In this document: positions 1 through 64,000 of the stretch, piece after piece | How positions within the stretch are numbered: the first letter of the stretch is position 1 | Layout: each line of letters opens with the position of its first letter | From: Gammaproteobacteria bacterium | GTDB lineage: Bacteria > Pseudomonadota > Gammaproteobacteria > Thiohalomonadales > Thiohalomonadaceae | Length of the DNA stretch: 64,000 nt | Reading direction: 5' to 3' | Assembly (NCBI GenBank): GCA_026196275.1 | Contig: JAPHTQ010000002.1 | Coordinates: 1-64,000 of the forward strand | Position numbers and translations under genes: made by a program | The notes under the pieces: generated by a model | The model's database searches: none | Told to the model about the DNA's origin: nothing | Seen by the model: only the letters and a program-made list of their open reading frames with translations

Positions 1-92
1 GTCGCCAGCAGCAGGAACCCACCGAAGTGAGTTAGGTGCCTGCATCTAACCACAGTAGGAATCCTCGTCCTTTAGGGCGGGGAGGATGTCAA
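1..92 (+). mobile_element. Right end of an IS200/IS605-type TnpB element (omegaRNA 3' part)
   Basis: The block ends in a GC-rich hairpin (about 62-83, loop TTTA at 71-74) followed by GGATGTCAA, with TCAA at 89-92. This hairpin-plus-GGATGTCAA ending is the usual right end of IS200/IS605 (IS1341-group) elements. In these elements the same sequence is the 3' scaffold of the omegaRNA used by TnpB. The tnpB gene would lie to the left, outside the window. By the family rule the RNA guide would be the roughly 16-20 bases from 93 on. Whether the left part still holds an intact tnpB cannot be seen. Confidence 0.68.
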
Positions 93-180
93 TCCTTTGT
101 CCCCTGTACCGGGACGCGATTTCTCAGGGGGCCGAAGCCCAGTTCGGTCCGAATAACACTATCGATAATGAGAGTGAATC

Positions 181-1404
181 ATGAAAAACACCTTTGATTA
201 CGTCCTTCCCAACGAGCAAGGCTTCTTCGGCGAGTATGGCGGCAGCTTTATCCCTGAGCAACTGCAGACGATTATAGACGAGATCACCGCCGCCTATCTG
301 GAGATCCGTCAGGATCCGGCCTTTGTCGAGGAGTTGTCCGAGCTATACCGTCACTACGTCGGGCGTCCCAGCCCGATCTTTCACGCCAGGAATCTCTCCG
401 CCAAATACGGTACCGATATCTACCTCAAGCGCGAGGATCTGAACCACACCGGTGCGCACAAGATCAACCACTGTCTGGGCGAGGCGCTGCTGGCGAAGAA
501 GATGGGCAAGCAGAAGCTCATCGCCGAGACAGGCGCCGGCCAGCACGGCGTGGCGCTGGCCACCGCCGCGGCACTGGTGGGGTTGGAGTGTGACATCTAC
601 ATGGGCGAGGTGGATATCAAGAAGGAGCACCCGAACGTGGTGCGGATGCAGATCCTGGGGGCGAAAGTGATTCCCGCGACCCACGGCCGCAAGACCCTGA
701 AGGAGGCGGTGGATGCCGCTTTCGAGGGCTATGTGAAGGATCCGGTGACCCAGTTCTACGCCATTGGCTCGGTGGTCGGTCCGCACCCCTTCCCGATGAT
801 GGTGCGCGACTTCCAGTCCATTGTCGGCAACGAGGCAAAAGAGCAATTCATGGAGATGACCGGCGGCCTGCCCGACAACATCGTCGCCTGCGTCGGTGGC
901 GGTTCCAACGCCATGGGGATATTCAGTGCATTTCTCGATGATAAGGCGGTGGCGTTGCACGGTGTTGAGCCTTCGGGTCGCAATCTGGATGAGGACGGCG
1001 AGCACGCTGCCACCATCACCAAGGGCCAGCCCGGTATCATGCATGGCTTCAAGTCCTACATGCTGCAGGATGCCCAGGGCGAGCCGATGGAGGTCTACTC
1101 AGTGGCCAGCGGCCTGGATTACCCCTCGGTTGGCCCACAGCACAGCTACCTCAAGGACCTCGGCCGGGTGCAGTACAGCCACATCAACGACGCCGAGGCG
1201 ATCGACGCCTTCTTCGATCTTTCGCGCATGGAGGGGATCATCCCCGCCATCGAGTCGGCCCACGCCGTGGCCCATGCCATCCGCATGGCCAAGGAGGGGG
1301 AAAGGGGCACTATCCTCATCAATCTCTCCGGCCGTGGCGACAAGGATATCGACTTCGTCGCCGAGAACTACGGCAAGCAGTATGGGGTGATGAACATCCT
1401 GTAA
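181..1404 (+). CDS. trpB: Tryptophan synthase beta chain, orphan copy
   Basis: PLP enzyme that condenses indole with serine to make tryptophan, normally in an alpha2-beta2 complex with TrpA. The 407-residue length is normal. The PLP lysine is K94 in GAHKINH. The substrate-loop motif [11 protein letters not shown], the phosphate-binding [10 protein letters not shown] and the C-terminal NLSGRGDKD are all present. No trpA or other trp gene is near: the next gene is cobO, convergent. The sequence around the active lysine ([15 protein letters not shown]) differs from the enterobacterial HKTNQVLGQALLAKR form. This suggests a second or transferred TrpB lineage that may act on free indole. Start ATG follows a weak GAGAG. 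An IS605-type end lies 88 bases upstream. Confidence 0.93.
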
Positions 1405-1432
1405 CGTGCGCTCAGGTTCTGGAGGGCCGCTG

Positions 1433-1449
1433 CGCTCCCGCTGGGAGCG
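1433..1449. terminator. Hairpin between convergent trpB and cobO
   Basis: Perfect inverted repeat CGCTCCC-GCT-GGGAGCG lies just after the trpB stop, followed by a second, looser one (GGGGTGGAT 1456-1464 with ATCCACCCC 1477-1485) that runs into the end of cobO. Neither has a T tract, so intrinsic termination is only a guess. Confidence 0.35.
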
Positions 1450-1470
1450 TAGGCGGGGGTGGATACCTCA

Positions 1471-2073
1471 TCATAAATCCACCCCGGGTTGCGCCTTCAC
1501 CCCGGCACGAAAGGCGTGTTTGGTATCGTGCATCTCGGTGACGGTGTCGGCCAGTTCGATGAGTGGCTCGGGGGCGCCGCGACCGGTGACGATCACGTGC
1601 TGCATCGGCGGGCGTGCGGTCAGGTCGGCCAGCACGCTCTCCAGCTCCAGCCAGCCGTATTTGAGCGGGTAGGTGAGCTCGTCGAGGATCACCAGACCAA
1701 GGTCCTCATCCTGCAGCATCTCGCGCACTTTCTCCCAACCCCGCCGGGCGGTGGCGATGTCCTGGACGAGGTTTTGCGTCTCCCAGGTAAAGCCTTCGCC
1801 AAGCAGGTGCCACTGTACACCAGGCTGCCGACGGAAGAACACCTCCTCTCCTGTGTGATCGCGCCCCTTGATGAACTGCGCCACGCCGGCTTGCATGCCG
1901 TGGCCCAGGGACCGCGCGAGCATACCGAAGGCGGAGGAGGATTTGCCTTTGCCGTTGCCGGTGAGTACCAGCAGCACGCCGCGGTTGATATCGGAAGCCT
2001 GGATCTTCTCATCGATCACCGCCTTTTTGCGCGCCATGCGTGCGTTGTGGCGCTGGCTCTTTTCACTGTTCAT
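1471..2073 (-). CDS. cobO: Corrinoid adenosyltransferase, CobO/BtuR type
   Basis: Transfers the adenosyl group of ATP to the cobalt of cob(I)alamin or cob(I)yrinic acid diamide, giving the coenzyme form. The 200-residue protein has the P-loop GNGKGKSSSAFG at about residues 39-50 and the family motif LDELTYPLKYGW. A longer frame to 2157 exists. The ATG at 2073 is preferred because the protein then begins like other family members and overlaps the end of btuF by 11 bases, a sign of translational coupling. It is the last gene of the riboswitch-led operon. A second, unrelated adenosyltransferase is encoded two genes upstream. Confidence 0.93.
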   Translation of the reverse strand: MNSEKSQRHNARMARKKAVIDEKIQASDINRGVLLVLTGNGKGKSSSAFGMLARSLGHGMQAGVAQFIKGRDHTGEEVFFRRQPGVQWHLLGEGFTWETQNLVQDIATARRGWEKVREMLQDEDLGLVILDELTYPLKYGWLELESVLADLTARPPMQHVIVTGRGAPEPLIELADTVTEMHDTKHAFRAGVKAQPGVDL

Positions 2074-2872
2074 CGTTTTGCCATTGTCCTTTGTGTTGTG
2101 CCAGTTCTCGCAACCCTTGCAGCAGTGTTGGTGCCGGGTGGAGAAACTTGTCGCCATCGAGGTTAATGATGGTCAGCGGCGTCTTGGGTTTTATAAAGGC
2201 GCACTGTTTGTTCTGTTTGCGCTCGAAGATAAAGAGAAGCTCCGGCTCCAATTCATTGATCAGCGTGCTGAGGGTGGCGAGCTCCTCGCCCGGTCTGATG
2301 TGGCGGATCTTCTCCGCGGTTTCCACGTTGATGAAACCGGCATGGCTGAAGAGTTCACTGAGCCAGCGTTTCTGGCCGAAGGAGTAGGGCGTACCGGAGC
2401 AGGCGGAGAGGAGCAGCACTTTTTTGTTGTTGCCGTTTATCTGCGCTGCAAGGTTCGTCCATTGCCGGTGAAAGTCCGTGCCCCGCGCTTCGATGTTGCG
2501 GATCCTGGTCTCATGGCCGATGAGGCGCAGGTTCACCTCGATCTCCGCCATGCTGGCGAAGCCGCCGAGGCGAAAACTGCGAGTGCCTTCCGGTGTGATT
2601 GCGGCCAGTCTCTCTACAGGCGTCCAGTCGGAGGTGAAGAGCAGATCCGGCTCCAGGGTGGCGATTACCTCGCCGTCCGGGTCGAGCACGCCGCCGGTAT
2701 GGGGACGCTCGAGTTTGTCATAGCGGCTGACGCCGACGATGCACGACTCCAGATCGAGCCACTGCAATGTCTTGGTGATATAGGGCGACTGGCTGATGAT
2801 GCGCGGGCAGGCCGGTTCCGCGGCTAGGGATGTGCTCAGTAGTAGCGCAGTTATCAGGAGAAGGTTCTTCAT
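2063..2872 (-). CDS. btuF: Periplasmic cobalamin-binding protein
   Basis: Probable substrate-binding protein of the BtuCDF vitamin B12 importer. The 269-residue protein starts with a signal peptide (MKNLLLITALLLSTSLAAEP). A class III periplasmic-binding fold follows, seen in RIISQSPYITKTLQWL, ATLEPDLLFTS and the C-terminal ELEPELLFIFERK. Its permease and ATPase partners (btuC, btuD) are about 9 kb away on the same strand. Position between an adenosyltransferase and cobO supports corrinoid rather than iron-siderophore binding, which the same fold can also serve. Confidence 0.85.
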   Translation of the reverse strand: MKNLLLITALLLSTSLAAEPACPRIISQSPYITKTLQWLDLESCIVGVSRYDKLERPHTGGVLDPDGEVIATLEPDLLFTSDWTPVERLAAITPEGTRSFRLGGFASMAEIEVNLRLIGHETRIRNIEARGTDFHRQWTNLAAQINGNNKKVLLLSACSGTPYSFGQKRWLSELFSHAGFINVETAEKIRHIRPGEELATLSTLINELEPELLFIFERKQNKQCAFIKPKTPLTIINLDGDKFLHPAPTLLQGLRELAQHKGQWQNDEQ

Positions 2873-2882
2873 TTTGATTTGG

Positions 2883-3006
2883 GTTTCAAGTTTGTAGTCT
2901 CAAGTTCCAGGTTTAAGAACCGTCTCGGGCAATGGTGCTGAGTGAGTGTCTGATTGCGTATGATCCGGAATGCGCCTCTTTAAACCTTGAACTTTCAACC
3001 TGAAAC
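2883..3006. repeat. Palindromic repeat, GTTTAA/CAAGTT family, copy 1
   Basis: The gap between btuF and the PduO-type gene begins GTTTCAAG and ends in CCTGAAAC, with inner arms built from CAAGTTCCAGGTTTAAG on the left and CTTTAAACCTTGAACTTTC on the right. A sequence of the same make-up fills the msrQ-msrP gap (50269-50396). It resembles a small non-coding palindromic element inserted between co-directional genes. Confidence 0.55.
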
Positions 3007-3554
3007 TAACGTCTCTTCGGTTCCCACAACACCTCTTCGCCGTTCTCAAACCTCGCGAGTACGCGGGCGATGACGAACAGCAGATCGGAGAGACGGTTGA
3101 GGTAGGCGATGCTCGCACTGTTCAGCTTTTCCCCCTTTGACAGGGTGTAGACACGCCGCTCGGCGCGGCGGCAGATGGTGCGTGCCAGATGGCAGTGGGC
3201 GGTGGCGCGGCCGCCGGCGGGAAGGATGAACTCCTTGAGCATGGGCAGTTCGGCGTTGTATGCATCTAGCTGCTGTTCCAGCGCGTCGATATCGCCTTGG
3301 CCGATAAGGGTGTGGCCGGGTACTGAAAGTTCACCGCCCAGGTCAAACAGTCGGTGCTGGATATCATTTAGCCGCGCATCCATCCCCTCGGGCAGATCTT
3401 CTGCACGGACCAGGCCGATGGCGCTGTTGAGTTCGTCTACGGTACCGAAGGCCTCGATGCGGATGTGGTCCTTCTCCACCCGGCTGCCGTCACCGAGGCC
3501 GGTGGTGCCGCTGTCGCCGGTGCGAGTGTAGATCTTGGAAAGTCGGTGACCCAT
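3006..3554 (-). CDS. ATP:cob(I)alamin adenosyltransferase, PduO/MMAB type
   Basis: Trimeric ATP-dependent adenosyltransferase, a different fold from CobO. The 182-residue protein has the N-terminal ATP loop KIYTRTGDSGTTGLGDG, the corrinoid-site segment TVDELNSAIG, and the C-terminal RTICRRAERR and YLNRLSDLLFVIAR. All are diagnostic for the family. It lies between the tonB-like gene and btuF in the B12 operon. Having both fold types in one operon is notable: one may serve salvage of imported B12 and the other de novo corrinoid or direct delivery of AdoCbl to enzymes, but the sequence does not say which. Confidence 0.93.
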   Translation of the reverse strand: MGHRLSKIYTRTGDSGTTGLGDGSRVEKDHIRIEAFGTVDELNSAIGLVRAEDLPEGMDARLNDIQHRLFDLGGELSVPGHTLIGQGDIDALEQQLDAYNAELPMLKEFILPAGGRATAHCHLARTICRRAERRVYTLSKGEKLNSASIAYLNRLSDLLFVIARVLARFENGEEVLWEPKRR

Positions 3555-3565
3555 CAGAGTGCTCC

Positions 3566-4306
3566 TTAGCCCTCCAGGCGGTAGATAACGGGAATTTGCA
3601 GGGTGAAGCTGTGCGCTGTCTCGTGCTCCAGTCGTTCGACTTTGGTCAGTGACTTGAGTGCGGCGCGATCCAGCACCCCGTGTCCGGAACTGCGAGCGAT
3701 ACGGGCATCAAGAATGCGACCGTCACTCTCCAGGCGGAAAGCCAGCACGACTTCGCCCTGCCAGCCGCGTTTGCGTGCCAGAAGCGGGTAGCTGAAATGG
3801 TGGACGAGGGCTTGCTGAATTTCAACTTCGAGGCGCTGACGCACGTCCTGGGTTTCCATTGCCGTGTGCATCCCCGCCTTGGCTATGGCGTTTTGTGCTG
3901 GTGGCTGGCCGGCGGCCGGTGCTGTCAGCGGGTGCGTTTTCTTTGCCACTGACGGCATAACCTTTTGTTCCAGGATTCTCGTTGTTGAGCGTTCGCCGCT
4001 ATTGTCTGAACGGGTGGGAGTTTTCTCCGCTGCCGGCCGACTGTTGCTGATCTGTACGGGGGATTCTTTCACCACTGCAGGTTTTGTCTGCTGACGGTTT
4101 GTCGGTGGGACAGACGGGGATGACAAGCGCAGTGTCAGAGTCTGTGCTGGCTGCAGCTCGGAAACGTAGGATGGTGGCTCAGATTCTTGCTCCCAGCCCT
4201 GCAGTAACCACAGGTGGAACGTTAGGGAGAGTAAGACAAACCACCCCAACGTTGCGCCGTGCCAGTGGCGTGGCGACCGGTGGTGGGGTGTGAATGTACT
4301 CTGCAT
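3566..4306 (-). CDS. TonB-family energy transducer
   Basis: Inner-membrane protein that passes proton-motive energy to TonB-dependent receptors. The 246-residue protein has a short cytoplasmic N terminus, one membrane segment (about residues 19-36, WFVLLSLTFHLWLL), a Pro/Lys/Ser-rich periplasmic linker, and a C-terminal TonB domain with YPLLARKRGWQGEVVLAFRL. It starts 9 bases downstream of the btuB stop, so it is likely dedicated to BtuB, and perhaps to the second receptor at 9538-11613. No exbBD pair is in the window. Confidence 0.88.
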   Translation of the reverse strand: MQSTFTPHHRSPRHWHGATLGWFVLLSLTFHLWLLQGWEQESEPPSYVSELQPAQTLTLRLSSPSVPPTNRQQTKPAVVKESPVQISNSRPAAEKTPTRSDNSGERSTTRILEQKVMPSVAKKTHPLTAPAAGQPPAQNAIAKAGMHTAMETQDVRQRLEVEIQQALVHHFSYPLLARKRGWQGEVVLAFRLESDGRILDARIARSSGHGVLDRAALKSLTKVERLEHETAHSFTLQIPVIYRLEG

Positions 4307-4315
4307 AGTTGTGGC

Positions 4316-6100
4316 CTACTGCCGGTAGCTCAGGGTCAGATAGGCGGAAGCACCAGCCGTGTTGTAGCCGCTGGCCAATTCATACTCTTCATCAAGCAGG
4401 TTCTCGATACGTCCTCCCAGTGCCCATCTCTTCGCCATGCGATAATCAGCGCTGAGATTCAGCAGGATGTAACTTGAGAGTTCAATACGTTGTGCAGGGA
4501 ATCCAGTGGTGTCCTCGCGTGGGCCGGTGTAGTTGGCCTCGATACCAAGGGTGGTACGGGCACTCACTGGCCCCCGGGCAGTGAAAAACAGCTTTTTCTC
4601 GGCCCGGCGCAGTAGTGACTCGCCGCTCTTTTCATCCTCACTCCGTTGCAGGGTAACGCCGCTGCCCAGTTGCCACTGGCCGAGCTTGTGGTTGTATTCC
4701 AGCTCGAGACCTTCAAGCTGTGCTTTGCCAACGTTGACTGCCTGCCAGGTGAGTGGGTCGGACTGGATAAGATTTTCTACACGGGTCTGGTAGAGACTGG
4801 CTTGCAGCCCCCCGAGGCGGTAACCCAATTCCGTAGTGGTCGACTCTTCCGGTTCGATATCGGGGTTACCGTAGAAGGGATAGTAGAGCTCGTTGAAGGT
4901 GGGCGCCTTGAAGGCGGTAGCGTAGCTGGCGTAAATGCGCCCGGCGCCAAGGCGGCTACCGAGGGTAAGGCGGCCTGTATTATGGCGGCCATATTTGCTG
5001 TGATCGTCGCTACGTCCCCCGATCAAGAGATCGAAGCGCTCGCCGCTCCACTGGTACTGCAGGAAGCCGGCGCGGTTGTCGATGCGCTCATTGTAGTTGT
5101 CGGTGATCTCGCCATGATCCTGTTGCAGCTCAAGACCAAGCGTGAGCAGACTCGCCTCGCCAAGTGCCAGATCATTCTGCCAATTGCCACCACGGCGTTG
5201 AGTGGTGATCTCTGCCGGCCAGCTGTCGTGTGATTCGTAGCGGTCCTGGCTGGCGTTGAATACGAAACGCTGAGACCAGATGTCGCTCGCCTGCCAGTCG
5301 AGGCGCATTTCTCCGCTACTGTTGATGGTATCCGCGTAGGCGTCGGAGTAACCACTGTCGTCGTAGTCACTGCGGCCGCTGCTATGCAGTAGGTTAACAG
5401 CAAGGTCCGTACGTGCGTTCAGCGGAAGATTCAGTCCAGCCCCTACACTGCTGCGCCGGTAGCCATCACGGTCAGCCTCAAAGCGGCTCGATTCGGACGA
5501 GGTCGAGGAGAACCCCTCGTCCTGCTCATGACTGAAATTGATATGGATACGACCACCACCGAGCTGGCCGTCAGTGCCGACGCTTGCCTTGCCCGTGCGG
5601 TAGCTGCCGCCAGTGAGGCTGGCATACATACCATCACCTTTGCGTGTAAAGATCTGGATGACACCGCCGATGGCCTCAGAGCCGTAGAGGGTGGAGTTAG
5701 GGCCACGCACGATCTCAATACGTTCGATCTGTTCTGGGGATATACCCGCCCAGTTGAAACTTCCGGTAGTCACCGATGCAACACGCACGCCGTCAATCAG
5801 CACCAGCACATGGTCCGACTCGCTGCCGCGCAGATAAATACTGCTGCTGCTGCCCGGGCCGCCGGTACGACTGATATCAAGACCAACGGTACGGCTCTGA
5901 AGCAGCTCAAACAGTGTATTGCTGTGACTTGATGCGATTGCATCACGATCGATTACTGTTACTGAGGCGAGGGTTCCGTCCACGGTCTGGGCGGTACGTG
6001 TGGCAGTGACGATGATGGGCTCAACGGTGCCGTTTTCGGCTGCGGTAGGGGTTGAAACGCCGGCCAGTATGGCGGCGATAACTATTTTTTTGTTAGGCAT
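4316..6100 (-). CDS. btuB: Vitamin B12 TonB-dependent outer-membrane receptor
   Basis: Probable cobalamin receptor. The 594-residue protein has a signal peptide (about 1-21), a TonB box within EPIIVTATR, a plug domain with LIDGVRV and EIVRGPNSTLYGSEAIGGVI, and a 22-strand-type barrel ending in an aromatic/polar C terminus (YLTLSYRQ). The length is close to that of E. coli BtuB. It is the first gene downstream of a cobalamin riboswitch and is followed by tonB, an adenosyltransferase and btuF. This makes corrinoid the likely ligand. Confidence 0.92.
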   Translation of the reverse strand: MPNKKIVIAAILAGVSTPTAAENGTVEPIIVTATRTAQTVDGTLASVTVIDRDAIASSHSNTLFELLQSRTVGLDISRTGGPGSSSSIYLRGSESDHVLVLIDGVRVASVTTGSFNWAGISPEQIERIEIVRGPNSTLYGSEAIGGVIQIFTRKGDGMYASLTGGSYRTGKASVGTDGQLGGGRIHINFSHEQDEGFSSTSSESSRFEADRDGYRRSSVGAGLNLPLNARTDLAVNLLHSSGRSDYDDSGYSDAYADTINSSGEMRLDWQASDIWSQRFVFNASQDRYESHDSWPAEITTQRRGGNWQNDLALGEASLLTLGLELQQDHGEITDNYNERIDNRAGFLQYQWSGERFDLLIGGRSDDHSKYGRHNTGRLTLGSRLGAGRIYASYATAFKAPTFNELYYPFYGNPDIEPEESTTTELGYRLGGLQASLYQTRVENLIQSDPLTWQAVNVGKAQLEGLELEYNHKLGQWQLGSGVTLQRSEDEKSGESLLRRAEKKLFFTARGPVSARTTLGIEANYTGPREDTTGFPAQRIELSSYILLNLSADYRMAKRWALGGRIENLLDEEYELASGYNTAGASAYLTLSYRQ

Positions 6101-6225
6101 GGTGTTCCTCTGCGCTCACCCGCGCGTGCAGTATAGGGATAGAGCCAGTGGTGAGGGAGGGATTGAGTGGAAACAGAGATGCTGCAGTCAGTTTGCACCC
6201 GTGTACCGCCCTCCGCAGCACTGGC

Positions 6226-6410
6226 ATGTCTGCTTCAGGCCGGTCTCCGGGCTTGCGGCTGGAATTGTGTGATTCCGGCCCAGTCGCCTTCCCGCGTCAT
6301 CGACGCAGTGGCTGTGTGACTGGGCTTTTAACCGCTTACCGTTGCGGGGGCAGCATCGGAATTGTCCGGTTCCTGTGACCAGGGGACGCACCGATTTCCC
6401 GTTTCATTCC
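6226..6410 (-). promoter_or_regulatory. Cobalamin riboswitch upstream of btuB
   Basis: Read on the minus strand, the segment shows the conserved pieces of the B12-binding aptamer in order: GGGAAATCGGTGCG, CTGCCCCCGCAACGGTAAG, AGCCCAGTCACACAGCCACTG, GGGAAGGCGACTGGGC and AGCCCGGAGACCGGCCT. The B12 box (GCCACTGC) is at 6305-6312. The aptamer ends about 125 bases before the btuB start. No T-tract terminator follows, so control is more likely at the ribosome-binding site. Ends are approximate. It probably represses the whole btuB-tonB-pduO-btuF-cobO unit when cobalamin is plentiful. Confidence 0.93.
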
Positions 6411-6452
6411 GTGGAGCGACTGCTCCGTGGAACACCTGAAACTGGGGCAACA

Positions 6453-8960
6453 TTAATCCGGCTGGTGTTGGCTGTCAAGCCGCTGGTTCGCATCACGCCG
6501 GCTAAGGGTCTGACAGATAACGGCGTTCAGTTTTTCCGGGGTGAAGGGTTTGGCAAGGAAGTGATCCATGCCGACCTCGATGCAGCGGTCACGCTCTTCC
6601 TGCATGATATTTGCGGTGAGGGCGATGACCGGTGTTGATGCCTTGTGACGATCCTGCATCCGGCGCAGTTCCCGGGTGGCCTGGATACCATCCATCACCG
6701 GCATGTGCAGATCCATCAGGACCAGGTCGAAGTTATCCTTTTCCAGGCATTGCAGGGCTTCGGCACCATTAGTGGCCAGCTCGACCGTGTGTCCCTCCTG
6801 CTCCAGCAGGGTCTTTGCGACCTTGCTGTTGATCGCGTTGTCTTCGACCAGGAGGATGTACTGCGGTTGCAGGGGATAGTCGTGGCAGGATGCAGCCGCT
6901 GTGTGCGGTTTCTGCTCCTGCGCCAGCGGGAGTTCCAGTTCGGCGATGAATGTACTGCCGTTCGGTCCGGATTCGCTCAGGCGGATATCGCCGCCCATGG
7001 CGTTGAGCAACCGCCGGGAAATGGCCAGTCCAAGGCCGGTGCCCTCATAACTGCGTGTGCTGCCCATGTCCAGTTGGGTAAATTCCTCAAATATTTTTTG
7101 GGCGTACTCGGCCGGAATCCCTACCCCGGTATCACTGACCGAGATGCGGATGGCGGCTTGCCGGTTTGCCAGTAGCTGACCGCTGATCTCGATCTTGACG
7201 CTGCCCTCCCGGGTGAACTTGATGGCATTGCTCACCAGATTGAGCAGGACCTGACGCAGCCGTGTGGCATCGCCGTAGAGTTGCATCGGTGTGGCAGGAT
7301 CGATCTGTTTTTCCAGTACGAGCCCTTTTTCTCGGGCATGCAGCTCGAAGAGTCTGACGGTCTCCTCCACGACTCTATTCAGATCGAAGTTATGCGATTC
7401 AAGTTTCAGTTTTCCGGCCTCGACCTTGGAGATGTCAAGGATGTCGTTGATCAGCAGCAAGAGCTGTTCACTGGAGAGGTTGATAATGTCGAGATATTCA
7501 CGTTGATCCGGGCGGGGTGAACTGCGCATTAGCAGTTTCACCATGCCAATGATGCCGTTCAGCGGAGTGCGGATCTCGTGACTCATGGTTGCCAGAAATT
7601 GGCTCTTTGCCCTGGATGCTGTTTCCGCCTCGTCACGAGCCTGTTCCAGTGCCTTCTGGGTCTTTTTCAGTTCGGTGATATTGGTGGCAGTTTCCAGCCG
7701 TACCGTTGTGCCGTCGACCCAGCGGATAGCGCGATCCCTGCAGGTGTACCACTCATTGGTCAGGGTGTTACAGAAGTCCCAGGTGTACACGCCGCAGGGC
7801 TGGCCCTGTTTATCCACGATTCTGTCGTTGGTGCAGAATTCACAGGGGCCGGTTTGATCTTTTCGCAGGACTTCCCAGCATTTGCGCCCGAAAGTCTCGC
7901 CAAACACCTTCCGCGCGGCCCTGTTCATGAACAGCAGCTCATAGGTCTCCATGTTGGCGACGTAGACAAGATCGTCGATGCTGTCGACCACCGTGGAGAA
8001 ACGTTCTTCGGAAGCGCGAATGATGTTTTCGGCATATTTGAGCTGGGTGACTTCGGCAATGCTGATGATTACCGCCTGCTGGTCGTGAAAATTGACTTGT
8101 CTCGCGGAGAGCAGTGCCCAGTAGGGATTGTCGTTGTAACCACGAAGTTCGCACTCAAAACCCGTTATGTCCTTTTCCATGGCAATGGCCTTGCGCAACA
8201 CATCAAAGTCGTGACTATCGTGGAAAATATCTTTCAGTGATCTCCCTGCCGCTGTGCGCTGGGGGGAGAAGTTTTCCTGCGCACTCTTGTTGCTGCGAAT
8301 GATACTCATCAGATCAGCGCTGATAGCGAACACCGGAAAGGACATTGCATCAAAGGTCTGACCGAGCATGGCATCACTGCGCTGTGCTCGGGTCAGTAGG
8401 CTGCTGATTATCCACCAGGCCGAGGAGAGCAGCAGGATCATTACCGCCATGGCCAGATAGAGACGCTTTCTGACATCGCTGCGCAGCTGTTCAAAGAAAC
8501 TGTTGTTGGAGTGGAAGGTGGCAATCCCGAGAAGTTCCCGGGTCTGTTTGGCATAGAGCGGGATCTCGCTGGTGAAACAGTCGGGGCAGAGGTTGTTGCC
8601 GCGAACGACCCAGTGAACGCTATCGGGACCGAATAGCGAGCCATCGAGCTCTACGCTGATTCCTTCGATAAACGGCTTTCCGGTGATGGGGTCGGTGAGT
8701 ACCAGGATCTCGTCCATGGTCCATTCAAGTTCCTGGCGTTGCTCGCCCTCACTACTGTCCAGTGCATCCGAGAGCAGCCAGGCGTGTGAATGGGCCATGA
8801 TATTCGCCTGTGTCCGGGCATCGGCTTCGAGACGGGGTTCGAGTACCCACAGCCAGTAGATACCGAACAGCGAGGTGGTAACGGCGGTCAGCAGCAGGAA
8901 GACAAGCCCGAGGCGGGCCTGAATGCTGCCTGGAATGCGTATGCCGACTCTATCGAACAT
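6453..8960 (-). CDS. Membrane hybrid histidine kinase with two PAS domains and receiver
   Basis: 835-residue hybrid sensor kinase. Order: membrane segment (about 15-37), periplasmic domain with a CPDC motif (C125, C128), second membrane segment (about 167-190), PAS, PAS with several cysteines (GPCEFCTNDR), HisKA with phospho-His H461 in SHEIRTPLNG, HATPase ([17 protein letters not shown]), and a C-terminal receiver with phospho-Asp D750 (LMDLHMPVMDG). The ATG at 8960 is chosen over an upstream frame because AGGTGG lies 9 bases before it and it overlaps the previous stop by 11 bases. It is third in an operon with a TonB-dependent receptor and a YfiR-like protein. No partner regulator is adjacent. 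Confidence 0.92.
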   Translation of the reverse strand: MFDRVGIRIPGSIQARLGLVFLLLTAVTTSLFGIYWLWVLEPRLEADARTQANIMAHSHAWLLSDALDSSEGEQRQELEWTMDEILVLTDPITGKPFIEGISVELDGSLFGPDSVHWVVRGNNLCPDCFTSEIPLYAKQTRELLGIATFHSNNSFFEQLRSDVRKRLYLAMAVMILLLSSAWWIISSLLTRAQRSDAMLGQTFDAMSFPVFAISADLMSIIRSNKSAQENFSPQRTAAGRSLKDIFHDSHDFDVLRKAIAMEKDITGFECELRGYNDNPYWALLSARQVNFHDQQAVIISIAEVTQLKYAENIIRASEERFSTVVDSIDDLVYVANMETYELLFMNRAARKVFGETFGRKCWEVLRKDQTGPCEFCTNDRIVDKQGQPCGVYTWDFCNTLTNEWYTCRDRAIRWVDGTTVRLETATNITELKKTQKALEQARDEAETASRAKSQFLATMSHEIRTPLNGIIGMVKLLMRSSPRPDQREYLDIINLSSEQLLLLINDILDISKVEAGKLKLESHNFDLNRVVEETVRLFELHAREKGLVLEKQIDPATPMQLYGDATRLRQVLLNLVSNAIKFTREGSVKIEISGQLLANRQAAIRISVSDTGVGIPAEYAQKIFEEFTQLDMGSTRSYEGTGLGLAISRRLLNAMGGDIRLSESGPNGSTFIAELELPLAQEQKPHTAAASCHDYPLQPQYILLVEDNAINSKVAKTLLEQEGHTVELATNGAEALQCLEKDNFDLVLMDLHMPVMDGIQATRELRRMQDRHKASTPVIALTANIMQEERDRCIEVGMDHFLAKPFTPEKLNAVICQTLSRRDANQRLDSQHQPD

Positions 8961-9525
8961 AGATCTCTGCCACCTTGAGGAAAAACGGCTGCATGCCGTA
9001 GGGCATGGCCGAGAGTGTCTGGCCGTTGATGTAGGGAAGAATGCGGTCACTGACGGCAATGCCGGCAAGTATGCCCGCCTCCACATCGCCTTCAAAGGGT
9101 GAGAAGCTGATCACGTTATGGCGCAATGAGTAATCGATAATGGTGTCGAGCGCCTCTCCCGTGCGCTGTGCGATAAACAGCGCGAATGGTGGTGGATAGG
9201 TGTTTTGTCTGAGCTCCCGAACAGAGACGATGGTCGTGCGCAGCGGGTGTCCTTTGATGTTGTCCAGGTGTTGCAGCCGCTGCGCCAGTTGCCGGGCATA
9301 GAGCTCGTTATCCTGGAAAATGATATGCACCTCCAGGGTGTTTCCGGCGGGTAGGTTGCCCAGATTCTCGCTGGCGGCAATCACCGAGGGGAAAACGCGT
9401 AATCCGACATTGATCAGGCGCTCCTCCTGCGTGTCGGCGACGGCGCCTAGCGAGGTCAGCAGCAGGATGCCTGCGCCCATCCATCGGACAAGCCTTGTTT
9501 TGTATTTGAATGCGATCCCTTGCAT
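8950..9525 (-). CDS. Periplasmic YfiR/DUF4154-like protein
   Basis: 191-residue secreted protein: signal peptide about 1-30 (WMGAGILLLTSLGAVAD), then a domain with PSVIAASENL near the start, SFSPFEGDVEAGILAGIAVSDRI in the middle and a C-terminal PFFLKVAEIY. This arrangement resembles DUF4154 (YfiR) proteins, which bind periplasmic signals and act on a membrane partner. It sits between a TonB-dependent receptor (12-base gap) and the hybrid kinase (11-base overlap). It is therefore likely to pass a signal from the outer membrane to the kinase. The family assignment is by motif only. Confidence 0.7.
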   Translation of the reverse strand: MQGIAFKYKTRLVRWMGAGILLLTSLGAVADTQEERLINVGLRVFPSVIAASENLGNLPAGNTLEVHIIFQDNELYARQLAQRLQHLDNIKGHPLRTTIVSVRELRQNTYPPPFALFIAQRTGEALDTIIDYSLRHNVISFSPFEGDVEAGILAGIAVSDRILPYINGQTLSAMPYGMQPFFLKVAEIYVR

Positions 9526-9537
9526 ACGTCCGTTGTC

Positions 9538-11613
9538 CTAGAGTTGGTAGCTCATGCCGGCCCACCAGAGGCGTCCCTGTCTTGGCCTGTCTTCAGGATA
9601 GGTCTCCATCGGGGCCGGGTAAACGACATCGCTGTCGAGAATATTTTTGATGCCGATGCGAAGACTGTATTTCGACGGCGGGGTGTAGTTGTAGGTTGCA
9701 TCGAGTGTGCTGTATCCGTCCAACATGGAACGGGTGTCGTCGATACTGCGGTGGATATCACCGGTGTAACGGTACTGCAGGTTGATGTGTGAGCTGCCGT
9801 CGGGGCGATAGTTGAGTCCAAGGTTGGCCAGCCAGTCGCTGGAGCCGCTTACCGATTCGCCGGTGTTATTGTCTTCCGTCTGCAGGTAGGAGATATTGCC
9901 GTTGACGTCGAGATTGTACTCGAAGCGGTGTTCCCACTCCGCCTCGATGCCGTAGAGCACCGAATCGTCGGTGTTGACGTAACCAAGGGTCGTAGCGGTC
10001 TCGACGAAGGCGATAGGCTTTTTTAGCGTGGAGTGGAACAGGGTCAAGCGAAGGTCGTTGTCGATCCCCTTGAACAGATAGCCCGCTTCATAGGATTCGA
10101 GTTTTGCCGGATCGATGGTGTCGACTGCACCGCCGATCTCCTGAAAGGTGGGCGGGCGGAAGGCGCGCGCATACTGTGCCTTGAAGATGTGCTGGCGGCC
10201 GAGTCGATAGACTGCCGCTAGACGTGGGGTGGTGCTGCCGCCGATATCGCTGTAGTGATCATGACGTAATCCCGCGGTAATGGTTAATGACTCCGACGGG
10301 CGGTATTCGTCCTGTAGCGTGAGGCTGTTGATACGGCGGGATTTGCCCGGTGTAATCAGACTGTAGTGTTCCGTGTAGAGGCCTTTCTGTCCTGACTCGA
10401 CGGTGTTCTTTTTTACCTCAATGTAGCTGAACTCATAGGCGAGAAACGGGGTGTGGCCGCCTGTCTCCTGCCAGCCGATTTCGAAGCCGGCGGTGGAGCG
10501 CTCCTCAATGTGCCGTTTGTCGGTCAGGATGGGTTGCGAGGTGTCCCAGCTATAGTAGTCTGTGTCGCAGAAATCCTCATCGCCGTCGGAGAGGGGATAG
10601 CTATTGCCTGGAGTACAGGTGAAAAGCCCCTCCTTATCCTCCTTGATGCGTAGCCAAGAGGTGTGAATGCGCGCCTCCTTGACAGCACCGCCGGAGAGTC
10701 CCTTTTCCAGCCTGACGTTCTTGTAGCGCTGACTGTCGATGATGCTACCCTCGTCAGGTGGCAGGTATTCGTTGATGCCGAAGTGGTCGCCGTTGCCCCC
10801 TTCCAGTAGTTGGATGCTCGCCTTGTAGCCGTTCTTTTCGATATTGAGGAAGAGGGTGCTGTTCTCCTGTGCCTCGTTGCTAGGGCCGGGGGCATTGGAG
10901 TATTGCGGGATACCCTTGCTGTAAAGGGTGTCCTCGTCGACCCATACCTCCTGTCCATCCTCCCGCCAGTGGCCGAGATTGAGATCAATCGCCAGGTCAC
11001 TGTCCGGCGCGCGGTAGCTGTAGATGCCGCCGCCGCCGCGGTGTTGGCCATCGGCGGCGCGCAGGAAAAGGCGCTTTTTATCACTGTGGGTGATGATATT
11101 GATCACACCGGTGTAGGCAAACTCGCCGTAGAGCGCGGAACCGGGCCCGCGGATCACCTCGATGCGATCCACCTGTTCGATGGGGATGTTGAGGGCAGGG
11201 TTGGCGTTTGCAATCTCCGCCGAGTTCATCGAGTTGCCGTTGAGCAGGATTTTAACATTGCCCGAGGCGTAGGTTCTGCCGATGCCGCGCACCACCACCT
11301 GCTTTCTGCCGGTGCTCTCGATGGAGAGATCGATCCCCGGCACCTTCGCCAGCGCCTCCCAAACGGTGCGCGAGCCGCTACTCTCCACCTCGCTACCGTG
11401 CAGGACGGTTACCATGCCGGGGACATAGTCGGCATTCAGGCGGGTTTTGGTGGCGATGGTGGTCTGCTCCTCCAGCAGCTCCAGAAGCTGCTGGTACTCA
11501 TCCAGTTGATCTGCCGGAAGTGGTTCCATGCTTTCAGCCACTGCGTTACCGGTCCCGGCAAGCAGTAATGGAAACAGCAGGGTGAACATGGGGCGCATGT
11601 TGTTTTTTTTCAT
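9538..11613 (-). CDS. TonB-dependent outer-membrane receptor of a sensory operon
   Basis: 691-residue receptor with signal peptide (about 1-27), a plug domain (TVWEALAKVPGIDLS, KILLNGNSMNS, IEVIRGPGSALYGEFAYTGVINII) and a large barrel ending in LWWAGMSYQL. It heads the minus-strand operon with the YfiR-like protein and the hybrid kinase. The ligand is not evident. Proximity to the B12 genes allows a corrinoid, but no riboswitch precedes this gene and the kinase partners suggest a sensing role. A transport-only role for a siderophore or metal complex is the alternative. Confidence 0.9.
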   Translation of the reverse strand: MKKNNMRPMFTLLFPLLLAGTGNAVAESMEPLPADQLDEYQQLLELLEEQTTIATKTRLNADYVPGMVTVLHGSEVESSGSRTVWEALAKVPGIDLSIESTGRKQVVVRGIGRTYASGNVKILLNGNSMNSAEIANANPALNIPIEQVDRIEVIRGPGSALYGEFAYTGVINIITHSDKKRLFLRAADGQHRGGGGIYSYRAPDSDLAIDLNLGHWREDGQEVWVDEDTLYSKGIPQYSNAPGPSNEAQENSTLFLNIEKNGYKASIQLLEGGNGDHFGINEYLPPDEGSIIDSQRYKNVRLEKGLSGGAVKEARIHTSWLRIKEDKEGLFTCTPGNSYPLSDGDEDFCDTDYYSWDTSQPILTDKRHIEERSTAGFEIGWQETGGHTPFLAYEFSYIEVKKNTVESGQKGLYTEHYSLITPGKSRRINSLTLQDEYRPSESLTITAGLRHDHYSDIGGSTTPRLAAVYRLGRQHIFKAQYARAFRPPTFQEIGGAVDTIDPAKLESYEAGYLFKGIDNDLRLTLFHSTLKKPIAFVETATTLGYVNTDDSVLYGIEAEWEHRFEYNLDVNGNISYLQTEDNNTGESVSGSSDWLANLGLNYRPDGSSHINLQYRYTGDIHRSIDDTRSMLDGYSTLDATYNYTPPSKYSLRIGIKNILDSDVVYPAPMETYPEDRPRQGRLWWAGMSYQL

Positions 11614-11766
11614 ACCGGGACGTGTTCGTGAGGTGTGATAGCGCAGTATATCCAGATTATGGTTTCCCGATAAAGATCATATTTCTCATGACTTGCGGGG
11701 ATGGAGCATCCTGCTGGTCACTGCCCTCCGCTAGACACGCGGGAGCATGGGAGGGCGAGGGAGCCT

Positions 11767-12531
11767 TCACAGATGATGAAGCCAGCGCCGGCCTGCCAGC
11801 TCCACGCTCTCTATCCTGCAACCGTAGAGGGCACTGAGCCTGTCGGCAGTCAGCATCTCCCGGCTCGCACCCTGTTGCCAGTTGCCGTCTCCCTCCAGTA
11901 ATAGCACACGGTCACAATAGCGCATCGCCTGGTTCGGATCGTGCAGCACCATGATCACCCCGTCTCCTGCGGCACAGCGCTCGCGTACGGTAGCGAGCAG
12001 CAGCTGCTGATGGCGCAGGTCCAGATGGTTGAGCGGCTCGTCCAGCAGCAGCAGGGGGGGCGCCTGGGTGAGCAGGGTGGCGAAGGCCAGGCGGCGGCGC
12101 TCCCCGCCGGATAGGCTCTGTACCTGACGTTGTTCCATACCGCAGAGTTGCATGCGTTCAAGTGCCTTGTGGGCGAGCCGCCTGTCGTGCTCCCCCTCCG
12201 TTTGCCAGCGGCTCAGGTGGGGGTGGCGGCCGCTCAGTACCGTCTCCTGGACCGTGGCGGGAAAGGGGTCATGGCTGTCCTGCAGCAGCAGACCGAGCTG
12301 CCGGGCGATGTGGCGGCGGCCCAGTTGCTGCAACGGCCTGCCCGACAGTGTCAGCTGCCCCTCCCATTCAGGGTGGAGGCCGGCCAGGGTATGCAGCAGG
12401 GTGGTCTTGCCGCTGCCATTGGGTCCCAGCACTCCCCAGCACTCTCCTGCTTCTACGTGGAACGTGAGCCCCTTGCAGAGTAGGCGTCCATTTACCCCAA
12501 AGGTGAGGTTGTCGGCCCGTAACAGGCTCAC
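11767..12531 (-). CDS. btuD: Vitamin B12 ABC transporter ATPase
   Basis: 254-residue FecE/BtuD-type ATPase. Walker A is GPNGSGKTT, the signature is LSGGERRRLAFA, Walker B is LLLLDEPLNHLD, and the H-loop is VLHDPNQAM. The GTG at 12531 is preferred: it overlaps the btuC stop as GTGA and gives the usual family length. A longer frame reaching 12693 is mostly in the shadow of btuC. Together with BtuC it would import corrinoids delivered by BtuF. An iron-chelate importer is the alternative, made less likely by the surrounding B12 genes. Confidence 0.88.
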   Translation of the reverse strand: MSLLRADNLTFGVNGRLLCKGLTFHVEAGECWGVLGPNGSGKTTLLHTLAGLHPEWEGQLTLSGRPLQQLGRRHIARQLGLLLQDSHDPFPATVQETVLSGRHPHLSRWQTEGEHDRRLAHKALERMQLCGMEQRQVQSLSGGERRRLAFATLLTQAPPLLLLDEPLNHLDLRHQQLLLATVRERCAAGDGVIMVLHDPNQAMRYCDRVLLLEGDGNWQQGASREMLTADRLSALYGCRIESVELAGRRWLHHL

Positions 12532-13499
12532 CCCCTCTGTCCCCGCTGCAGCAGAAAGAGGAACAGCGGTACCCCCATCAGGGCGGTCAGCACCCCGACG
12601 GGCAGTTGCTGGGGGGCGAACAGCGTGCGCGCCAGGGTGTCGGCGAACAGCAGCAGGGCGCCGCCGGCGAGTACCGAGGCGGGTAGCAGCCAACGGTGGT
12701 CACTGCCGATCAGCAGACGCAGCAGGTGCGGGATCACCAGGCCGACAAAACCGATACTGCCGCCGATCGCGACCGCTGTGGCAGTAAGCAGTGAGGCACT
12801 CAAATAGAGCTGCAGGCGAAGTGGCACCACGGCAACGCCGAGCACGGCGGCCTGTTGTTCGCCGCGGGCGAGGAGGTTGAGGCTGCGCGCCACCGGCAGG
12901 CTCACCAGCAGCACCACCAGCAGCACCAGCAGGCCGAGCGAGGGGGTGGTGGCATTGCCCAGATCCCCCATCAGCCAGAACAGCATGCCCGGCAGGTTGT
13001 GCTGGGGGGCGATCGAGAGCAGGAAACTGATGATCGCCCCCCACCCCGCGGCGACTACGACACCGGTCAGCAACAGACGGGTGGTGGACCAGACACCGCC
13101 GCCATGTGCCAGGCCAAAGACCAGCAACATCGAGCCGAGAGCGCCGAATAGGGCGGCGAGGTTCACCAGCAGTGTGGCGGCGCCGAGCAACATGGCCAGC
13201 AGGGCACCTACTGCGGCGCCGCCTGAGGTGCCCAGAATGTAGGGATCGGCCAGCGGATTGCCGAGGAGCACCTGCATCTGTGTCCCGGCCAGCGCCAGCA
13301 TTCCACCGACGGCGAAGGCGGCGAGTGCACGGGGCAGGCGCAGTTCCAGCAGCACCTCGGAGGCGATAGTGTTGTGTTGCCCGCTCAGACTGCTCCACAG
13401 CTCCCCCGGCGGGATGCTGAGGCTGCCAAGGCTTAACGCTATGGCCAGACCTGACAAGACCAGCAGCGCGAGCAGAAACAGCAGCGGCAGGGGGCGCAT
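12528..13499 (-). CDS. btuC: Vitamin B12 ABC transporter permease (FecCD family)
   Basis: 323-residue inner-membrane permease with about ten hydrophobic segments and the family motifs LRLPRALAAFAVGGMLALAGTQMQ, NPLADPYILGTSGGA and GFVGLVIPHLLRLLIGSDH. Start ATG at 13499 lies two bases after the stop of the HAD gene. An in-frame ATG at 13529 would overlap that gene. It is translationally coupled to btuD. The substrate-binding partner is probably BtuF at 2063-2872. Confidence 0.88.
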   Translation of the reverse strand: MRPLPLLFLLALLVLSGLAIALSLGSLSIPPGELWSSLSGQHNTIASEVLLELRLPRALAAFAVGGMLALAGTQMQVLLGNPLADPYILGTSGGAAVGALLAMLLGAATLLVNLAALFGALGSMLLVFGLAHGGGVWSTTRLLLTGVVVAAGWGAIISFLLSIAPQHNLPGMLFWLMGDLGNATTPSLGLLVLLVVLLVSLPVARSLNLLARGEQQAAVLGVAVVPLRLQLYLSASLLTATAVAIGGSIGFVGLVIPHLLRLLIGSDHRWLLPASVLAGGALLLFADTLARTLFAPQQLPVGVLTALMGVPLFLFLLQRGQRG

Positions 13500-13501
13500 G
13501 G

Positions 13502-14158
13502 TTACTCGCGCAGGCTGATTTGTGGCCACCCCTTGAGGCGGGCGTGTTCGCTCAAGGTTTCGTCGGCATCCACTGCTACCGGGTTTTCCACCAGCTCCAG
13601 CAGCGGCAGGTCGTTGTGGGAGTCGCTGTAGAACCAGCTTCCGGCCAGGTTATAGCCGGTCTGGTTCAGCCACTGCCGCAGGCGGGTGACCTTGCCTTGC
13701 TGGAAACAGGGCACACCTTCTACCTCACCGGTATAACGTCCGTTGGTCATTTGCGGCTCGGTAGCCAGCATGTCGTCGACCCCCAGCGTCTCGGCGATAG
13801 GGCCGGTGACAAAGCGGTTAGTGGCGGTGATGATCAATAGGAAATCACCCTTTTTGCGGTGTTTTTGCAGTAGATCTGCTGCTTTTGGCAGCATGATCGG
13901 TGCGATCTTCTGCTTCATGAATCGTTGATGCCAGCGTTGCAGGGTGGCCATATCGTGTTTGGCCAGGGGGCTGAGACTGAAGCGGAGGAACTCGCGGATA
14001 TCCAGCTGGCCCGATTTGTACTCCTCGTAGTAGCGCTGGTTTTCCCGCGCGTAGTATTCGCCGTCGACGATGCCCTGTTCCACCAGAAACCGTCCCCACA
14101 GATAGTCGCTGTCGCCGCCGAGAAGGGTGTTGTCCAGGTCGAAGATTGCCAGCCTCAA
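13502..14158 (-). CDS. HAD-IB family phosphatase (SerB-like)
   Basis: 218-residue HAD hydrolase of subfamily IB. Motif I is FDLDNTL (D7/D9 nucleophile and acid), motif II is the LLIITATNRF stretch, and motif IV is SDSHNDLPLL. Substrate is not evident. Relatives are variously called phosphoserine- or histidinol-phosphatase-like. It lies 2 bases upstream of btuC on the same strand and diverges from rppH. A phosphatase ahead of btuCD might act on a B12-related phosphate (for example alpha-ribazole phosphate), but this is speculation. Confidence 0.85.
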   Translation of the reverse strand: MRLAIFDLDNTLLGGDSDYLWGRFLVEQGIVDGEYYARENQRYYEEYKSGQLDIREFLRFSLSPLAKHDMATLQRWHQRFMKQKIAPIMLPKAADLLQKHRKKGDFLLIITATNRFVTGPIAETLGVDDMLATEPQMTNGRYTGEVEGVPCFQQGKVTRLRQWLNQTGYNLAGSWFYSDSHNDLPLLELVENPVAVDADETLSEHARLKGWPQISLRE

Positions 14159-14322
14159 GATCTCTCTCTCCTGCTCATGGGTAAAGGCCCATAATACTAC
14201 CGACCGTCTGCCGGATCGAAAAACATCTTACCGCCGGCGTATGATTTGCATCCGAGCGGATTTGCCCAAATAGTAGTGTTTGTGGAAGAATCATTGATAA
14301 ATAGTTAAGAGCGTGTTTGCAA

Positions 14323-14862
14323 GTGATTGATTCCAGAGGGTATAGAGCGAATGTCGGGATCATCCTGTGTAATCGGGAGGGGCGTGTGCTGTGGGCGCGA
14401 CGGCTCGGACAGGATTCCTGGCAGTTCCCCCAGGGAGGAATCAAGCGCCATGAAAGCCCGAAACAGGCGCTCTACCGTGAATTGCGCGAGGAGGTCGGTC
14501 TGAGTCCGGAGCATGTCGAGATCATCGCCAGTACCCGGGGTTGGTTGCGTTACCGTCTGCCCAAACGCTTTATTCGCTCTAACAGCAAGCCGGTTTGTAT
14601 TGGCCAGAAGCAGCGCTGGTTTATCCTGCGTCTGCTGGTAGAAGATGAACTGGTGCGGCTGGATCTGAGTGACAAACCTGAGTTTGATGAGTGGCGCTGG
14701 GTGGACTATTGGCAACCGCTGAGTGAAATCGTCTTTTTTAAGCGCCAGGTATATAAAAGAGCATTACAAGAGCTGGAAGCGGCGCTGTTCCCGGAGAAGC
14801 AGTCGCGTCGTCAGGATGATATGGATTGCCGGGTTAACGGTCCGTATCGTCGTCACTCCTGA
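14323..14862 (+). CDS. rppH: RNA pyrophosphohydrolase
   Basis: Nudix hydrolase that removes pyrophosphate from 5' ends of mRNA and starts 5'-end-dependent decay. The 179-residue protein begins [18 protein letters not shown], as in E. coli RppH. It has the WQFPQGGI segment and the Nudix box with RELREEVGL. The GTG at 14323 is chosen by this N-terminal match, with TAAGAG about 11 bases upstream. A TTG two codons earlier is the alternative. The ptsP gene follows after 50 bases, a conserved pairing in Gammaproteobacteria. Confidence 0.94.
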
Positions 14863-14912
14863 TTTTCCGTTGATCGATTCTTTAATTTTGCTGCGAGGGC
14901 AAGGGAAACTGC

Positions 14913-17177
14913 ATGCTTGATATTTTGCGCAGTATCGTCACCGAGGTAAATGCTGCCCGTAGCCTGGATCAGGCACTGGTGCTGATCGTCGAGCGGATGA
15001 AAACGGCCCTGATGGTCGACGTCTGCTCGATCTATCTGGTGGATCACGATTCAGGTGAACTGGTGTTGATGGCCAGCGACGGTCTTCTGCCCGAGTCGGT
15101 CGGCTATGTGCGACTGGGTTTCGATGAGGGGCTGGTCGGGCTGGTCGCGCAGCGCGCTGAGCCACTTAACCTGGATAACGCCCCCGATCATCCGCGCTAT
15201 CGTTACTTTTCCGAGACCGGTGAGGAGTGGTATCACGCCTTTCTTGGCGTACCGATCATCCACCACCGCAAGGTGCTGGGGGTGCTGGTCCTGCAGCAGC
15301 ATGCGGAACACCGCTACGATGAGGATATCGTCACCCTGCTGGTGACCATCGCCGCACAGCTGGCCGGTGCTATCGCCCATGCCGAGGCGAGTGGGGGGAT
15401 CGACGGTTTGCAGACCCAGCGTAACCTCGACGGCTATCCCTTGCGCGGTCTGCCCGGTGCACCGGGTGTGGCTATCGGCCGTGCTGTGGCGGTGAGCGCC
15501 CATGCCGATGTGGAAAATATCCCCGACCGGCCAGTCGATGATGTGGTGGCCGAGCAGGATCGTTTTCTGGAGGCAGTGCGCCAGGTCAAACAGGACGTGC
15601 GTGCCATGGTCGACAATATCAGCGATGCTCTGCCGGCCGCAGACAGCGCCCTGTTTGATGCCTATCTTTTGATGCTCGACAGCGACACTCTTATCGGTGA
15701 TGTGACCGAGCGGATCCGTGCCGGAAACTGGGCGCCGGGGGCGTTGAGAGAAACCATCCTGGAGCATATCCGTGCCTTCAATGAAATGGACGATCCCTAT
15801 CTGCGCGAGCGGGCCGAGGATGTGCGTGACCTGGGGCGGCGGATTCTGTTGCAACTGCAGCAGAAAAACGCGAAGGGGATGGATTATCCGAAGAACACCA
15901 TTCTGGTCGGTGAGGAGATCACCGCCTCAATGCTGGCCGAGGTACCGGCCGCTCGTCTGGTGGGTGTGGTTTCTGTGCGTGGTTCAAGAACCTCACACAC
16001 GGCGATCCTTGCCCGTGCCCTGGGGATCCCTGCAGTGCTCGGTGTGGACGACATGCCGGTGGGCCGGATCAATGATCGGGAGATCATCGCCGATGGTTAC
16101 TCTGGCCGGGTCTATGTCAACGCACCTAAAGAGATAAAAAAGGAATACCGTCGGCTGCAGCAGGAGGAGCGGGAGCTGACCGCCGATCTGCAGGGGCTGC
16201 GTGATGAGGAGTCCGTGACCACGGACGGCGTGCATATCCCGCTCTATGCCAACACCGGCCTGCTTTCCGATATCGGCCCCTCTATCCAGAGTGGTGCCGA
16301 GGGGGTGGGGCTCTATCGCACCGAATTTCCGTTTATGGTGCGCGATCGTTTCCCTGGTGAGGAAGAGCAGCGCCAGGTCTACCGCCAGGTGCTGGAGGCC
16401 TTTGCCCCACGTCCGGTTACCATGCGTACCCTGGATGTCGGTGGTGACAAGGCGTTGCCCTATTTCCCGATCGACGAGGACAACCCGTTCCTTGGCTGGC
16501 GTGGGATCCGCATCACCCTGGACCACCCGGAGATCTTCCTGGTTCAGATCAGGGCGATGCTCAAGGCAGCCGTGGGCCTTGGCAATCTGCAGCTGCTTCT
16601 GCCGATGATCAGTACGCTCTCGGAGGTGGATGAGGCGATCCACCTGATTCGCCGCGCCCACCATGAACTGCTGGAGGAGGGTGAGGCAGTGGCCATGCCG
16701 AAGATCGGTGCGATGGTGGAGGTACCTTCGCTGCTCTACCAGATCGAGCCACTGGCACGACGGGTTGACTTTCTCTCCGTCGGCAGCAATGACCTGACCC
16801 AGTACCTGCTGGCGGTCGATCGTAACAATGCTCGTGTGGCGGAGCTCTACGACTCCCTGCACCCTGCGGTGATTCAGGCATTGAAACAAGTGGTGGAGGG
16901 GGCGAAAAAACACCGTGTCCCGGTCAGTGTCTGCGGCGAGATGGCCGGTGACCCGGCGGCGGCCCTGCTGTTGCTTGGCCTGGGCATCAACAGCCTGAGT
17001 ATGAGCGCCTCCAGCCTGTTACGCATCAAGTGGGTAGTACGCAGCTTCAGCCGCCGTCATGCCAAATCGCTGCTCGGCAAGGTCATGGCGATGGAGGATG
17101 CCAAGGAGATCCGTGCCTATCTCACTCGGGCGCTGGAGAAGAAGGGGCTGGGTGGGTTGATTCGCGCGGGGCGGTAG
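14913..17177 (+). CDS. ptsP: PTS-Ntr enzyme I (phosphoenolpyruvate-protein phosphotransferase)
   Basis: First enzyme of the nitrogen-related phosphotransferase chain: takes phosphate from PEP and passes it to NPr (PtsO). The 754-residue protein has an N-terminal GAF domain (about 1-160), the EI N-terminal domain, the phospho-His region GSRTSHTAILARALGIPAVLG (His about residue 361), and the PEP-binding barrel with GSNDLTQYLLAVDRNN (about 623) and CGEMAGDP. GAF and length separate it from sugar-PTS enzyme I. It probably shares a promoter with rppH. Confidence 0.95.
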   Translation: MLDILRSIVTEVNAARSLDQALVLIVERMKTALMVDVCSIYLVDHDSGELVLMASDGLLPESVGYVRLGFDEGLVGLVAQRAEPLNLDNAPDHPRYRYFSETGEEWYHAFLGVPIIHHRKVLGVLVLQQHAEHRYDEDIVTLLVTIAAQLAGAIAHAEASGGIDGLQTQRNLDGYPLRGLPGAPGVAIGRAVAVSAHADVENIPDRPVDDVVAEQDRFLEAVRQVKQDVRAMVDNISDALPAADSALFDAYLLMLDSDTLIGDVTERIRAGNWAPGALRETILEHIRAFNEMDDPYLRERAEDVRDLGRRILLQLQQKNAKGMDYPKNTILVGEEITASMLAEVPAARLVGVVSVRGSRTSHTAILARALGIPAVLGVDDMPVGRINDREIIADGYSGRVYVNAPKEIKKEYRRLQQEERELTADLQGLRDEESVTTDGVHIPLYANTGLLSDIGPSIQSGAEGVGLYRTEFPFMVRDRFPGEEEQRQVYRQVLEAFAPRPVTMRTLDVGGDKALPYFPIDEDNPFLGWRGIRITLDHPEIFLVQIRAMLKAAVGLGNLQLLLPMISTLSEVDEAIHLIRRAHHELLEEGEAVAMPKIGAMVEVPSLLYQIEPLARRVDFLSVGSNDLTQYLLAVDRNNARVAELYDSLHPAVIQALKQVVEGAKKHRVPVSVCGEMAGDPAAALLLLGLGINSLSMSASSLLRIKWVVRSFSRRHAKSLLGKVMAMEDAKEIRAYLTRALEKKGLGGLIRAGR

Positions 17178-17232
17178 CTTCGAAGTTCAAGAGACGCACA
17201 ATGGTAGTCGAACGCTGATAATTACTTTGGAA

Positions 17233-18081
17233 CTATTCCCCCGCACTGTAGAGGGCGAGCAGCTCACCGGCCTTGTTACGGCTCTTGCCATGGCAACTGA
17301 TGTAGCGCTGTACGGAGAAGTGCTTTATCCGGGCACTGTGGTAGATCTCCCGTGCGAAGGCGGTGTCATGGTTGGAGATCAGCACCGTCACTCCTCGTTT
17401 GGCGGCCTTTTCCGACAATCTTGCCAGCTCTTTCTGCTGCTCCAGATCGAAGCCGCCGGCGCTGTAACTGGTGAAGTTGGCGGAGAGGCTGAGTGGTACA
17501 TAGGGCGGGTCACAGTAGATGACATCGCCGTCGCGTGATTGACGGATGGTCGTGGCAAAGTCCTGATGGCGGAAACGGGCATGCTGGGCGCGGTGGTGAA
17601 AGGCCAGCATCTCCCGTTTGGGGAAGTAGGGTCGCTTGTAGCGGCCGAAGGGTACATTGAAACCGCCACTGGCGTTGTAGCGGCACAGGCCGTTGTAACC
17701 GTGCCGGTTGAGGTAGATGAACAGTGCGGCGCGCCGCTCCGGCTCTGCGCAGTGGTTGAACTCATCACGCAGTTCGTAGTAGCGCTCGGCGCAGTTGTTG
17801 GCTTCAACGAACAGGCTTTGTGCCACTTCGATAAAACCCGCCCCCTTATCTTTCAGCAGGTTGTACAGGTCGATCAGGTCCCGGTTACTGTCGCACAGCA
17901 GATAGCGTTCATAGTCGGTGTTGAGAAATACTGCGCCGGAGCCGGCGAAGGGTTCCACCAGACGCTGTCCCGGCGGCAGGCTCTTCCGCACCTTGTCGAG
18001 GATGCGGAACTTATTGCCCGCCCATTTGAGAAACGGGCGAGCGGGGGTGATTATCGACTGGACACGCTTTACCTTTGCCAT
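17233..18081 (-). CDS. dam: DNA adenine methyltransferase, Dam (D12) type
   Basis: Methylates adenine, in this family normally in GATC. The 282-residue protein has the N-terminal AdoMet motif FLKWAGNK, the FAGSGAVF motif, and the catalytic DPPYVPLS, then SNHDT and a C-terminal segment typical of Dam. The start ATG at 18081 shares a base with the argA TGA (TGATG), so translation is coupled to argA. There is no adjacent restriction gene, which favours a housekeeping Dam over a restriction-modification partner. Confidence 0.92.
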   Translation of the reverse strand: MAKVKRVQSIITPARPFLKWAGNKFRILDKVRKSLPPGQRLVEPFAGSGAVFLNTDYERYLLCDSNRDLIDLYNLLKDKGAGFIEVAQSLFVEANNCAERYYELRDEFNHCAEPERRAALFIYLNRHGYNGLCRYNASGGFNVPFGRYKRPYFPKREMLAFHHRAQHARFRHQDFATTIRQSRDGDVIYCDPPYVPLSLSANFTSYSAGGFDLEQQKELARLSEKAAKRGVTVLISNHDTAFAREIYHSARIKHFSVQRYISCHGKSRNKAGELLALYSAGE

Positions 18082-19403
18082 CAAAGCGACTTGATGAAAA
18101 CCTTGGAACGGCGCTGGTAGTTGTACAGCTCCTGGCGTCTCATCGGCAGCTCCTTGAGACTGGCGGCATTGAAGCCGCGCTCCTGGAACCAGTGTGCAGT
18201 GCGGGTGGTCAGGACAAACAGGCGGTTGATGCCCATGCCCTTTGCCTTGCGCTCGATGTATTCCAGCAGGTCGTCGCCGCGCCCCTGCTTGCGATAATCC
18301 GGATGGACCGCGAGACAGGCCAGCTCACCGCACTCGTCCTCGCTGAAGGGGTAGAGGGCGCCACAGGCGATAATGGTGCCGTCGCGTTCTATGACGGTGA
18401 AGTGGTCGATCTCCACCTCCAGCCGCTCACGTTCGCGCCGCACCAGCACCCCATCCTGCTCCAGCGGTTCAATCAGTTCCAGCACCCCGCCGACATCATC
18501 GATGGTCGCCTGGCGGATATCCTCGAAGGTCTCTCCGCTTATCAGGGTACCGATGCCGTCGCGGGTAAACAGCTCCATCAGCAGTGAGCCGTCCACGTGA
18601 CGGCTGAGCAGGTGCGACCGGTTTACCCCGTTGCTGCAGGCGAAGATGGCGCTGAACAGACTCTTGGCGATCGCCTCTGGGAGTTCCTGCTGATCCTCCA
18701 GATAACTCTCCGATTCCTTGAGATTGAGCTCGCGCACCAGCGTGCCGTCATCCAGCTGCAGACCATTGCCGTCGATGAGGTAGATCAGTTTGTCCGCCTG
18801 GAGCTGGATCGCAGCAGCGGTGGCCACATCCTCGGCACTCAGATTGAAGACTTCTCCGGTGGGAGAGAAGCCGATGGGCGAGAGCAGCACCAGGGCGCCT
18901 TCGCCGAGCTGGCGGTGGATCGCCGCGGTGTCGATGCGCCGCACCTCGCCGGTGTGCAGGTAGTCGACCCCTTCGCGTATTCCCAGTGGCTGGGCGGTAA
19001 CGAAGTTACCGGAGGTGACCCGGATGTCGGCGCCTGCCATCGGCGAATTGGCCAACCCCATGGAGAGTAGCGCCTCGATCTCCACCCGGACCGCACCGGT
19101 CGCCTCCTTGACACAGGCCAGTGCGGCCGTATCGGTGATGCGCAGGCCGTTGACGTATTGCATCTCCACGCCACGCTCATTGAGCCGCTGCTCAATCTGC
19201 GGGCGTGCACCATGCACCAGCACCAGGCGTACGCCCAGGCTATTGAGCAGTGCGAGGTCGTGGACCAGGCTGGAAAACTGCTCCTCGGCGATCATCTCGC
19301 CGCCGAAGGCGACGACGAAAGTGCGCCCGCGAAAGGCGTTGATATAGGGCGAGGAGTCGCGGAACCAGCGTACAAAGGTCTGTGGATCGAGGCTCGGGTC
19401 CAT
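18081..19403 (-). CDS. argA: N-acetylglutamate synthase
   Basis: First step of arginine synthesis: acetyl-CoA plus glutamate gives N-acetylglutamate. The 440-residue protein has an amino-acid-kinase fold (about 1-290, FVVAFGGEMI, LVLVHGARPQIE, MAGADIRVTSG) that binds arginine for feedback control, and a C-terminal GNAT domain with ACLAVHPDYRKQGRGDDLL. Length and domain order match the proteobacterial ArgA. It is coupled to dam downstream. argE is separated from it by about 80 bases upstream on the same strand. Confidence 0.95.
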   Translation of the reverse strand: MDPSLDPQTFVRWFRDSSPYINAFRGRTFVVAFGGEMIAEEQFSSLVHDLALLNSLGVRLVLVHGARPQIEQRLNERGVEMQYVNGLRITDTAALACVKEATGAVRVEIEALLSMGLANSPMAGADIRVTSGNFVTAQPLGIREGVDYLHTGEVRRIDTAAIHRQLGEGALVLLSPIGFSPTGEVFNLSAEDVATAAAIQLQADKLIYLIDGNGLQLDDGTLVRELNLKESESYLEDQQELPEAIAKSLFSAIFACSNGVNRSHLLSRHVDGSLLMELFTRDGIGTLISGETFEDIRQATIDDVGGVLELIEPLEQDGVLVRRERERLEVEIDHFTVIERDGTIIACGALYPFSEDECGELACLAVHPDYRKQGRGDDLLEYIERKAKGMGINRLFVLTTRTAHWFQERGFNAASLKELPMRRQELYNYQRRSKVFIKSL

Positions 19404-19482
19404 GCTGTCGTCAGGCTGTGGAAGTATTTAAAGGGCTATTGTCCGTTTCTCGCCGTGTTATGGCAAGCAAAGGGCGTATTCG

Positions 19483-20637
19483 TTAAAGACAGAACCGGGT
19501 GATGAGCTGTTTCAGCAGTTCGACGGTGGGGTTGAGACGGTCCATTGCGAGGTATTCGTCGGGCTGGTGGGCCTGCGCGATGTCGCCGGGACCGAGGATC
19601 AGGGTCTCGATGCCCATCTCGGTTAGATAGGGACCCTCGGTGCAGAAGGCGACCGCCTCGCTGTCGTGGCCGGTGAGCGCTTCCGCCGCCTCGACGATGG
19701 CAGAGGTGGTCGGAGTGTGCATGGCAGCCGTTCCGTGGAACAGCGGGGCCAGCTCCCAACCGAGTTCACTCTCGCCCAGTAGTCGATGTAGCCGGTCGTT
19801 GAGGGTCTCGCGTAGCGCCTCGAGCTCCATTCCCGGGATCGGGCGCAGGTCGAAATGCAGCTCGCAGTGGCCGCAGATTCGATTGGGGTTGTCGCCACCG
19901 TGGATGTGGCCCAGGTTCAGGGTCGGTACCGGTACCTTGAATTGCGGAGCGTGGTGTGTCGCCTGCAGCTGCTCGCGCCACGCGAGCAGATCACCGATCA
20001 CCTTGTGCATTCCCTCCAGCGCACTGACCCCAAGCGAGGGATCGCTGGAGTGGCCCGAACGGCCGGTAAGGCGCACCGCCTCCATCATGATCCCCTTGTG
20101 GGCATTGACCGGGCGCAAGCCGGTGGGCTCGCCGATCACCGCATAACGGGCGCGTGGCCGCCCCAGTTCCACCAGCGCCTGGGCGCCCTCCATGGAACTC
20201 TCCTCGTCGGCAGTGGCGAGGATGATCAGTGGCTGCTGCAGCTGTCCTTTATCGAACGACCTGGCCGCCTCAATGGCCAGAGCGAAGAAGCCCTTCATGT
20301 CACAGGTACCAAGACCATAGAGGCGGTTGTGTTTCTCTGTCAGGTGAAACGGGTCGAAATTCCAGCGTCCCTCGTCGTAGGGTACGGTATCGGTATGGCC
20401 TGCGAGCACCAGACCACCGGACCCCTGGCCCAGGGTGGCGATGAGGTTGGCCTTGTGGGGCTGGCTGGGCAGCGGCACGATCTCGATGTGGAAGCCCAAC
20501 GGCTCGAGCCAGCCGGCCAACAGCTCGATCACTTCGCGGTTGCTGCTGTCGAACTCCGGGCTGACGCTGCTCATCGACGGCGCGGCGATGAGTGCGCCGA
20601 GCATGGCGCGCAGGGAGGGTAGGGTGTGTCTGGTCAT
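19483..20637 (-). CDS. argE: Acetylornithine deacetylase
   Basis: Zinc-dependent M20-family hydrolase that removes acetate from N-acetylornithine, giving ornithine for ArgF. The 384-residue protein has the metal-binding LAGHTDTVPYDEGRW, the catalytic TADEESSMEGA, the GEPTGLRPVNAHKG segment, the dimer-domain GRSGHSSDPSLGVSALE and the C-terminal LGPGDIAQAHQPDEYL. With argA next door and argD-argF about 27 kb away, this is the linear acetyl-ornithine route rather than the ArgJ cycle, unless argJ lies elsewhere. Confidence 0.94.
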   Translation of the reverse strand: MTRHTLPSLRAMLGALIAAPSMSSVSPEFDSSNREVIELLAGWLEPLGFHIEIVPLPSQPHKANLIATLGQGSGGLVLAGHTDTVPYDEGRWNFDPFHLTEKHNRLYGLGTCDMKGFFALAIEAARSFDKGQLQQPLIILATADEESSMEGAQALVELGRPRARYAVIGEPTGLRPVNAHKGIMMEAVRLTGRSGHSSDPSLGVSALEGMHKVIGDLLAWREQLQATHHAPQFKVPVPTLNLGHIHGGDNPNRICGHCELHFDLRPIPGMELEALRETLNDRLHRLLGESELGWELAPLFHGTAAMHTPTTSAIVEAAEALTGHDSEAVAFCTEGPYLTEMGIETLILGPGDIAQAHQPDEYLAMDRLNPTVELLKQLITRFCL

Positions 20638-20798
20638 GGTAGTGATTCTGGACCCGATGGCGGTGGTGAGGCAAGAGGTAACGATAGGTGCGAGGCTGGA
20701 GGATTGCGCCGCTTATTCTGCACGGGAAGTATGGCGCGGGAGGTGGCCTGGTGCTACATTGCGCGCGATCACCACTCGCCCTCAAAGGAGGGTGCCCC

Positions 20799-21905
20799 AT
20801 GCTACGCAAGGCTACAATCAGGGACCTCGATGCGCTGGTCGCGCTCGAAAACCGAAGTTTTGAGACCGATCGGCTCTCCCGCCGCAGCTTCCGTCACCTG
20901 TTGACCAAGGCCAATGCCGTGACCCTCATCGCCGAGGAGCAGGGGGCGCTGGCCGGCTATGCCACGGTGCTGTTCAATGCCGGCACCTCCCTGGCCCGTC
21001 TCTACTCTATTGCGGTGGATGAGAGGTTCAAGGGGCACGGTCTCGGCCGTGAGCTGGTTTCCGCAGCCGAGCAGGCAGCCCTGGATGGCGAGTGCGTGGT
21101 GCTGCGCCTGGAGGTACGTCGTGACAACGAGGCTTCGCTGGCGCTATTTCGCCGACTCGGCTATCGCGAGTTCGATACCCTGCGTGACTACTATGAGGAT
21201 CACATGGAGGCGCTGCGTTTCGAGAAGGCGCTGGCGCCTCACCTGAGCCCCGCTATCGCCCGTGTCCCTTACTACCGTCAGACCCTCGATTTTACCTGCG
21301 GCCCGGCCTCGTTGTTGATGGCCATGCACAGCCTCGCCCCCGATATTGCTTTGCAGCGCACCCTGGAGATCCAGCTGTGGCGTGAGTCGACCACGGTGTT
21401 CATGACCTCCGGGCACGGCGGCTGCGGCCCGCACGGCATGGCGCTGGCTGCCTGGCATCGGGGCTTTGCGGTGGAGATGTTTCTCAGCGAGGCGGGGGCG
21501 CTGTTCATCGACTCGGTGCGTAGCGAAGAGAAGAAGGAGGTGATGACTCTGGTGCAGCAGCAGTTCGCGCAGGAGGTGGCGGAGGTGGGCATCCCGGTGC
21601 ACTACCGGCAGCTGACGCTGGAGGAGATGCGCAAGGGTTTCGATCGCGGTGGTATCCCGCTGGTGCTGATCAGCTCCTGGCGCATCTACCGGGAGAAGTT
21701 TCCCCACTGGGTGGTGGTGACCGGTTTCGATGAGCGCTATGTCTATGTCCATGACCCGTACGTGGATGAGGAGAAGGGTAAGAGTGAAACCGATTGTATG
21801 AACATGCCGATCCTGCAGAAGGACTTTGCGCGTATGGCACGCTACGGCAGGTCCGGGCTGCGCGCGGCGTTGATTATCTATAACCGTAACGGAGAGCTGC
21901 GGTGA
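20799..21905 (+). CDS. GNAT acetyltransferase fused to a C39-like cysteine peptidase
   Basis: 368-residue two-domain protein. Residues 1-about 145 form a RimI-like GNAT domain (YSIAVDERFKGHGLGREL, RRDNEASLALFRRLGYREF). Residues about 155-368 are a C39/papain-like domain with Cys in LDFTCGPASLL (C167), His in PHWVVVTGF (H303) and Asp in VHDPYVD (D319), so the triad looks complete. A strong AAGGAGG precedes the ATG at 20799; an upstream in-frame GTG is rejected. The stop overlaps the next gene as GTGA. No ABC-transporter domain is attached, unlike bacteriocin-processing C39 proteins. Substrate unknown. Confidence 0.9.
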   Translation: MLRKATIRDLDALVALENRSFETDRLSRRSFRHLLTKANAVTLIAEEQGALAGYATVLFNAGTSLARLYSIAVDERFKGHGLGRELVSAAEQAALDGECVVLRLEVRRDNEASLALFRRLGYREFDTLRDYYEDHMEALRFEKALAPHLSPAIARVPYYRQTLDFTCGPASLLMAMHSLAPDIALQRTLEIQLWRESTTVFMTSGHGGCGPHGMALAAWHRGFAVEMFLSEAGALFIDSVRSEEKKEVMTLVQQQFAQEVAEVGIPVHYRQLTLEEMRKGFDRGGIPLVLISSWRIYREKFPHWVVVTGFDERYVYVHDPYVDEEKGKSETDCMNMPILQKDFARMARYGRSGLRAALIIYNRNGELR

Positions 21906-23377
21906 GTCTACAGATCGTTGTCGTCGAAAATTTTGCGGACTGGAAAGTCGAAGGGGTGGAGGCCGAGGTGGTTCACGTGGATGACTACCTCACGGGTAAG
22001 GACTATTTTCGGCAGAAAAATATCCAGGTGGTCAATCTCTGTCGCAGCTACCGTTACCTGAGTGTGGGTTACTACTGCTCTTTGCTGGCCGAAGCCAGAG
22101 GACACCGCGCCTTGCCGTCGGTGAAGACGATGCTCGATCTGAGTCGCAAGTCGATGTATCTGCTCGATGCTGAAAACCTGGAGCAGCAGATCCAGAAGGC
22201 ATTCAGAAAACATCTGCAACAGCAGGAGGGGGATGGTGGTTTCGAGGTGGATGTCTATTTCGGCCGCTGCAACGTTGAGGCACTGGCCGCTTTGGCGAGA
22301 CAGATCTTCGAGGTGTTTCCCTGTCCGCTGCTGCGGGTCGGTTTTCAGCGTCAGGGAAAGTGGCGGATCGCGGCGATCAAGCCGTTGCCGGTGCAGCGAC
22401 TGGATGGGGTGCAACGTGACCACCTTGCCGCAGCCTTTGCGCACTATCGTAAAAAACGCTGGCGGGCACCAAAAGGGCGCGCCGCGTCCCGCTATGATAT
22501 CGCTATTCTGCACGACCCCAATGATCCGCAGCCGCCCTCGAACAGTCGCGCGCTGAACCAGTTCATCAAGGCGGGGCGGACACTGGGTGTGGATGTGGAG
22601 TTGATTGAGCGGCGCGACTATGCGCGCCTGGCCGAGTACGATGCGCTCTTTATCCGCGATACCACACGCATCGATCACTACACCTATCGCTTCGCCAAAA
22701 AGGCCGAAAGCGAGGAGATGGTGGTGCTCGATGATCCGCGCTCGATCCTGCTGTGCACCAACAAGGTCTACCTGGCGGAGCTGCTGCGGGCCAAAAAAGT
22801 GCCGACGCCGAAGACGGTGATCGTCGGCAAGGGGGACCTCAGCGCGGCGCAACAGCAGATCGGTTTTCCCATGGTCCTCAAGGTGCCGGACGGCTCATTC
22901 TCTCAGGGGGTGTTCAAGGTGGAGGACGCGGCACAGATGCGGGAGGTGACCGCACGGCTGTTCCGTGAGTCGGAGCTGATTCTGGCGCAGGAGTATCTCT
23001 ATACCGAATTTGACTGGCGGGTGGGGATCCTCAATCGCCAGCCGCTGTTTGTCAGCCAGTACTTTATGTCGAAAAAGCACTGGCAGATCGTTAAATACGA
23101 TGGCAAGGGCGGTTTTAGTGAAGGGGGATTCCGCACCCTTGCGGTGGAGCAGGCACCGGCGGAGGTGGTCTCGGTGGCGCTGAAGGCGGCCAACCTGATC
23201 GGTGACGGGCTTTATGGTGTGGATCTGAAACAGAATAGCGATGGTGTCTACGTCATCGAGGTAAACGACAATCCCAACCTCGATGCCGGGGTGGAGGATG
23301 TGGTGCTGAAAGAGGAGCTCTATGCACAGGTTATGGCAGAGTTTGTGCGCCGGCTCGATGTGAAACGCAGACGCTGA
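21902..23377 (+). CDS. RimK-like ATP-grasp ligase with RLAN N-terminal domain
   Basis: 491-residue protein. The N-terminal part (about 1-150, NLCRSYRYLSVGYYCSLLAEARGH) matches the RimK-like ATP-grasp N-terminal (RLAN) domain. The C-terminal half (about 270-480) is an ATP-grasp domain with PTPKTVIV, GFPMVLKVPDGSFSQGV, AQEYLYTEFDWRVG and the metal-binding YVIEVNDNPNLDAG. Such ligases form amide bonds with ATP, often adding amino acids to a C terminus or side chain. GTG start at 21902 overlaps the previous stop, so the GNAT-peptidase and this ligase are made together. Substrate not known. Confidence 0.9.
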   Translation: MSLQIVVVENFADWKVEGVEAEVVHVDDYLTGKDYFRQKNIQVVNLCRSYRYLSVGYYCSLLAEARGHRALPSVKTMLDLSRKSMYLLDAENLEQQIQKAFRKHLQQQEGDGGFEVDVYFGRCNVEALAALARQIFEVFPCPLLRVGFQRQGKWRIAAIKPLPVQRLDGVQRDHLAAAFAHYRKKRWRAPKGRAASRYDIAILHDPNDPQPPSNSRALNQFIKAGRTLGVDVELIERRDYARLAEYDALFIRDTTRIDHYTYRFAKKAESEEMVVLDDPRSILLCTNKVYLAELLRAKKVPTPKTVIVGKGDLSAAQQQIGFPMVLKVPDGSFSQGVFKVEDAAQMREVTARLFRESELILAQEYLYTEFDWRVGILNRQPLFVSQYFMSKKHWQIVKYDGKGGFSEGGFRTLAVEQAPAEVVSVALKAANLIGDGLYGVDLKQNSDGVYVIEVNDNPNLDAGVEDVVLKEELYAQVMAEFVRRLDVKRRR

Positions 23378-23520
23378 GGTGTGTGTCCGGGACCCCGTCA
23401 CCGAGGCGGATGGCATTCGGAATAGGCTGACCCCGGTGGATTTCTCCGATCAACACACCTCGTTACGGTGCGCAACCCGGCATGCTCCACTTATCGTGCC
23501 GACCAGGCGGTTGATATCCC

Positions 23521-23534
23521 GACCAGTACTGGTC
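23521..23534. promoter_or_regulatory. Perfect palindrome upstream of ilvD
   Basis: GACCAGTACTGGTC is a 14-base perfect palindrome in the 277-base gap before ilvD. A second palindrome (ACACTAGTGT, 23616-23625) sits about 30 bases before the ilvD start and is preceded by another ACTAGT. Either could be an operator. No known regulator site is recognised. The rest of the gap shows no gene. Confidence 0.3.
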
Positions 23535-23654
23535 TTTCTGCAACTCAGCTTCTCCCGAACAAGTGGCTTGTGCGCCGCGGGTTTTCCCGTGCGGCCTCTG
23601 CGGGTGTAAACTAGTACACTAGTGTCATCGCCAGCCCGAATTGAGAGAGAGACC

Positions 23655-25508
23655 ATGCCCGAATACCGTTCACGCACCTCCACCGCCGGCCGCAACATGG
23701 CCGGCGCCCGTTCCCTGTGGCGAGCCACAGGGATGAAGGATGACGACTTTGCCAAGCCGATCATCGCCGTGGCCAACTCCTTTACCCAGTTTGTCCCCGG
23801 TCATGTCCACCTGAAGGATATGGGGCAGCTGGTGGCGCGCGAGATTGAGAAAGTCGGCGGCGTGGCCAAGGAGTTCAATACCATCGCGGTGGATGACGGT
23901 ATTGCCATGGGTCACGATGGCATGCTCTATTCGTTGCCCTCGCGGGAGATCATCGCCGACTCGGTGGAGTATATGGTTAACGCCCACTGCGCCGATGCGC
24001 TGGTCTGTATCTCCAACTGCGACAAGATCACCCCCGGCATGCTCAATGCGGCGATGCGCCTGAATATCCCCACAGTGTTCGTCTCCGGCGGACCGATGGA
24101 GGCGGGTAAGGCGGTGATCCATGATCAGGAAGTGCATCTGGATCTGGTCGATGCCATGGTGGCGGCTGCCGATCCTGATGAGACGGATGAGGACGTGGCG
24201 ACCCTGGAGCGCTCAGCCTGCCCCACCTGCGGCTCCTGCTCGGGTATGTTTACCGCCAACTCCATGAACTGCCTGACCGAGGCGCTGGGCCTCTCACTGC
24301 CGGGCAACGGTTCGCTGGTGGCTACCCACGCCGATCGCGAGCGGCTGTTCCTTGAGGCCGGGCGTATCAGCGTGGCGCTGGCCAAACGCTATTATGAACA
24401 GGATGACGCCTCCGTGCTGCCCCGCTCCATTGCCACCCGGGCGGCATTCGAGAATGCCATGAGCCTGGATATCGCCATGGGTGGTTCCAGCAACACTATC
24501 CTGCATCTGCTGGCCGCAGCGCAGGAGGGCGAGGTCGATTTTGATCTGAGTGATATCGATCGCCTCTCGCGCCAGGTGCCGCACCTGTGCAAGGTGGCCC
24601 CCTCCACCCAGCAGTACCACATGGAGGATGTGCACCGCGCCGGTGGCGTGATGGGCATCCTCGGTCAGCTGGAGCGGGGTGGACTGCTGCATACCGATGT
24701 GGGCACCGTGCACGCCCCGAGCATGGGCGAGGCGATCGATAAGTGGGACGTGAGCCGCAGCGCCCCCCCCGCACACCGCGATTTCTTCCGCGCCGCCCCC
24801 GGCGGGGTACCGACCCAGGTGGCCTTCAGCCAGGACAAACGCTATCCGGAGCTGGACCTGGATCGCGAGAATGGCTGCATCCGCGATATCGAGCACGCCT
24901 TCTCCAAAGAGGGCGGCCTGGCGGTGCTCTATGGCAATCTGGCCGAGGAGGGCTGCGTGGTGAAGACGGCGGGGGTGGATGAATCGATCCTCAAGTTCTC
25001 CGGTCCGGCGCGCATCTTCGAAAGTCAGGATGCCGCCGTCGAGGCGATTCTGGGGGATAAAATCCAGGCGGGGGATGTGGTCATCATCCGCTACGAGGGG
25101 CCCCGCGGTGGTCCCGGCATGCAGGAGATGCTCTATCCGACCTCCTACCTCAAGTCCAAGGGGCTGGGTAAGGCGTGCGCCCTGCTCACCGACGGTCGTT
25201 TCTCCGGCGGTACCTCCGGCCTCTCCATCGGCCACGCCTCTCCCGAGGCGGCCGAGGGCGGTGCCATCGGTCTGGTGGAAGAGGGTGATACCATCGAGAT
25301 CGATATCCCCGGCCGTACTATCCGCGTGGCACTGAGCGACGACGAACTGGCAGAGCGGCGTGCCACCATGGAGCTCAAGGGGCCCGATGCCTGGAAGCCG
25401 GCGGCACCGCGCCAGCGCAAGGTCTCCGCGGCGCTCAAGGCCTATGCGGCGATGACCACATCAGCATCACGTGGTGCGGTAAGGGATGTCAGCCAGCTGG
25501 AGAAGTAG
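23655..25508 (+). CDS. ilvD: Dihydroxy-acid dehydratase
   Basis: Fe-S dehydratase of branched-chain amino acid and pantothenate synthesis. It converts dihydroxy-isovalerate or dihydroxy-methylvalerate to the keto acid. The 617-residue length is normal. Cluster and metal motifs are [10 protein letters not shown] and [18 protein letters not shown]. The C-terminal part has [33 protein letters not shown]. Start ATG at 23655 has GAGAGAGA upstream. An upstream in-frame GTG is rejected by comparison with family N termini ([19 protein letters not shown]). No other ilv or leu gene is near. Confidence 0.95.
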
Positions 25509-25520
25509 CGCAGACAGGCC

Positions 25521-25645
25521 TTTTCCACCGCAAAGGCGCAATGACGCGAAGGGAACCGGTTTGCGGTGCTTTGCCTTGTCCTGTCGCGGACTATCCGGGG
25601 CATCGGCACTAAATCTTTGCGCCTCAGCGCCTCTGCGGTGAAGAT
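25521..25645. repeat. Inverted-repeat element, CCACCGCA-AAGGCGC type
   Basis: Left arm (25521-25551) TTTTCCACCGCAAAGGCGC... and right arm (about 25610-25645), whose complement reads TTCACCGCAGAGGCGC..., are imperfect inverted copies of about 30 bases around 60 bases of unique sequence. Related arms occur at 37871-38014 and 54096-54161. It looks like a small non-autonomous palindromic element between ilvD and the phoB promoter. Confidence 0.55.
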
Positions 25646-25692
25646 GCTTTGTGAAAGGTGTTGCTACACAAAAGGGTCGTCATGCTGTCATG

Positions 25693-25726
25693 CTGTCATA
25701 CGCGTGTAATATTGGTTGTCTCTAAT
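25693..25726 (+). promoter_or_regulatory. Pho box and -10 of phoB
   Basis: CTGTCATACGCGTGTAAT (25693-25710) fits the PhoB site (two TGTCA-like heptamers with a 4-base spacer). A TCTAAT -10 (25721-25726) lies exactly 10 bases downstream, the normal PhoB-activated spacing. A further CTGTCAT occurs at 25685. It indicates phoB autoregulation. Confidence 0.8.
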
Positions 25727-25756
25727 GGTGCCGTGTTACCAAGGGATGACCGAATC

Positions 25757-26449
25757 ATGACAGGCAAGAGAATACTACTGGTTGAGGACGAAGCGGCGAT
25801 TCGTGAAATGACCGCTATGGCGCTTGAACGGGCAGGCTATCTGGTGAGTGAGGCGGAGGACGCTATACAGGCCGAGCGTCTGCTCGCCGACGGCGTACCG
25901 GACCTTATCCTGCTCGACTGGATGCTGCCTGGCAGCAGCGGCATCGAACTGGCCCGTCGCCTGCGCCGCGAGGAGTATACCCGTGAGGTGCCGATTATTA
26001 TGCTCACCGCACGCAGCGAGGAGGATGACCGTATCCGCGGGCTGGATAGTGGCGCGGATGACTATGTCAGCAAGCCGTTTTCACCGCGCGAGCTGATTGC
26101 CCGTATCAAGGCGGTGATCCGCCGTGCCAGCCCGGAACAGGGGGAGGGGTTGCTGGAAGTGGAGGGACTGTCGCTGGATAGCCACAGCCACCGGGTCAGC
26201 GCCAATGGCCAGCGGCTGGAGATGGGGCCGACCGAGTTTCGTCTGCTGCAGTTTTTTATGGCTCATCCGGAGCGGGTCTACAGCCGCTCACAGCTGCTGG
26301 ATATGGTCTGGAGCCGTGGCAGTTTTGTCGAGGAGCGTACCGTGGATGTGCATATACGGCGGCTGCGCAAGGTTCTCGCCGACGAGGGCTACGACCGTTA
26401 TATCCAGACCGTGCGTGGTGCCGGTTACCGTTTCTCTTCACAGGTCTGA
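25757..26449 (+). CDS. phoB: Phosphate regulon response regulator
   Basis: OmpR-type activator of phosphate-starvation genes. The 230-residue protein has a receiver domain (acidic pair in LLVEDE, phospho-Asp in [13 protein letters not shown], Lys in SKPF) and a winged-helix DNA-binding domain ([54 protein letters not shown]). It binds the three Pho-box sites in this window. The ATG at 25757 gives the E. coli-like N terminus. phoR follows after 20 bases. Confidence 0.96.
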
Positions 26450-26469
26450 TGTAAAAGAAGGACTCGCGC

Positions 26470-27768
26470 TTGTTCAATTCATGGTCTGCGGAGTTGCGAC
26501 GCCTGTTCCTGTTGCTGACAGTAGCGGTTCTGCTGGGGTTGCCTTTCGATCACCCCTGGTTCATGGCGATAATGGTTCTGGCGGGCTATTTGAGCTGGCA
26601 CCTGTATAACCTTTACCGACTCTATGCGTGGCTTAACGATGGACACCGCTTTCATCCGCCCGAGGCCAGCGGGATCTGGGGTGATGTTTTTCACCTGCTT
26701 TACCGATTGCAACTGCGCAACCGCAAGCGCAAGCGCCGCCTGACGGGACTGATTAAGCGTTTCCAGGAGGCCACAGCGGCGATGCCGGATGCCACGGTGA
26801 TCCTGGACGCCGATGGCACTATCGAGTGGTTCAATAGTGCGGCACAGCAGCTGCTTGGCCTGCAACCGGGCAAGGATGTCGGTCAGCGCATCGTCAACTT
26901 GCTTCGACACCCCCAGTTCACTCGTCTCCTCTCTAAGGGGGCGAACAGTGAACCGCTGCGCATTCCCGCCCCCGATGATGACTGCGTGACGCTGAATCTA
27001 CGCATTGTTCCTTATGGACGGGAGCAACGCCTGTTGATTGCCAGGGATGTAAGTCAGCAGCAGCGACTGGAGCAGATGCGTCGCGACTTTGTGGCCAATG
27101 TATCCCATGAGCTGCGTACCCCGCTGACGGTGATGAGCGGCTTTCTGGAGACCCTGCTGGAAGACGAGCAGGAGTATGCGCCACACCTGGCCCGTTCGCT
27201 TGGGCTGATGCAGCAGCAGGCCTCGCGCATGCAGCACATCGTGGAGGACCTGCTGCTGCTGTCGCGACTGGAGACCGAACGCAGTGTCCCGCCACATGAG
27301 GTGGTGCCGGTCACCACGGTGCTGGGGGTGATCGAAAAGGGCATCATGCCGCTGGCCGAGCAGAAGCAACAGAGCCTGAGTTTCGACTGCGGTAAGGAGT
27401 TGTCCATCTATGGAGCGGAGAAGGAGCTCTACAGCGCCTTCAGTAATCTGATTGCCAATGCCGTGCGCTACACCCCGGAGGGAGGCACGATCCAGGTGCG
27501 CTGGTACCGCGATGCCGGCGGTGCACATTTTGAAGTACAGGACTCGGGCATGGGGATCGCGCCGGAGCATATCCCCCGTCTTACCGAACGTTTCTACCGG
27601 GTGGATGTGGGGCGCTCAAAGGCATCAGGCGGAACCGGTCTGGGTCTGGCGATCGTCAAGCATGTGGTTAATCGCCATAACGGCGCATTGCGTATCAGCA
27701 GTACCCTGAGAAAAGGCAGCACCTTCAGTATTGATTTCCCCGGCTCGCTGATCGTGTCCGAGGAATGA
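26470..27768 (+). CDS. phoR: Phosphate regulon sensor histidine kinase
   Basis: Membrane kinase that phosphorylates PhoB under phosphate limitation, under control of PstSCAB-PhoU. The 432-residue protein has two N-terminal membrane segments (about 10-45), a short charged region, PAS (about 95-200, [17 protein letters not shown]), HisKA with [19 protein letters not shown] and HATPase with [14 protein letters not shown] and [17 protein letters not shown]. The start is a TTG at 26470 preceded by AGAAGGA; no ATG gives a full N terminus. Confidence 0.95.
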
Positions 27769-27825
27769 GGAGTGAGAGGGTTCTCTCCCTAACCCCCCAC
27801 TCTTTACCCCTAACCCCTAACCGGT

Positions 27826-27881
27826 CTGTCACCGAAATTTCACTGCCGATTCATCAATTTGTCATCTTTTGCACGCATAGT
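27826..27881 (+). promoter_or_regulatory. Two tandem Pho boxes and -10 of pstS
   Basis: Four heptamers spaced by 11 bases: CTGTCAC, ATTTCAC, GATTCAT, TTGTCAT (27826-27865), forming two adjoining PhoB sites. A CATAGT -10 (27876-27881) lies 10 bases downstream of the second box. This predicts strong phosphate-starvation induction of pstS apart from phoBR. Confidence 0.8.
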
Positions 27882-27920
27882 GCAACCATCGATGATGTGC
27901 AAACCCAGGAGTGTTGTTCG

Positions 27921-28892
27921 ATGAAAGTAGTTAAAACGATTATCGCCGGTGTGGTCGGCGCTTCAATGATGGCCGGTCAGGCTTTTGCTGCGGCTGAGGT
28001 TGACCCGAAGTTGCCGGAGTACCAGCGTGCCAGTGGTGTCTCGGGAAATATCTCCAGCGTTGGCTCGGATACCCTGGCCAACCTGATGACCCTGTGGGCC
28101 GAGGAGTTCAAGCGTCTCTACCCCAACGTGAATATCCAGATTCAGGCTGCCGGTTCTTCCACCGCGCCTCCTGCACTGACCGAGGGCACCTCCAATCTTG
28201 GTCCGATGAGCCGCAAAATGAAAGACAAGGAGTTGGAGGCGTTTGAAAAACGTCACGGTTACAAGCCGACTCCGGTGCCGGTGGCCATCGACGCCCTGGC
28301 CGTTTACGTCCACAAGGATAACCCGATTGAGGGGCTGAGTCTGGCCCAGGTGGATGCCATTTTCTCTTCCACCCGCAAGTGCGGTTACAGCGAGGACGTC
28401 ACCAGCTGGGGCCAGCTTGGTCTGGGCGGCAGTCTCGGGTCGAAAAGTGTTCAGCTCTACGGGCGTAACTCTGTTTCAGGCACTTACGGCTATTTCAAGA
28501 AGCATGCGCTGTGCAAGGGCGATTATAAGAACAGTGTCAATGAGCAACCGGGCTCCGCCTCCGTGGTCCAGTCCATCTCCAGTTCCATTAACGGTATTGG
28601 CTACTCCGGCGTAGGCTACAAGACCTCCGGCGTGCGCGCCGTGCCGTTGGCCAAAAAAGAGGGGCAAGCGTTTGTTGCAGCCACTACCGAGAACGCGCTC
28701 GACGGCAAGTATCCGCTGTCACGTTTTCTCTATGTGTATGTCAACAAGCACCCCAACAAGCCGCTGCCGCCGCTTGAGCGTGAGTTCATCAATATGGTGA
28801 TGTCGCGTGTCGGCCAGGAAGTGGTGGTCAAGGATGGCTATATCCCGCTGCCGGCTACGGTAGTTGAGAAGGAGCTGGCCAAACTGAAGTAA
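27921..28892 (+). CDS. pstS: Phosphate-binding periplasmic protein
   Basis: Substrate-binding protein of the high-affinity phosphate ABC transporter. The 323-residue protein has a signal peptide (1-24, [15 protein letters not shown]). Phosphate-site segments are [35 protein letters not shown] and [22 protein letters not shown] precedes the ATG at 27921. It is transcribed alone, with a strong terminator behind it. The permease genes are 4 kb downstream. Confidence 0.95.
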
Positions 28893-28913
28893 TTCAGCGA
28901 CCTCAGCCAAACC

Positions 28914-28941
28914 AAAACGCCCCGCAACCGCGGGGCGTTTT
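28914..28941 (+). terminator. Intrinsic terminator after pstS
   Basis: Twelve-base perfect stem AAAACGCCCCGC / GCGGGGCGTTTT with loop AACC, starting 22 bases after the pstS stop. The run of A/T on both sides lets it also serve the convergent PilZ gene. Confidence 0.9.
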
Positions 28942-28950
28942 GCGTATGGG

Positions 28951-29265
28951 CTAGTGGGCTGTGACGTAGGGCAACAGCGCCTGCAGGGTGGCACGATCAC
29001 ACTCCTGAAAGGTGAGTTTGACCCCGTCGCCGTCGTTACCGGCGACCCTGGCGCGAATGCGGTGGGTCTGGTTGTGCTCACCGTTGGGAATGCTCAGGAC
29101 GATTCCCACCTCACTGTTGTCACACAGGGTCACGCAGCCGGTGTCGACGAGCATGCTGTCGATACCGATACGTGCGCTCAGTGCCCGTACCAGCCCCAGT
29201 GGCGCGTAACTCAGGACAAGGCTAATCTTCCCGATCTCTTGTACTGTACCTGTGGTATTCAGCAT
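28951..29265 (-). CDS. Small PilZ-like protein
   Basis: 104-residue protein, with IGKISLVLSYAPLGLVRA near the N terminus and VLSIPNGEHNQTHRIRARVAGNDGDGVKLTFQ toward the C terminus. The latter looks like the beta-barrel end of a PilZ domain (c-di-GMP receptor fold). The canonical RxxxR c-di-GMP motif is not evident, so it may be a non-binding PilZ variant. It faces pstS tail to tail, sharing the terminator. Assignment is by pattern only. Confidence 0.6.
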   Translation of the reverse strand: MLNTTGTVQEIGKISLVLSYAPLGLVRALSARIGIDSMLVDTGCVTLCDNSEVGIVLSIPNGEHNQTHRIRARVAGNDGDGVKLTFQECDRATLQALLPYVTAH

Positions 29266-29562
29266 GCTCCCGCCTCCTGCCTGGTGTGGCGTCCTTTTTC
29301 CGCCGGTTTTGTTAAGGTAGACCAGCCCCGGGACATTGCTAGTGGGCTAAATCAGGTGCGGCTTATATACTCCCCTCTTTACGAGCCGACAGGCGATGGG
29401 GTTATCCTGCAGCGACAGTTGCCGGATATTGTGCGGGTACGGGGAAATTCCGTGACAGGAAAGGGATTCAGCCGCATGAGCGACATTAGGGTATCCCCTT
29501 CCCCTATTCAGGATGCTTGAATTATTGGCTGATGAAATTCCCTGTTTTAATAAGAAATTATT
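29266..29562. other. 297-base intergenic gap, no gene seen
   Basis: Separates the divergent PilZ-like and thioredoxin/DsbD-like genes. The last 60 bases are A/T-rich and probably hold the promoter of the rightward gene. The middle part is G/C-rich with short inverted repeats (for example around 29385-29510), but it does not match a riboswitch known to me. Confidence 0.5.
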
Positions 29563-30846
29563 ATGAATAAATTCTCCCACTGGCGCGCCATAGCGGCTCT
29601 TTTCTTGCTGCTGACCGTCTCAGCCACGGCTGCGATGGGCAGTGAAGCGGGTGAAATACGCTGGTTTGACAACGATGCGCAGGGAGAGCCTACGCTGGAT
29701 CTCTATTTTTTCTGGTCCAACAACTGTCCCCATTGTCAGGATGCCAAGCCGGTGGTGGAGCGGCTTGCCGCCGAATACCGCTGGCTGAGACTGCATTCGT
29801 TCGAGGTGCTGGGGAGTCGGGAGAACATGCAGCGCTACAGCCGGATGGCGGGGTTGCTGGGTAGGGAGGCGAGATCGGTGCCGGCCTTTCTCTTCTGCGG
29901 CCAGATGGAGGTGGGTTTCGATGGCCGCGGAGAGATGCTGCGGCAGGCCCTGGGGGAGTGTTATCAGGCCGTCCGCAACGGGGAGGATATGCCGGTGTCA
30001 GCCCCCGGGGAGGTGGTGCTTCCGGTGTTCGGCAAGGTGGACGGGGATTCACTGTTTCTGGTTACGGTGGTGATCGCGGCACTGGATGCCTTTAACCCCT
30101 GCGCCTTCTTTGTACTGCTGTTTCTGCTCAGCCTGCTGGTGAATACCCGCAGCCGGCGGCGGATGTTGTTTATCGGCGGGGTGTTTGTCTTCTTCTCCGG
30201 CGCCTTCTATTTCCTGTTTATGGCCGCCTGGCTCAACCTGTTTCTACTCGCGGGTATGCAGCAGCTGTTTACCCTTGCCGCCGGGGCGGTAGCGGTGGTG
30301 ATGGCGTTTATCAATATCAAGGATTTCTTTCTGCCCGGGCGCGGTCTTTCGCTCTCCATTCCCGAGGCAAAAAAGCCGGGCCTGTTCCAGCGCATGCGTG
30401 GCCTGCTGCAGGCGGATAACCTGCCGGCGCTTACCTTGGGGACCGTCACTCTGGCGGTGGCGGCCAACAGCTACGAGCTGCTGTGTACCTCGGGTCTGCC
30501 GATGGTCTATACCCGGGTGCTGACCCTGGAGGGGCTGACCAGCACCGAGTATTACCTCTATCTGCTGTTGTACAATTTGATTTATGTGATCCCGCTGCTC
30601 ACTATTGTACTGCTGTTCACCATCACTCTCGGTCGGCGCAAACTGCAGCCCGAGGAGGGGCGTCTGCTCAAGCTGCTCTCGGGTACCATGATGCTCGGGC
30701 TGGGGGCAGGACTGTTGTTCGCCCCACAGCTGCTCGGTTCGGTTATTGCCGTACTGATGGTGATCCTGGTGGCGATCAGCATCACGCTGGTGGGTGCCTG
30801 GTGGCTGCGTTCAGTCAACAATAGAGGGGGGAGGGGCGGTAGTTAG
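29563..30846 (+). CDS. Thioredoxin-like domain fused to a DsbD/CcdA-type membrane domain
   Basis: 427-residue protein. Signal or anchor at 1-26, then a periplasmic thioredoxin-like domain with CPHC (FFWSNNCPHCQDAKPVVERL) and a cis-Pro loop SVPAFLFCG. Next comes a polytopic membrane domain (about 165-420). The membrane cysteines sit in DAFNPCAFFVLLFLLSLL and SYELLCTSGLP, the places where DsbD and CcdA have their redox pair. It probably moves reducing power from the cytoplasm to the periplasm or assists cytochrome c or metal-centre assembly. It lies inside the split Pho regulon without an obvious functional link. Confidence 0.82.
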   Translation: MNKFSHWRAIAALFLLLTVSATAAMGSEAGEIRWFDNDAQGEPTLDLYFFWSNNCPHCQDAKPVVERLAAEYRWLRLHSFEVLGSRENMQRYSRMAGLLGREARSVPAFLFCGQMEVGFDGRGEMLRQALGECYQAVRNGEDMPVSAPGEVVLPVFGKVDGDSLFLVTVVIAALDAFNPCAFFVLLFLLSLLVNTRSRRRMLFIGGVFVFFSGAFYFLFMAAWLNLFLLAGMQQLFTLAAGAVAVVMAFINIKDFFLPGRGLSLSIPEAKKPGLFQRMRGLLQADNLPALTLGTVTLAVAANSYELLCTSGLPMVYTRVLTLEGLTSTEYYLYLLLYNLIYVIPLLTIVLLFTITLGRRKLQPEEGRLLKLLSGTMMLGLGAGLLFAPQLLGSVIAVLMVILVAISITLVGAWWLRSVNNRGGRGGS

Positions 30847-30893
30847 TGTAGCGCATCACTCTTGGCGGTCTCTTCATACCCCCCAGAGGTTCC

Positions 30894-31682
30894 CTAGAAC
30901 GGTGACCAGCCGTTGTGTTTCTTCAGCTGTTTGAGGAAGAGGCTGAACTCGATATTGATGCCTTGCTCCATCTGCCGTGCCTTGTGCTGCTGTTGCTTTA
31001 ACTGCCGTTTCATCATCACGCCCTTGCCGGCCAGGGCAATGGTGTTGTCCTTGCCATCGACCGGTAGTTTCAGCACATTGTCATTGAAGCTTTCACGGAT
31101 ATCTTCCAGCATCTCCCGGGCATTGATAAAGTCACCGTTCCACAGATTCATGCTGAAAATCCCACCGTCACTCAGCAGATGACGAGAGGCATCGAAGAAA
31201 CTGATGCCACACACGGTACGGGCGATACCGCTGCCGAGGAAGGCATCGACGAAGATGAGGTCGTAACGCGCGTCCTGTTGTGTGGCGTGGTTGCGCACAA
31301 AGCTGCCGCCGTCGCCGATATGGAAGTGGATGCGGGGATCTTCCGGTAGATGGAAGTGGCTGCGGGCGACCTCCACTACCGCCTCACGGGTTTCAACCGC
31401 CTCAATCCGGCACTGCGGAAAGTGTTGCAGCAGAAATTTGGCCAGTGAGCCGCCACCGAGGCCGATCAGCAGGACATCTTTCGGTGCTTCGTGAAACAGC
31501 ACGGCGCAGGCCATGGCGCGGGTATAGGCAAGCGCCAGATGGAACGGGTCACGCAACAGCATGCTGCTCTGCTTGGGTTCAGAGCCGAAATGGAGCGAAC
31601 GGTAGACGGCATCGTCGATGACCTCGATCTCGCCCTCTTCATCCCGGGACTTGTGGATCAGTGTGCCGTGGTATTTACGCAT
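30894..31682 (-). CDS. Spermidine-synthase-like AdoMet/aminopropyl transferase family protein
   Basis: 262-residue Rossmann-fold protein with the glycine loop LLIGLGGGSLAKFLLQHFP, the acidic IEAVETREAVVEVA and a downstream FVDAFLGSG, as in SpeE-family proteins. The N-terminal beta-domain of true spermidine synthases is short here and a clear polyamine site was not identified. It may therefore be a methyltransferase or an uncharacterised SpeE-like enzyme. It converges with the DsbD-like gene and diverges from the YgjP-like gene. Confidence 0.72.
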   Translation of the reverse strand: MRKYHGTLIHKSRDEEGEIEVIDDAVYRSLHFGSEPKQSSMLLRDPFHLALAYTRAMACAVLFHEAPKDVLLIGLGGGSLAKFLLQHFPQCRIEAVETREAVVEVARSHFHLPEDPRIHFHIGDGGSFVRNHATQQDARYDLIFVDAFLGSGIARTVCGISFFDASRHLLSDGGIFSMNLWNGDFINAREMLEDIRESFNDNVLKLPVDGKDNTIALAGKGVMMKRQLKQQQHKARQMEQGINIEFSLFLKQLKKHNGWSPF

Positions 31683-31781
31683 GGGTGAGTCGAAGTGCGG
31701 TAAGGGGGAAATAGGCGATTCTACTATAATTCCAGTGAAAGCGCGGTTGCCCGTTGCGCCGGCGCAACGGATAATGCGCCG

Positions 31782-32528
31782 ATGACCGACATTTACCGAG
31801 CCAATTCAGTATGGCGTGAAAGGGTTGTCATGCGCCGCAGTGCCCGTGCCCGCTATGCACGGCTGAAGATCCACCCGGACAGCCAGGTGGAAGTGGTGGT
31901 TCCCCGCGGATTTGATGAACGGCAGCTGCCGTCACTGCTCGATCAGCACGAGAGCTGGGTACTGCGTCATCTGCAGCGGCTGCAGAGTGCGGGGACGACA
32001 CCGCTGCAGCCGGTAGCGGCTCCTGGCAAGGTGCAGCTGGCGGCGATAGCGGAGCAGTGGGATGTGACCTATCTGGATGATGAGAGCGGACGTTACGGCT
32101 GTCGTGCTGCCGGGGAGGGTGTACTGAAGGTCAGTGGCGGGCACCACTGGCAACCGAGCCTGAAGCGTTGGCTGGTGCGCAAGGGACGGCAGCATCTGGT
32201 GCCGTGGCTGGAGCAGGTGAGCACCGAGACAGGCCTGGCGTTTCGCGGTGCGACAGTGCGCTGCCAGCGCAGCCGCTGGGGAAGTTGCTCCTCCCGTAGC
32301 CAGATCAACCTCAACGCCGGGCTGCTGTTTGTGCCGCCGGAACTGGTGCGCTACCTGTTTGTCCATGAGCTGTGCCATACCCGTCACATGAACCATTCGG
32401 CCAGTTACTGGCGCCTGGTGGCGAGAATGGAGCCAGACTATCGGGCACTGGACCGTGCACTGCGCCAGGCGGGAAAGCACCTGCCGTCGTGGCTGCATGC
32501 CAGGGCCATTGCTGCGGTCCGAAGCTAG
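31782..32528 (+). CDS. YgjP/WLM-type zinc metallopeptidase-like protein
   Basis: 248-residue DUF45 protein with the zinc signature HELCHTRHMNHSASYW (HExxH plus a later H) and the family segment RCQRSRWGSCSSRSQINLN before it. It is probably cytoplasmic: there is no signal peptide. Family members are annotated as SprT-like or YgjP metal-dependent hydrolases with poorly known substrates. A later ATG at 31830 is possible. Confidence 0.85.
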   Translation: MTDIYRANSVWRERVVMRRSARARYARLKIHPDSQVEVVVPRGFDERQLPSLLDQHESWVLRHLQRLQSAGTTPLQPVAAPGKVQLAAIAEQWDVTYLDDESGRYGCRAAGEGVLKVSGGHHWQPSLKRWLVRKGRQHLVPWLEQVSTETGLAFRGATVRCQRSRWGSCSSRSQINLNAGLLFVPPELVRYLFVHELCHTRHMNHSASYWRLVARMEPDYRALDRALRQAGKHLPSWLHARAIAAVRS

Positions 32529-32627
32529 TGTACTGGTGGTTCACCATCGCCTTGTGTGGAGTACACCTTGATTTTGTGCAAGGCTGTCCCTAACACCTGA
32601 TTCAGGTACTTAAGTAGAAGGTTTGCC

Positions 32628-32966
32628 ATGAACGCACCACAGATAAAAACCGCCATCCCCAAGCGCCGTTACCAGCTGGGGGACTTCTCCATCACCATAC
32701 TGGGGGAGGTGGAGAGCGACGACGGCGTCGACTATCGCTACATCTTCGCCATGGTGCAGGATGGTAAAAGTGACCCCGATTTTTATGTTCTCTCCATCCG
32801 CCAGTCGGCGGATGACTACCTGCTCAAGGTGGTGGCGCCGAATATGGAGAAGGAGCTGGATGTCTCCGGTGCCTGGAAGGACCTGGATATCTTTGCCGAG
32901 CAGGGGATATCGCTGGCCCAGCAGGTGATGGGGCTGAAGGACGAAGCGGCGCACCGCCTGATGTAA
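32628..32966 (+). CDS. Conserved hypothetical protein
   Basis: 112-residue acidic protein with no signal peptide or membrane segment. It has alternating beta-like stretches (YQLGDFSITILGEVESDDGV, YRYIFAMVQDG, FYVLSIRQS) and a helical C terminus. AGAAGG lies ahead of the ATG. It ends 57 bases before the pstC Pho box. I do not recognise a family, and position next to pstC does not prove a phosphate role. Confidence 0.7.
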   Translation: MNAPQIKTAIPKRRYQLGDFSITILGEVESDDGVDYRYIFAMVQDGKSDPDFYVLSIRQSADDYLLKVVAPNMEKELDVSGAWKDLDIFAEQGISLAQQVMGLKDEAAHRLM

Positions 32967-33022
32967 TACCCGGCTCCGGTAACGGCAAAAGGCCGGCTAC
33001 TGGATATCGCATCAATTTTCGA

Positions 33023-33056
33023 CTGTCATCTTGTTGTCATATTTCCATAATATGAT
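33023..33056 (+). promoter_or_regulatory. Pho box and -10 of pstCAB-phoU
   Basis: CTGTCATCTTGTTGTCAT (33023-33040) is a good PhoB site. TATGAT (33051-33056) lies 10 bases downstream, the same spacing as at phoB and pstS. The implied transcript would start within a few bases of the chosen pstC ATG. Confidence 0.8.
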
Positions 33057-33063
33057 GCGCGCC

Positions 33064-35337
33064 ATGACAACCGTATCCTCTCCCAGCTCCCACAATTCCC
33101 TCACCGGCAGCGCCGCCACGCCGCGTAACCGCTGGCGCATGCTCAAGGACAGGCTGGCCCGCCGTGGCGTCGCCGTAGGCGGTATCGGCGTGATCATCGC
33201 CATTGTCCTGATCTTCTTCTATCTGCTCTATGTGGTATTCCCGCTGTTTGTCCCGGCCAGCAGCGAGAAGATCGCCAGCTATCCGCTGCCCGGCACGGGT
33301 GAGACGATGGTGCTGGATATCGAGGAGCAGTCCGGGATGGCGGTGCGCTACACCTCCGAGGGGCAGGCGATCTTTTTCGCTACCCGTGATGGCGGCATCA
33401 AGGAGACGCTGTCGCTGGTGCCCGAGGGGCGCCGTATCACCAGCCAGGCGCGCGCCATCGCCGGTAGCCCGCTGCTGGGACTGGGACTGGATGATGGCCG
33501 GGTGGTGATAGCGCGGCACGGCTTCAAGGTCGGTTATGCCGAGGACACGGAGGTGCTGACCCGGACCTTAACCCCGACGATTGACTATCCCTACGGCAAG
33601 GAGCCGCTGGAGCTGCTGCCGCAGGGCGCTCCCGTGGCCCATCTGTCGATGCGGGACAGTGAGGATCAGCTACTGCTTGCCGCTGTCACCGGCAATGGTC
33701 AGGTTGTACTCGGGCGATTCACCAAACAGACCTCTTTCCTTAGCGAGGAGATCACGCTGGAGCGGGACTTGGTGGTAATTGACGGGCTCGATATCAGTCC
33801 CGACTATCTCCTGCTGGGAACGGACCTGCGTCGCCTCTATGTCGCCTCCCGGGACGGTACCCTGCTGCACTATGATATCAATGGCACGCCCCGTCAGCTG
33901 GAACGGCTCCAGCTGCTGGGCCGCGGCGAACAGTTGAGCAGTCTGCGCATGCTGGTCGGCGGTATCTCACTGCTGGCAGGCAGCACTACAGGAAAGGTGG
34001 TGCAGTGGTTCCCAGTGCGGGATGAGCACAACAACCACCATCTGACCCGGGTACGCGAGTTCGCCCTGGCAGGGCAGCCGATCACCGCCATTGCCAGCGA
34101 GGAGCGGCGCAAGGGCTTCCTGGTTGGGGATGAGCAAGGTCGCGTCGGTCTTTACCACTCCACCGCCGAGCGCAAGCTGCTGGTGGAGCAGGTGGCGGAT
34201 ACACCCATCGTGCAGATCACCAACGCCCCGCGCTCTGATACCTTCATGGTAGAGGACAGCGCAGGGCGGTTACATTTCTGGCGAGTGCATAACGAGCACC
34301 CGGAGATCTCATGGTCGGCGCTGTGGGGTAAGGTGCACTACGAGGGCTACAGCGAACCGGCGCACATCTGGCAATCCTCCTCGGCGAGCAACGATTTCGA
34401 GCCCAAGTTCAGTCTCACCCCGCTGGCCTTCGGTACCCTTAAAGCGGCCTTCTACGCGATGTTGATCGCGGTGCCGCTGGCGATCCTCGGGGCGATTTTT
34501 ACCGCCTATTTCATGGCCCCGCGGATGCGCAAGGCGGTCAAACCGACCATCGAAATCATGGAAGCGCTGCCAACGGTGATCCTCGGTTTCCTCGCCGGTC
34601 TCTGGCTGGCGCCGGTGCTGGAGACCCACATGCCGGGTGTGTTCGCCATGTTGCTGGTGTTACCGCTGGGCATTCTGGCCTTTGCCTATGCCTGGCACCG
34701 GTTGCCGCGCGGACTGCGCAACCGGGTGCCGGATGGCTGGGAGGCGGCACTGCTGATCCCGGTGGTGATCGCTCTGGTGTGGTTGAGTTTCGAGGTGAGT
34801 CTGCCGCTGGAGCGTGCACTGTTCGATGGGGATATGCGAGCCTGGCTGCACAATGAGCTGGGGATCAGTTATGACCAGCGCAACTCCATGGTGGTCGGTC
34901 TGGCGATGGGTTTTGCGGTGATCCCCACCATCTTCTCCATCGCCGAGGACGCCATCTTCAGCGTGCCACGGCACCTGACCTTTGGTTCGCTGGCGCTGGG
35001 TGCCACACCCTGGCAGACCATGATGAGGGTGGTCATTCTCACCGCCAGCCCGGGGATCTTCTCCGCCATCATGATCGGCGTCGGGCGTGCCGTGGGTGAG
35101 ACCATGATCGTGCTGATGGCCACTGGCAACACCCCGGTAATGGATTTCAGCATCTTCCAGGGGATGCGTACCCTCTCGGCCAATATCGCGGTGGAGATGC
35201 CCGAGTCGGAGGTGGCCAGCACCCACTATCGCGTACTGTTCCTGGCGGCGCTGGTGTTGTTCATCTTCACCTTCTTTTTCAATACCCTGGCGGAGCTGGT
35301 GCGCCAGCGGCTGCGCCGCAAGTACAGCAGCCTGTAA
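33064..35337 (+). CDS. pstC: Phosphate ABC transporter permease, long form
   Basis: 757-residue inner-membrane permease, longer than the roughly 320 residues of E. coli PstC. After one N-terminal membrane segment (about 40-65) comes a large periplasmic region (about 70-450) with repeated beta-strand patterns that look propeller-like. The C-terminal part is the permease, with GMRTLSANIAVEMPE and the coupling loop around [20 protein letters not shown]. Long PstC forms are known in Pseudomonas and relatives. The start is uncertain: ATG at 33064 lacks a Shine-Dalgarno and may be nearly leaderless; ATGs at 33052 and 33139 are alternatives. Confidence 0.9.
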   Translation: MTTVSSPSSHNSLTGSAATPRNRWRMLKDRLARRGVAVGGIGVIIAIVLIFFYLLYVVFPLFVPASSEKIASYPLPGTGETMVLDIEEQSGMAVRYTSEGQAIFFATRDGGIKETLSLVPEGRRITSQARAIAGSPLLGLGLDDGRVVIARHGFKVGYAEDTEVLTRTLTPTIDYPYGKEPLELLPQGAPVAHLSMRDSEDQLLLAAVTGNGQVVLGRFTKQTSFLSEEITLERDLVVIDGLDISPDYLLLGTDLRRLYVASRDGTLLHYDINGTPRQLERLQLLGRGEQLSSLRMLVGGISLLAGSTTGKVVQWFPVRDEHNNHHLTRVREFALAGQPITAIASEERRKGFLVGDEQGRVGLYHSTAERKLLVEQVADTPIVQITNAPRSDTFMVEDSAGRLHFWRVHNEHPEISWSALWGKVHYEGYSEPAHIWQSSSASNDFEPKFSLTPLAFGTLKAAFYAMLIAVPLAILGAIFTAYFMAPRMRKAVKPTIEIMEALPTVILGFLAGLWLAPVLETHMPGVFAMLLVLPLGILAFAYAWHRLPRGLRNRVPDGWEAALLIPVVIALVWLSFEVSLPLERALFDGDMRAWLHNELGISYDQRNSMVVGLAMGFAVIPTIFSIAEDAIFSVPRHLTFGSLALGATPWQTMMRVVILTASPGIFSAIMIGVGRAVGETMIVLMATGNTPVMDFSIFQGMRTLSANIAVEMPESEVASTHYRVLFLAALVLFIFTFFFNTLAELVRQRLRRKYSSL

Positions 35338-35340
35338 CGG

Positions 35341-37017
35341 ATGAATGCGATGTTTAGTGATCTGAAACAGTGGTTTGGCAGTGGCAAGCCCTGGGTGTGG
35401 CTTAATGCCGGTGCTGTCAGTATCAGTATCGTGATGGTGGCGGCGCTGCTGATCCTTATCGGCATACGCGGGTTGGGTCACTTCTGGGCCAAGCCGATCA
35501 TGGAGGCGGATTACCTGGAGCCGGACGGCAGCATCAGCCGTCTGGTCGGCGAGATACATGAGCGTGAGGTGGTGCCGCGGGAGCAGATCCAGGACCCGAC
35601 ACTGGAACTTCCCGAGGGAACTGATACCGTCGCCCGCCTGCTGGTAAAAACCGGCAACCGCGACACCGTTGGCCTTGATTTTCGCTGGGCGCTGGAGGCG
35701 CGCCTGCAGCAGATGCGCTATCCGGAAAAGCTGATGGCGATCGAGCGCTATGAGTGGGGCAATTTCTACGGTTACCTCAAAGAGGTACGCCAGGATGGCA
35801 CGCTGGTCGCCAGTGGGGACGAGGCGTGGCAGGCACTGCAGCCGCTGATCGAACGCGCCGGTGAGTTACGGGCCCAGATAAAAAAGATCGAACAGGACGA
35901 TATCGGCGCCATCAATTACCAGATCGAGAAGCTGCGCCTGGCCGAGCGGCGTCTGGAGCTGGATGGTGTCGCCGCGGGAAGCCGTGAGCACCAGGCTATC
36001 GCAGAAGAGCGTCAGGTACTGCAAAATCGCTATCAGGGCTATCAGGCGCGACTGCGTGAGCTCTACCAGCAGATCGGCCGTGACAGCCTCACCGGTGTGG
36101 TGATGGACGGGCAAGAAGTCGATATGCCACTCTCCGTGGTGGTGCGCGCCTATCGTCCCAATGAGATGGGGCTGTTTGACAAGATCGGCTTCTATATCGC
36201 CAAACTGTGGGAGTTCGTCAGTGACGACCCGCGAGAGGCGAACACCGAGGGCGGTATCTTCCCTGCGATCTTCGGCACGGTGATGATGGTGATCCTGATG
36301 TCGATTTTCGTCACCCCGTTTGGCGTGATCGCTGCGGTCTACCTGCGCGAGTATGCCAGGCAGGGGCCGTTGACCCGCGTGATCCGCATCGCAGTGAACA
36401 ATCTGGCCGGGGTCCCCTCCATTGTCTACGGTGTGTTCGGTCTGGGCTTCTTTGTTTACTTCCTCGGCGGCAATATCGACCAGCTGTTCTTTCCCGAGGC
36501 ACTGCCTGCGCCGACCTACGGCACCGGTGGTCTGTTCTGGGCCTCGCTGACGCTGGCAATTCTCACCCTGCCGGTGGTGATTGTCGCTACCGAGGAGGGA
36601 CTGTCGCGTATTCCGAGCTCCATCCGCGAGGGCAGTCTGGCGCTCGGCGCCACCAAGGCGGAGACGCTGTGGCGCACGGTGTTGCCGATGTCCAGTCCGG
36701 CGATGATGACCGGCCTGATCCTCGCGGTGGCACGCGCCGCCGGTGAGGTGGCGCCGCTGATGCTGGTTGGTGTGGTCAAGCTGGCACCTTCTCTGCCACT
36801 GGATAGCAATGCGCCGTTTCTGCATCTGGATAGAAAATTTATGCACCTGGGCTTTCACATCTATGATGTCGGTTTTCAGAGCCCCAATGTTGAGGCAGCC
36901 CGACCGCTGGTTTATGCCACGGCACTGTTGCTGGTGCTGGTGATCGTTATGCTTAATCTGGCAGCGATCGCCATCCGTAATCATCTGCGCGAGAAGTACC
37001 GCGCGCTGGAACAATAA
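35341..37017 (+). CDS. pstA: Phosphate ABC transporter permease, long form
   Basis: 558-residue permease with an N-terminal membrane segment (about 20-42), an added periplasmic region of about 230 residues with coiled-coil-like charged helices ([20 protein letters not shown]), then the PstA membrane domain with [19 protein letters not shown] and [18 protein letters not shown]. It starts 3 bases after the pstC stop. Its enlarged periplasmic part parallels that of PstC and suggests the two extra domains meet around PstS. Confidence 0.92.
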
Positions 37018-37030
37018 ACTGGAGCAAGCG

Positions 37031-37867
37031 ATGAGCGAGTCAGCGGCCGCGAGCCACGGCGTGGACATCCGCGCCATGGAGCGCAAACCACGCCACCGTA
37101 ACCTGCAGGATGAGGCCCTTTGTCTGGAGGTTAAGGATCTGAATCTCTATTACGGTGATAAACAGGCACTAAAGGATGTGAATCTGCAGATCCCGCGTCA
37201 GCGTGTCTCCGCCTTTATCGGTCCCTCCGGTTGTGGCAAGTCGACGTTGCTGCGCTGCTTTAACCGTATGAACGATCTGGTCGATGGGGTACGTATCGAA
37301 GGCAATATCGAGCTTGATGGCGAGGATATGTACCAGCGCAACGTTAATGTGGCGGAGCTGCGCCGTCGCGTCGGCATGGTGTTCCAGAAGCCTAACCCGT
37401 TTCCCAAGTCGATCTACGAAAATGTCGCCTACGGGCTGCGCCTGATGGGTAAGAAAAGCCGGCGTGAGCTGGATGATGTGGTGGAAAGCGCGCTGCGTAG
37501 TGCGGCCCTGTGGGATGAGGTCAAAGACCGGTTACATGACTCGGCGCTGGGCCTCTCCGGCGGCCAGCAGCAGCGTTTGGTCATCGCCCGTGCCATTGCC
37601 ATCGAACCCGAGGTGCTGTTGCTGGATGAGCCGGCCTCGGCGCTCGATCCGATCTCCACGCTCAAGATCGAGGAGCTGATCTACGAGCTCAAGGAACGTT
37701 ACACTATCGTCATCGTCACCCATAACATGCAGCAGGCGGCACGGGTGTCGGACTATACTGCTTTCATGTACATGGGTGAACTGGTGGAGTTCGGCGACAC
37801 CGATACCCTGTTTACCAACCCGTCCAGAAAACAGACCGAAGACTACATCACCGGGCGATATGGTTAA
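37031..37867 (+). CDS. pstB: Phosphate ABC transporter ATPase
   Basis: 278-residue ATPase. Walker A is [10 protein letters not shown]-loop [21 protein letters not shown], signature [16 protein letters not shown], Walker [15 protein letters not shown]-loop [13 protein letters not shown]. These are diagnostic for PstB. The N terminus is about 20 residues longer than in E. coli. TGGAG precedes the start. A repeat element of about 140 bases separates it from phoU. Confidence 0.96.
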
Positions 37868-37870
37868 GGA

Positions 37871-38014
37871 GTTTGCCACAGAGGTCACAGAGGACACCGA
37901 GAATGAGATGGTATTAGTGAACTCCATAGTTTTGTGGCCCCGGTTGAGAGTATGCATATCGGCAGGCTTCCTACTTTGCCTGCTCTGTGATCTTTGTGTC
38001 CTCTGTGGCCAAAC
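37871..38014. repeat. Inverted-repeat element, GTTTGCCACAGAGG type
   Basis: Left arm GTTTGCCACAGAGG... (37871-37902) is matched by the complement of the right arm (37983-38014), which reads GTTTGGCCACAGAGG.... About 80 bases lie between. It is inserted between pstB and phoU and resembles repeats at 25521-25645 and 54096-54161. A similar CCACAGAGG-type palindrome is familiar from many proteobacterial intergenic regions. Confidence 0.6.
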
Positions 38015-38056
38015 AAATTTTTTAAGAATATCGGGGTGTGCCCCAGGAGACAGATG

Positions 38057-38776
38057 ATGGACAAGATCAGTATCGGACAGCACATTTCCCAACAGTACAA
38101 CGTCGAACTGGAAGATATCCGCAACCGCGTGATGGCCATGGGCGGACTGGTGGAGCAACAGCTGAGCGCGGCGATCGAGGCGCTGGTCAACGGCGACTCC
38201 AAACAGGGTGAATTGGTGATCGGCGGTGACTACAAGGTTAATGCCATGGAGGTGGCCATCGACGAGGAGTGCAGCCGGGTGCTGGCACGACGCCAGCCGG
38301 CGGCCAGTGACCTGCGTCTGATCGTCGCGGTGATCAAGACCATCACCGACCTGGAGCGCATCGGTGATCAGGCCGAGCGGGTTGGCCGTATGGCGGTCAG
38401 CCTGGCCGATACCGATATGAACAAAAACCAGTTTGTCGAGCTGCAGCATCTGGGCAACCATGTGCGGCAGATGCTTAACGACGCGCTGGACGCCTTCGCC
38501 CGCATGGATGTCGAGGCAGCGCTGAATGTGGCGCGCGAAGACATCAAGGTGGACAAGGAATACGAGTCACTGATGCGCCAGCTGATCACCTTCATGATGG
38601 AAGACCCGCGCACTATTACCCGTGTACTCGACATCATGTGGGCGGCACGCGCACTGGAGCGCATCGGCGATCATGCGGGCAACATCTGTGAATATGTGAT
38701 CTACCTGGTGATGGGCAAGGATGTGCGCCACACCAGTCTCGATCAGATGGAGGAGGAGGTGCGCAAGGAGCGCTAG
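38057..38776 (+). CDS. phoU: Phosphate-specific transport accessory protein
   Basis: Negative regulator linking the Pst transporter to PhoR. The 239-residue all-helical protein has two PhoU repeats with the metal-binding patterns [15 protein letters not shown] and [23 protein letters not shown] precedes two adjacent ATGs (38054 and 38057); spacing favours 38057. Its TAG stop falls inside the left arm of the nested palindromic element that follows, so that element inserted exactly at the gene end or supplies its last bases. Confidence 0.95.
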
Positions 38777-39041
38777 TGGTCCTTGCGGAAAATACTGTCA
38801 CTCTCAGCCGGTCCACAAGCCTCATCGGTAAGGCGCACGAGCGCAGGACTAGTTATTCTAATTCAAGCGAGTGCAACACAGCCGATGAGGCTTGTGGACC
38901 GGCCCGCAGGGAGCCCCGCTAATGAGCCAATGCGGCGTTGCACCGCTTGGAAAGGACCCGGCCATTCCCTGCGCAGTGCGCCTTGCCTTGACTCATTAGC
39001 GGGGTTCTGAGAATGACATTGTTTCCCGCAAGGACCACTAG
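38773..39041. mobile_element. 269-base nested palindromic element (three-arm MITE-like)
   Basis: Outer arms 38773-38807 and 39007-39041 are inverted copies (first 16 bases CTAGTGGTCCTTGCGG perfect, then about five mismatches in 19). Inside lie two further hairpins: a perfect 21-base inverted repeat (38808-38828 with 38882-38902), and a perfect 13-base one, CCCCGCTAATGAG (38914-38926 with 38992-39004). The whole can fold as a three-way junction. CTAG at both ends could be a 4-base target duplication. No coding capacity. It fills most of the gap between phoU and the SET gene. Confidence 0.8.
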
Positions 39042-39103
39042 TGGCCTTGTGCGACTGGATTGGTTACTCTTTCAACAACACCAACCGGGCATGAAGGGCA
39101 ATA

Positions 39104-39460
39104 ATGACCAAGGTCAAACTCTCCGAACTCTTTTATGTCGACGACTCCGGCATCCACGGCAAGGGCCTGTTCGCCAAAAAAGCGCTGAAGAAGGGACGTT
39201 ATCTTGGCACCTATAATGGCCCGGAGACCACAGACCTGGAAACAGGCGGTCCCCACGTGCTGTGGGCCGAACAGGACGACGGCACCTGGCTCGGCCGCGA
39301 CGGACGCAACATCCTGCGCTATCTCAACCACCACCATCGCCCCACCTGCGAGTTCGACGGCTTCGACCTCTACGCCCTGCGCAATATACCCGCCGATAGC
39401 GAGCTGACTATCCATTATGGTGAGGAGTTTGTGGAGGCGATCAAGAACGAAGAGGTTTAA
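39104..39460 (+). CDS. Small SET-domain protein
   Basis: 118-residue protein made almost only of a SET domain: the N-terminal GIHGKGLFAKKALKKG, the AdoMet/knot motif GRDGRNILRYLNHH and the C-terminal LTIHYGEEF. SET proteins methylate protein lysines with AdoMet. Bacterial single-domain forms are poorly known and their targets are mostly undefined. There is no pre- or post-SET cysteine cluster. It stands alone between the palindromic element and an A/T-rich accessory stretch. Confidence 0.85.
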   Translation: MTKVKLSELFYVDDSGIHGKGLFAKKALKKGRYLGTYNGPETTDLETGGPHVLWAEQDDGTWLGRDGRNILRYLNHHHRPTCEFDGFDLYALRNIPADSELTIHYGEEFVEAIKNEEV

Positions 39461-39905
39461 TGCAGCACTCTCGTTTCGTTTTGATGATACCTTGGCTGAG
39501 GATTGCTAACGGCAGTAGCGGACTAATTACTTCACATACTGGTACGGCCGCTATTATTCCTACATTGGACTTCCAGACTCCCATACAACTGATCAGCACT
39601 GTAGCGCAGGCCTGTTTGCCCATGTTGCGAATTGCAGTCTGTGTGAATCGCCACCAGTTTGTAAAAGAATGAGCTATCGCCTTACGGTCTTTTTTCCATC
39701 TGTCGCTATTGCTTGTGGTTATGTGATCTTCCTGGTTTTCCTGCTTGGTAAAAAGGTTGCTATAGCAATCAGGAACCAGTAACTTCCTTCAAATATACCA
39801 CTGTTATACTGTGCTGATGGCAGTACTATCTTTGCAACTCTCTATTCGCCAGTAAGAGGGCTGTCTAGGCCTATTCTTGATCTGGTTTCCGCATTGAGAG
39901 CGATG
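39461..39905. other. 445-base gap with a start-less reading frame
   Basis: More A/T-rich than its surroundings. One frame (39519-39782, plus) is open for 87 codons to a TAA. It begins directly after a TAG and has no usual start codon until an ATG at 39670. Its translation is aromatic and Cys-rich, then hydrophobic (YVIFLVFLLGKKVAIAI). It may be a gene remnant. The promoter of the antiporter gene probably lies after 39785. Confidence 0.35.
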
Positions 39906-41576
39906 ATGGAAGACACTTTCCTGCAAATGGGTGCGATATTAGGGCTGGCGGCAGTGGGGGGCTTTTTGGCTCAGGCGCTCCGTCAGCCGCTAATAGTAGC
40001 CTTCATTGCCGTCGGCATTGTGTTAGGCCCCTCTGGTTTCGGACTGGTAGTACACAGTAGCGAAATCGAGCTGTTTGCTCGGCTTGGTATTGCCCTTTTG
40101 TTGTTCGTCGTTGGGCTCAAGCTGGACTTGCATATCATTCGCACGGTCGGGCCTGTGGCACTTGCCTCTGGCCTCGGCCAGGTAATCTTTACCTCCGTGT
40201 TCGGTTATCTAATCGGCCTGCTGCTCGGCATGTCGCATGTCACGGCTCTTTACGTGGCGGTGGCCCTGACTTTCTCCAGCACCATCATTATCGTCAAGTT
40301 GCTCTCCGACAAGAAAGAGGTCGATTCGCTGCACGGGCGCATCGCGGTGGGCTTTCTTATCGTTCAGGACATCGTCGTGGTGTTGGTAATGATCGGCTTG
40401 ACGGCGATGAGTCAGACCGGCAATGACGCAGAGCTGGGATGGCAAGCAGTGCAGATCCTCCTCAAGGGTGTGTTAATGCTGGCGACAGTCGCATTACTGA
40501 TGCGCTATCTGTTGCCCGGCCTGCTGCACCGCCTCGCCCACTCCTCGGAACTGTTGATGCTGTTCGCCATCGCCTGGGCGGTGTTGGGAGGGGCGGCTGG
40601 CGATGCCCTCGGCTTCAGCAAAGAGGTGGGCGCCTTTCTGGCCGGGATATCCATCGCCTCCACCTCTTACCGGGAGCAAGTCGCTGCGCGATTGGTCAGT
40701 CTGCGTGACTTTCTGCTGCTGTTCTTCTTCATTGAGCTAGGGGCTTCGCTCGACATGAGCATCCTCGGTGCTCAGGTGGGTGCGGCCGTTATCTTCTCGG
40801 CCTTCGTTTTGATTGGTAATCCGATCATTGTCATGGCCATCATGGGCTACATGGGCTATCGAAAGCGAACAGGCTTCCTGTCAGGGCTGGCTGTAGCGCA
40901 GATCAGTGAATTTTCACTCATTTTGGTGGCACTCGGCCTGAGCCTCGGCCACCTGAGCCCGGAGACGGTAGGCTTGGTCACCCTGGTCGGTTTGATCACC
41001 ATAAGCGCCTCCACCTATATGATTCTCTACTCCCACCCGATCTACGAGCGCATCGCGCCATGGCTGTCGATTTTCGAGCGGAAAGTGCCACACCGGGAGC
41101 TGGATAGCCCATTGGATTGGCAGAGACGTGTCGATATCCTTCTGATTGGATTGGGGCGTTTCGGGACTGAGTTGGCAACGAGCCTCCGCGAGCGTGGCAG
41201 CCGGATATTGGCAGTGGACTTCGACCCTGAACTCGTGCGCGTCCACACACGTGAGGGCTACACTGTTCATTATGGTGATGCCGAGGATCCCGAGTTTGTG
41301 GCCTCGCTCCCGCTGCAACAGGTCGAATGGGTGGTCAGTACCGTACGCGATCGCTCAATAAACAAGATGTTGTTGCATGCTCTGCGGCAACAGGGATATC
41401 AGGGCAAGGTGGCGCTCTCCGCATCTAATCGCCACGAAGCGCTGATCTTTGAGGAAGAGGGGGTAGACCGGGTATTTATCCCATACGTCGATGCTGCCGA
41501 AAAGGCTGCAGAGAGCCTCGCACCCACAAATCATAAATCGGAGGTCACACGTCCTCCTGCTGGAGAGAATCTATGA
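39906..41576 (+). CDS. CPA2 cation:proton antiporter with TrkA-N domain (KefB/YbaL-like)
   Basis: 556-residue membrane protein: about twelve transmembrane segments (1-390) with the CPA2 pattern (FLAQALRQPLIVAFIAVGIVLGP, FLIVQDIVVVLVMI), then a cytosolic Rossmann RCK/TrkA-N domain (about 410-530, DILLIGLGRFGTELATSLRERG, ILAVDFDPE, GDAEDPEF). It probably exchanges K+ or Na+ for protons, with nucleotide control. Two ATGs (39903, 39906) are possible; GAGAG spacing favours the second. The stop overlaps the UspA gene (ATGA), so the two act together. Confidence 0.9.
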   Translation: MEDTFLQMGAILGLAAVGGFLAQALRQPLIVAFIAVGIVLGPSGFGLVVHSSEIELFARLGIALLLFVVGLKLDLHIIRTVGPVALASGLGQVIFTSVFGYLIGLLLGMSHVTALYVAVALTFSSTIIIVKLLSDKKEVDSLHGRIAVGFLIVQDIVVVLVMIGLTAMSQTGNDAELGWQAVQILLKGVLMLATVALLMRYLLPGLLHRLAHSSELLMLFAIAWAVLGGAAGDALGFSKEVGAFLAGISIASTSYREQVAARLVSLRDFLLLFFFIELGASLDMSILGAQVGAAVIFSAFVLIGNPIIVMAIMGYMGYRKRTGFLSGLAVAQISEFSLILVALGLSLGHLSPETVGLVTLVGLITISASTYMILYSHPIYERIAPWLSIFERKVPHRELDSPLDWQRRVDILLIGLGRFGTELATSLRERGSRILAVDFDPELVRVHTREGYTVHYGDAEDPEFVASLPLQQVEWVVSTVRDRSINKMLLHALRQQGYQGKVALSASNRHEALIFEEEGVDRVFIPYVDAAEKAAESLAPTNHKSEVTRPPAGENL

Positions 41577-42541
41577 AGCACTTCCAGAGCATTCTTTATG
41601 TGTCCGAGACTTCGGTCGAACAAGATTCGGCCCTCGCGCGAGCGGTCTCTTTGGCGGAGAACAATCAGGCTGCACTAACGGTGATCGATGTGATCCCACC
41701 GCTGTCCGCGGGCATACGACTCCCTCACGGCGGACCGATTTCAGCCGATTTACAGGCATTGGCAGTATCGGAGCACCGGCAGGCCCTGGAGGCTCTGGTG
41801 GCCCCCTATCGGACGCGCCTCTCCATCCAGGTTGATGTGCTCGTGGGGCTAACCTTTCTGGAGACCATCCGTGCAGTTATTCGCAATGCTCATGACCTGG
41901 TCATCAAACCCGCTGAAAATCCGGACTTCGTGGAACGGCTGTTCGGTGGCGATGATATGCATCTATTACGCAAGTGTCCCTGTCCAGTCTGGCTGATGAA
42001 GCCTGGTGAGAAAAGCAATTACCAACGCATCCTGGCCGCGGTGGACTTCGATCCGGAGATGCCGTCTGCCCCGGAGCAGGGCCCGAACTCTGAAATACTT
42101 GAGCTGGCGGCGTCGCTGGCTGTATCGGATTTCGCCGAGCTTCATCTGGTTCATGCCTGGGACACTCCGGCTGAAATGCTGCTTCGTTCCTGGAGTGACA
42201 ACCCGGAAGAGGCCGTCCTGCACTATGTGGAGACAGAACGTTTACGCCATAAAAGGGGTATGGACGCCATCAAGTCCATGCTCCAAGAGCGGCTGGGAAA
42301 GGAAGCCTATGAGTATATTTCACCCCGTTACCACCTGACGCAAGGGGTGGCGAAACAGGTCATTCCGCAAACGGCTGAGCGTGTGGGGGCTGATTTGGTC
42401 GTTATGGGAACATTGGCACGAACCGGCGTTAGGGGATTGTTTATCGGGAACACTGCCGAGACTATTCTCGAACAGTTGCGTTGCTCTGTGCTTGCGTTCA
42501 AGCCTCCCGGGTTTGTGTCGCCGGTAACGGTGTCGAAATAA
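41573..42541 (+). CDS. Tandem universal stress protein (UspE-like)
   Basis: 322-residue protein with two UspA domains: about 1-145, and about 150-310. The second has an ATP-loop-like pattern ADLVVMGTLARTGVRGLFIGNTAE; the first lacks a clear Gly-rich loop. Overlap with the antiporter stop implies co-translation. UspA proteins near ion transporters often tune them through nucleotide binding. Confidence 0.88.
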   Translation: MKHFQSILYVSETSVEQDSALARAVSLAENNQAALTVIDVIPPLSAGIRLPHGGPISADLQALAVSEHRQALEALVAPYRTRLSIQVDVLVGLTFLETIRAVIRNAHDLVIKPAENPDFVERLFGGDDMHLLRKCPCPVWLMKPGEKSNYQRILAAVDFDPEMPSAPEQGPNSEILELAASLAVSDFAELHLVHAWDTPAEMLLRSWSDNPEEAVLHYVETERLRHKRGMDAIKSMLQERLGKEAYEYISPRYHLTQGVAKQVIPQTAERVGADLVVMGTLARTGVRGLFIGNTAETILEQLRCSVLAFKPPGFVSPVTVSK

Positions 42542-42836
42542 TGATGGAGGGCAGCCACAACCGTTTTTCACCGATAAGAATGACCGGGGAAGATCACACT
42601 TTAAAGTCAGCTTTTTTCTAATGAACGGACCTTGTTGCTTCACTAATGCAACGTCTGTTTTGGTCGCTTAGGAGGCGAAGGTGACTGTCGGAGGGCGTTA
42701 GAGCGTCGTTTGTGCTGATGTTGGCCAACTGCAGACATGCCAGCAGGGGAAGAACGTAGTCCGCATTCGCGCTAGTAGCGGAAGTAGGCGGTTGTAATTG
42801 GCCCGTCCTGGTTGGACCAATAATCATCTGGAATGG

Positions 42837-43016
42837 CTAACTCATACCCTTCATCTGATCGAGTGGACTGCACACATTCTTATGATCTGGTGTTATGTGG
42901 GTATATATCATCGTGGTCTCGATCTTTTTATGCCCGAGCAGTCTCTGAACGGTTCTGATGTCAGTGCCAGCCTTACGGAATACTTCTGGCCAAGTTGCGT
43001 TGTGTCGAAAAGAATT
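42837..43016 (-). pseudogene. C-terminal remnant of a tyrosine recombinase (integrase)
   Basis: Between two stop codons the minus strand encodes about 59 residues with the end of an integron/phage-type recombinase: [12 protein letters not shown], then [19 protein letters not shown] and [13 protein letters not shown]. These hold the Arg of the HxxR box region, the LLGH His and the nucleophilic Tyr (in MIYTH). There is no start and the rest of the catalytic domain is missing, so it is a decayed fragment. The remaining sequence of the 42542-43093 gap shows no other gene. Confidence 0.8.
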
Positions 43017-43093
43017 CTACAGTCGATTAGTAAAGAATTATGCAAATAGATAATAATTAAAAATAGCTCCACAAATGAAACGGCACTACGGCG

Positions 43094-46000
43094 ATGCGAT
43101 TGCGATCAAGATTTCTTCTGAGTTTCCTGCTGGTAGCTTTTCTGCCGCTATTGATCGTGGTCACGATCATCTTCCGCGAGGGCGAGGCCAATCTGCGCGA
43201 GCGGGTACTGGCCGATACTCGCATTATTGCCGAGGGCAAAGAGGCCGAGATACTGGAGTATCTTGTGGCCAAGAAATCGACCGCTGAACACTTCGCCTCG
43301 GATGGTCTGATCCGCGATCGCCTCTCCCTGCATGTGGCCAATGCGAAGGCGTCGCTCCAGTATGAAGACTCCCGTGTGTTGAGTGAGCACCTGGTTGATG
43401 CCAAGATGCCGCTCGACCGGGATCTGATCGCTATTCAGCTACTCGACCTGAGCGGACGAGTGATCGCCAGTACCGTTCGGGATGAGGTGGGTAGCACATC
43501 GGAGGCGGAACGGCCCTTCTTCCGGCAAGGAAGGGTTCGCACCTATGTACAGGACATGGTCTTCCACCAGCGTGATGAACACGACGCACATCGCCACTCG
43601 GTGGTGGTGATCGGCACCCCGGTGCGAGCGCGCAGCGTCGAGGGGGAGATCGTGGGAGTGCTTGCCAACCACTATGCGCTGCAAGGTTTGAGTGAGGTGC
43701 TTTCCGGTCTGCGCAGCCGTCAATTGGGGGCGCAGACGGTGTTGCAGGATGTCGATAGTGATGTGCGGGTGGCACTGACCAATAATGAGGGGATACAGAT
43801 CGCCCCGCTCATGGCCGATCAGTGGCCCGATCGCCGTGACGAGGAGCCTGTGGCCGGCTGTATCACCCGCCAGCGGGAGGTCACCGGCATGTGGTCCGGG
43901 CATGACGGAGAGATGCTGTGGGGGGCCTCCATGTGTATTCCCACCAACAGTGATGACCACTGGACTCTTCTGGTGACCCAGGATGAGCAGGCGGTGCTGG
44001 CCCCGATTCGAGAGATGCAACGGCAGGTGGCCGGTCTGGCGGGGATTCTGGCACTGGTGATTGCCCTCTTCGCCCTGTGGCGCGCCGGGGCCATCACCCG
44101 TCCCCTCGCCATTCTGGAAGGGGGGGTCAAGCGTATCGCCGAGGGGGATCTGGAGCAGCAGATTGCGGTGGTTGCCGACGATGAATTGGGACAGCTGGCT
44201 ACCACATTTAACACCATGACAAGGCGGTTAAAGCAGATCACCGCCTCCCGCGATGAGCTCAATCGGGAGATCGCCGAGCGCGAGCGTATCGAGCGGCAGT
44301 TGCTGGAGAGCCAGCGCAATCTGAAGCAGCTCAACGAGGGGCTGGAGAAGCGCATTGCCGAACGCACCGCAGAGCTGCTGCGCTTTCGTACTGCGCTGGA
44401 CCAGTCTGCCGACCTGATCTATCTGATTGACCCCGTGACGATGCGCTTTATCGACTATAACCGGGCGGTGGTTGATAGTCTCGGTTTTACGGAAGAGGAG
44501 CTGCACAACATGGGGCCCGATGAGATCTGTGGCCAGTGCCGTTCGGAGGAGGGGGTCTGTGGTTTTGTCAGCGCGCTGGAGCAGAATCTCTATGATCACA
44601 CGCTGGAGGTGTGGCACCGGCGCAAGGATGGCAGCGAGTTTCCGGTCGAGATCACGATGTATGCGCTGGGGCCTCAACAGGACAATCTGGTGCTCGCCAC
44701 GGCCCGCGATATCAGCGAGCGCAAACGGGTGGAATCGAAGATGCGCATGCTCTCCGGGGCGATGGAGCAGTCGGCTGACCTGGTGTTGATGAGTGATGCG
44801 GAAGGGCGAATCGAGTATGTTAATCGCGCCTTTGAACAGACCACCGGCTACAGTCGGGATGAGATGGTTGGCGAGAATCTGGGCATATTGCGCTCCGGCA
44901 GGATGAAGGATGAGTTCTACCGCAAGATGTGGCAGACCCTGGATGGAGGCGAGCCGTTCTACGGCCTGTTTATCAACCGCCGCAAGAATGGCAGCCTCTA
45001 CTACGAGGACAAAACCATCACCCCGGTCACCGGCAGTGACGGCCAGATACTCCATTTTATCTCCACCGGTAAAGATATCACCGACCTGATGGAGGCCGAG
45101 GAGCGGCTGCACCATCTGGCCACTCACGATCCGCTAACCGGCCTGCCTAATCGGGACTTGATGCTTGATCGCCTGCAGCAGAGCTTGGTGAACGCTGGAC
45201 GCAACCAGAGCTTTATCAGTCTGGCGGTGCTCGATATTGATCGCTTCAAAAATATCAACGATTCACTGGGCCATGCCGCCGGGGACCTGGTACTGGAAGG
45301 GGTGGCGCAGCGTCTGCAGGCGAGCATACGTCCCGGGGATACTGTCGCCCGGATGAGCGGGGGCGAGTTTGCCATCCTGTTTGATAATCTGGCCAGAGGC
45401 GATGATGCCTGGACGGTCTCAGAGAAGCTGCAGGAGGTTTTCGTTGAGCCCTTTACCTTCCATCTGCAGGAGCTCTTCATCAGTGCCAGCATGGGGATTG
45501 TGCTCTATCCGGGGGATGGCGACAGTGCCGGGCAGCTTCTGAAAAATGGTGAGTCGGCGCTGTACCGCGCCAAGGAGCAGGGGCCGGGCAGCAGCTGCTT
45601 CTATACGGTCGATATGAACCGGCGGGCGCTGGAGCGGCTCAGTCTGGAGAACGACCTGCGTCGCGCCCTGGAGCGGGAGGAGTTTGTTCTCTACTACCAA
45701 CCCCTGTTTGACTTGAAATCGGGTCTAATCACAGGAGCCGAGGCGCTGCTACGCTGGCAACATCCGGAACACGGTATGGTCTCGCCGATCGATTTTATCG
45801 ATCTGCTGGAGGCGACCCGGCTGATTGTGCCGGTGGGAGAGTGGGTGCTTAAGACGGCATGTAGCCAATTCCAGCAGTGGCGCGAGAGTGGCCTGGAGAT
45901 CGCCTATATCTCGGTCAACCTCTCACCAGCACAGTTCGCCGATCAGCGGCTTCTGGAACGTATTGAGAGGATCATTGACACTTACGATATGGGCAGCGGT

Positions 46001-46408
46001 GCGCTGCAACTGGAGATCACCGAGAGCACCCTGATGCACCATATCGATCAGGCGAGCGTCATTCTTGATCAGATTCATGAGATGGGTGCAATGATCGCGA
46101 TTGACGATTTTGGTACTGGTTACTCCTCCTTCAGCTATCTAACCCGTCTGCCGATCGATGCGCTGAAGATCGACCGCTCGTTTATTGTCAATATTCCCGG
46201 CCGGGATGAGGATGAGGAGGTTGTGCGAGTTGTCATCGCGCTGGCCCACGCACTGAAAATGACAGTGGTGGCCGAAGGCGTTGAGAGTGAGCAGCAGCAG
46301 GCGCTTCTGGAGCAGTATCAGTGCGACGTACTCCAGGGATATTTCATCAGCCGCCCGATAGCTGCGGTTGAATTTGAACGCTTTGTTAAAAGCGGTGGCT
46401 ATTCGTGA
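43094..46408 (+). CDS. Membrane sensor with HAMP, two PAS, degenerate GGDEF and EAL domains
   Basis: 1104-residue c-di-GMP protein. Membrane segment 6-26, periplasmic sensor region (about 30-310), second membrane segment (about 315-335), HAMP, coiled coil, PAS with C479, C482 and C489 (CGQCRSEEGVC), second PAS, GGDEF-like domain and EAL domain. The cyclase signature is SGGEF (755-759), lacking the catalytic acidic residue at position three, so cyclase activity is unlikely. The EAL domain keeps EALLRW (883), ISVNLSPAQF, LEITES, IDDFGTGYSS and AEGVES, so it should hydrolyse c-di-GMP. Stands alone. Confidence 0.92.
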   Translation: MRLRSRFLLSFLLVAFLPLLIVVTIIFREGEANLRERVLADTRIIAEGKEAEILEYLVAKKSTAEHFASDGLIRDRLSLHVANAKASLQYEDSRVLSEHLVDAKMPLDRDLIAIQLLDLSGRVIASTVRDEVGSTSEAERPFFRQGRVRTYVQDMVFHQRDEHDAHRHSVVVIGTPVRARSVEGEIVGVLANHYALQGLSEVLSGLRSRQLGAQTVLQDVDSDVRVALTNNEGIQIAPLMADQWPDRRDEEPVAGCITRQREVTGMWSGHDGEMLWGASMCIPTNSDDHWTLLVTQDEQAVLAPIREMQRQVAGLAGILALVIALFALWRAGAITRPLAILEGGVKRIAEGDLEQQIAVVADDELGQLATTFNTMTRRLKQITASRDELNREIAERERIERQLLESQRNLKQLNEGLEKRIAERTAELLRFRTALDQSADLIYLIDPVTMRFIDYNRAVVDSLGFTEEELHNMGPDEICGQCRSEEGVCGFVSALEQNLYDHTLEVWHRRKDGSEFPVEITMYALGPQQDNLVLATARDISERKRVESKMRMLSGAMEQSADLVLMSDAEGRIEYVNRAFEQTTGYSRDEMVGENLGILRSGRMKDEFYRKMWQTLDGGEPFYGLFINRRKNGSLYYEDKTITPVTGSDGQILHFISTGKDITDLMEAEERLHHLATHDPLTGLPNRDLMLDRLQQSLVNAGRNQSFISLAVLDIDRFKNINDSLGHAAGDLVLEGVAQRLQASIRPGDTVARMSGGEFAILFDNLARGDDAWTVSEKLQEVFVEPFTFHLQELFISASMGIVLYPGDGDSAGQLLKNGESALYRAKEQGPGSSCFYTVDMNRRALERLSLENDLRRALEREEFVLYYQPLFDLKSGLITGAEALLRWQHPEHGMVSPIDFIDLLEATRLIVPVGEWVLKTACSQFQQWRESGLEIAYISVNLSPAQFADQRLLERIERIIDTYDMGSGALQLEITESTLMHHIDQASVILDQIHEMGAMIAIDDFGTGYSSFSYLTRLPIDALKIDRSFIVNIPGRDEDEEVVRVVIALAHALKMTVVAEGVESEQQQALLEQYQCDVLQGYFISRPIAAVEFERFVKSGGYS

Positions 46409-46579
46409 CCATCAATGCGGTAACTTCCCGTCACCCCGGTGACTTTTGCATCGATCAAATCATGGCTACAAGGTTTGAAATGTCCATGCCAGCAGGCACT
46501 GTTCGCAATGACATTCTTCTTCAACGCGATTTCGCCTGACACAGACAGTCGGCAGGGTGACTGAGTGTAAAGAGGGCCC

Positions 46580-47509
46580 TCAGGCAGGGGCCTTGTCCAG
46601 CAGGAGCTCCATTAGCGCCTTTTGCGCATGCAGGCGGTTTTCCGCCTGGTCCCAGACGACGCTCTGCTTGCCGTCGATGACCGAGGCGCTGACCTCCTCG
46701 CCGCGGTGGGCGGGCAGGCAGTGCATGAAGATCGCATCGTCATTGGCGCCGGCCATTACCGCGTCGTCGACCTCGTAGTCAGCAAAGGCCCGCTCGCGGA
46801 TCTTCTGCTCCTCTTCCTGGCCCATGCTGGCCCAGACATCGGTGGTGACCAGATCGGCGCCTGCTGCAGCCTCTTTGGGGTCGCGGATGATCTGCACGGT
46901 ATCGCCCGCAGCAGCCACTATCTCGCTGTCCGGCTCGTAGCCCTCGGGACAGGCGATGTTGAGGGTGAAGCCGAACTGGCGAGCGGCGTTGATGTAGGAG
47001 TGGCACATGTTGTTGCCGTCGCCGATCCAGGCGACGGTCCTGTCGGCGATCTCGCCGCGGTGCTCGACATAGGTCTGGACGTCTGCCAGCAACTGGCAGG
47101 GGTGATACATGTCGGTCAGGGCGTTGATCACCGGCACCTGGGAGTGGGCGGCGAAGGTCTCGATCTTCTCGTGCTCGAAGGTGCGGATCATGATGATGTC
47201 GACCATGCGCGAGAGGACCCGTGCGGTATCCTCCACCGGCTCGCCGCGGCCCAGCTGGGTATCGCGCGGTGAGAGGAAGATCGCGTGGCCGCCGAACTGC
47301 GCGGCACCGGCCTCAAAGGAGACACGGGTACGGGTCGAGGATTTCTCGAACACCATGCCCAGCACCTTGTTCTTCATCGGTTCGTAGATCTCGCCGCGCT
47401 TTTGCATCGCCTTCAGTTCGATGGCGCGCTGGACAAGGCGGTTCAGCTCTCCGCTGGAGAGATCCAACAGGGTCAGAAAGTGTCGTGGTTGCATCACTGC
47501 GGGCTCCAT
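46580..47509 (-). CDS. argF: Ornithine carbamoyltransferase
   Basis: Makes citrulline from ornithine and carbamoyl phosphate. The 309-residue protein has the carbamoyl-phosphate motif [13 protein letters not shown], the HPCQLLAD motif, and the ornithine-side segments [10 protein letters not shown] and [11 protein letters not shown]. The start ATG shares one base with the argD TGA (TGATG); ATG at 47494 is an alternative. Last gene of the argDF pair. Confidence 0.96.
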
Positions 47510-48687
47510 CAGTCCTGGGCTACAAACCCGGTGATCAGTGCAATAACGCCTTCAACCAGATGGTCGGCATCCTCGTCGCTCATCACCAGCGGCGGCAGCA
47601 GGCGGATGGTGTTGCCGGCGGTGACGTTGATCAGCAGGCCGCGTTCCAGCGCTATACTTACCAGCTCACCGCATGGGCGATCCAGCTCGATGCCGATCAG
47701 CAGCCCCTGACCGCGAATATCGGTGATGTACTCCTGATCGCCCAGCGCCAGCTCGAATGCGGTGACCATGCGCAGCCCCAGCTCTTCGGCCCGTTCCGGC
47801 AGCTTTTCATTCTGCAGGGTGTCGAGCACGGCAAGGCCGGCGGCGCAGGCCAGCGGATTACCGCCGAAGGTGGAGCCGTGATTGCCAGGCTGGAACAGCT
47901 CTGCCGCTTCGCCACTGGCCATACAGGCACCGATGGGCATGCCGTTGCCGAGCCCCTTGGCCACGGTCATCACATCGGGGGAAACCTCCTCGTGGTGATG
48001 GGCGAACATGCGCCCGGTGCGGCCCATGCCGGTCTGGATCTCATCCAGCATCAGCAGCCAGCCATGTTTGTCGCACAGCACGCGCAGGGCACTGAGGTAC
48101 TTCTCCTGCGGCACGCGTACACCGCCCTCGCCCTGTAGCGGCTCAACCAGCACGGCGACCACCTCCGGGTGGTGTTTGCCTACATTCTCCACCGCCTCCA
48201 GGTCGTCATAGGGTACGCGCAGGAAACCCTTGACCAGCGGCTCGAAGCCGGCCTGTACCTTGCGGTTGCCGGTGGCGCTCAGGGTGGCCAGGGTGCGGCC
48301 ATGGAAACTGTTCTCCATCACCACAATGGTGGGGGTGTCGATACCTTTCTTATGACCGTAGAGTCGTGCCAGCTTGATCGCGGCCTCATTGGCCTCGGCC
48401 CCGGAGTTGCAGAAGAATACGCGATCCATACCGGCGGCGGCGGTGAGCTTGTCACCCAGCGCCTGCTGGTTGGCGATGCCGTAGAGGTTAGCGGTATGTA
48501 CCAGCTTGCCGGCCTGTTCGCAAAGGGCCTGGGTTACCGCCGGATGGGCGTGTCCCAGATTACAGACGGCAATACCGCTGACCGCATCCAGGTACTTGTT
48601 GCCGTTGGTGTCCCACAGCCAGCAACCGCTACCTTTTTCGAAGGTTACCGGTAGGCGTGCATAGGTGCTCATCAATGAGTTCGACAT
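47509..48687 (-). CDS. argD: Acetylornithine aminotransferase
   Basis: PLP enzyme that converts N-acetylglutamate semialdehyde to N-acetylornithine. The 392-residue protein has the family segments [44 protein letters not shown] and the PLP-lysine region [16 protein letters not shown]. An upstream in-frame ATG at 48723 is rejected; 48687 gives the usual N terminus, but with a poor ribosome site. A hairpin followed by a T tract lies only 27 bases upstream. Confidence 0.95.
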
Positions 48688-48713
48688 AGGCGTGTCACAA
48701 AATTCTTCGGGCC

Positions 48714-48751
48714 AAAAAAACAAAAATGGCAGTCCCCAATGAGACTGCCAT
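48714..48751 (-). terminator. Terminator of sodB or attenuator ahead of argD
   Basis: On the minus strand, ATGGCAGT-(10-base loop)-ACTGCCAT is followed by TTTTTGTTTTTTT. This is a sound intrinsic terminator about 110 bases after the sodB stop. It ends 27 bases before the argD start. Another hairpin without T tract (GGGTACGC/GCGTACCC, 48831-48850) lies closer to sodB. Confidence 0.8.
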
Positions 48752-48863
48752 CTCCATAGAACGAATAATTTTACTCCCGCTCGGCCGACTAGGCAAATAG
48801 CCCGGCAGACCCGTTCAGACCGGGAGATCGGGGTACGCCCGTGCGTACCCCTGGCTGGGGCGA

Positions 48864-49448
48864 TTAGCCGGCGAAGTTCTTCGCGGCGAAGTCCCAGTTA
48901 ACCAGGTTCCAGAACGCCTCGACGTACTTCGGCCGGGCATTGCGGTAGTCGATGTAGTAGGCGTGCTCCCACACATCGCAGGTCAGCAGCGGGGTCTTAC
49001 CGTCGGTCAGCGGGCAACCGGCGTTGGAGGTGTTTACGATCTCCACCGAGCCGTCGCTGTTCTTCACCAGCCAGGTCCAGCCGGAGCCGAAGTTGGTGGC
49101 GGCGGAGGTGCTGAACTTCTCCTTGAACTCAGCGAAGGAGCCGAAGGCCTTGTTGATGGCGTTGGCCAGATCGCCGGTCGGCTCGCTGCCGCCATTGGGG
49201 CTCAGGCAGTTCCAGTAGAAGGTGTGGTTCCAGATCTGGGCGGCGTTATTGAACACGCCGCCGGCCGGGGCGCTGGTGATGATCTCTTCCAGGCTCTTGC
49301 CCTCGAACTCGGTGCCCGGCACCAGGTTGTTCAGGTTGGTGACGTAGGTGTTGTGGTGCTTGCCGTGGTGGTACTCCAGGGTCTCGGCAGAGATATGGGG
49401 TTCCAGTGCGTTCTTCTCGTATGGCAGGTTCGGCAGTTCGAAGCTCAT
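48864..49448 (-). CDS. sodB: Iron superoxide dismutase
   Basis: Converts superoxide to H2O2 and O2 in the cytoplasm. The 194-residue protein has the metal ligands His in [13 protein letters not shown], His in QIWNHTFYW, and Asp and His in [13 protein letters not shown]. The Gln in AAQIWNH is the iron-type position. AAGGAG precedes the start. It lies between msrPQ and argD on the same strand, apparently with its own promoter and terminator. Confidence 0.96.
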
Positions 49449-49579
49449 GCTATTACTCCTTGTTCTTCAATGGGTTGAGTCCGAAAATGGTGCGTTCTCG
49501 AAGCTGTTTGTCACAGACAGTTGTTGTCTGGTCGTGATTTAAACGGAAAGGACCGCATGCTGCGCGGCCCAATACCCTA

Positions 49580-49608
49580 GATATTTTGTAAAGAATACAA
49601 ATTTTCAA
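49580..49608 (-). promoter_or_regulatory. Possible sigma-70 promoter of sodB
   Basis: On the minus strand TTGAAA (49603-49608), a 17-base spacer, then AATATC (49580-49585), in an A/T-rich island 130-160 bases before the sodB ATG. The -10 match is modest. Confidence 0.4.
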
Positions 49609-49650
49609 GGGGTATGTATAGCATCACCTCATTTGTAGGTGCTCGCGGGC

Positions 49651-50265
49651 TTAATTCAAGGTGTTACGCCGAAGTTTAACGAAACGGCGTGGCGGCCGCT
49701 GGAACGAAGGCAGGCGCAGCAGCAGCAGGACGAGCAGGATGGTGGCATAGATCAGCGGCTCGCGCGTGTCGGCCTTGACCAGCATGTAGTAGTGCAGCAC
49801 TCCGCCGATGGCGATGGGGTAGACCAGGCGGTGCAGCCGCTGCCAGTTCTTGCCTAGACGGCGCATCATGCCGCTGGTGGAGGTGACCGCCAGCGGGATC
49901 AGCATGAGGAAGCTCACCATCCCTACGGTGATGTAGGGGCGTTTGAGGATATCCTCCCAAATTCCGGGCCAGTAGAAGAACTGGTCCAGCACGATGTAGC
50001 CGGCCAGGTGCAGCGTGGTGTAGAGGAAGGCGTAGAGCCCCAGCATGCGGCGAAAACGCATCGGCCAGCGCCAGCCGGTCAGTTTCCGCAATGGCGTCAC
50101 CGCCAGGGTCAGCAGCAGAAAGCGCAGGGCCCAGTCGCCGAGGCTACGGGTGACGGTCTCGATGGGGTTGACCCCGAGGTGGCCGGTGAGCGCTGCGTAG
50201 ACCAGCCACGCCAGCGGGGCGAGGGCAAGGGTGAAGACCAGAGGTTTGATGAGTTTTGGGGGCAC
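49651..50265 (-). CDS. msrQ: Heme-binding membrane subunit of MsrPQ
   Basis: b-type heme membrane protein that feeds electrons to the periplasmic methionine sulfoxide reductase MsrP. The 204-residue protein has about six membrane segments with heme-ligand histidines in FLYTTLHLAGYIV, WQRLHRLVYP and GGVLHYYMLVKAD, and the ferric-reductase-like pattern TPLRKLTGWRWPMRFRRMLG. It is downstream of msrP on the same strand, across a palindromic repeat. Confidence 0.94.
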   Translation of the reverse strand: MPPKLIKPLVFTLALAPLAWLVYAALTGHLGVNPIETVTRSLGDWALRFLLLTLAVTPLRKLTGWRWPMRFRRMLGLYAFLYTTLHLAGYIVLDQFFYWPGIWEDILKRPYITVGMVSFLMLIPLAVTSTSGMMRRLGKNWQRLHRLVYPIAIGGVLHYYMLVKADTREPLIYATILLVLLLLRLPSFQRPPRRFVKLRRNTLN

Positions 50266-50268
50266 GGT

Positions 50269-50396
50269 CTCAAGTTCAAGGTTTAAGGTTTAAAGTTCAA
50301 GGTTCAAAGTGGCTCGGTGGTTCATGCACGAGTCATGTGGCGAAGAATGTTCACGGGCTTGAGGCGCTCTTTGAACCTTAAACCTGCAACTTTGAG
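50269..50396. repeat. Palindromic repeat, GTTTAA/CAAGTT family, copy 2
   Basis: Fills the msrQ-msrP gap. Left arm CTCAAGTTCAAGGTTTAAGG... (from 50269) and right arm ...CTTTGAACCTTAAACCTGC...CTTTGAG (to 50396) are imperfect inverted copies. The core GCGCTCTTTGAACCTTAA resembles GCGCCTCTTTAAACCTTG of the copy at 2883-3006. Confidence 0.55.
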
Positions 50397-50397
50397 C

Positions 50398-51360
<963 letters not shown>

Positions 51361-51379
51361 GGCATCACCTTCTGTGCGG

Positions 51380-51976
51380 CTATTGCGGCATGAAGCGGCG
51401 GCGGAGCCAGTGATCGATACTGGCATAGCGGCCGGCGCCGATGAAGAAGAGAGTTAGTAACATAATGAAGTAGGTGGCGGCGAATTCAATGCCGTTGTTC
51501 AGCACCACGAAGCTACCGTTCTCGGTGAGCCAGTCGTAGTGCCCGTATTCACGCATGATCTCCTTCGCCTTGTCGAGACGTTCGATGGCGCCGACTGTGC
51601 GCTCGTTGGCGAACAGGCTGCCGGCCCCTTCTGCGATCGCCAGCCAGCCGTTCTGCCAGTGAACCGTCACCGCGGCCACCACCATGGTGAACATCAGCGG
51701 GATGGAGATGTAGCGCACGGCAAAACCGAACAGCAGGAACACGGCGCCGAAGGTTTCGGTCAGTGCCGCCAGCCACGCCATCAGGGCCGGAAAAGGCAGG
51801 CCCAGTCCCCAATCGGGGTTGCCGAACCAGGTGATGGTGCTCTCCATAGCGGCCAGCTTTTTTGTCCCCGCCATCCAGAAGATGGGCACGAGGTAGAGCC
51901 GCAGCGCGAGCGGGGCGAGAAAATCGAACTTGCGTGTCTGCTCGAACAGTTGATGGATTTTGATGAACATGTTCAT
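51380..51976 (-). CDS. DoxX-type membrane protein of the RiPP cluster
   Basis: 198-residue inner-membrane protein with four or five hydrophobic segments ([69 protein letters not shown]), of the DoxX family. In HvfABC and bufferin operons a DoxX protein is the usual fourth gene, thought to help maturation, export or metal/electron handling of the peptide. AGGAG lies 9 bases before ATG 51976; the longer frame to 52270 is an artefact over the previous gene. Confidence 0.88.
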
Positions 51977-51992
51977 GGCTCTGCGCTCCTGG

Positions 51993-52775
51993 TCATTTTC
52001 GGCTGCCAAGAATGATGTCTCTGCTGTGCAGCTCCTGCAGAATCTCCAGCCCGCCGGATAACACGGTATCGGGATTCGGATGCTGCATCGCCTGAGCCAT
52101 CCCGCGCAGCAGGTGCTCGCCGCTCTTGTCATGGTTCTGCTGCAACGAGTGCAGCAGCTGTGCGGTGACCGGGTTGAGCTCCATGAAACCGACCCGGTCC
52201 TTCCGGTCACGATAGACCAGGAGGTGTGTTGCCTCGTCAGTGGGCTGTTGCGGAATGAAATCCGGGCCAATGCAGTGGACCGGGTAACGGTAGCTGCATA
52301 GCCAGATCAGTGGCGAGAGTACCGGAATACCGGTTAGCAGCGAGCTGTTGTGCTCGACGGACTCCTCGTCGATCACCTCTTCGCTGATACTCAAGGCCAG
52401 TTCCGCCCACTCGTAATGGGCCAGCTCCAGCATAAAGGGTAGGTCATCTTCCCTTGGTGCGCGGCCCTGTTCCAGGTAGTGAAGAAATTCGCGCGGCATC
52501 TCGGGGAACAGCGGTGTTGTTGCCCGGTGCTCGATGAGGAACTCGCGCATCAGGGCGTGCCACTTTTCATCAGGAGTGATTTTTCTCAGCACCGGAAAGG
52601 CGTTGCTCAGAAACTCCTCGATGTTGTTGTAGAACAGCTCCTGATAGACCGCCATGCGCCGTGGCTCGACATCTTTCGGTACAGCGGCATTGGCCGGATC
52701 GCGAATGGCACCGGCAAAGGCGAACTGGGTCTGCATGAAGGCAGCTATCTCAGGCTTGCTGTTGGCGGCGTGCAT
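51993..52775 (-). CDS. hvfC: DUF2063 partner of the MNIO enzyme
   Basis: 260-residue protein. The N-terminal half (QTQFAFAGAIRD, RRMAVYQELFYNNIEEFLSNAFPVL, LPFMLELAHYEWAELAL) is the DUF2063 domain. The C-terminal part (ATHLLVYRDRKDRVGFMELNPVTAQLL) is the usual second domain. In characterised systems this protein forms a complex with the DUF692 enzyme and recruits the precursor peptide. GGAG lies 8 bases before the ATG at 52775, which is inside the end of hvfB (26-base overlap), so the two are co-translated. Confidence 0.9.
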   Translation of the reverse strand: MHAANSKPEIAAFMQTQFAFAGAIRDPANAAVPKDVEPRRMAVYQELFYNNIEEFLSNAFPVLRKITPDEKWHALMREFLIEHRATTPLFPEMPREFLHYLEQGRAPREDDLPFMLELAHYEWAELALSISEEVIDEESVEHNSSLLTGIPVLSPLIWLCSYRYPVHCIGPDFIPQQPTDEATHLLVYRDRKDRVGFMELNPVTAQLLHSLQQNHDKSGEHLLRGMAQAMQHPNPDTVLSGGLEILQELHSRDIILGSRK

Positions 52776-53607
52776 GACGGTCACTCCATTTGTGCTGGTA
52801 GTCTCGGATCATCTCCACCTCCTGCAGCAGCTCGGCCAGCGGCGGAAGATTGAAGTCGCGCTCGAGCAGGGTCGGCTTGTTGCCGAACTGCGCATAGGTC
52901 TTCTCCAGCAGCTGCCACACCGGTTCGATCACCGTGGCACCGTGGGTGTCGATGATAAGGTCCTCCTCCTCGACATAGTGACCGGCGACATGAAGATAGG
53001 CGATGCGCTCGCCCGGGATCTGTTTCAGGAATGCTTCGGCGTCGTAGCCGTGGTTGATACTGTTGACATAGATATTGTTCACATCCAGCAGCAGCTCACA
53101 GTCGGCCTCGTCAATGACGGCCTTGAGAAAATCGATCTCCTCCATCTCCTTGCCGGGGGCAGCGTAGTAGGAGACGTTTTCGATGATCAGGCGCTGCTCC
53201 AGAATATCCTGGGTGCGGCGGATACGTGCGGCAACATGGTGCACCGCCTCCTCGCTAAAGGGGATCGGCATCAGGTCGTACAGCTGCCCCGTGTCGCTGC
53301 AGTAGCTCAGGTGCTCGCTGTAGAGCGTGATTTCATGCTCGCGCATGAAGCGCTTGAGCCGTTGCAGAAAGGTCTCGTCCAGGGGAGCGGGACCGCCAAT
53401 GGAGAGTGACAGGCCGTGCAGGACGAACGGATACTGCTCGGTGAAGCGGCGGAACTGTTTTCCCAGCGCGCCGCCGAGCCCCATCCAGTTCTCCGGCGCC
53501 ACCTCCATGAAGTCCACGTTGTGCGGCGGTTGCTCGGTGAGCGGACCCAGCAGGGTCCGCCGCAGACCGAGACCGGCGCCATGGATTGCGTGAGTACGGT
53601 TGTCCAT
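52750..53607 (-). CDS. hvfB: DUF692 multinuclear non-heme iron oxidase (MNIO)
   Basis: 285-residue TIM-barrel enzyme of the family of MbnB, TglH and HvfB. Such enzymes use two or three iron ions to modify cysteines of ribosomal peptides. Putative metal-site segments are MEVAPEN (34-40), LHGLSLSIGG (63-72), SEHLSYC (97-103), IEN (142-144), LDVNN (174-178), LHVAGH (205-210), DTHG (220-223) and ERDFN (249-253). It starts 14 bases after the precursor stop. By homology it should convert Cys in the precursor's E-x-x-CG motifs to oxazolone/thioamide pairs. Confidence 0.93.
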   Translation of the reverse strand: MDNRTHAIHGAGLGLRRTLLGPLTEQPPHNVDFMEVAPENWMGLGGALGKQFRRFTEQYPFVLHGLSLSIGGPAPLDETFLQRLKRFMREHEITLYSEHLSYCSDTGQLYDLMPIPFSEEAVHHVAARIRRTQDILEQRLIIENVSYYAAPGKEMEEIDFLKAVIDEADCELLLDVNNIYVNSINHGYDAEAFLKQIPGERIAYLHVAGHYVEEEDLIIDTHGATVIEPVWQLLEKTYAQFGNKPTLLERDFNLPPLAELLQEVEMIRDYQHKWSDRHARRQQQA

Positions 53608-53621
53608 GGTGCGCCTCCGGA

Positions 53622-53963
53622 TTACTTGTTGCTACCGCACTTGGCCTCACCGCACTTGGCCTCCTGTACCGGCTTGGCCTTGTTGGCACCGCACTCGCCC
53701 TCGGCGGGTTTCTTGTTGGCACCGCACTCACCTTCGCTGGCCTTCTTGGCGGCCTTGTTAGCGCCGCACTCGGCCTCGGTCACCGCCTTGCTGCCGCCGC
53801 ACTGCCCCTCGGTGCCCTTCTCCGCGACCATGTAGCCGCTGGAGAGGACGGTCGCGGCGAAGGGGTTAACATCGGCCTGCACGGCAGGGGTGACCGCCAT
53901 GCTGGCGACAAAGGCGGCACCGACGGCCAGGGAAACGGGTTTGATAGTGTGCTTCTTGCTCAT
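53622..53963 (-). CDS. hvfA: HvfA/bufferin-like Cys-rich RiPP precursor
   Basis: 113-residue secreted precursor: Sec signal peptide 1-30 ending VQA, a spacer (31-52), then a Lys/Ala/Glu-rich core with six cysteines (55, 66, 80, 91, 104, 109), each in an EGQCG, EAECG, EGECG or EAKCG motif. In known HvfA and bufferin peptides these cysteines are oxidised by the MNIO enzyme and bind copper. The last two motifs are only five residues apart, the others 11-14. Start ATG has GAGG at a suitable distance. It is the first gene of the hvf-msrPQ run. Confidence 0.92.
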   Translation of the reverse strand: MSKKHTIKPVSLAVGAAFVASMAVTPAVQADVNPFAATVLSSGYMVAEKGTEGQCGGSKAVTEAECGANKAAKKASEGECGANKKPAEGECGANKAKPVQEAKCGEAKCGSNK

Positions 53964-53965
53964 GG

Positions 53966-54031
53966 TCTTATCCTCTTTTGTGGTCTAAAAATACCGGCAT
54001 CAGGGTTTTTTCTTGATGCCTGAGGATAAGA
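53966..54031 (-). promoter_or_regulatory. Nested hairpins in the hvfA leader covering its ribosome site
   Basis: TCTTATCCTC and GAGGATAAGA (53966-53975 and 54022-54031) form a perfect 10-base inverted repeat that includes the GAGG ribosome-binding site of hvfA. Inside it is GGCATCA/TGATGCC (53996-54002 and 54014-54020). On the hvfA mRNA the outer stem would hide the ribosome site. Whether it is part of the transcript depends on the promoter, which was not located. Confidence 0.5.
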
Positions 54032-54095
54032 GTGGCAGAGGGCTTTCACGCCCCTTTCACGTGTTTATCACTTTTTTGTCACGCGGAGGATTATT

Positions 54096-54161
54096 TCTCG
54101 CTAAGGCGCCAAGGGCGCAAAGTGATAATTGCCTGCCACAGAGCGCACAGAGAACACAGGG
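54096..54161. repeat. Paired repeat motifs (CTAAGGCGCC / CCACAGAG)
   Basis: TCTCGCTAAGGCGCCAAGGGCGCAAAG (54096-54122) followed by TGCCACAGAGCGCACAGAG (54133-54151). The two motif types are related to the arms at 25521-25645 and 37871-38014. They separate the small gene from the hvfA leader. It looks like a truncated or compound copy of the palindromic repeats. Confidence 0.45.
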
Positions 54162-54166
54162 GAGGA

Positions 54167-54538
54167 CTATGCCTGCTTCTCGGCGTAGCCGAATTCGCCG
54201 CGCCACTGGCCGTCTTTGTAATCGATCGTTAACCAGTGCGGTACGTAGCGTTCAGCCTGGGTGATGGGAAAGTCGGTCAGCGGCGGTTCGTCGCCGCTGT
54301 AGTCGGTGCCGCAGTGCCGGGTCATGACCGGGCGAAAGCGTAGCTGCAACTTGTCATTGACGGTGAGGCTGTCGTCGGTAGGCGTTTCGTAGAAACGGAC
54401 CGCTTTGCGAATCAGGCAACTGAAATAGAGCTCCATCTCCGCCAGTAGCGGTGTGGCACGCTGTGCCAGCGCTTTGCTGGCAGCGTCGCTCAGAGAGATG
54501 GCGATCTCCCGCTTGTGAAGCACGACTCGGTTGTCCAT
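54167..54538 (-). CDS. Small hypothetical protein linked to the two-component system
   Basis: 123-residue soluble protein without signal peptide. The N terminus is amphipathic (MDNRVVLHKREIAISLSDAAS), followed by a helical part with AEMELYFSCLIRKAVRF, a beta-rich middle (LQLRFRPVMTRHCG) and a C-terminal DYKDGQWRGEFGYAEK. GAGGAG precedes ATG 54538. A longer frame to 54928 only shadows the kinase. It begins 22 bases after the kinase stop, so it belongs to that operon. I do not recognise the family. Confidence 0.75.
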   Translation of the reverse strand: MDNRVVLHKREIAISLSDAASKALAQRATPLLAEMELYFSCLIRKAVRFYETPTDDSLTVNDKLQLRFRPVMTRHCGTDYSGDEPPLTDFPITQAERYVPHWLTIDYKDGQWRGEFGYAEKQA

Positions 54539-54560
54539 GGCAGGCTCCTCGTTGGCGGTT

Positions 54561-56024
54561 TTACCGCTGGAGTGTGAAACGAAAGCAGGTTGGACCTTCT
54601 GTGGCGGATTCCACCCTGATCTCGCTCCGGTGCAGTTCGAGTATTCGCTTGACGATGGCCAACCCCAGGCCGGCACCGCGGCCATGGCGTTTTTCCGGCG
54701 CCTGGTAGAATCGCTCGAAGAGGTGGGGCATATCCTCTTCGCGGATCCCTTTGCCGCTGTTGCAGACGGCGAGCTGAACCCCGTTATCCCGTGCAGCCAG
54801 TCCGATGCGGATCGTGCCGTCCTCGGGGGTGTGATCCAGGGCATTGCCCAGCAGGTTTTCCAGCACCCTGTCGAGCATCGCAATGTCTGCGCGTACAAAG
54901 GGGAGGCCGGTTGGGATTTGAGTCTCAAGCTGAACGCGGTTTTCCTCGGCCTGCAGGCGGTATTTCTGTATCACGTCCATCACCAGTTCACCGAGCATCA
55001 CCGGCTCGAACTGCGGCTGCGCTTCGTTGGCATCCAGCTTGGACAGTTCGAACAGTTCCTCCACCAGGTGGGTCAGGCGCTGGCCCTGCTGGTGGGCAGT
55101 ATCCAGGTAGTGGCGACGCTGTTCGACCGTGAAGTCGCCGGTCTTCATCTGCAGGGTCTCCAGGTAGCCCTGCAGCGAGGCCAGTGGCGTGCGCAGGTCG
55201 TGGGAGACGTTGGCGATCAGGTTGCGCCGCAGGTTGTCCTTGGCCTCAAGTGCCTGCATCTGTTCGATGATGCGTTCGGCCATGACATTGTAGGTCTCCC
55301 CCAGGGTGTCGATCTCGTCCTGCAGCTGCGGCCGTTGTGTCCCCTCGTAGGGGCGGTGTTCGCGAAAACCGCTGTCGCGAAAACGCTCGATCAGGCGCGA
55401 GAGGCGGAACAGCCGGCGGGTGAGCAGGCTGAACATGAACAGCCCAAGCAGCAGGCCGAAGGCGACGCTCGCCACCACCGCGATGATGCTGACCTGCAGG
55501 AAGTAACTGTCCTGTAGCAGCGCCTTGACGGTGTCGTAGTCCTCGCCGCCGAGGACCACGTAGAGGTACTGGGTGGGTGGGCTGTCGAAGGGGTAGGCGG
55601 CGGCGGAGAAGATCTTCTTGCGCGCCGTATCGCGCGGGTCGTCACCGAGGATGGGGTAGGCGGTATCACCGGAAAGGAACTGCCTGATCGGTGCCAGGTC
55701 GACCTGCTCACGTTTGATGCGCATCTGCGGCGCCTCGAAGGCGAGGATATTGCCCTCGGTGTCGAGCAGGTAGATCTCGATCGCCGGATTGATGTGCATG
55801 TAGTAGGAGAAGAGTTTCTTGATCTCCTCCTCGTGTAGCTCCTCGCCCTGCACCATATCCTGCTGGACCAGCAGCTGGCGCGCCAGATCCCGGTTGAAGC
55901 GCTGGTTGACCTCCTGCAGGAACAGCTGGCTGGCATAGAGGCTGAACAGGCCGTAGCCGATGCCCAGGGTGACCAGTAAAATCACCAGTACCGTGGCCAG
56001 TTTGCCGTAGAGGGTCTTGAACAT
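54561..56024 (-). CDS. Sensor histidine kinase
   Basis: 487-residue membrane kinase: membrane segment about 8-30, periplasmic region (about 31-165), second membrane segment (about 175-195), HAMP, HisKA with ANVSHDLRTPLASLQGYLETL and HATPase with NLLGNALDHTPEDG and [16 protein letters not shown]. The start ATG overlaps the regulator stop as TGATG. Signal unknown. Location just upstream of the hvf-msrPQ genes suggests a metal or oxidant signal. Confidence 0.93.
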   Translation of the reverse strand: MFKTLYGKLATVLVILLVTLGIGYGLFSLYASQLFLQEVNQRFNRDLARQLLVQQDMVQGEELHEEEIKKLFSYYMHINPAIEIYLLDTEGNILAFEAPQMRIKREQVDLAPIRQFLSGDTAYPILGDDPRDTARKKIFSAAAYPFDSPPTQYLYVVLGGEDYDTVKALLQDSYFLQVSIIAVVASVAFGLLLGLFMFSLLTRRLFRLSRLIERFRDSGFREHRPYEGTQRPQLQDEIDTLGETYNVMAERIIEQMQALEAKDNLRRNLIANVSHDLRTPLASLQGYLETLQMKTGDFTVEQRRHYLDTAHQQGQRLTHLVEELFELSKLDANEAQPQFEPVMLGELVMDVIQKYRLQAEENRVQLETQIPTGLPFVRADIAMLDRVLENLLGNALDHTPEDGTIRIGLAARDNGVQLAVCNSGKGIREEDMPHLFERFYQAPEKRHGRGAGLGLAIVKRILELHRSEIRVESATEGPTCFRFTLQR

Positions 56025-56737
56025 CAGGGGCTCTCCGCAAATTTGTAGCCCACGCCCCACACGGTGAGGATGTAGCGGGGGCTGGCCGGGTCCTGCTCGA
56101 TTTTGCCGCGCAGGCGGTTGATATGGGAGTTGACCGTGTGCTCGTACCCCTCGTGGCCATAGCCCCAGACCTGGTCTAGCAACTGTACCCGGCTGTAGAC
56201 GCGCCCGGGGTGGCGGGCGAAGTGGTAGAGCAGGTCGAACTCCTTGGCGGTCAGCTCCACCGCCTGTCCGCCGATCTGCACGCTGCGGCGCTCCGGATCG
56301 ATGCGGATCTCGCCGCACTGCAGTACCTGCCCCGGTCCGGATTCGTTCTCCCTGGCCTGGCCGGCCATCGCCTCGGCACGGCGCAGCAGCGCCTTGGCCC
56401 GGGCCACCAGCTCTCGGATGCTGAACGGTTTGGTCAGGTAGTCATCGGCGCCCAGCTCCAGGCCGAGTACGCGGTCCAGCTCCGAGGACTTGGCCGTCAG
56501 CATCAGGATCGGCAGGTAGCGTTCGCCGCTGCGCAGCTCGCGACAGATGCTAAGCCCGTCGGTACCGGGCAGCATCAGGTCGAGGATCAACAGGTCATAC
56601 GCCCCGTCCTTCGCCTGCTTCAGCCCCTCGCTGCCGTCGTGGCAGACGTCGGTGTCGTAGCCCTCGTCACGCAGATGCAGTGCAACGAGATCGGCGATGT
56701 CCCGGTCGTCTTCAATCAGCAGCACACGGTGTGCCAT
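56024..56737 (-). CDS. OmpR-family response regulator
   Basis: 237-residue regulator with a receiver (LLIEDDRD, phospho-Asp in LLILDLMLPGTDG, Lys in TKPFS) and a winged-helix domain (VELTAKEFDLLYHFARHPGRVYSRVQLLDQVWGYG, HINRLRGKIE, YILTVWGVGYKF). It heads an operon with the kinase and the small gene, divergent from the FadL porin gene. It likely controls that operon, and possibly hvf-msrPQ downstream or the porin. Confidence 0.94.
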   Translation of the reverse strand: MAHRVLLIEDDRDIADLVALHLRDEGYDTDVCHDGSEGLKQAKDGAYDLLILDLMLPGTDGLSICRELRSGERYLPILMLTAKSSELDRVLGLELGADDYLTKPFSIRELVARAKALLRRAEAMAGQARENESGPGQVLQCGEIRIDPERRSVQIGGQAVELTAKEFDLLYHFARHPGRVYSRVQLLDQVWGYGHEGYEHTVNSHINRLRGKIEQDPASPRYILTVWGVGYKFAESP

Positions 56738-56951
56738 TAGGTCTCCCCATCACTCTGTTATTACCCACGTTTTAGCATAAAGGCCACAGTTCACAGAATT
56801 ATCACGAAGCAACCGCTTAATTTATAAGTAAATGGGAATATTTTTAAATACTTGTCACGATACGGTAATATGCGCGCTGCCCCGGGAGGGCCTCCATGGG
56901 TTATATGGATTGCAACCTGCTGTTTTACATAAGAAACTGAGTGAGTCTGTC

Positions 56952-58241
56952 ATGAAAACCAGAAATAACTCCCTGCGGTTCGCCCTGCTGGCGACCGCCA
57001 CCCTCTCCCTCTCTGCCCATGCCACCAACGGTTACCAGCTCATCGGTGTCGGCGCCTACCAGAAGAGCCTCGGCGGCGCGGTCACCGCCGCCCCCGGCAG
57101 CGCGATGACCGCCGTCTCCAATCCCGCCGGTATGACCCGCGTCGGTGCGCGCGCCGACTTCTCCATGGAGGCGTTCATGCCCGAGCGCACGGCCGATTTC
57201 GAGGGCATGGGAGGGGATGCTTCCAAGAGCGCGGTCGATATGTACGGCGTCCCGGCGATCGGCTGGACTGCCCCCACCTCCGACGGCAGTGACGTCTACT
57301 TCGGTGGCGGCATGTACGGTACCTCCGGGATGGGGGTGGACTACGCCATGACCGGCATGGCCCCAGGGTACTACACCGATCCGAGCGATCCGGGCACTTT
57401 CCAAGACGATCCCCTCAGCTGGACCGGCTACAGCAACATCTCCTTCTGGCAGATGGCCCCCGGTTTCGCCTGGAGTGTGGACGAGCGTCTCAGTGTCGGC
57501 GCCACCCTCAACATCGATTACCAGTCGGTGGCCTTCAAACAGCGGGTGACGAGTGATTCGGGCATGGTAATGCAAAACTTTGATCTCAGCCGTGGCGCCA
57601 GCGGTTTTGGCCTCGGTCTTGGTCTGGGTGTACTCTATGATGTCAACGATCAGCTTACCCTCGGCTTCAACTACAAGTCGAAGCAGCAGTTCGATGCGCT
57701 GGAGTACCAGCTGGGTTTTGGCGACATCAGTAACGGACCCGGAGAGGAGGGGCCGGCCGGTACCTACGAGCTGGATCTCGACTTCCCGCAGCAGGCCGCT
57801 GCCGGTATCGCCTTCCGCGCCAGCCCGGTGCTGACCGTCTCTGCCGACGTGAAGTGGATCGGGTGGTCCGATACCATGGACAAGCTGGCGGTCAAGGGAC
57901 CGAACGGCTTCAGTATGGCGATGGACCCGGGCTGGGAGGATCAAACCGTCTACGCCCTCGGCGTGGCCTATGCGGTCAATCCGCGTATGAATCTGCGGGT
58001 CGGCTATAACTACGCCGAGTCCCCCTTCGGCGAGGACAAGGTGAGTAGCAACCTCATCCTGCCAGCCATCGTCGAGACTCACTACACCGCAGGCATGGAC
58101 TACCGCCTCAATAACCACTGGGAGCTGGCACTGCATGCGATGTATGTGCCTGAGAAGAGCATGAGCGCGCCGGCGGATGATCCCATGGAGATTAGCCTCT
58201 CCGAAACCTCTATGGGGATGAATGTCGGTTATCGCTTCTGA
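56952..58241 (+). CDS. FadL/TodX-family outer-membrane porin
   Basis: 429-residue barrel protein for long-chain fatty acids or hydrocarbons. Signal peptide 1-22 (LSLSAHA), then the family-typical N terminus TNGYQLIGVGAYQKSLGGAVTAAPGSAMTAVSNPAGM. Barrel strands follow to a terminal aromatic residue (GMNVGYRF). The ATG at 56952 is chosen because the signal peptide begins there; the frame runs further upstream. The 214-base gap to the divergent regulator is A/T-rich near 56820-56850 and probably holds both promoters. Confidence 0.9.
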   Translation: MKTRNNSLRFALLATATLSLSAHATNGYQLIGVGAYQKSLGGAVTAAPGSAMTAVSNPAGMTRVGARADFSMEAFMPERTADFEGMGGDASKSAVDMYGVPAIGWTAPTSDGSDVYFGGGMYGTSGMGVDYAMTGMAPGYYTDPSDPGTFQDDPLSWTGYSNISFWQMAPGFAWSVDERLSVGATLNIDYQSVAFKQRVTSDSGMVMQNFDLSRGASGFGLGLGLGVLYDVNDQLTLGFNYKSKQQFDALEYQLGFGDISNGPGEEGPAGTYELDLDFPQQAAAGIAFRASPVLTVSADVKWIGWSDTMDKLAVKGPNGFSMAMDPGWEDQTVYALGVAYAVNPRMNLRVGYNYAESPFGEDKVSSNLILPAIVETHYTAGMDYRLNNHWELALHAMYVPEKSMSAPADDPMEISLSETSMGMNVGYRF

Positions 58242-58349
58242 CCCGATATCACCGGGAAGTGGCTGTTGCCCAGCGGCCGCTTCCCTCGTCTCAACCTCCT
58301 TCACCTCGCGCGGTTTTCTCCGCCATTACGCCAGACGGTGTTCCTGCTG

Positions 58350-60179
58350 TCATTCATCCTGCTCGATGATTTCAAGCAGCCGGTAGTGTTCCGCTAGCGG
58401 TTCAGGCAGTCCAAGCGGGCGAATCCATGGGGGAGGTGGATCGGCTAGCAGAGTGTCGTAGAAACGGTCTGTCCGTGTCGGTGAGATATAGTAACTGCGT
58501 TCACCCTTACTGGGTCGGATGAGGATCAGATCTACGTTCGATTCCGTCAGTAACTGGTGTGCGGTCCCGATGTCGGCGGCATTGAAAATCTCATAGGTGG
58601 CGGTAAAACCCGGCTGGTAGCGGTGATTGGGGATCGACAGGACGGCGTGCGGTGTGCGGTAGAGGAGTTCCGGCCCGAAATCGGTATTCGCCAGGATCGT
58701 TTTCGGTGTCTCTGCAATGGAGGGAACGCTGTTGAGATACTCGGATAGCATCTTCAGGTCCGCCGCTCTGTCGGCCGTTTTGTTTGTATTCTGCGGACTA
58801 TCTGCCAGCAGGCTGGGAAAAAATACCCAGAGTATGCTGACGGTGTAGACGGTGAGCCGCATTAGTGGCAGCTTTCGTGACGAGAGCCGTTTCCCCCAGT
58901 GGGTGACAAGCCAGGCAACCAGCCAGGCATAGGACGGTAACAAAAATATGATCGCATAGTTGGCCCAGCGGATCTGGGAAATGGCCAGTACCAGGAACAG
59001 TGTGGAACCCAGCCCCATGAAGAGCCAAAAACTGCGCTCGGGCCAATTGCTTGCCACTATTCTGGAGAACAGCATGGGCAGTGCCGGCAGGGCGATGCCC
59101 AGCCAGAAAATGAAGCGGCTCATACTCGGCCACCACCCCTGTTTCTGCATAGCGTCAATAGAGATAACCGGCTGAAGTTCACTGATGTGCTCGAGACGTA
59201 CGGCACGGTAGAGTGAATCGACACTTTGCAGCGGTCCCTGCAGAAAGCCGGGAAACAGCCACTGAAGCAGGGCTGCGGCAACTGCGGCGCTGAATGCCAG
59301 CAGAGCAAGGCGTGTCACAGACCGAAGTGGATAGCGCTGTGCTACCTTGTTGACAGATAGCCATAGCAGCAGATTGAGTGCAGCTGCCACGAGGTAGAAC
59401 ACAGATATCTGATCATACATCGTGGCCGTGAATCCCCGTATGCCCTCCTCAAGCAGTAGGGCAAAAAAGAGCGTTACCAGCAAAGAGAGAGCGTAGTAGT
59501 GAAGTTTTCTGCCATATTCACGGTTATCACGGCACCAGGCAATGACTAGCGCGGTAAAACTGATCGAGACAATCAGTACACTCTCGATGCTGACCCAGAG
59601 GGCGATGGCTGCGACTACCCCAGCTGCCAGGGCCGCAGAGGGCTGAAAACGCTGTAGCAGCAGCCTGGTGATCAGTCCGATGTGAAGGACCGTGAGAAAG
59701 GTGAGTAGGATCTGGTGATCCGATCGTCCCGCCAGAAACGTAGCCAATAGTGCCGCCTGGGCGGTGAAGAGGATCCCTAATGCCTCGCTCTGCTGTTGGA
59801 TGAACAACGGTCGCAGTGCCCACAGCAGAGCCAGCAGGGTGGCAACGGACAATAACGGGCCAAGCATCACGGCCCAGATGTGCAGGCCGGTTTTAAAGTC
59901 GGTAAAGAGGCTGGCCACCCATCCACCGCTGTACAGAAGCAGATCAAAGGGGCGGGTCCAGTGCTGCTCATGCCCCAGTGGCGGATTGATGCGTGGGTAA
60001 ACGGAGTTAAACCAACTTCCGTCCTGGTGTAGAAACAGGACACGGTTGAGCCACATGTAGGCATCGGTGTCCAGGAGTAGGCCGGTATGGGCGCCGTTGA
60101 GCAGTGCCAGTACGGCATGGAAGACAAGCAGCATGACGCTGGCACCGATGAGATCGACCTTTGACAACTTCTCAGACAT
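58350..60179 (-). CDS. Polytopic GT-C-type glycosyltransferase-like membrane protein
   Basis: 609-residue protein with about a dozen membrane segments in the first 450 residues and a soluble C-terminal part. Near the N terminus, DTDAYMWLNRV follows the first membrane segment, a placement like the acidic motif of STT3/PglB and other GT-C enzymes; HWTRPFDLLLYSGGW follows. GT-C enzymes use lipid-linked sugars on the periplasmic side. It is the last gene of a four-gene overlapping run with a GT2 polyprenyl-type transferase and a flippase-like protein. The acceptor is unknown. Confidence 0.75.
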   Translation of the reverse strand: MSEKLSKVDLIGASVMLLVFHAVLALLNGAHTGLLLDTDAYMWLNRVLFLHQDGSWFNSVYPRINPPLGHEQHWTRPFDLLLYSGGWVASLFTDFKTGLHIWAVMLGPLLSVATLLALLWALRPLFIQQQSEALGILFTAQAALLATFLAGRSDHQILLTFLTVLHIGLITRLLLQRFQPSAALAAGVVAAIALWVSIESVLIVSISFTALVIAWCRDNREYGRKLHYYALSLLVTLFFALLLEEGIRGFTATMYDQISVFYLVAAALNLLLWLSVNKVAQRYPLRSVTRLALLAFSAAVAAALLQWLFPGFLQGPLQSVDSLYRAVRLEHISELQPVISIDAMQKQGWWPSMSRFIFWLGIALPALPMLFSRIVASNWPERSFWLFMGLGSTLFLVLAISQIRWANYAIIFLLPSYAWLVAWLVTHWGKRLSSRKLPLMRLTVYTVSILWVFFPSLLADSPQNTNKTADRAADLKMLSEYLNSVPSIAETPKTILANTDFGPELLYRTPHAVLSIPNHRYQPGFTATYEIFNAADIGTAHQLLTESNVDLILIRPSKGERSYYISPTRTDRFYDTLLADPPPPWIRPLGLPEPLAEHYRLLEIIEQDE

Positions 60180-61185
60180 GACGGGAACCAGGGTTTGATG
60201 AGGGTTGTTGTGGATTGGCGGAGGTGCCTATCAGGCTTGCCAGTAGAAAATAGCCCGTATCGCCGGCAATGGTGATAAGGCGAAAGGACAAGGCGATCAG
60301 GGTAGCGCTGCCACTGCCAAGGTGGGGCTCCAGCAGCAGGATCAGCGTCGCCTCCCTGACGCCGAATCCGGCTGAAGCACCGGGCGTGATAAAGCCGATG
60401 AGCCAGGCGGTAGCGGTGATGGCTGCCACGAGCGGCAGGGACAAAGAGCCTGCCGCGAGCGATACGTCGGCGGTGATAGCATGCACAAGAAGGATGGTGA
60501 TTGCCGCCGAGAGGAAGAAAAAACCGCTATAGAGCAGGTAGCTCCAGCGGACGGCGAGCAGGAGCGGTCTTCCCGGCTCGACCTCGTCCGGCATACCGCG
60601 ATGGACAGCAAGTGAAGATAACAGTCGGACTGCAACCGGTGGTACCAGGCGGGCGGCAGTGGTCAGGGTCGCGGCCAAGAGACAGACCGAAAGGACGCTG
60701 CCAACGGCCGTTGCTGCATAGAGCGGGAGTGCCATGCAGGCTGCCGCCAGCACGCAGAGTCCTGTTTCGAGCAACAGCGCCAGGAGTTGGCTGCGATGTC
60801 CCAGCCCCGCTATTATGCCGTAACCATGGCGGCTGAGCAGATGAAAAATATTGCCGGGGATATACTTTGCAAGTTGTGACTTGCCGTGGATCTTGAGTGC
60901 CAACTTCCACGCAAGCCCCGGCTCCCCCAGCCGTGAGATCAGCAACCACCAGGCGCTGCCCAGCAACAGACTGCCAAACAGGTAGAACAGTGTGCCAGCC
61001 AGCAGCGGCAGCACCAGCTGCTCAGGGTTCCACCAATCCCCCCGCCACAAGGCGTTGAACCAGAACCGTTCGACCACAAAGACAATAGAAGCGAGCACCA
61101 GCAATGTACCCACGACCGTTACTGCCCGTCTGAGCCGAGCCGATCGTACTGCTTCTATTTGCTCCGACACAGCACCATCGTCCAT
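60172..61185 (-). CDS. LPG-synthase-like transmembrane (UPF0104/YbhN) protein
   Basis: 337-residue membrane protein with about eight segments and the family pattern GKSQLAKYIPGNIFHLLSRH and FITPGASAGFGVREATLILLL. Members are related to the flippase part of MprF and to AglD-type proteins and often lie beside GT2 enzymes. It may move a lipid-linked sugar. It overlaps the genes on either side by about 30 and 8 bases, so it is tightly coupled. Confidence 0.85.
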   Translation of the reverse strand: MDDGAVSEQIEAVRSARLRRAVTVVGTLLVLASIVFVVERFWFNALWRGDWWNPEQLVLPLLAGTLFYLFGSLLLGSAWWLLISRLGEPGLAWKLALKIHGKSQLAKYIPGNIFHLLSRHGYGIIAGLGHRSQLLALLLETGLCVLAAACMALPLYAATAVGSVLSVCLLAATLTTAARLVPPVAVRLLSSLAVHRGMPDEVEPGRPLLLAVRWSYLLYSGFFFLSAAITILLVHAITADVSLAAGSLSLPLVAAITATAWLIGFITPGASAGFGVREATLILLLEPHLGSGSATLIALSFRLITIAGDTGYFLLASLIGTSANPQQPSSNPGSRHV

Positions 61186-61766
61186 GGCAATGGCCGTGCG
61201 ACCTCGACGATCGTAAAGTATTTTTCCAGCATGCGCAGAAAGCCGCTTGCCGACCAGTGCTGGAGGTGCCCCGGTGTATTACCGAGATCTTGCCAGTACC
61301 TCCCGCGTGCCATGTTGAGTATGCGCCAAAGCGGTTCGCGCGGAACGCTGGTGAGCAGATAGGGCGCAGCCAGGGCCTTCAATGTGTCGAGTGCGGCTGC
61401 AGGATCGACAAGGTGTTCGAGCACCTCGCAGCAGAGGACCAGCTCTGCCCGGTCCTCCGGGGCCGTCAGGTTCTCGATGCCGGCTACCTTGAAGGATACC
61501 GGCAGACCTTCGGCTTCACCCCGTGCCCGGGCCTGGGCGACGACCCCCTCAGAGAGGTCGCTGCCCCGGGTGCGATAACCCTGACGGGCCAGCATGAGGC
61601 TGAGATTCCCTTCGCCGCAGCCGACTTCATGAATCTCCTCTACCCTGACGTTTGCCACCAGCCGCTGCAGGTTTGCGATGAAATTTGCCATGACCAGCCG
61701 CTCCAGCGGGTGCTTGCTGGCATACTTGTCGTAGTAGTTACCTGAAGGGCCTGTTCGGATATCCAT
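61155..61766 (-). CDS. Class I AdoMet-dependent methyltransferase
   Basis: 203-residue methyltransferase with motif I HEVGCGEGNLSLMLA, acidic GSDLSEGVV and motif IV ELVLCCEVLEHLVDP. It resembles UbiE/Coq5-like and sugar-modifying methyltransferases. It follows the GT2 gene. ATG at 61766 lies 7 bases after that stop; an ATG at 61790 would overlap it. Context suggests methylation of the sugar or lipid made by the cluster. Confidence 0.85.
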   Translation of the reverse strand: MDIRTGPSGNYYDKYASKHPLERLVMANFIANLQRLVANVRVEEIHEVGCGEGNLSLMLARQGYRTRGSDLSEGVVAQARARGEAEGLPVSFKVAGIENLTAPEDRAELVLCCEVLEHLVDPAAALDTLKALAAPYLLTSVPREPLWRILNMARGRYWQDLGNTPGHLQHWSASGFLRMLEKYFTIVEVARPLPWTMVLCRSK

Positions 61767-61773
61767 GCTTTGT

Positions 61774-62772
61774 CTAGTCACCGGACTCATCCGTCTGTTT
61801 GTCGCTGCTGTGGTCCCGGTCCTGTGTGGCGCGAGGGAGAGTTATCTGCTGAAGTCGCCAATCGATGCGTTCGAGCAGTTTGCGGTTGACAGAGATCAGG
61901 TCGGCGATGAGTCCGCTGACCAGCACCTGTACGCCAATCCCCATCAACAATGCTGCCAGAATGAGCGACTGCACATGGCCATCGGCATCGCCGGAGAAGA
62001 AGAACGCCAGATAGCGCACCCCGAGCAGAAAGCCGGCGGCAAAGAAGAGCCCTCCCAGCATGGTGAATGAGCGCAATGGACGATAGGTAACGAAGATCCG
62101 TACCATGGTGATGACCGAACTGATGAGATAGCGGGGAATGCTGCGGATCAGACGCGAAGGGCGTGTTTCATCATTGACACTGATGGGCACGGAGGTGATG
62201 GCCATGTTCTTTTGACCTGCCTGGATGATCGTCTCCAGGGTATAGGTGTATTCACTAAAGACGTTGAGCCGCATCGCGGCATCGCGGCTGAAGGCACGAA
62301 AGCCGCTGGGGGCATCGGGAATGTCGGTATTGCTGATACGGCGTACGAGCCAGCTGCCGATGCGTTGCAGCAGCTTTTTAAGTGATGAAAATCCGGAAAT
62401 GTCGTTTATCGGACGGGCGCCGATCACAATCTCGGCACGGTTCTCGAGGATTGGGGCGATGAGGGCGGGGATATCCTCTGCCCGGTATTGGTTGTCGGCG
62501 TCGGTGTTGACAATGATGTCGGCACCCGCGCCTACCGCAGCATCCAGTCCCGCTATAAAGGCGCGAGCCAACCCCTGGTGGCGGGGGAGTGAGACGATGT
62601 GATCGACGCCATGTTCGCGGGCGACATCAAGCGTGGCGTCATCGCTGCCATCGTCGACCACCAGCCATTCAACGGTATCTATCCCGGGGAGTTTTCTGGG
62701 TAGTTGAGACAGGGTGTTACCCAGCACCTTCTCTTCGTTATAGCAGGGTATCTGTATGATCAGCTTTGTCAT
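61774..62772 (-). CDS. GT2 glycosyltransferase with two membrane segments (polyprenyl-phosphate type)
   Basis: 332-residue enzyme. The GT-A domain (about 1-230) has IIQIPCYNEEKVLGNTL, WLVVDDGSDDATLDVA and the NTDADNQY acidic motif. Two C-terminal membrane helices follow (MLGGLFFAAGFLLGVRYLAFF, LILAALLMGIGVQVLVSGLIADL). This is the layout of DPM1/GtrB-like enzymes that load a sugar onto polyprenyl phosphate. It heads the minus-strand cluster and diverges from the hyuB-like gene; the 167-base gap should carry both promoters. Confidence 0.9.
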   Translation of the reverse strand: MTKLIIQIPCYNEEKVLGNTLSQLPRKLPGIDTVEWLVVDDGSDDATLDVAREHGVDHIVSLPRHQGLARAFIAGLDAAVGAGADIIVNTDADNQYRAEDIPALIAPILENRAEIVIGARPINDISGFSSLKKLLQRIGSWLVRRISNTDIPDAPSGFRAFSRDAAMRLNVFSEYTYTLETIIQAGQKNMAITSVPISVNDETRPSRLIRSIPRYLISSVITMVRIFVTYRPLRSFTMLGGLFFAAGFLLGVRYLAFFFSGDADGHVQSLILAALLMGIGVQVLVSGLIADLISVNRKLLERIDWRLQQITLPRATQDRDHSSDKQTDESGD

Positions 62773-62939
62773 CCACTGCGTCCCTGAGTATCCAGCATAT
62801 CAGAGGGCTAACGCTAGCCTAATCGGGCGTGAGGAGTCAATCGGCCAGGTGCCGCCACGGTGTTGCACCGGCTATAACATCAGTCGCATGAATACGAAAG
62901 AGAAGAATCACCTGCCGCGCCTTTGGTATCATGCCTGCC

Positions 62940-64000
62940 ATGGACGATAATGTAATGAGTAGTATCGAGTTAAGTCTGTTCTCCAGCCGCATCGAGGCGG
63001 TGTGCGATGAGATGGGGGCGGTGCTGCGGCGCAGCGCCTTCTCGCCCAACATCAAGGATCGTCTTGATTTCTCCTGCGCGGTGTTCGATGCCGGCGGGCA
63101 GCTCTGTGCCCAGGCGGCCCATATCCCGGTCCATCTCGGCAGTATGGCCTATGCCATGCGCGATATCGTCGGCCGCCTCAAGTGGGCCGAGGGTGATATG
63201 GTGGTGGTTAACGACCCGTTTCTCGGTGGTACCCATCTGCCCGATGTCACTGTGATCGCCCCGCTGTTTTTCGGCGGAGCTCTGCTCGGTTTTGTCGCCA
63301 ACCGCGCCCACCATGCCGACATCGGCGGCAATGCCCCCGGTTCGATGCCGATCTCCCGTTCGCTGGAGGAGGAGGGGATCGTGATCCCGCCCTCGTATCT
63401 GGTGCGATCGGGCAAGCTGGATGAGGCGCTGCTGGCACGGATCATCGGTAGCACCGGTGACCATCATGCGCTGCACGGTGATTTTGCCGCGCAGATGAGT
63501 GCCAACCGCAATGGCCTGGCACGCCTTGATGAGCTGGTGCGCAGCCTCGGCGCGGAACGCTACACGCAGGCACTGAGGGAGCTCAATCGGTACGCTGAGC
63601 GACTGGCGCGCGCTGCCTTGGGCGAGATCCCCGACGGCTGCTACCGTTTCAGCGATTGCCTCGATGATGACGGTCTGGGCAATGTGGATCTGGCGATCCG
63701 GGCCGCAGTGACAGTACATGGCAGTGATGTGTATGTCGATTTTGCCGGTAGTGCGCTGCAGACCGCAGGAAATGTGAACTGCCCGCTGTCGGTGGCGGCG
63801 GCCGGCGTCTACTATGTCTTCCGTTGTCTGATGCCGGTACAGACTCCGGCCTGCGCCGGCTCTTTTCGTCCGATCACACTGGCTGCCCCCCGGGGATCGC
63901 TGCTTAACGCAGAGCGTCCGGCGGCGGTGGCGGCAGGCAATGTGGAGACTTCCAGCCGCGTGGTGGATGTGATCTGCGGCGCCCTGGCGCAGGCGTTGCC
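62940..64000 (+). CDS. Hydantoinase B / oxoprolinase family protein, partial at window end
   Basis: Open to the window edge without a stop, 353 codons visible. The beginning, [24 protein letters not shown], then [60 protein letters not shown] and [19 protein letters not shown] are typical of the HyuB/N-methylhydantoinase B family. The full protein is usually about 520-570 residues. Start codon uncertain: ATG 62940, or 62955; there is no clear ribosome site. A HyuA partner would have to lie downstream, outside the window. Hydantoins, oxoproline or acetone-type carboxylation are all possible substrates. Confidence 0.9.

Follow-up and report, generated by a model that had tools for sequence, protein, structure and literature searches.

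A GNAT-C39-like Protein and an RLAN-ATP-grasp Ligase Encoded as an Overlapping Pair Belong to a Widespread, Predicted, Uncharacterized Enzyme System

Gene Organization

The window considered here is the whole 64,000-nt stretch of contig JAPHTQ010000002.1 (GCA_026196275.1), from a Gammaproteobacteria bacterium, in which two overlapping genes encode a GNAT acetyltransferase fused to a C39-like cysteine peptidase domain and an amide ligase of the RLAN-ATP-grasp type (Table 1). The ATG start of the first gene has an AGGAGG-type site upstream, and the GTGA shared by the two reading frames suggests that they are probably translationally coupled. A first-pass annotation of this DNA had placed the open reading frames and their overlap exactly as given here. 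It had also described the pair as fused, which is true of the GNAT and C39-like domains within the first protein; the two genes themselves overlap and are not fused to each other.

The genes argA and argE (18081-20637) are divergent to the pair, and a divergent argE is found at about a dozen loci in several families, perhaps with a regulatory region in common. Downstream of the pair lie ilvD and PhoB/PhoR-type genes. Elsewhere in the window (29563-30846), a 427-residue predicted membrane protein with no Pfam match at 1e-3 has a signal region followed by a thioredoxin-like CPHC stretch.

Table 1. Coordinates of the gene pair in the window and of DUF155 genes at related loci (named by locus)
Feature	Position	Strand	Evidence or remark
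Gene pair	20799-23377		
GNAT-C39-like (DUF3335) fusion protein, 368 aa	20799-21905	+	ORF, SD, Pfam, AlphaFold model
RimI/NatA-like GNAT domain, residues 2-144	20802-21230	+	TIGR01575 (under cut-off), Foldseek, conservation
DUF3335/C39-like papain-fold domain; Q161, C167, H303, D319	21264-21878	+	PF11814, conservation
C167 codon, tgc	21297-21299		By eye
H303 codon, cac	21705-21707		By eye
D319 codon, gac	21753-21755		By eye
GTGA start/stop overlap	21902-21905	+	Sequence; -4 spacing commonest in relatives
RLAN-ATP-grasp amide ligase, 491 aa, GTG start	21902-23377	+	ORF, Pfam, AlphaFold, Foldseek
RLAN domain	21980-22432	+	PF14401
RimK-like ATP-grasp domain	22760-23287	+	PF08443; 55/55 conserved residues
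161-bp intergenic region common to pair and divergent argE	20638-20798		ORF layout; recurs in several families
DUF155, L153	6015-7972		Overlaps GNAT-C39 by 4 bases (coordinates)
DUF155, L204	7779-8567		Directly after RLAN
DUF155, L216	6826-7686		Directly after RLAN
GNAT-C39, DUF2817 and DUF155 in a row, L206	7508-10806		2.1 Mb from RLAN + GNAT in the same genome

Domains and Active Sites

The first protein matches the Pfam families PF00583 (GNAT; E 2e-17) and PF11814 (DUF3335, "Peptidase_C39 like"; E 4e-91, 304 bits). The apparently complete cysteine-peptidase triad read from the sequence in the first pass (C167, H303, D319) is indeed conserved, and the loss among homologues that would have spoken against it is not observed. 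Gln161, the oxyanion residue of the C39-like domain, Cys167, and His303 are present in 40 of 40 DUF3335 fusion homologues, with position 319 an aspartate in 38 and a glutamate in 2, and all four residues are invariant in a set of 31 sequences (that of the window and 30 from named records). In the GNAT domain, Glu105 and Tyr131-Tyr132 are invariant among these 31 and position 117 is tyrosine or phenylalanine in all but one, Glu105 and Tyr/Phe117 being residues of catalytic type; the CoA loop at positions 78-83 (R/Q-x-x-G-x-G/A) is mostly kept.

The AlphaFold model of this protein (m3926949bfba9) has a mean pLDDT of 92, and its best Foldseek matches, which mask the C39 fold in that search, are RimI, Ard1, and NatA. 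These are alpha-amine acetyltransferases. RimI, the S18 alanine N-acetyltransferase, is the GNAT family closest to the domain in both sequence and fold, although the domain falls below the equivalog cut-off for TIGR01575 (E 4e-21, 75.4 bits versus 86.4) and the host genome has a RimI of its own. The C39-like domain shares with the peptidases of bacteriocin ABC transporters and with BtrH the papain-like order of Gln, Cys, His, and Asp, but differs in being fused to a GNAT domain; Pfam finds no ABC transporter domain on the protein. The BtrH N-domain and PCAT are very weak matches (E 0.02-0.06), and PF03412 reaches 15.1 of the 22 bits required. On the lack of a transporter domain and the PF03412 score, identification as a canonical C39 leader peptidase was rejected.

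The second protein was annotated in the first pass as an amide-forming ATP-grasp enzyme, and both Pfam (PF14401 RLAN, E 1e-51, 175 bits; PF08443 RimK, E 2e-11) and fold agree on an RLAN protein with a RimK/LysX-like ligase. Its residues Lys288, Lys327, Arg373, His393-Trp394-Gln395, Asp441, Glu453, and Asn455 are invariant in 55 of 55 sequences and are also kept in a mixed set that includes the GNAT-less clade described below. As these comprise the typical nucleotide and metal residues of ATP-grasp enzymes (Lys288, Lys327, Asp441, Glu453, Asn455) together with a dedicated His-Trp-Gln motif, which is not known from RimK, all variants of the ligase probably catalyze the same ligation. With active-site residues thus conserved in both, the two proteins of the pair look like working enzymes.

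Comparison of the ligase model (AlphaFold, mc67a663ae688; mean pLDDT 87) with known structures, which had been proposed as a check, yields D-Ala-D-Ala ligase, ArgX/LysX, RimK, and the graspetide ligase PsnB among the Foldseek matches. Target-normalized TM scores are highest for LysX/ArgX (up to 0.83) and are 0.73-0.77 for RimK; matches to the ATP-grasp half fill this list and mask the RLAN fold, and no sequence relative of RLAN was found in the Protein Data Bank. The C-terminal half resembles RimK, LysX, and ArgX in fold and in catalytic residues, whereas the RLAN domain is additional and the protein scores below the RimK family cut-offs (TIGR00768, 81.4 of 143.4 bits; NF007764, 28.9 of 331). 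The GSP synthase and CHAP amidase domains of glutathionylspermidine synthetase/amidase were not found by Pfam on either protein. The nearest relative of the ligase (73% identity) comes from a metagenome-assembled genome labeled Sulfuricurvum, probably a binning or naming error, and has no GNAT in the 12.8 kb covered there.

Linkage and Distribution

The pair does not split freely across genomes. Among 274 genomes of the host class, RLAN occurs in 63 and a strong DUF3335 match in 44, of which 43 also have RLAN; among 378 genomes of the host phylum the corresponding numbers are 69, 57, and 56. When the samples are pooled after removal of three genomes common to both, RLAN is present in 96 of 98 DUF3335 genomes, and the two genes lie within about 4 kb of each other in 91, as judged by eye from coordinates. 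Four of the five genomes with both genes and no adjacency are drafts in which the genes fall on different contigs, leaving one (G278) that is truly split. The spacing is tight far beyond chance: at 58 co-directional loci, no more than 20 bp separate the start of the downstream gene from the stop of the upstream one in 46, the two overlap in 22, and -4 bp is the most common spacing.

The system, with complete and conserved enzymes, is widespread in the host class and phylum; the taxa that carry it include Pseudomonas, Xanthomonadales, Azospirillum, and sulfur bacteria. Methanosarcina acetivorans, taken as a control, scores above the cut-off for DUF3335 and has no RLAN.

Core and Accessory Parts

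Comparison of modules across loci separates a core from accessory parts, a division that may be new. Neighborhoods were covered to about 10 kb and rest on simple ORF calls, so that neighbor counts are approximate; a GNAT of this family accompanies RLAN at a distance of up to 4.5 kb at 137 of 156 RLAN loci, fused to C39 in 91 and alone in 46 by our own count. The vicinity of GNAT and RLAN persists after divergent rearrangement and beside second RLAN copies, the stand-alone GNAT arises several times on the ligase tree, and the class-sample genomes that have it contain no DUF3335 anywhere. The hard core of the system is therefore GNAT plus the RLAN ligase, and the C39 domain is not a constant part. 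The grouping of ligating, acetylating, and cleaving activities made in the first pass thus survives as a conserved set and a stable pair, except that the cleaving member is lacking at 46 of the 137 GNAT loci. Many lineages have lost C39, and other amidase-like proteins occur alongside it, which suggests that its role is accessory, in editing or recycling, and that not every system needs it.

A different arrangement is seen at 13 GNAT-less loci, whose ligases form one fully supported clade in which GNAT is found in 0 of 13. Most have a C39-like protein (PF13529), GCS2 (PF04107), and an N-formylglutamate-amidohydrolase-like FGase (PF05013), and the C39-like proteins of the GNAT-fused and GNAT-less types are related (hhalign probability 96%). 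Six of the 156 loci have neither GNAT nor the C39-like set, at least one of them (L196) ending at a contig edge. Three genomes (L201-L203) combine a Pseudomonas-like divergent main locus with a second RLAN ligase and stand-alone GNAT situated away from the GNAT-C39 copy.

That C39 is dispensable also bears on whether the pair is part of a RiPP pathway with its precursor gene at another place in the genome, the pathway being either graspetide-like or based on leader cleavage by C39. Enzymes of the ATP-grasp and C39-like kinds are both known from RiPP pathways, and PsnB is among the fold matches; the C39 protein nevertheless has no transporter domain, and a search of small ORFs (18-110 residues) within 4 kb at 116 loci found no family common to distant lineages, in keeping with the first-pass remark that no precursor peptide is adjacent. 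A RiPP pathway is accordingly extremely improbable, and a graspetide system as such was rejected, no precursor lying within 4 kb.

Recurrent Partners

Beyond the core, two families recur whose links to these genes may be new. DUF155 (PF02582; RMND1/Sif2-Sif3 family) genomes contain RLAN in 20 of 36 cases in the class sample (Fisher 5e-6, phylogeny ignored) and 21 of 37 in the phylum sample (2.5e-8, phylogeny likewise ignored), often within a few kilobases. DUF2817 (PF10994) was counted at 7 loci in the first two sets, with further cases in later ones; several families have it placed between the RLAN and GNAT-C39 genes. Alignment of FGase with DUF2817/M14 by hhalign gave nothing usable, and one shared amidase clan is not claimed. 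In Pseudomonas, a gene for a CorA-type cation transporter starts about 11 bp after the RLAN ligase (L147 and L149, both 9487-10422); CorA is near RLAN at a few other loci as well, and the gene is too common to weigh.

The recurrence of several amidase- or peptidase-like families, together with the divergent argE/argA seen next to the pair in a number of families, might indicate salvage or detoxification of peptides or acyl-amino acids, in which C39, DUF2817, and FGase-like enzymes degrade unusual peptides, GNAT neutralizes amines, and the ligase puts the fragments to new use. Such a role is unlikely, however, as the most constant gene encodes an ATP-consuming ligase rather than a hydrolase, and C39 can be lost while GNAT and the ligase stay.

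Relation to Known Systems

An association of RLAN, GNAT, and papain-like proteins was reportedly predicted by Iyer et al. in 2009, and the Pfam note for RLAN presumably names GNAT, GCS2, and papain-like partners. We know of no biochemistry for RLAN/DUF3335 systems. The present pair shows the same named families in the same arrangement, with RLAN fused to a RimK-like ATP-grasp domain and a GNAT-DUF3335 fusion encoded by the adjacent gene; the DUF155 and DUF2817 partners, the repeated loss of C39, and the split modules differ and may be undescribed. Thus, the pair belongs to a widespread, predicted, and uncharacterized enzyme system. The suggestion in the first pass of an undescribed modification system does not hold: RLAN and DUF3335 each have a family name already, and the DUF3335-GNAT fusion has been noted (PMC10318531, citing Iyer et al. 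2009). A literature search found no experimental work on the pair.

A characterized precedent is synthesis of the N-acetyl dipeptide NAGGN by Ngg, in which acetylation by a GNAT and amide-bond formation are accompanied by a peptidase (PMC8070244). The ngg/asnO/peptidase operon shares the logic of acetyltransferase, amide-bond former, and peptidase, but there acetylation and ligation are carried out by a single polypeptide. The pair is not of that family (TIGR03103, 26.7 bits versus a cut-off of 569), and no TIGR03103 match over the cut-off was found in the host genome. PA1766 and PA1767 were considered as the Pseudomonas aeruginosa version and rejected. Papers describe PA1767 as a predicted cytoplasmic membrane protein, and PA1766, which shares its operon with PA1768, as ATP-grasp or alpha-L-glutamate-ligase-like, a description that does not fit a GNAT-C39 partner.

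Proposed Function

The reading we favor, at a probability of roughly 0.45, is that a small, peptide-like molecule with an amide linkage is made, capped, and edited in the cytosol by a pathway of which the pair is the core. The RLAN-ATP-grasp enzyme would activate a carboxylate as an acyl-phosphate with ATP and magnesium and join it to an amino group, in the manner of LysX, ArgX, and RimK, with RLAN probably holding the acceptor; the RimI-type GNAT would then acetyl-cap the free alpha-amine; and the fused C39-like thiol domain may bind the product or a precursor covalently as an acyl-enzyme, which it would either hydrolyze, as editing or turnover, or pass on as an acyl group. A capped amide-linked product fits because the ligase is invariant and its steadiest partner, a GNAT of alpha-amine type, is swapped in one clade for GCS2, a member of an amine-carboxylate ligase family; absence of GNAT where GCS2 is present is as expected if both cap the amine. 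Editing or turnover fits because the thiol protein and the other amidase-like proteins are the changeable partners. The NAGGN precedent, the lack of a small ORF common to distant lineages within 4 kb, and the canonical RimI and RimK that the host genome has in addition to the pair also speak for this reading. Against this reading, the exclusion between GNAT and GCS2 is one evolutionary event, the GNAT-less variant being one clade; RimI and RimK, the nearest characterized relatives, act on proteins; and none of the partners found constantly in the RLAN neighborhoods of about 10 kb belongs to amino-acid biosynthesis.

Action on proteins is the essence of a somewhat unlikely alternative, in which a second RimI/RimK-like duo attaches an amino acid to a single protein or a small number of proteins and also acetylates them, and C39 removes a terminal residue or reverses the mark. 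The host genome has separate canonical versions of both enzymes, to which alone the GNAT and the ligase are second in score; LysX/ArgX and RimK, among the nearest folds, are established to act on the protein C terminus; and DUF155/RMND1, translation-linked in mitochondria, recurs beside the genes. Yet the scores fall short of the RimI and RimK family cut-offs, no conserved carrier or target gene lies beside the pair, and the GCS2 and FGase-like proteins of the sister clade come from families known to act on small substrates. The tool set for peptide or protein modification envisaged in the first pass is conserved as a set, but chemistry on small acyl-amino acids or peptides, to which GCS2 and FGase-like in the sister clade and the DUF2817 and ArgE neighbors point, is at least as likely.

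The mitochondrial member of the RMND1/DUF155 family has been proposed to tether ribosomes, and the linkage seen here may hint at what this translation-linked family does. A membrane-associated, translation-linked modification system, composed of the RimI/RimK-like duo, a thiol eraser, and a bacterial RMND1/DUF155 member, is decidedly improbable; if it exists, the bacterial linkage would provide a chemical clue to RMND1 function.
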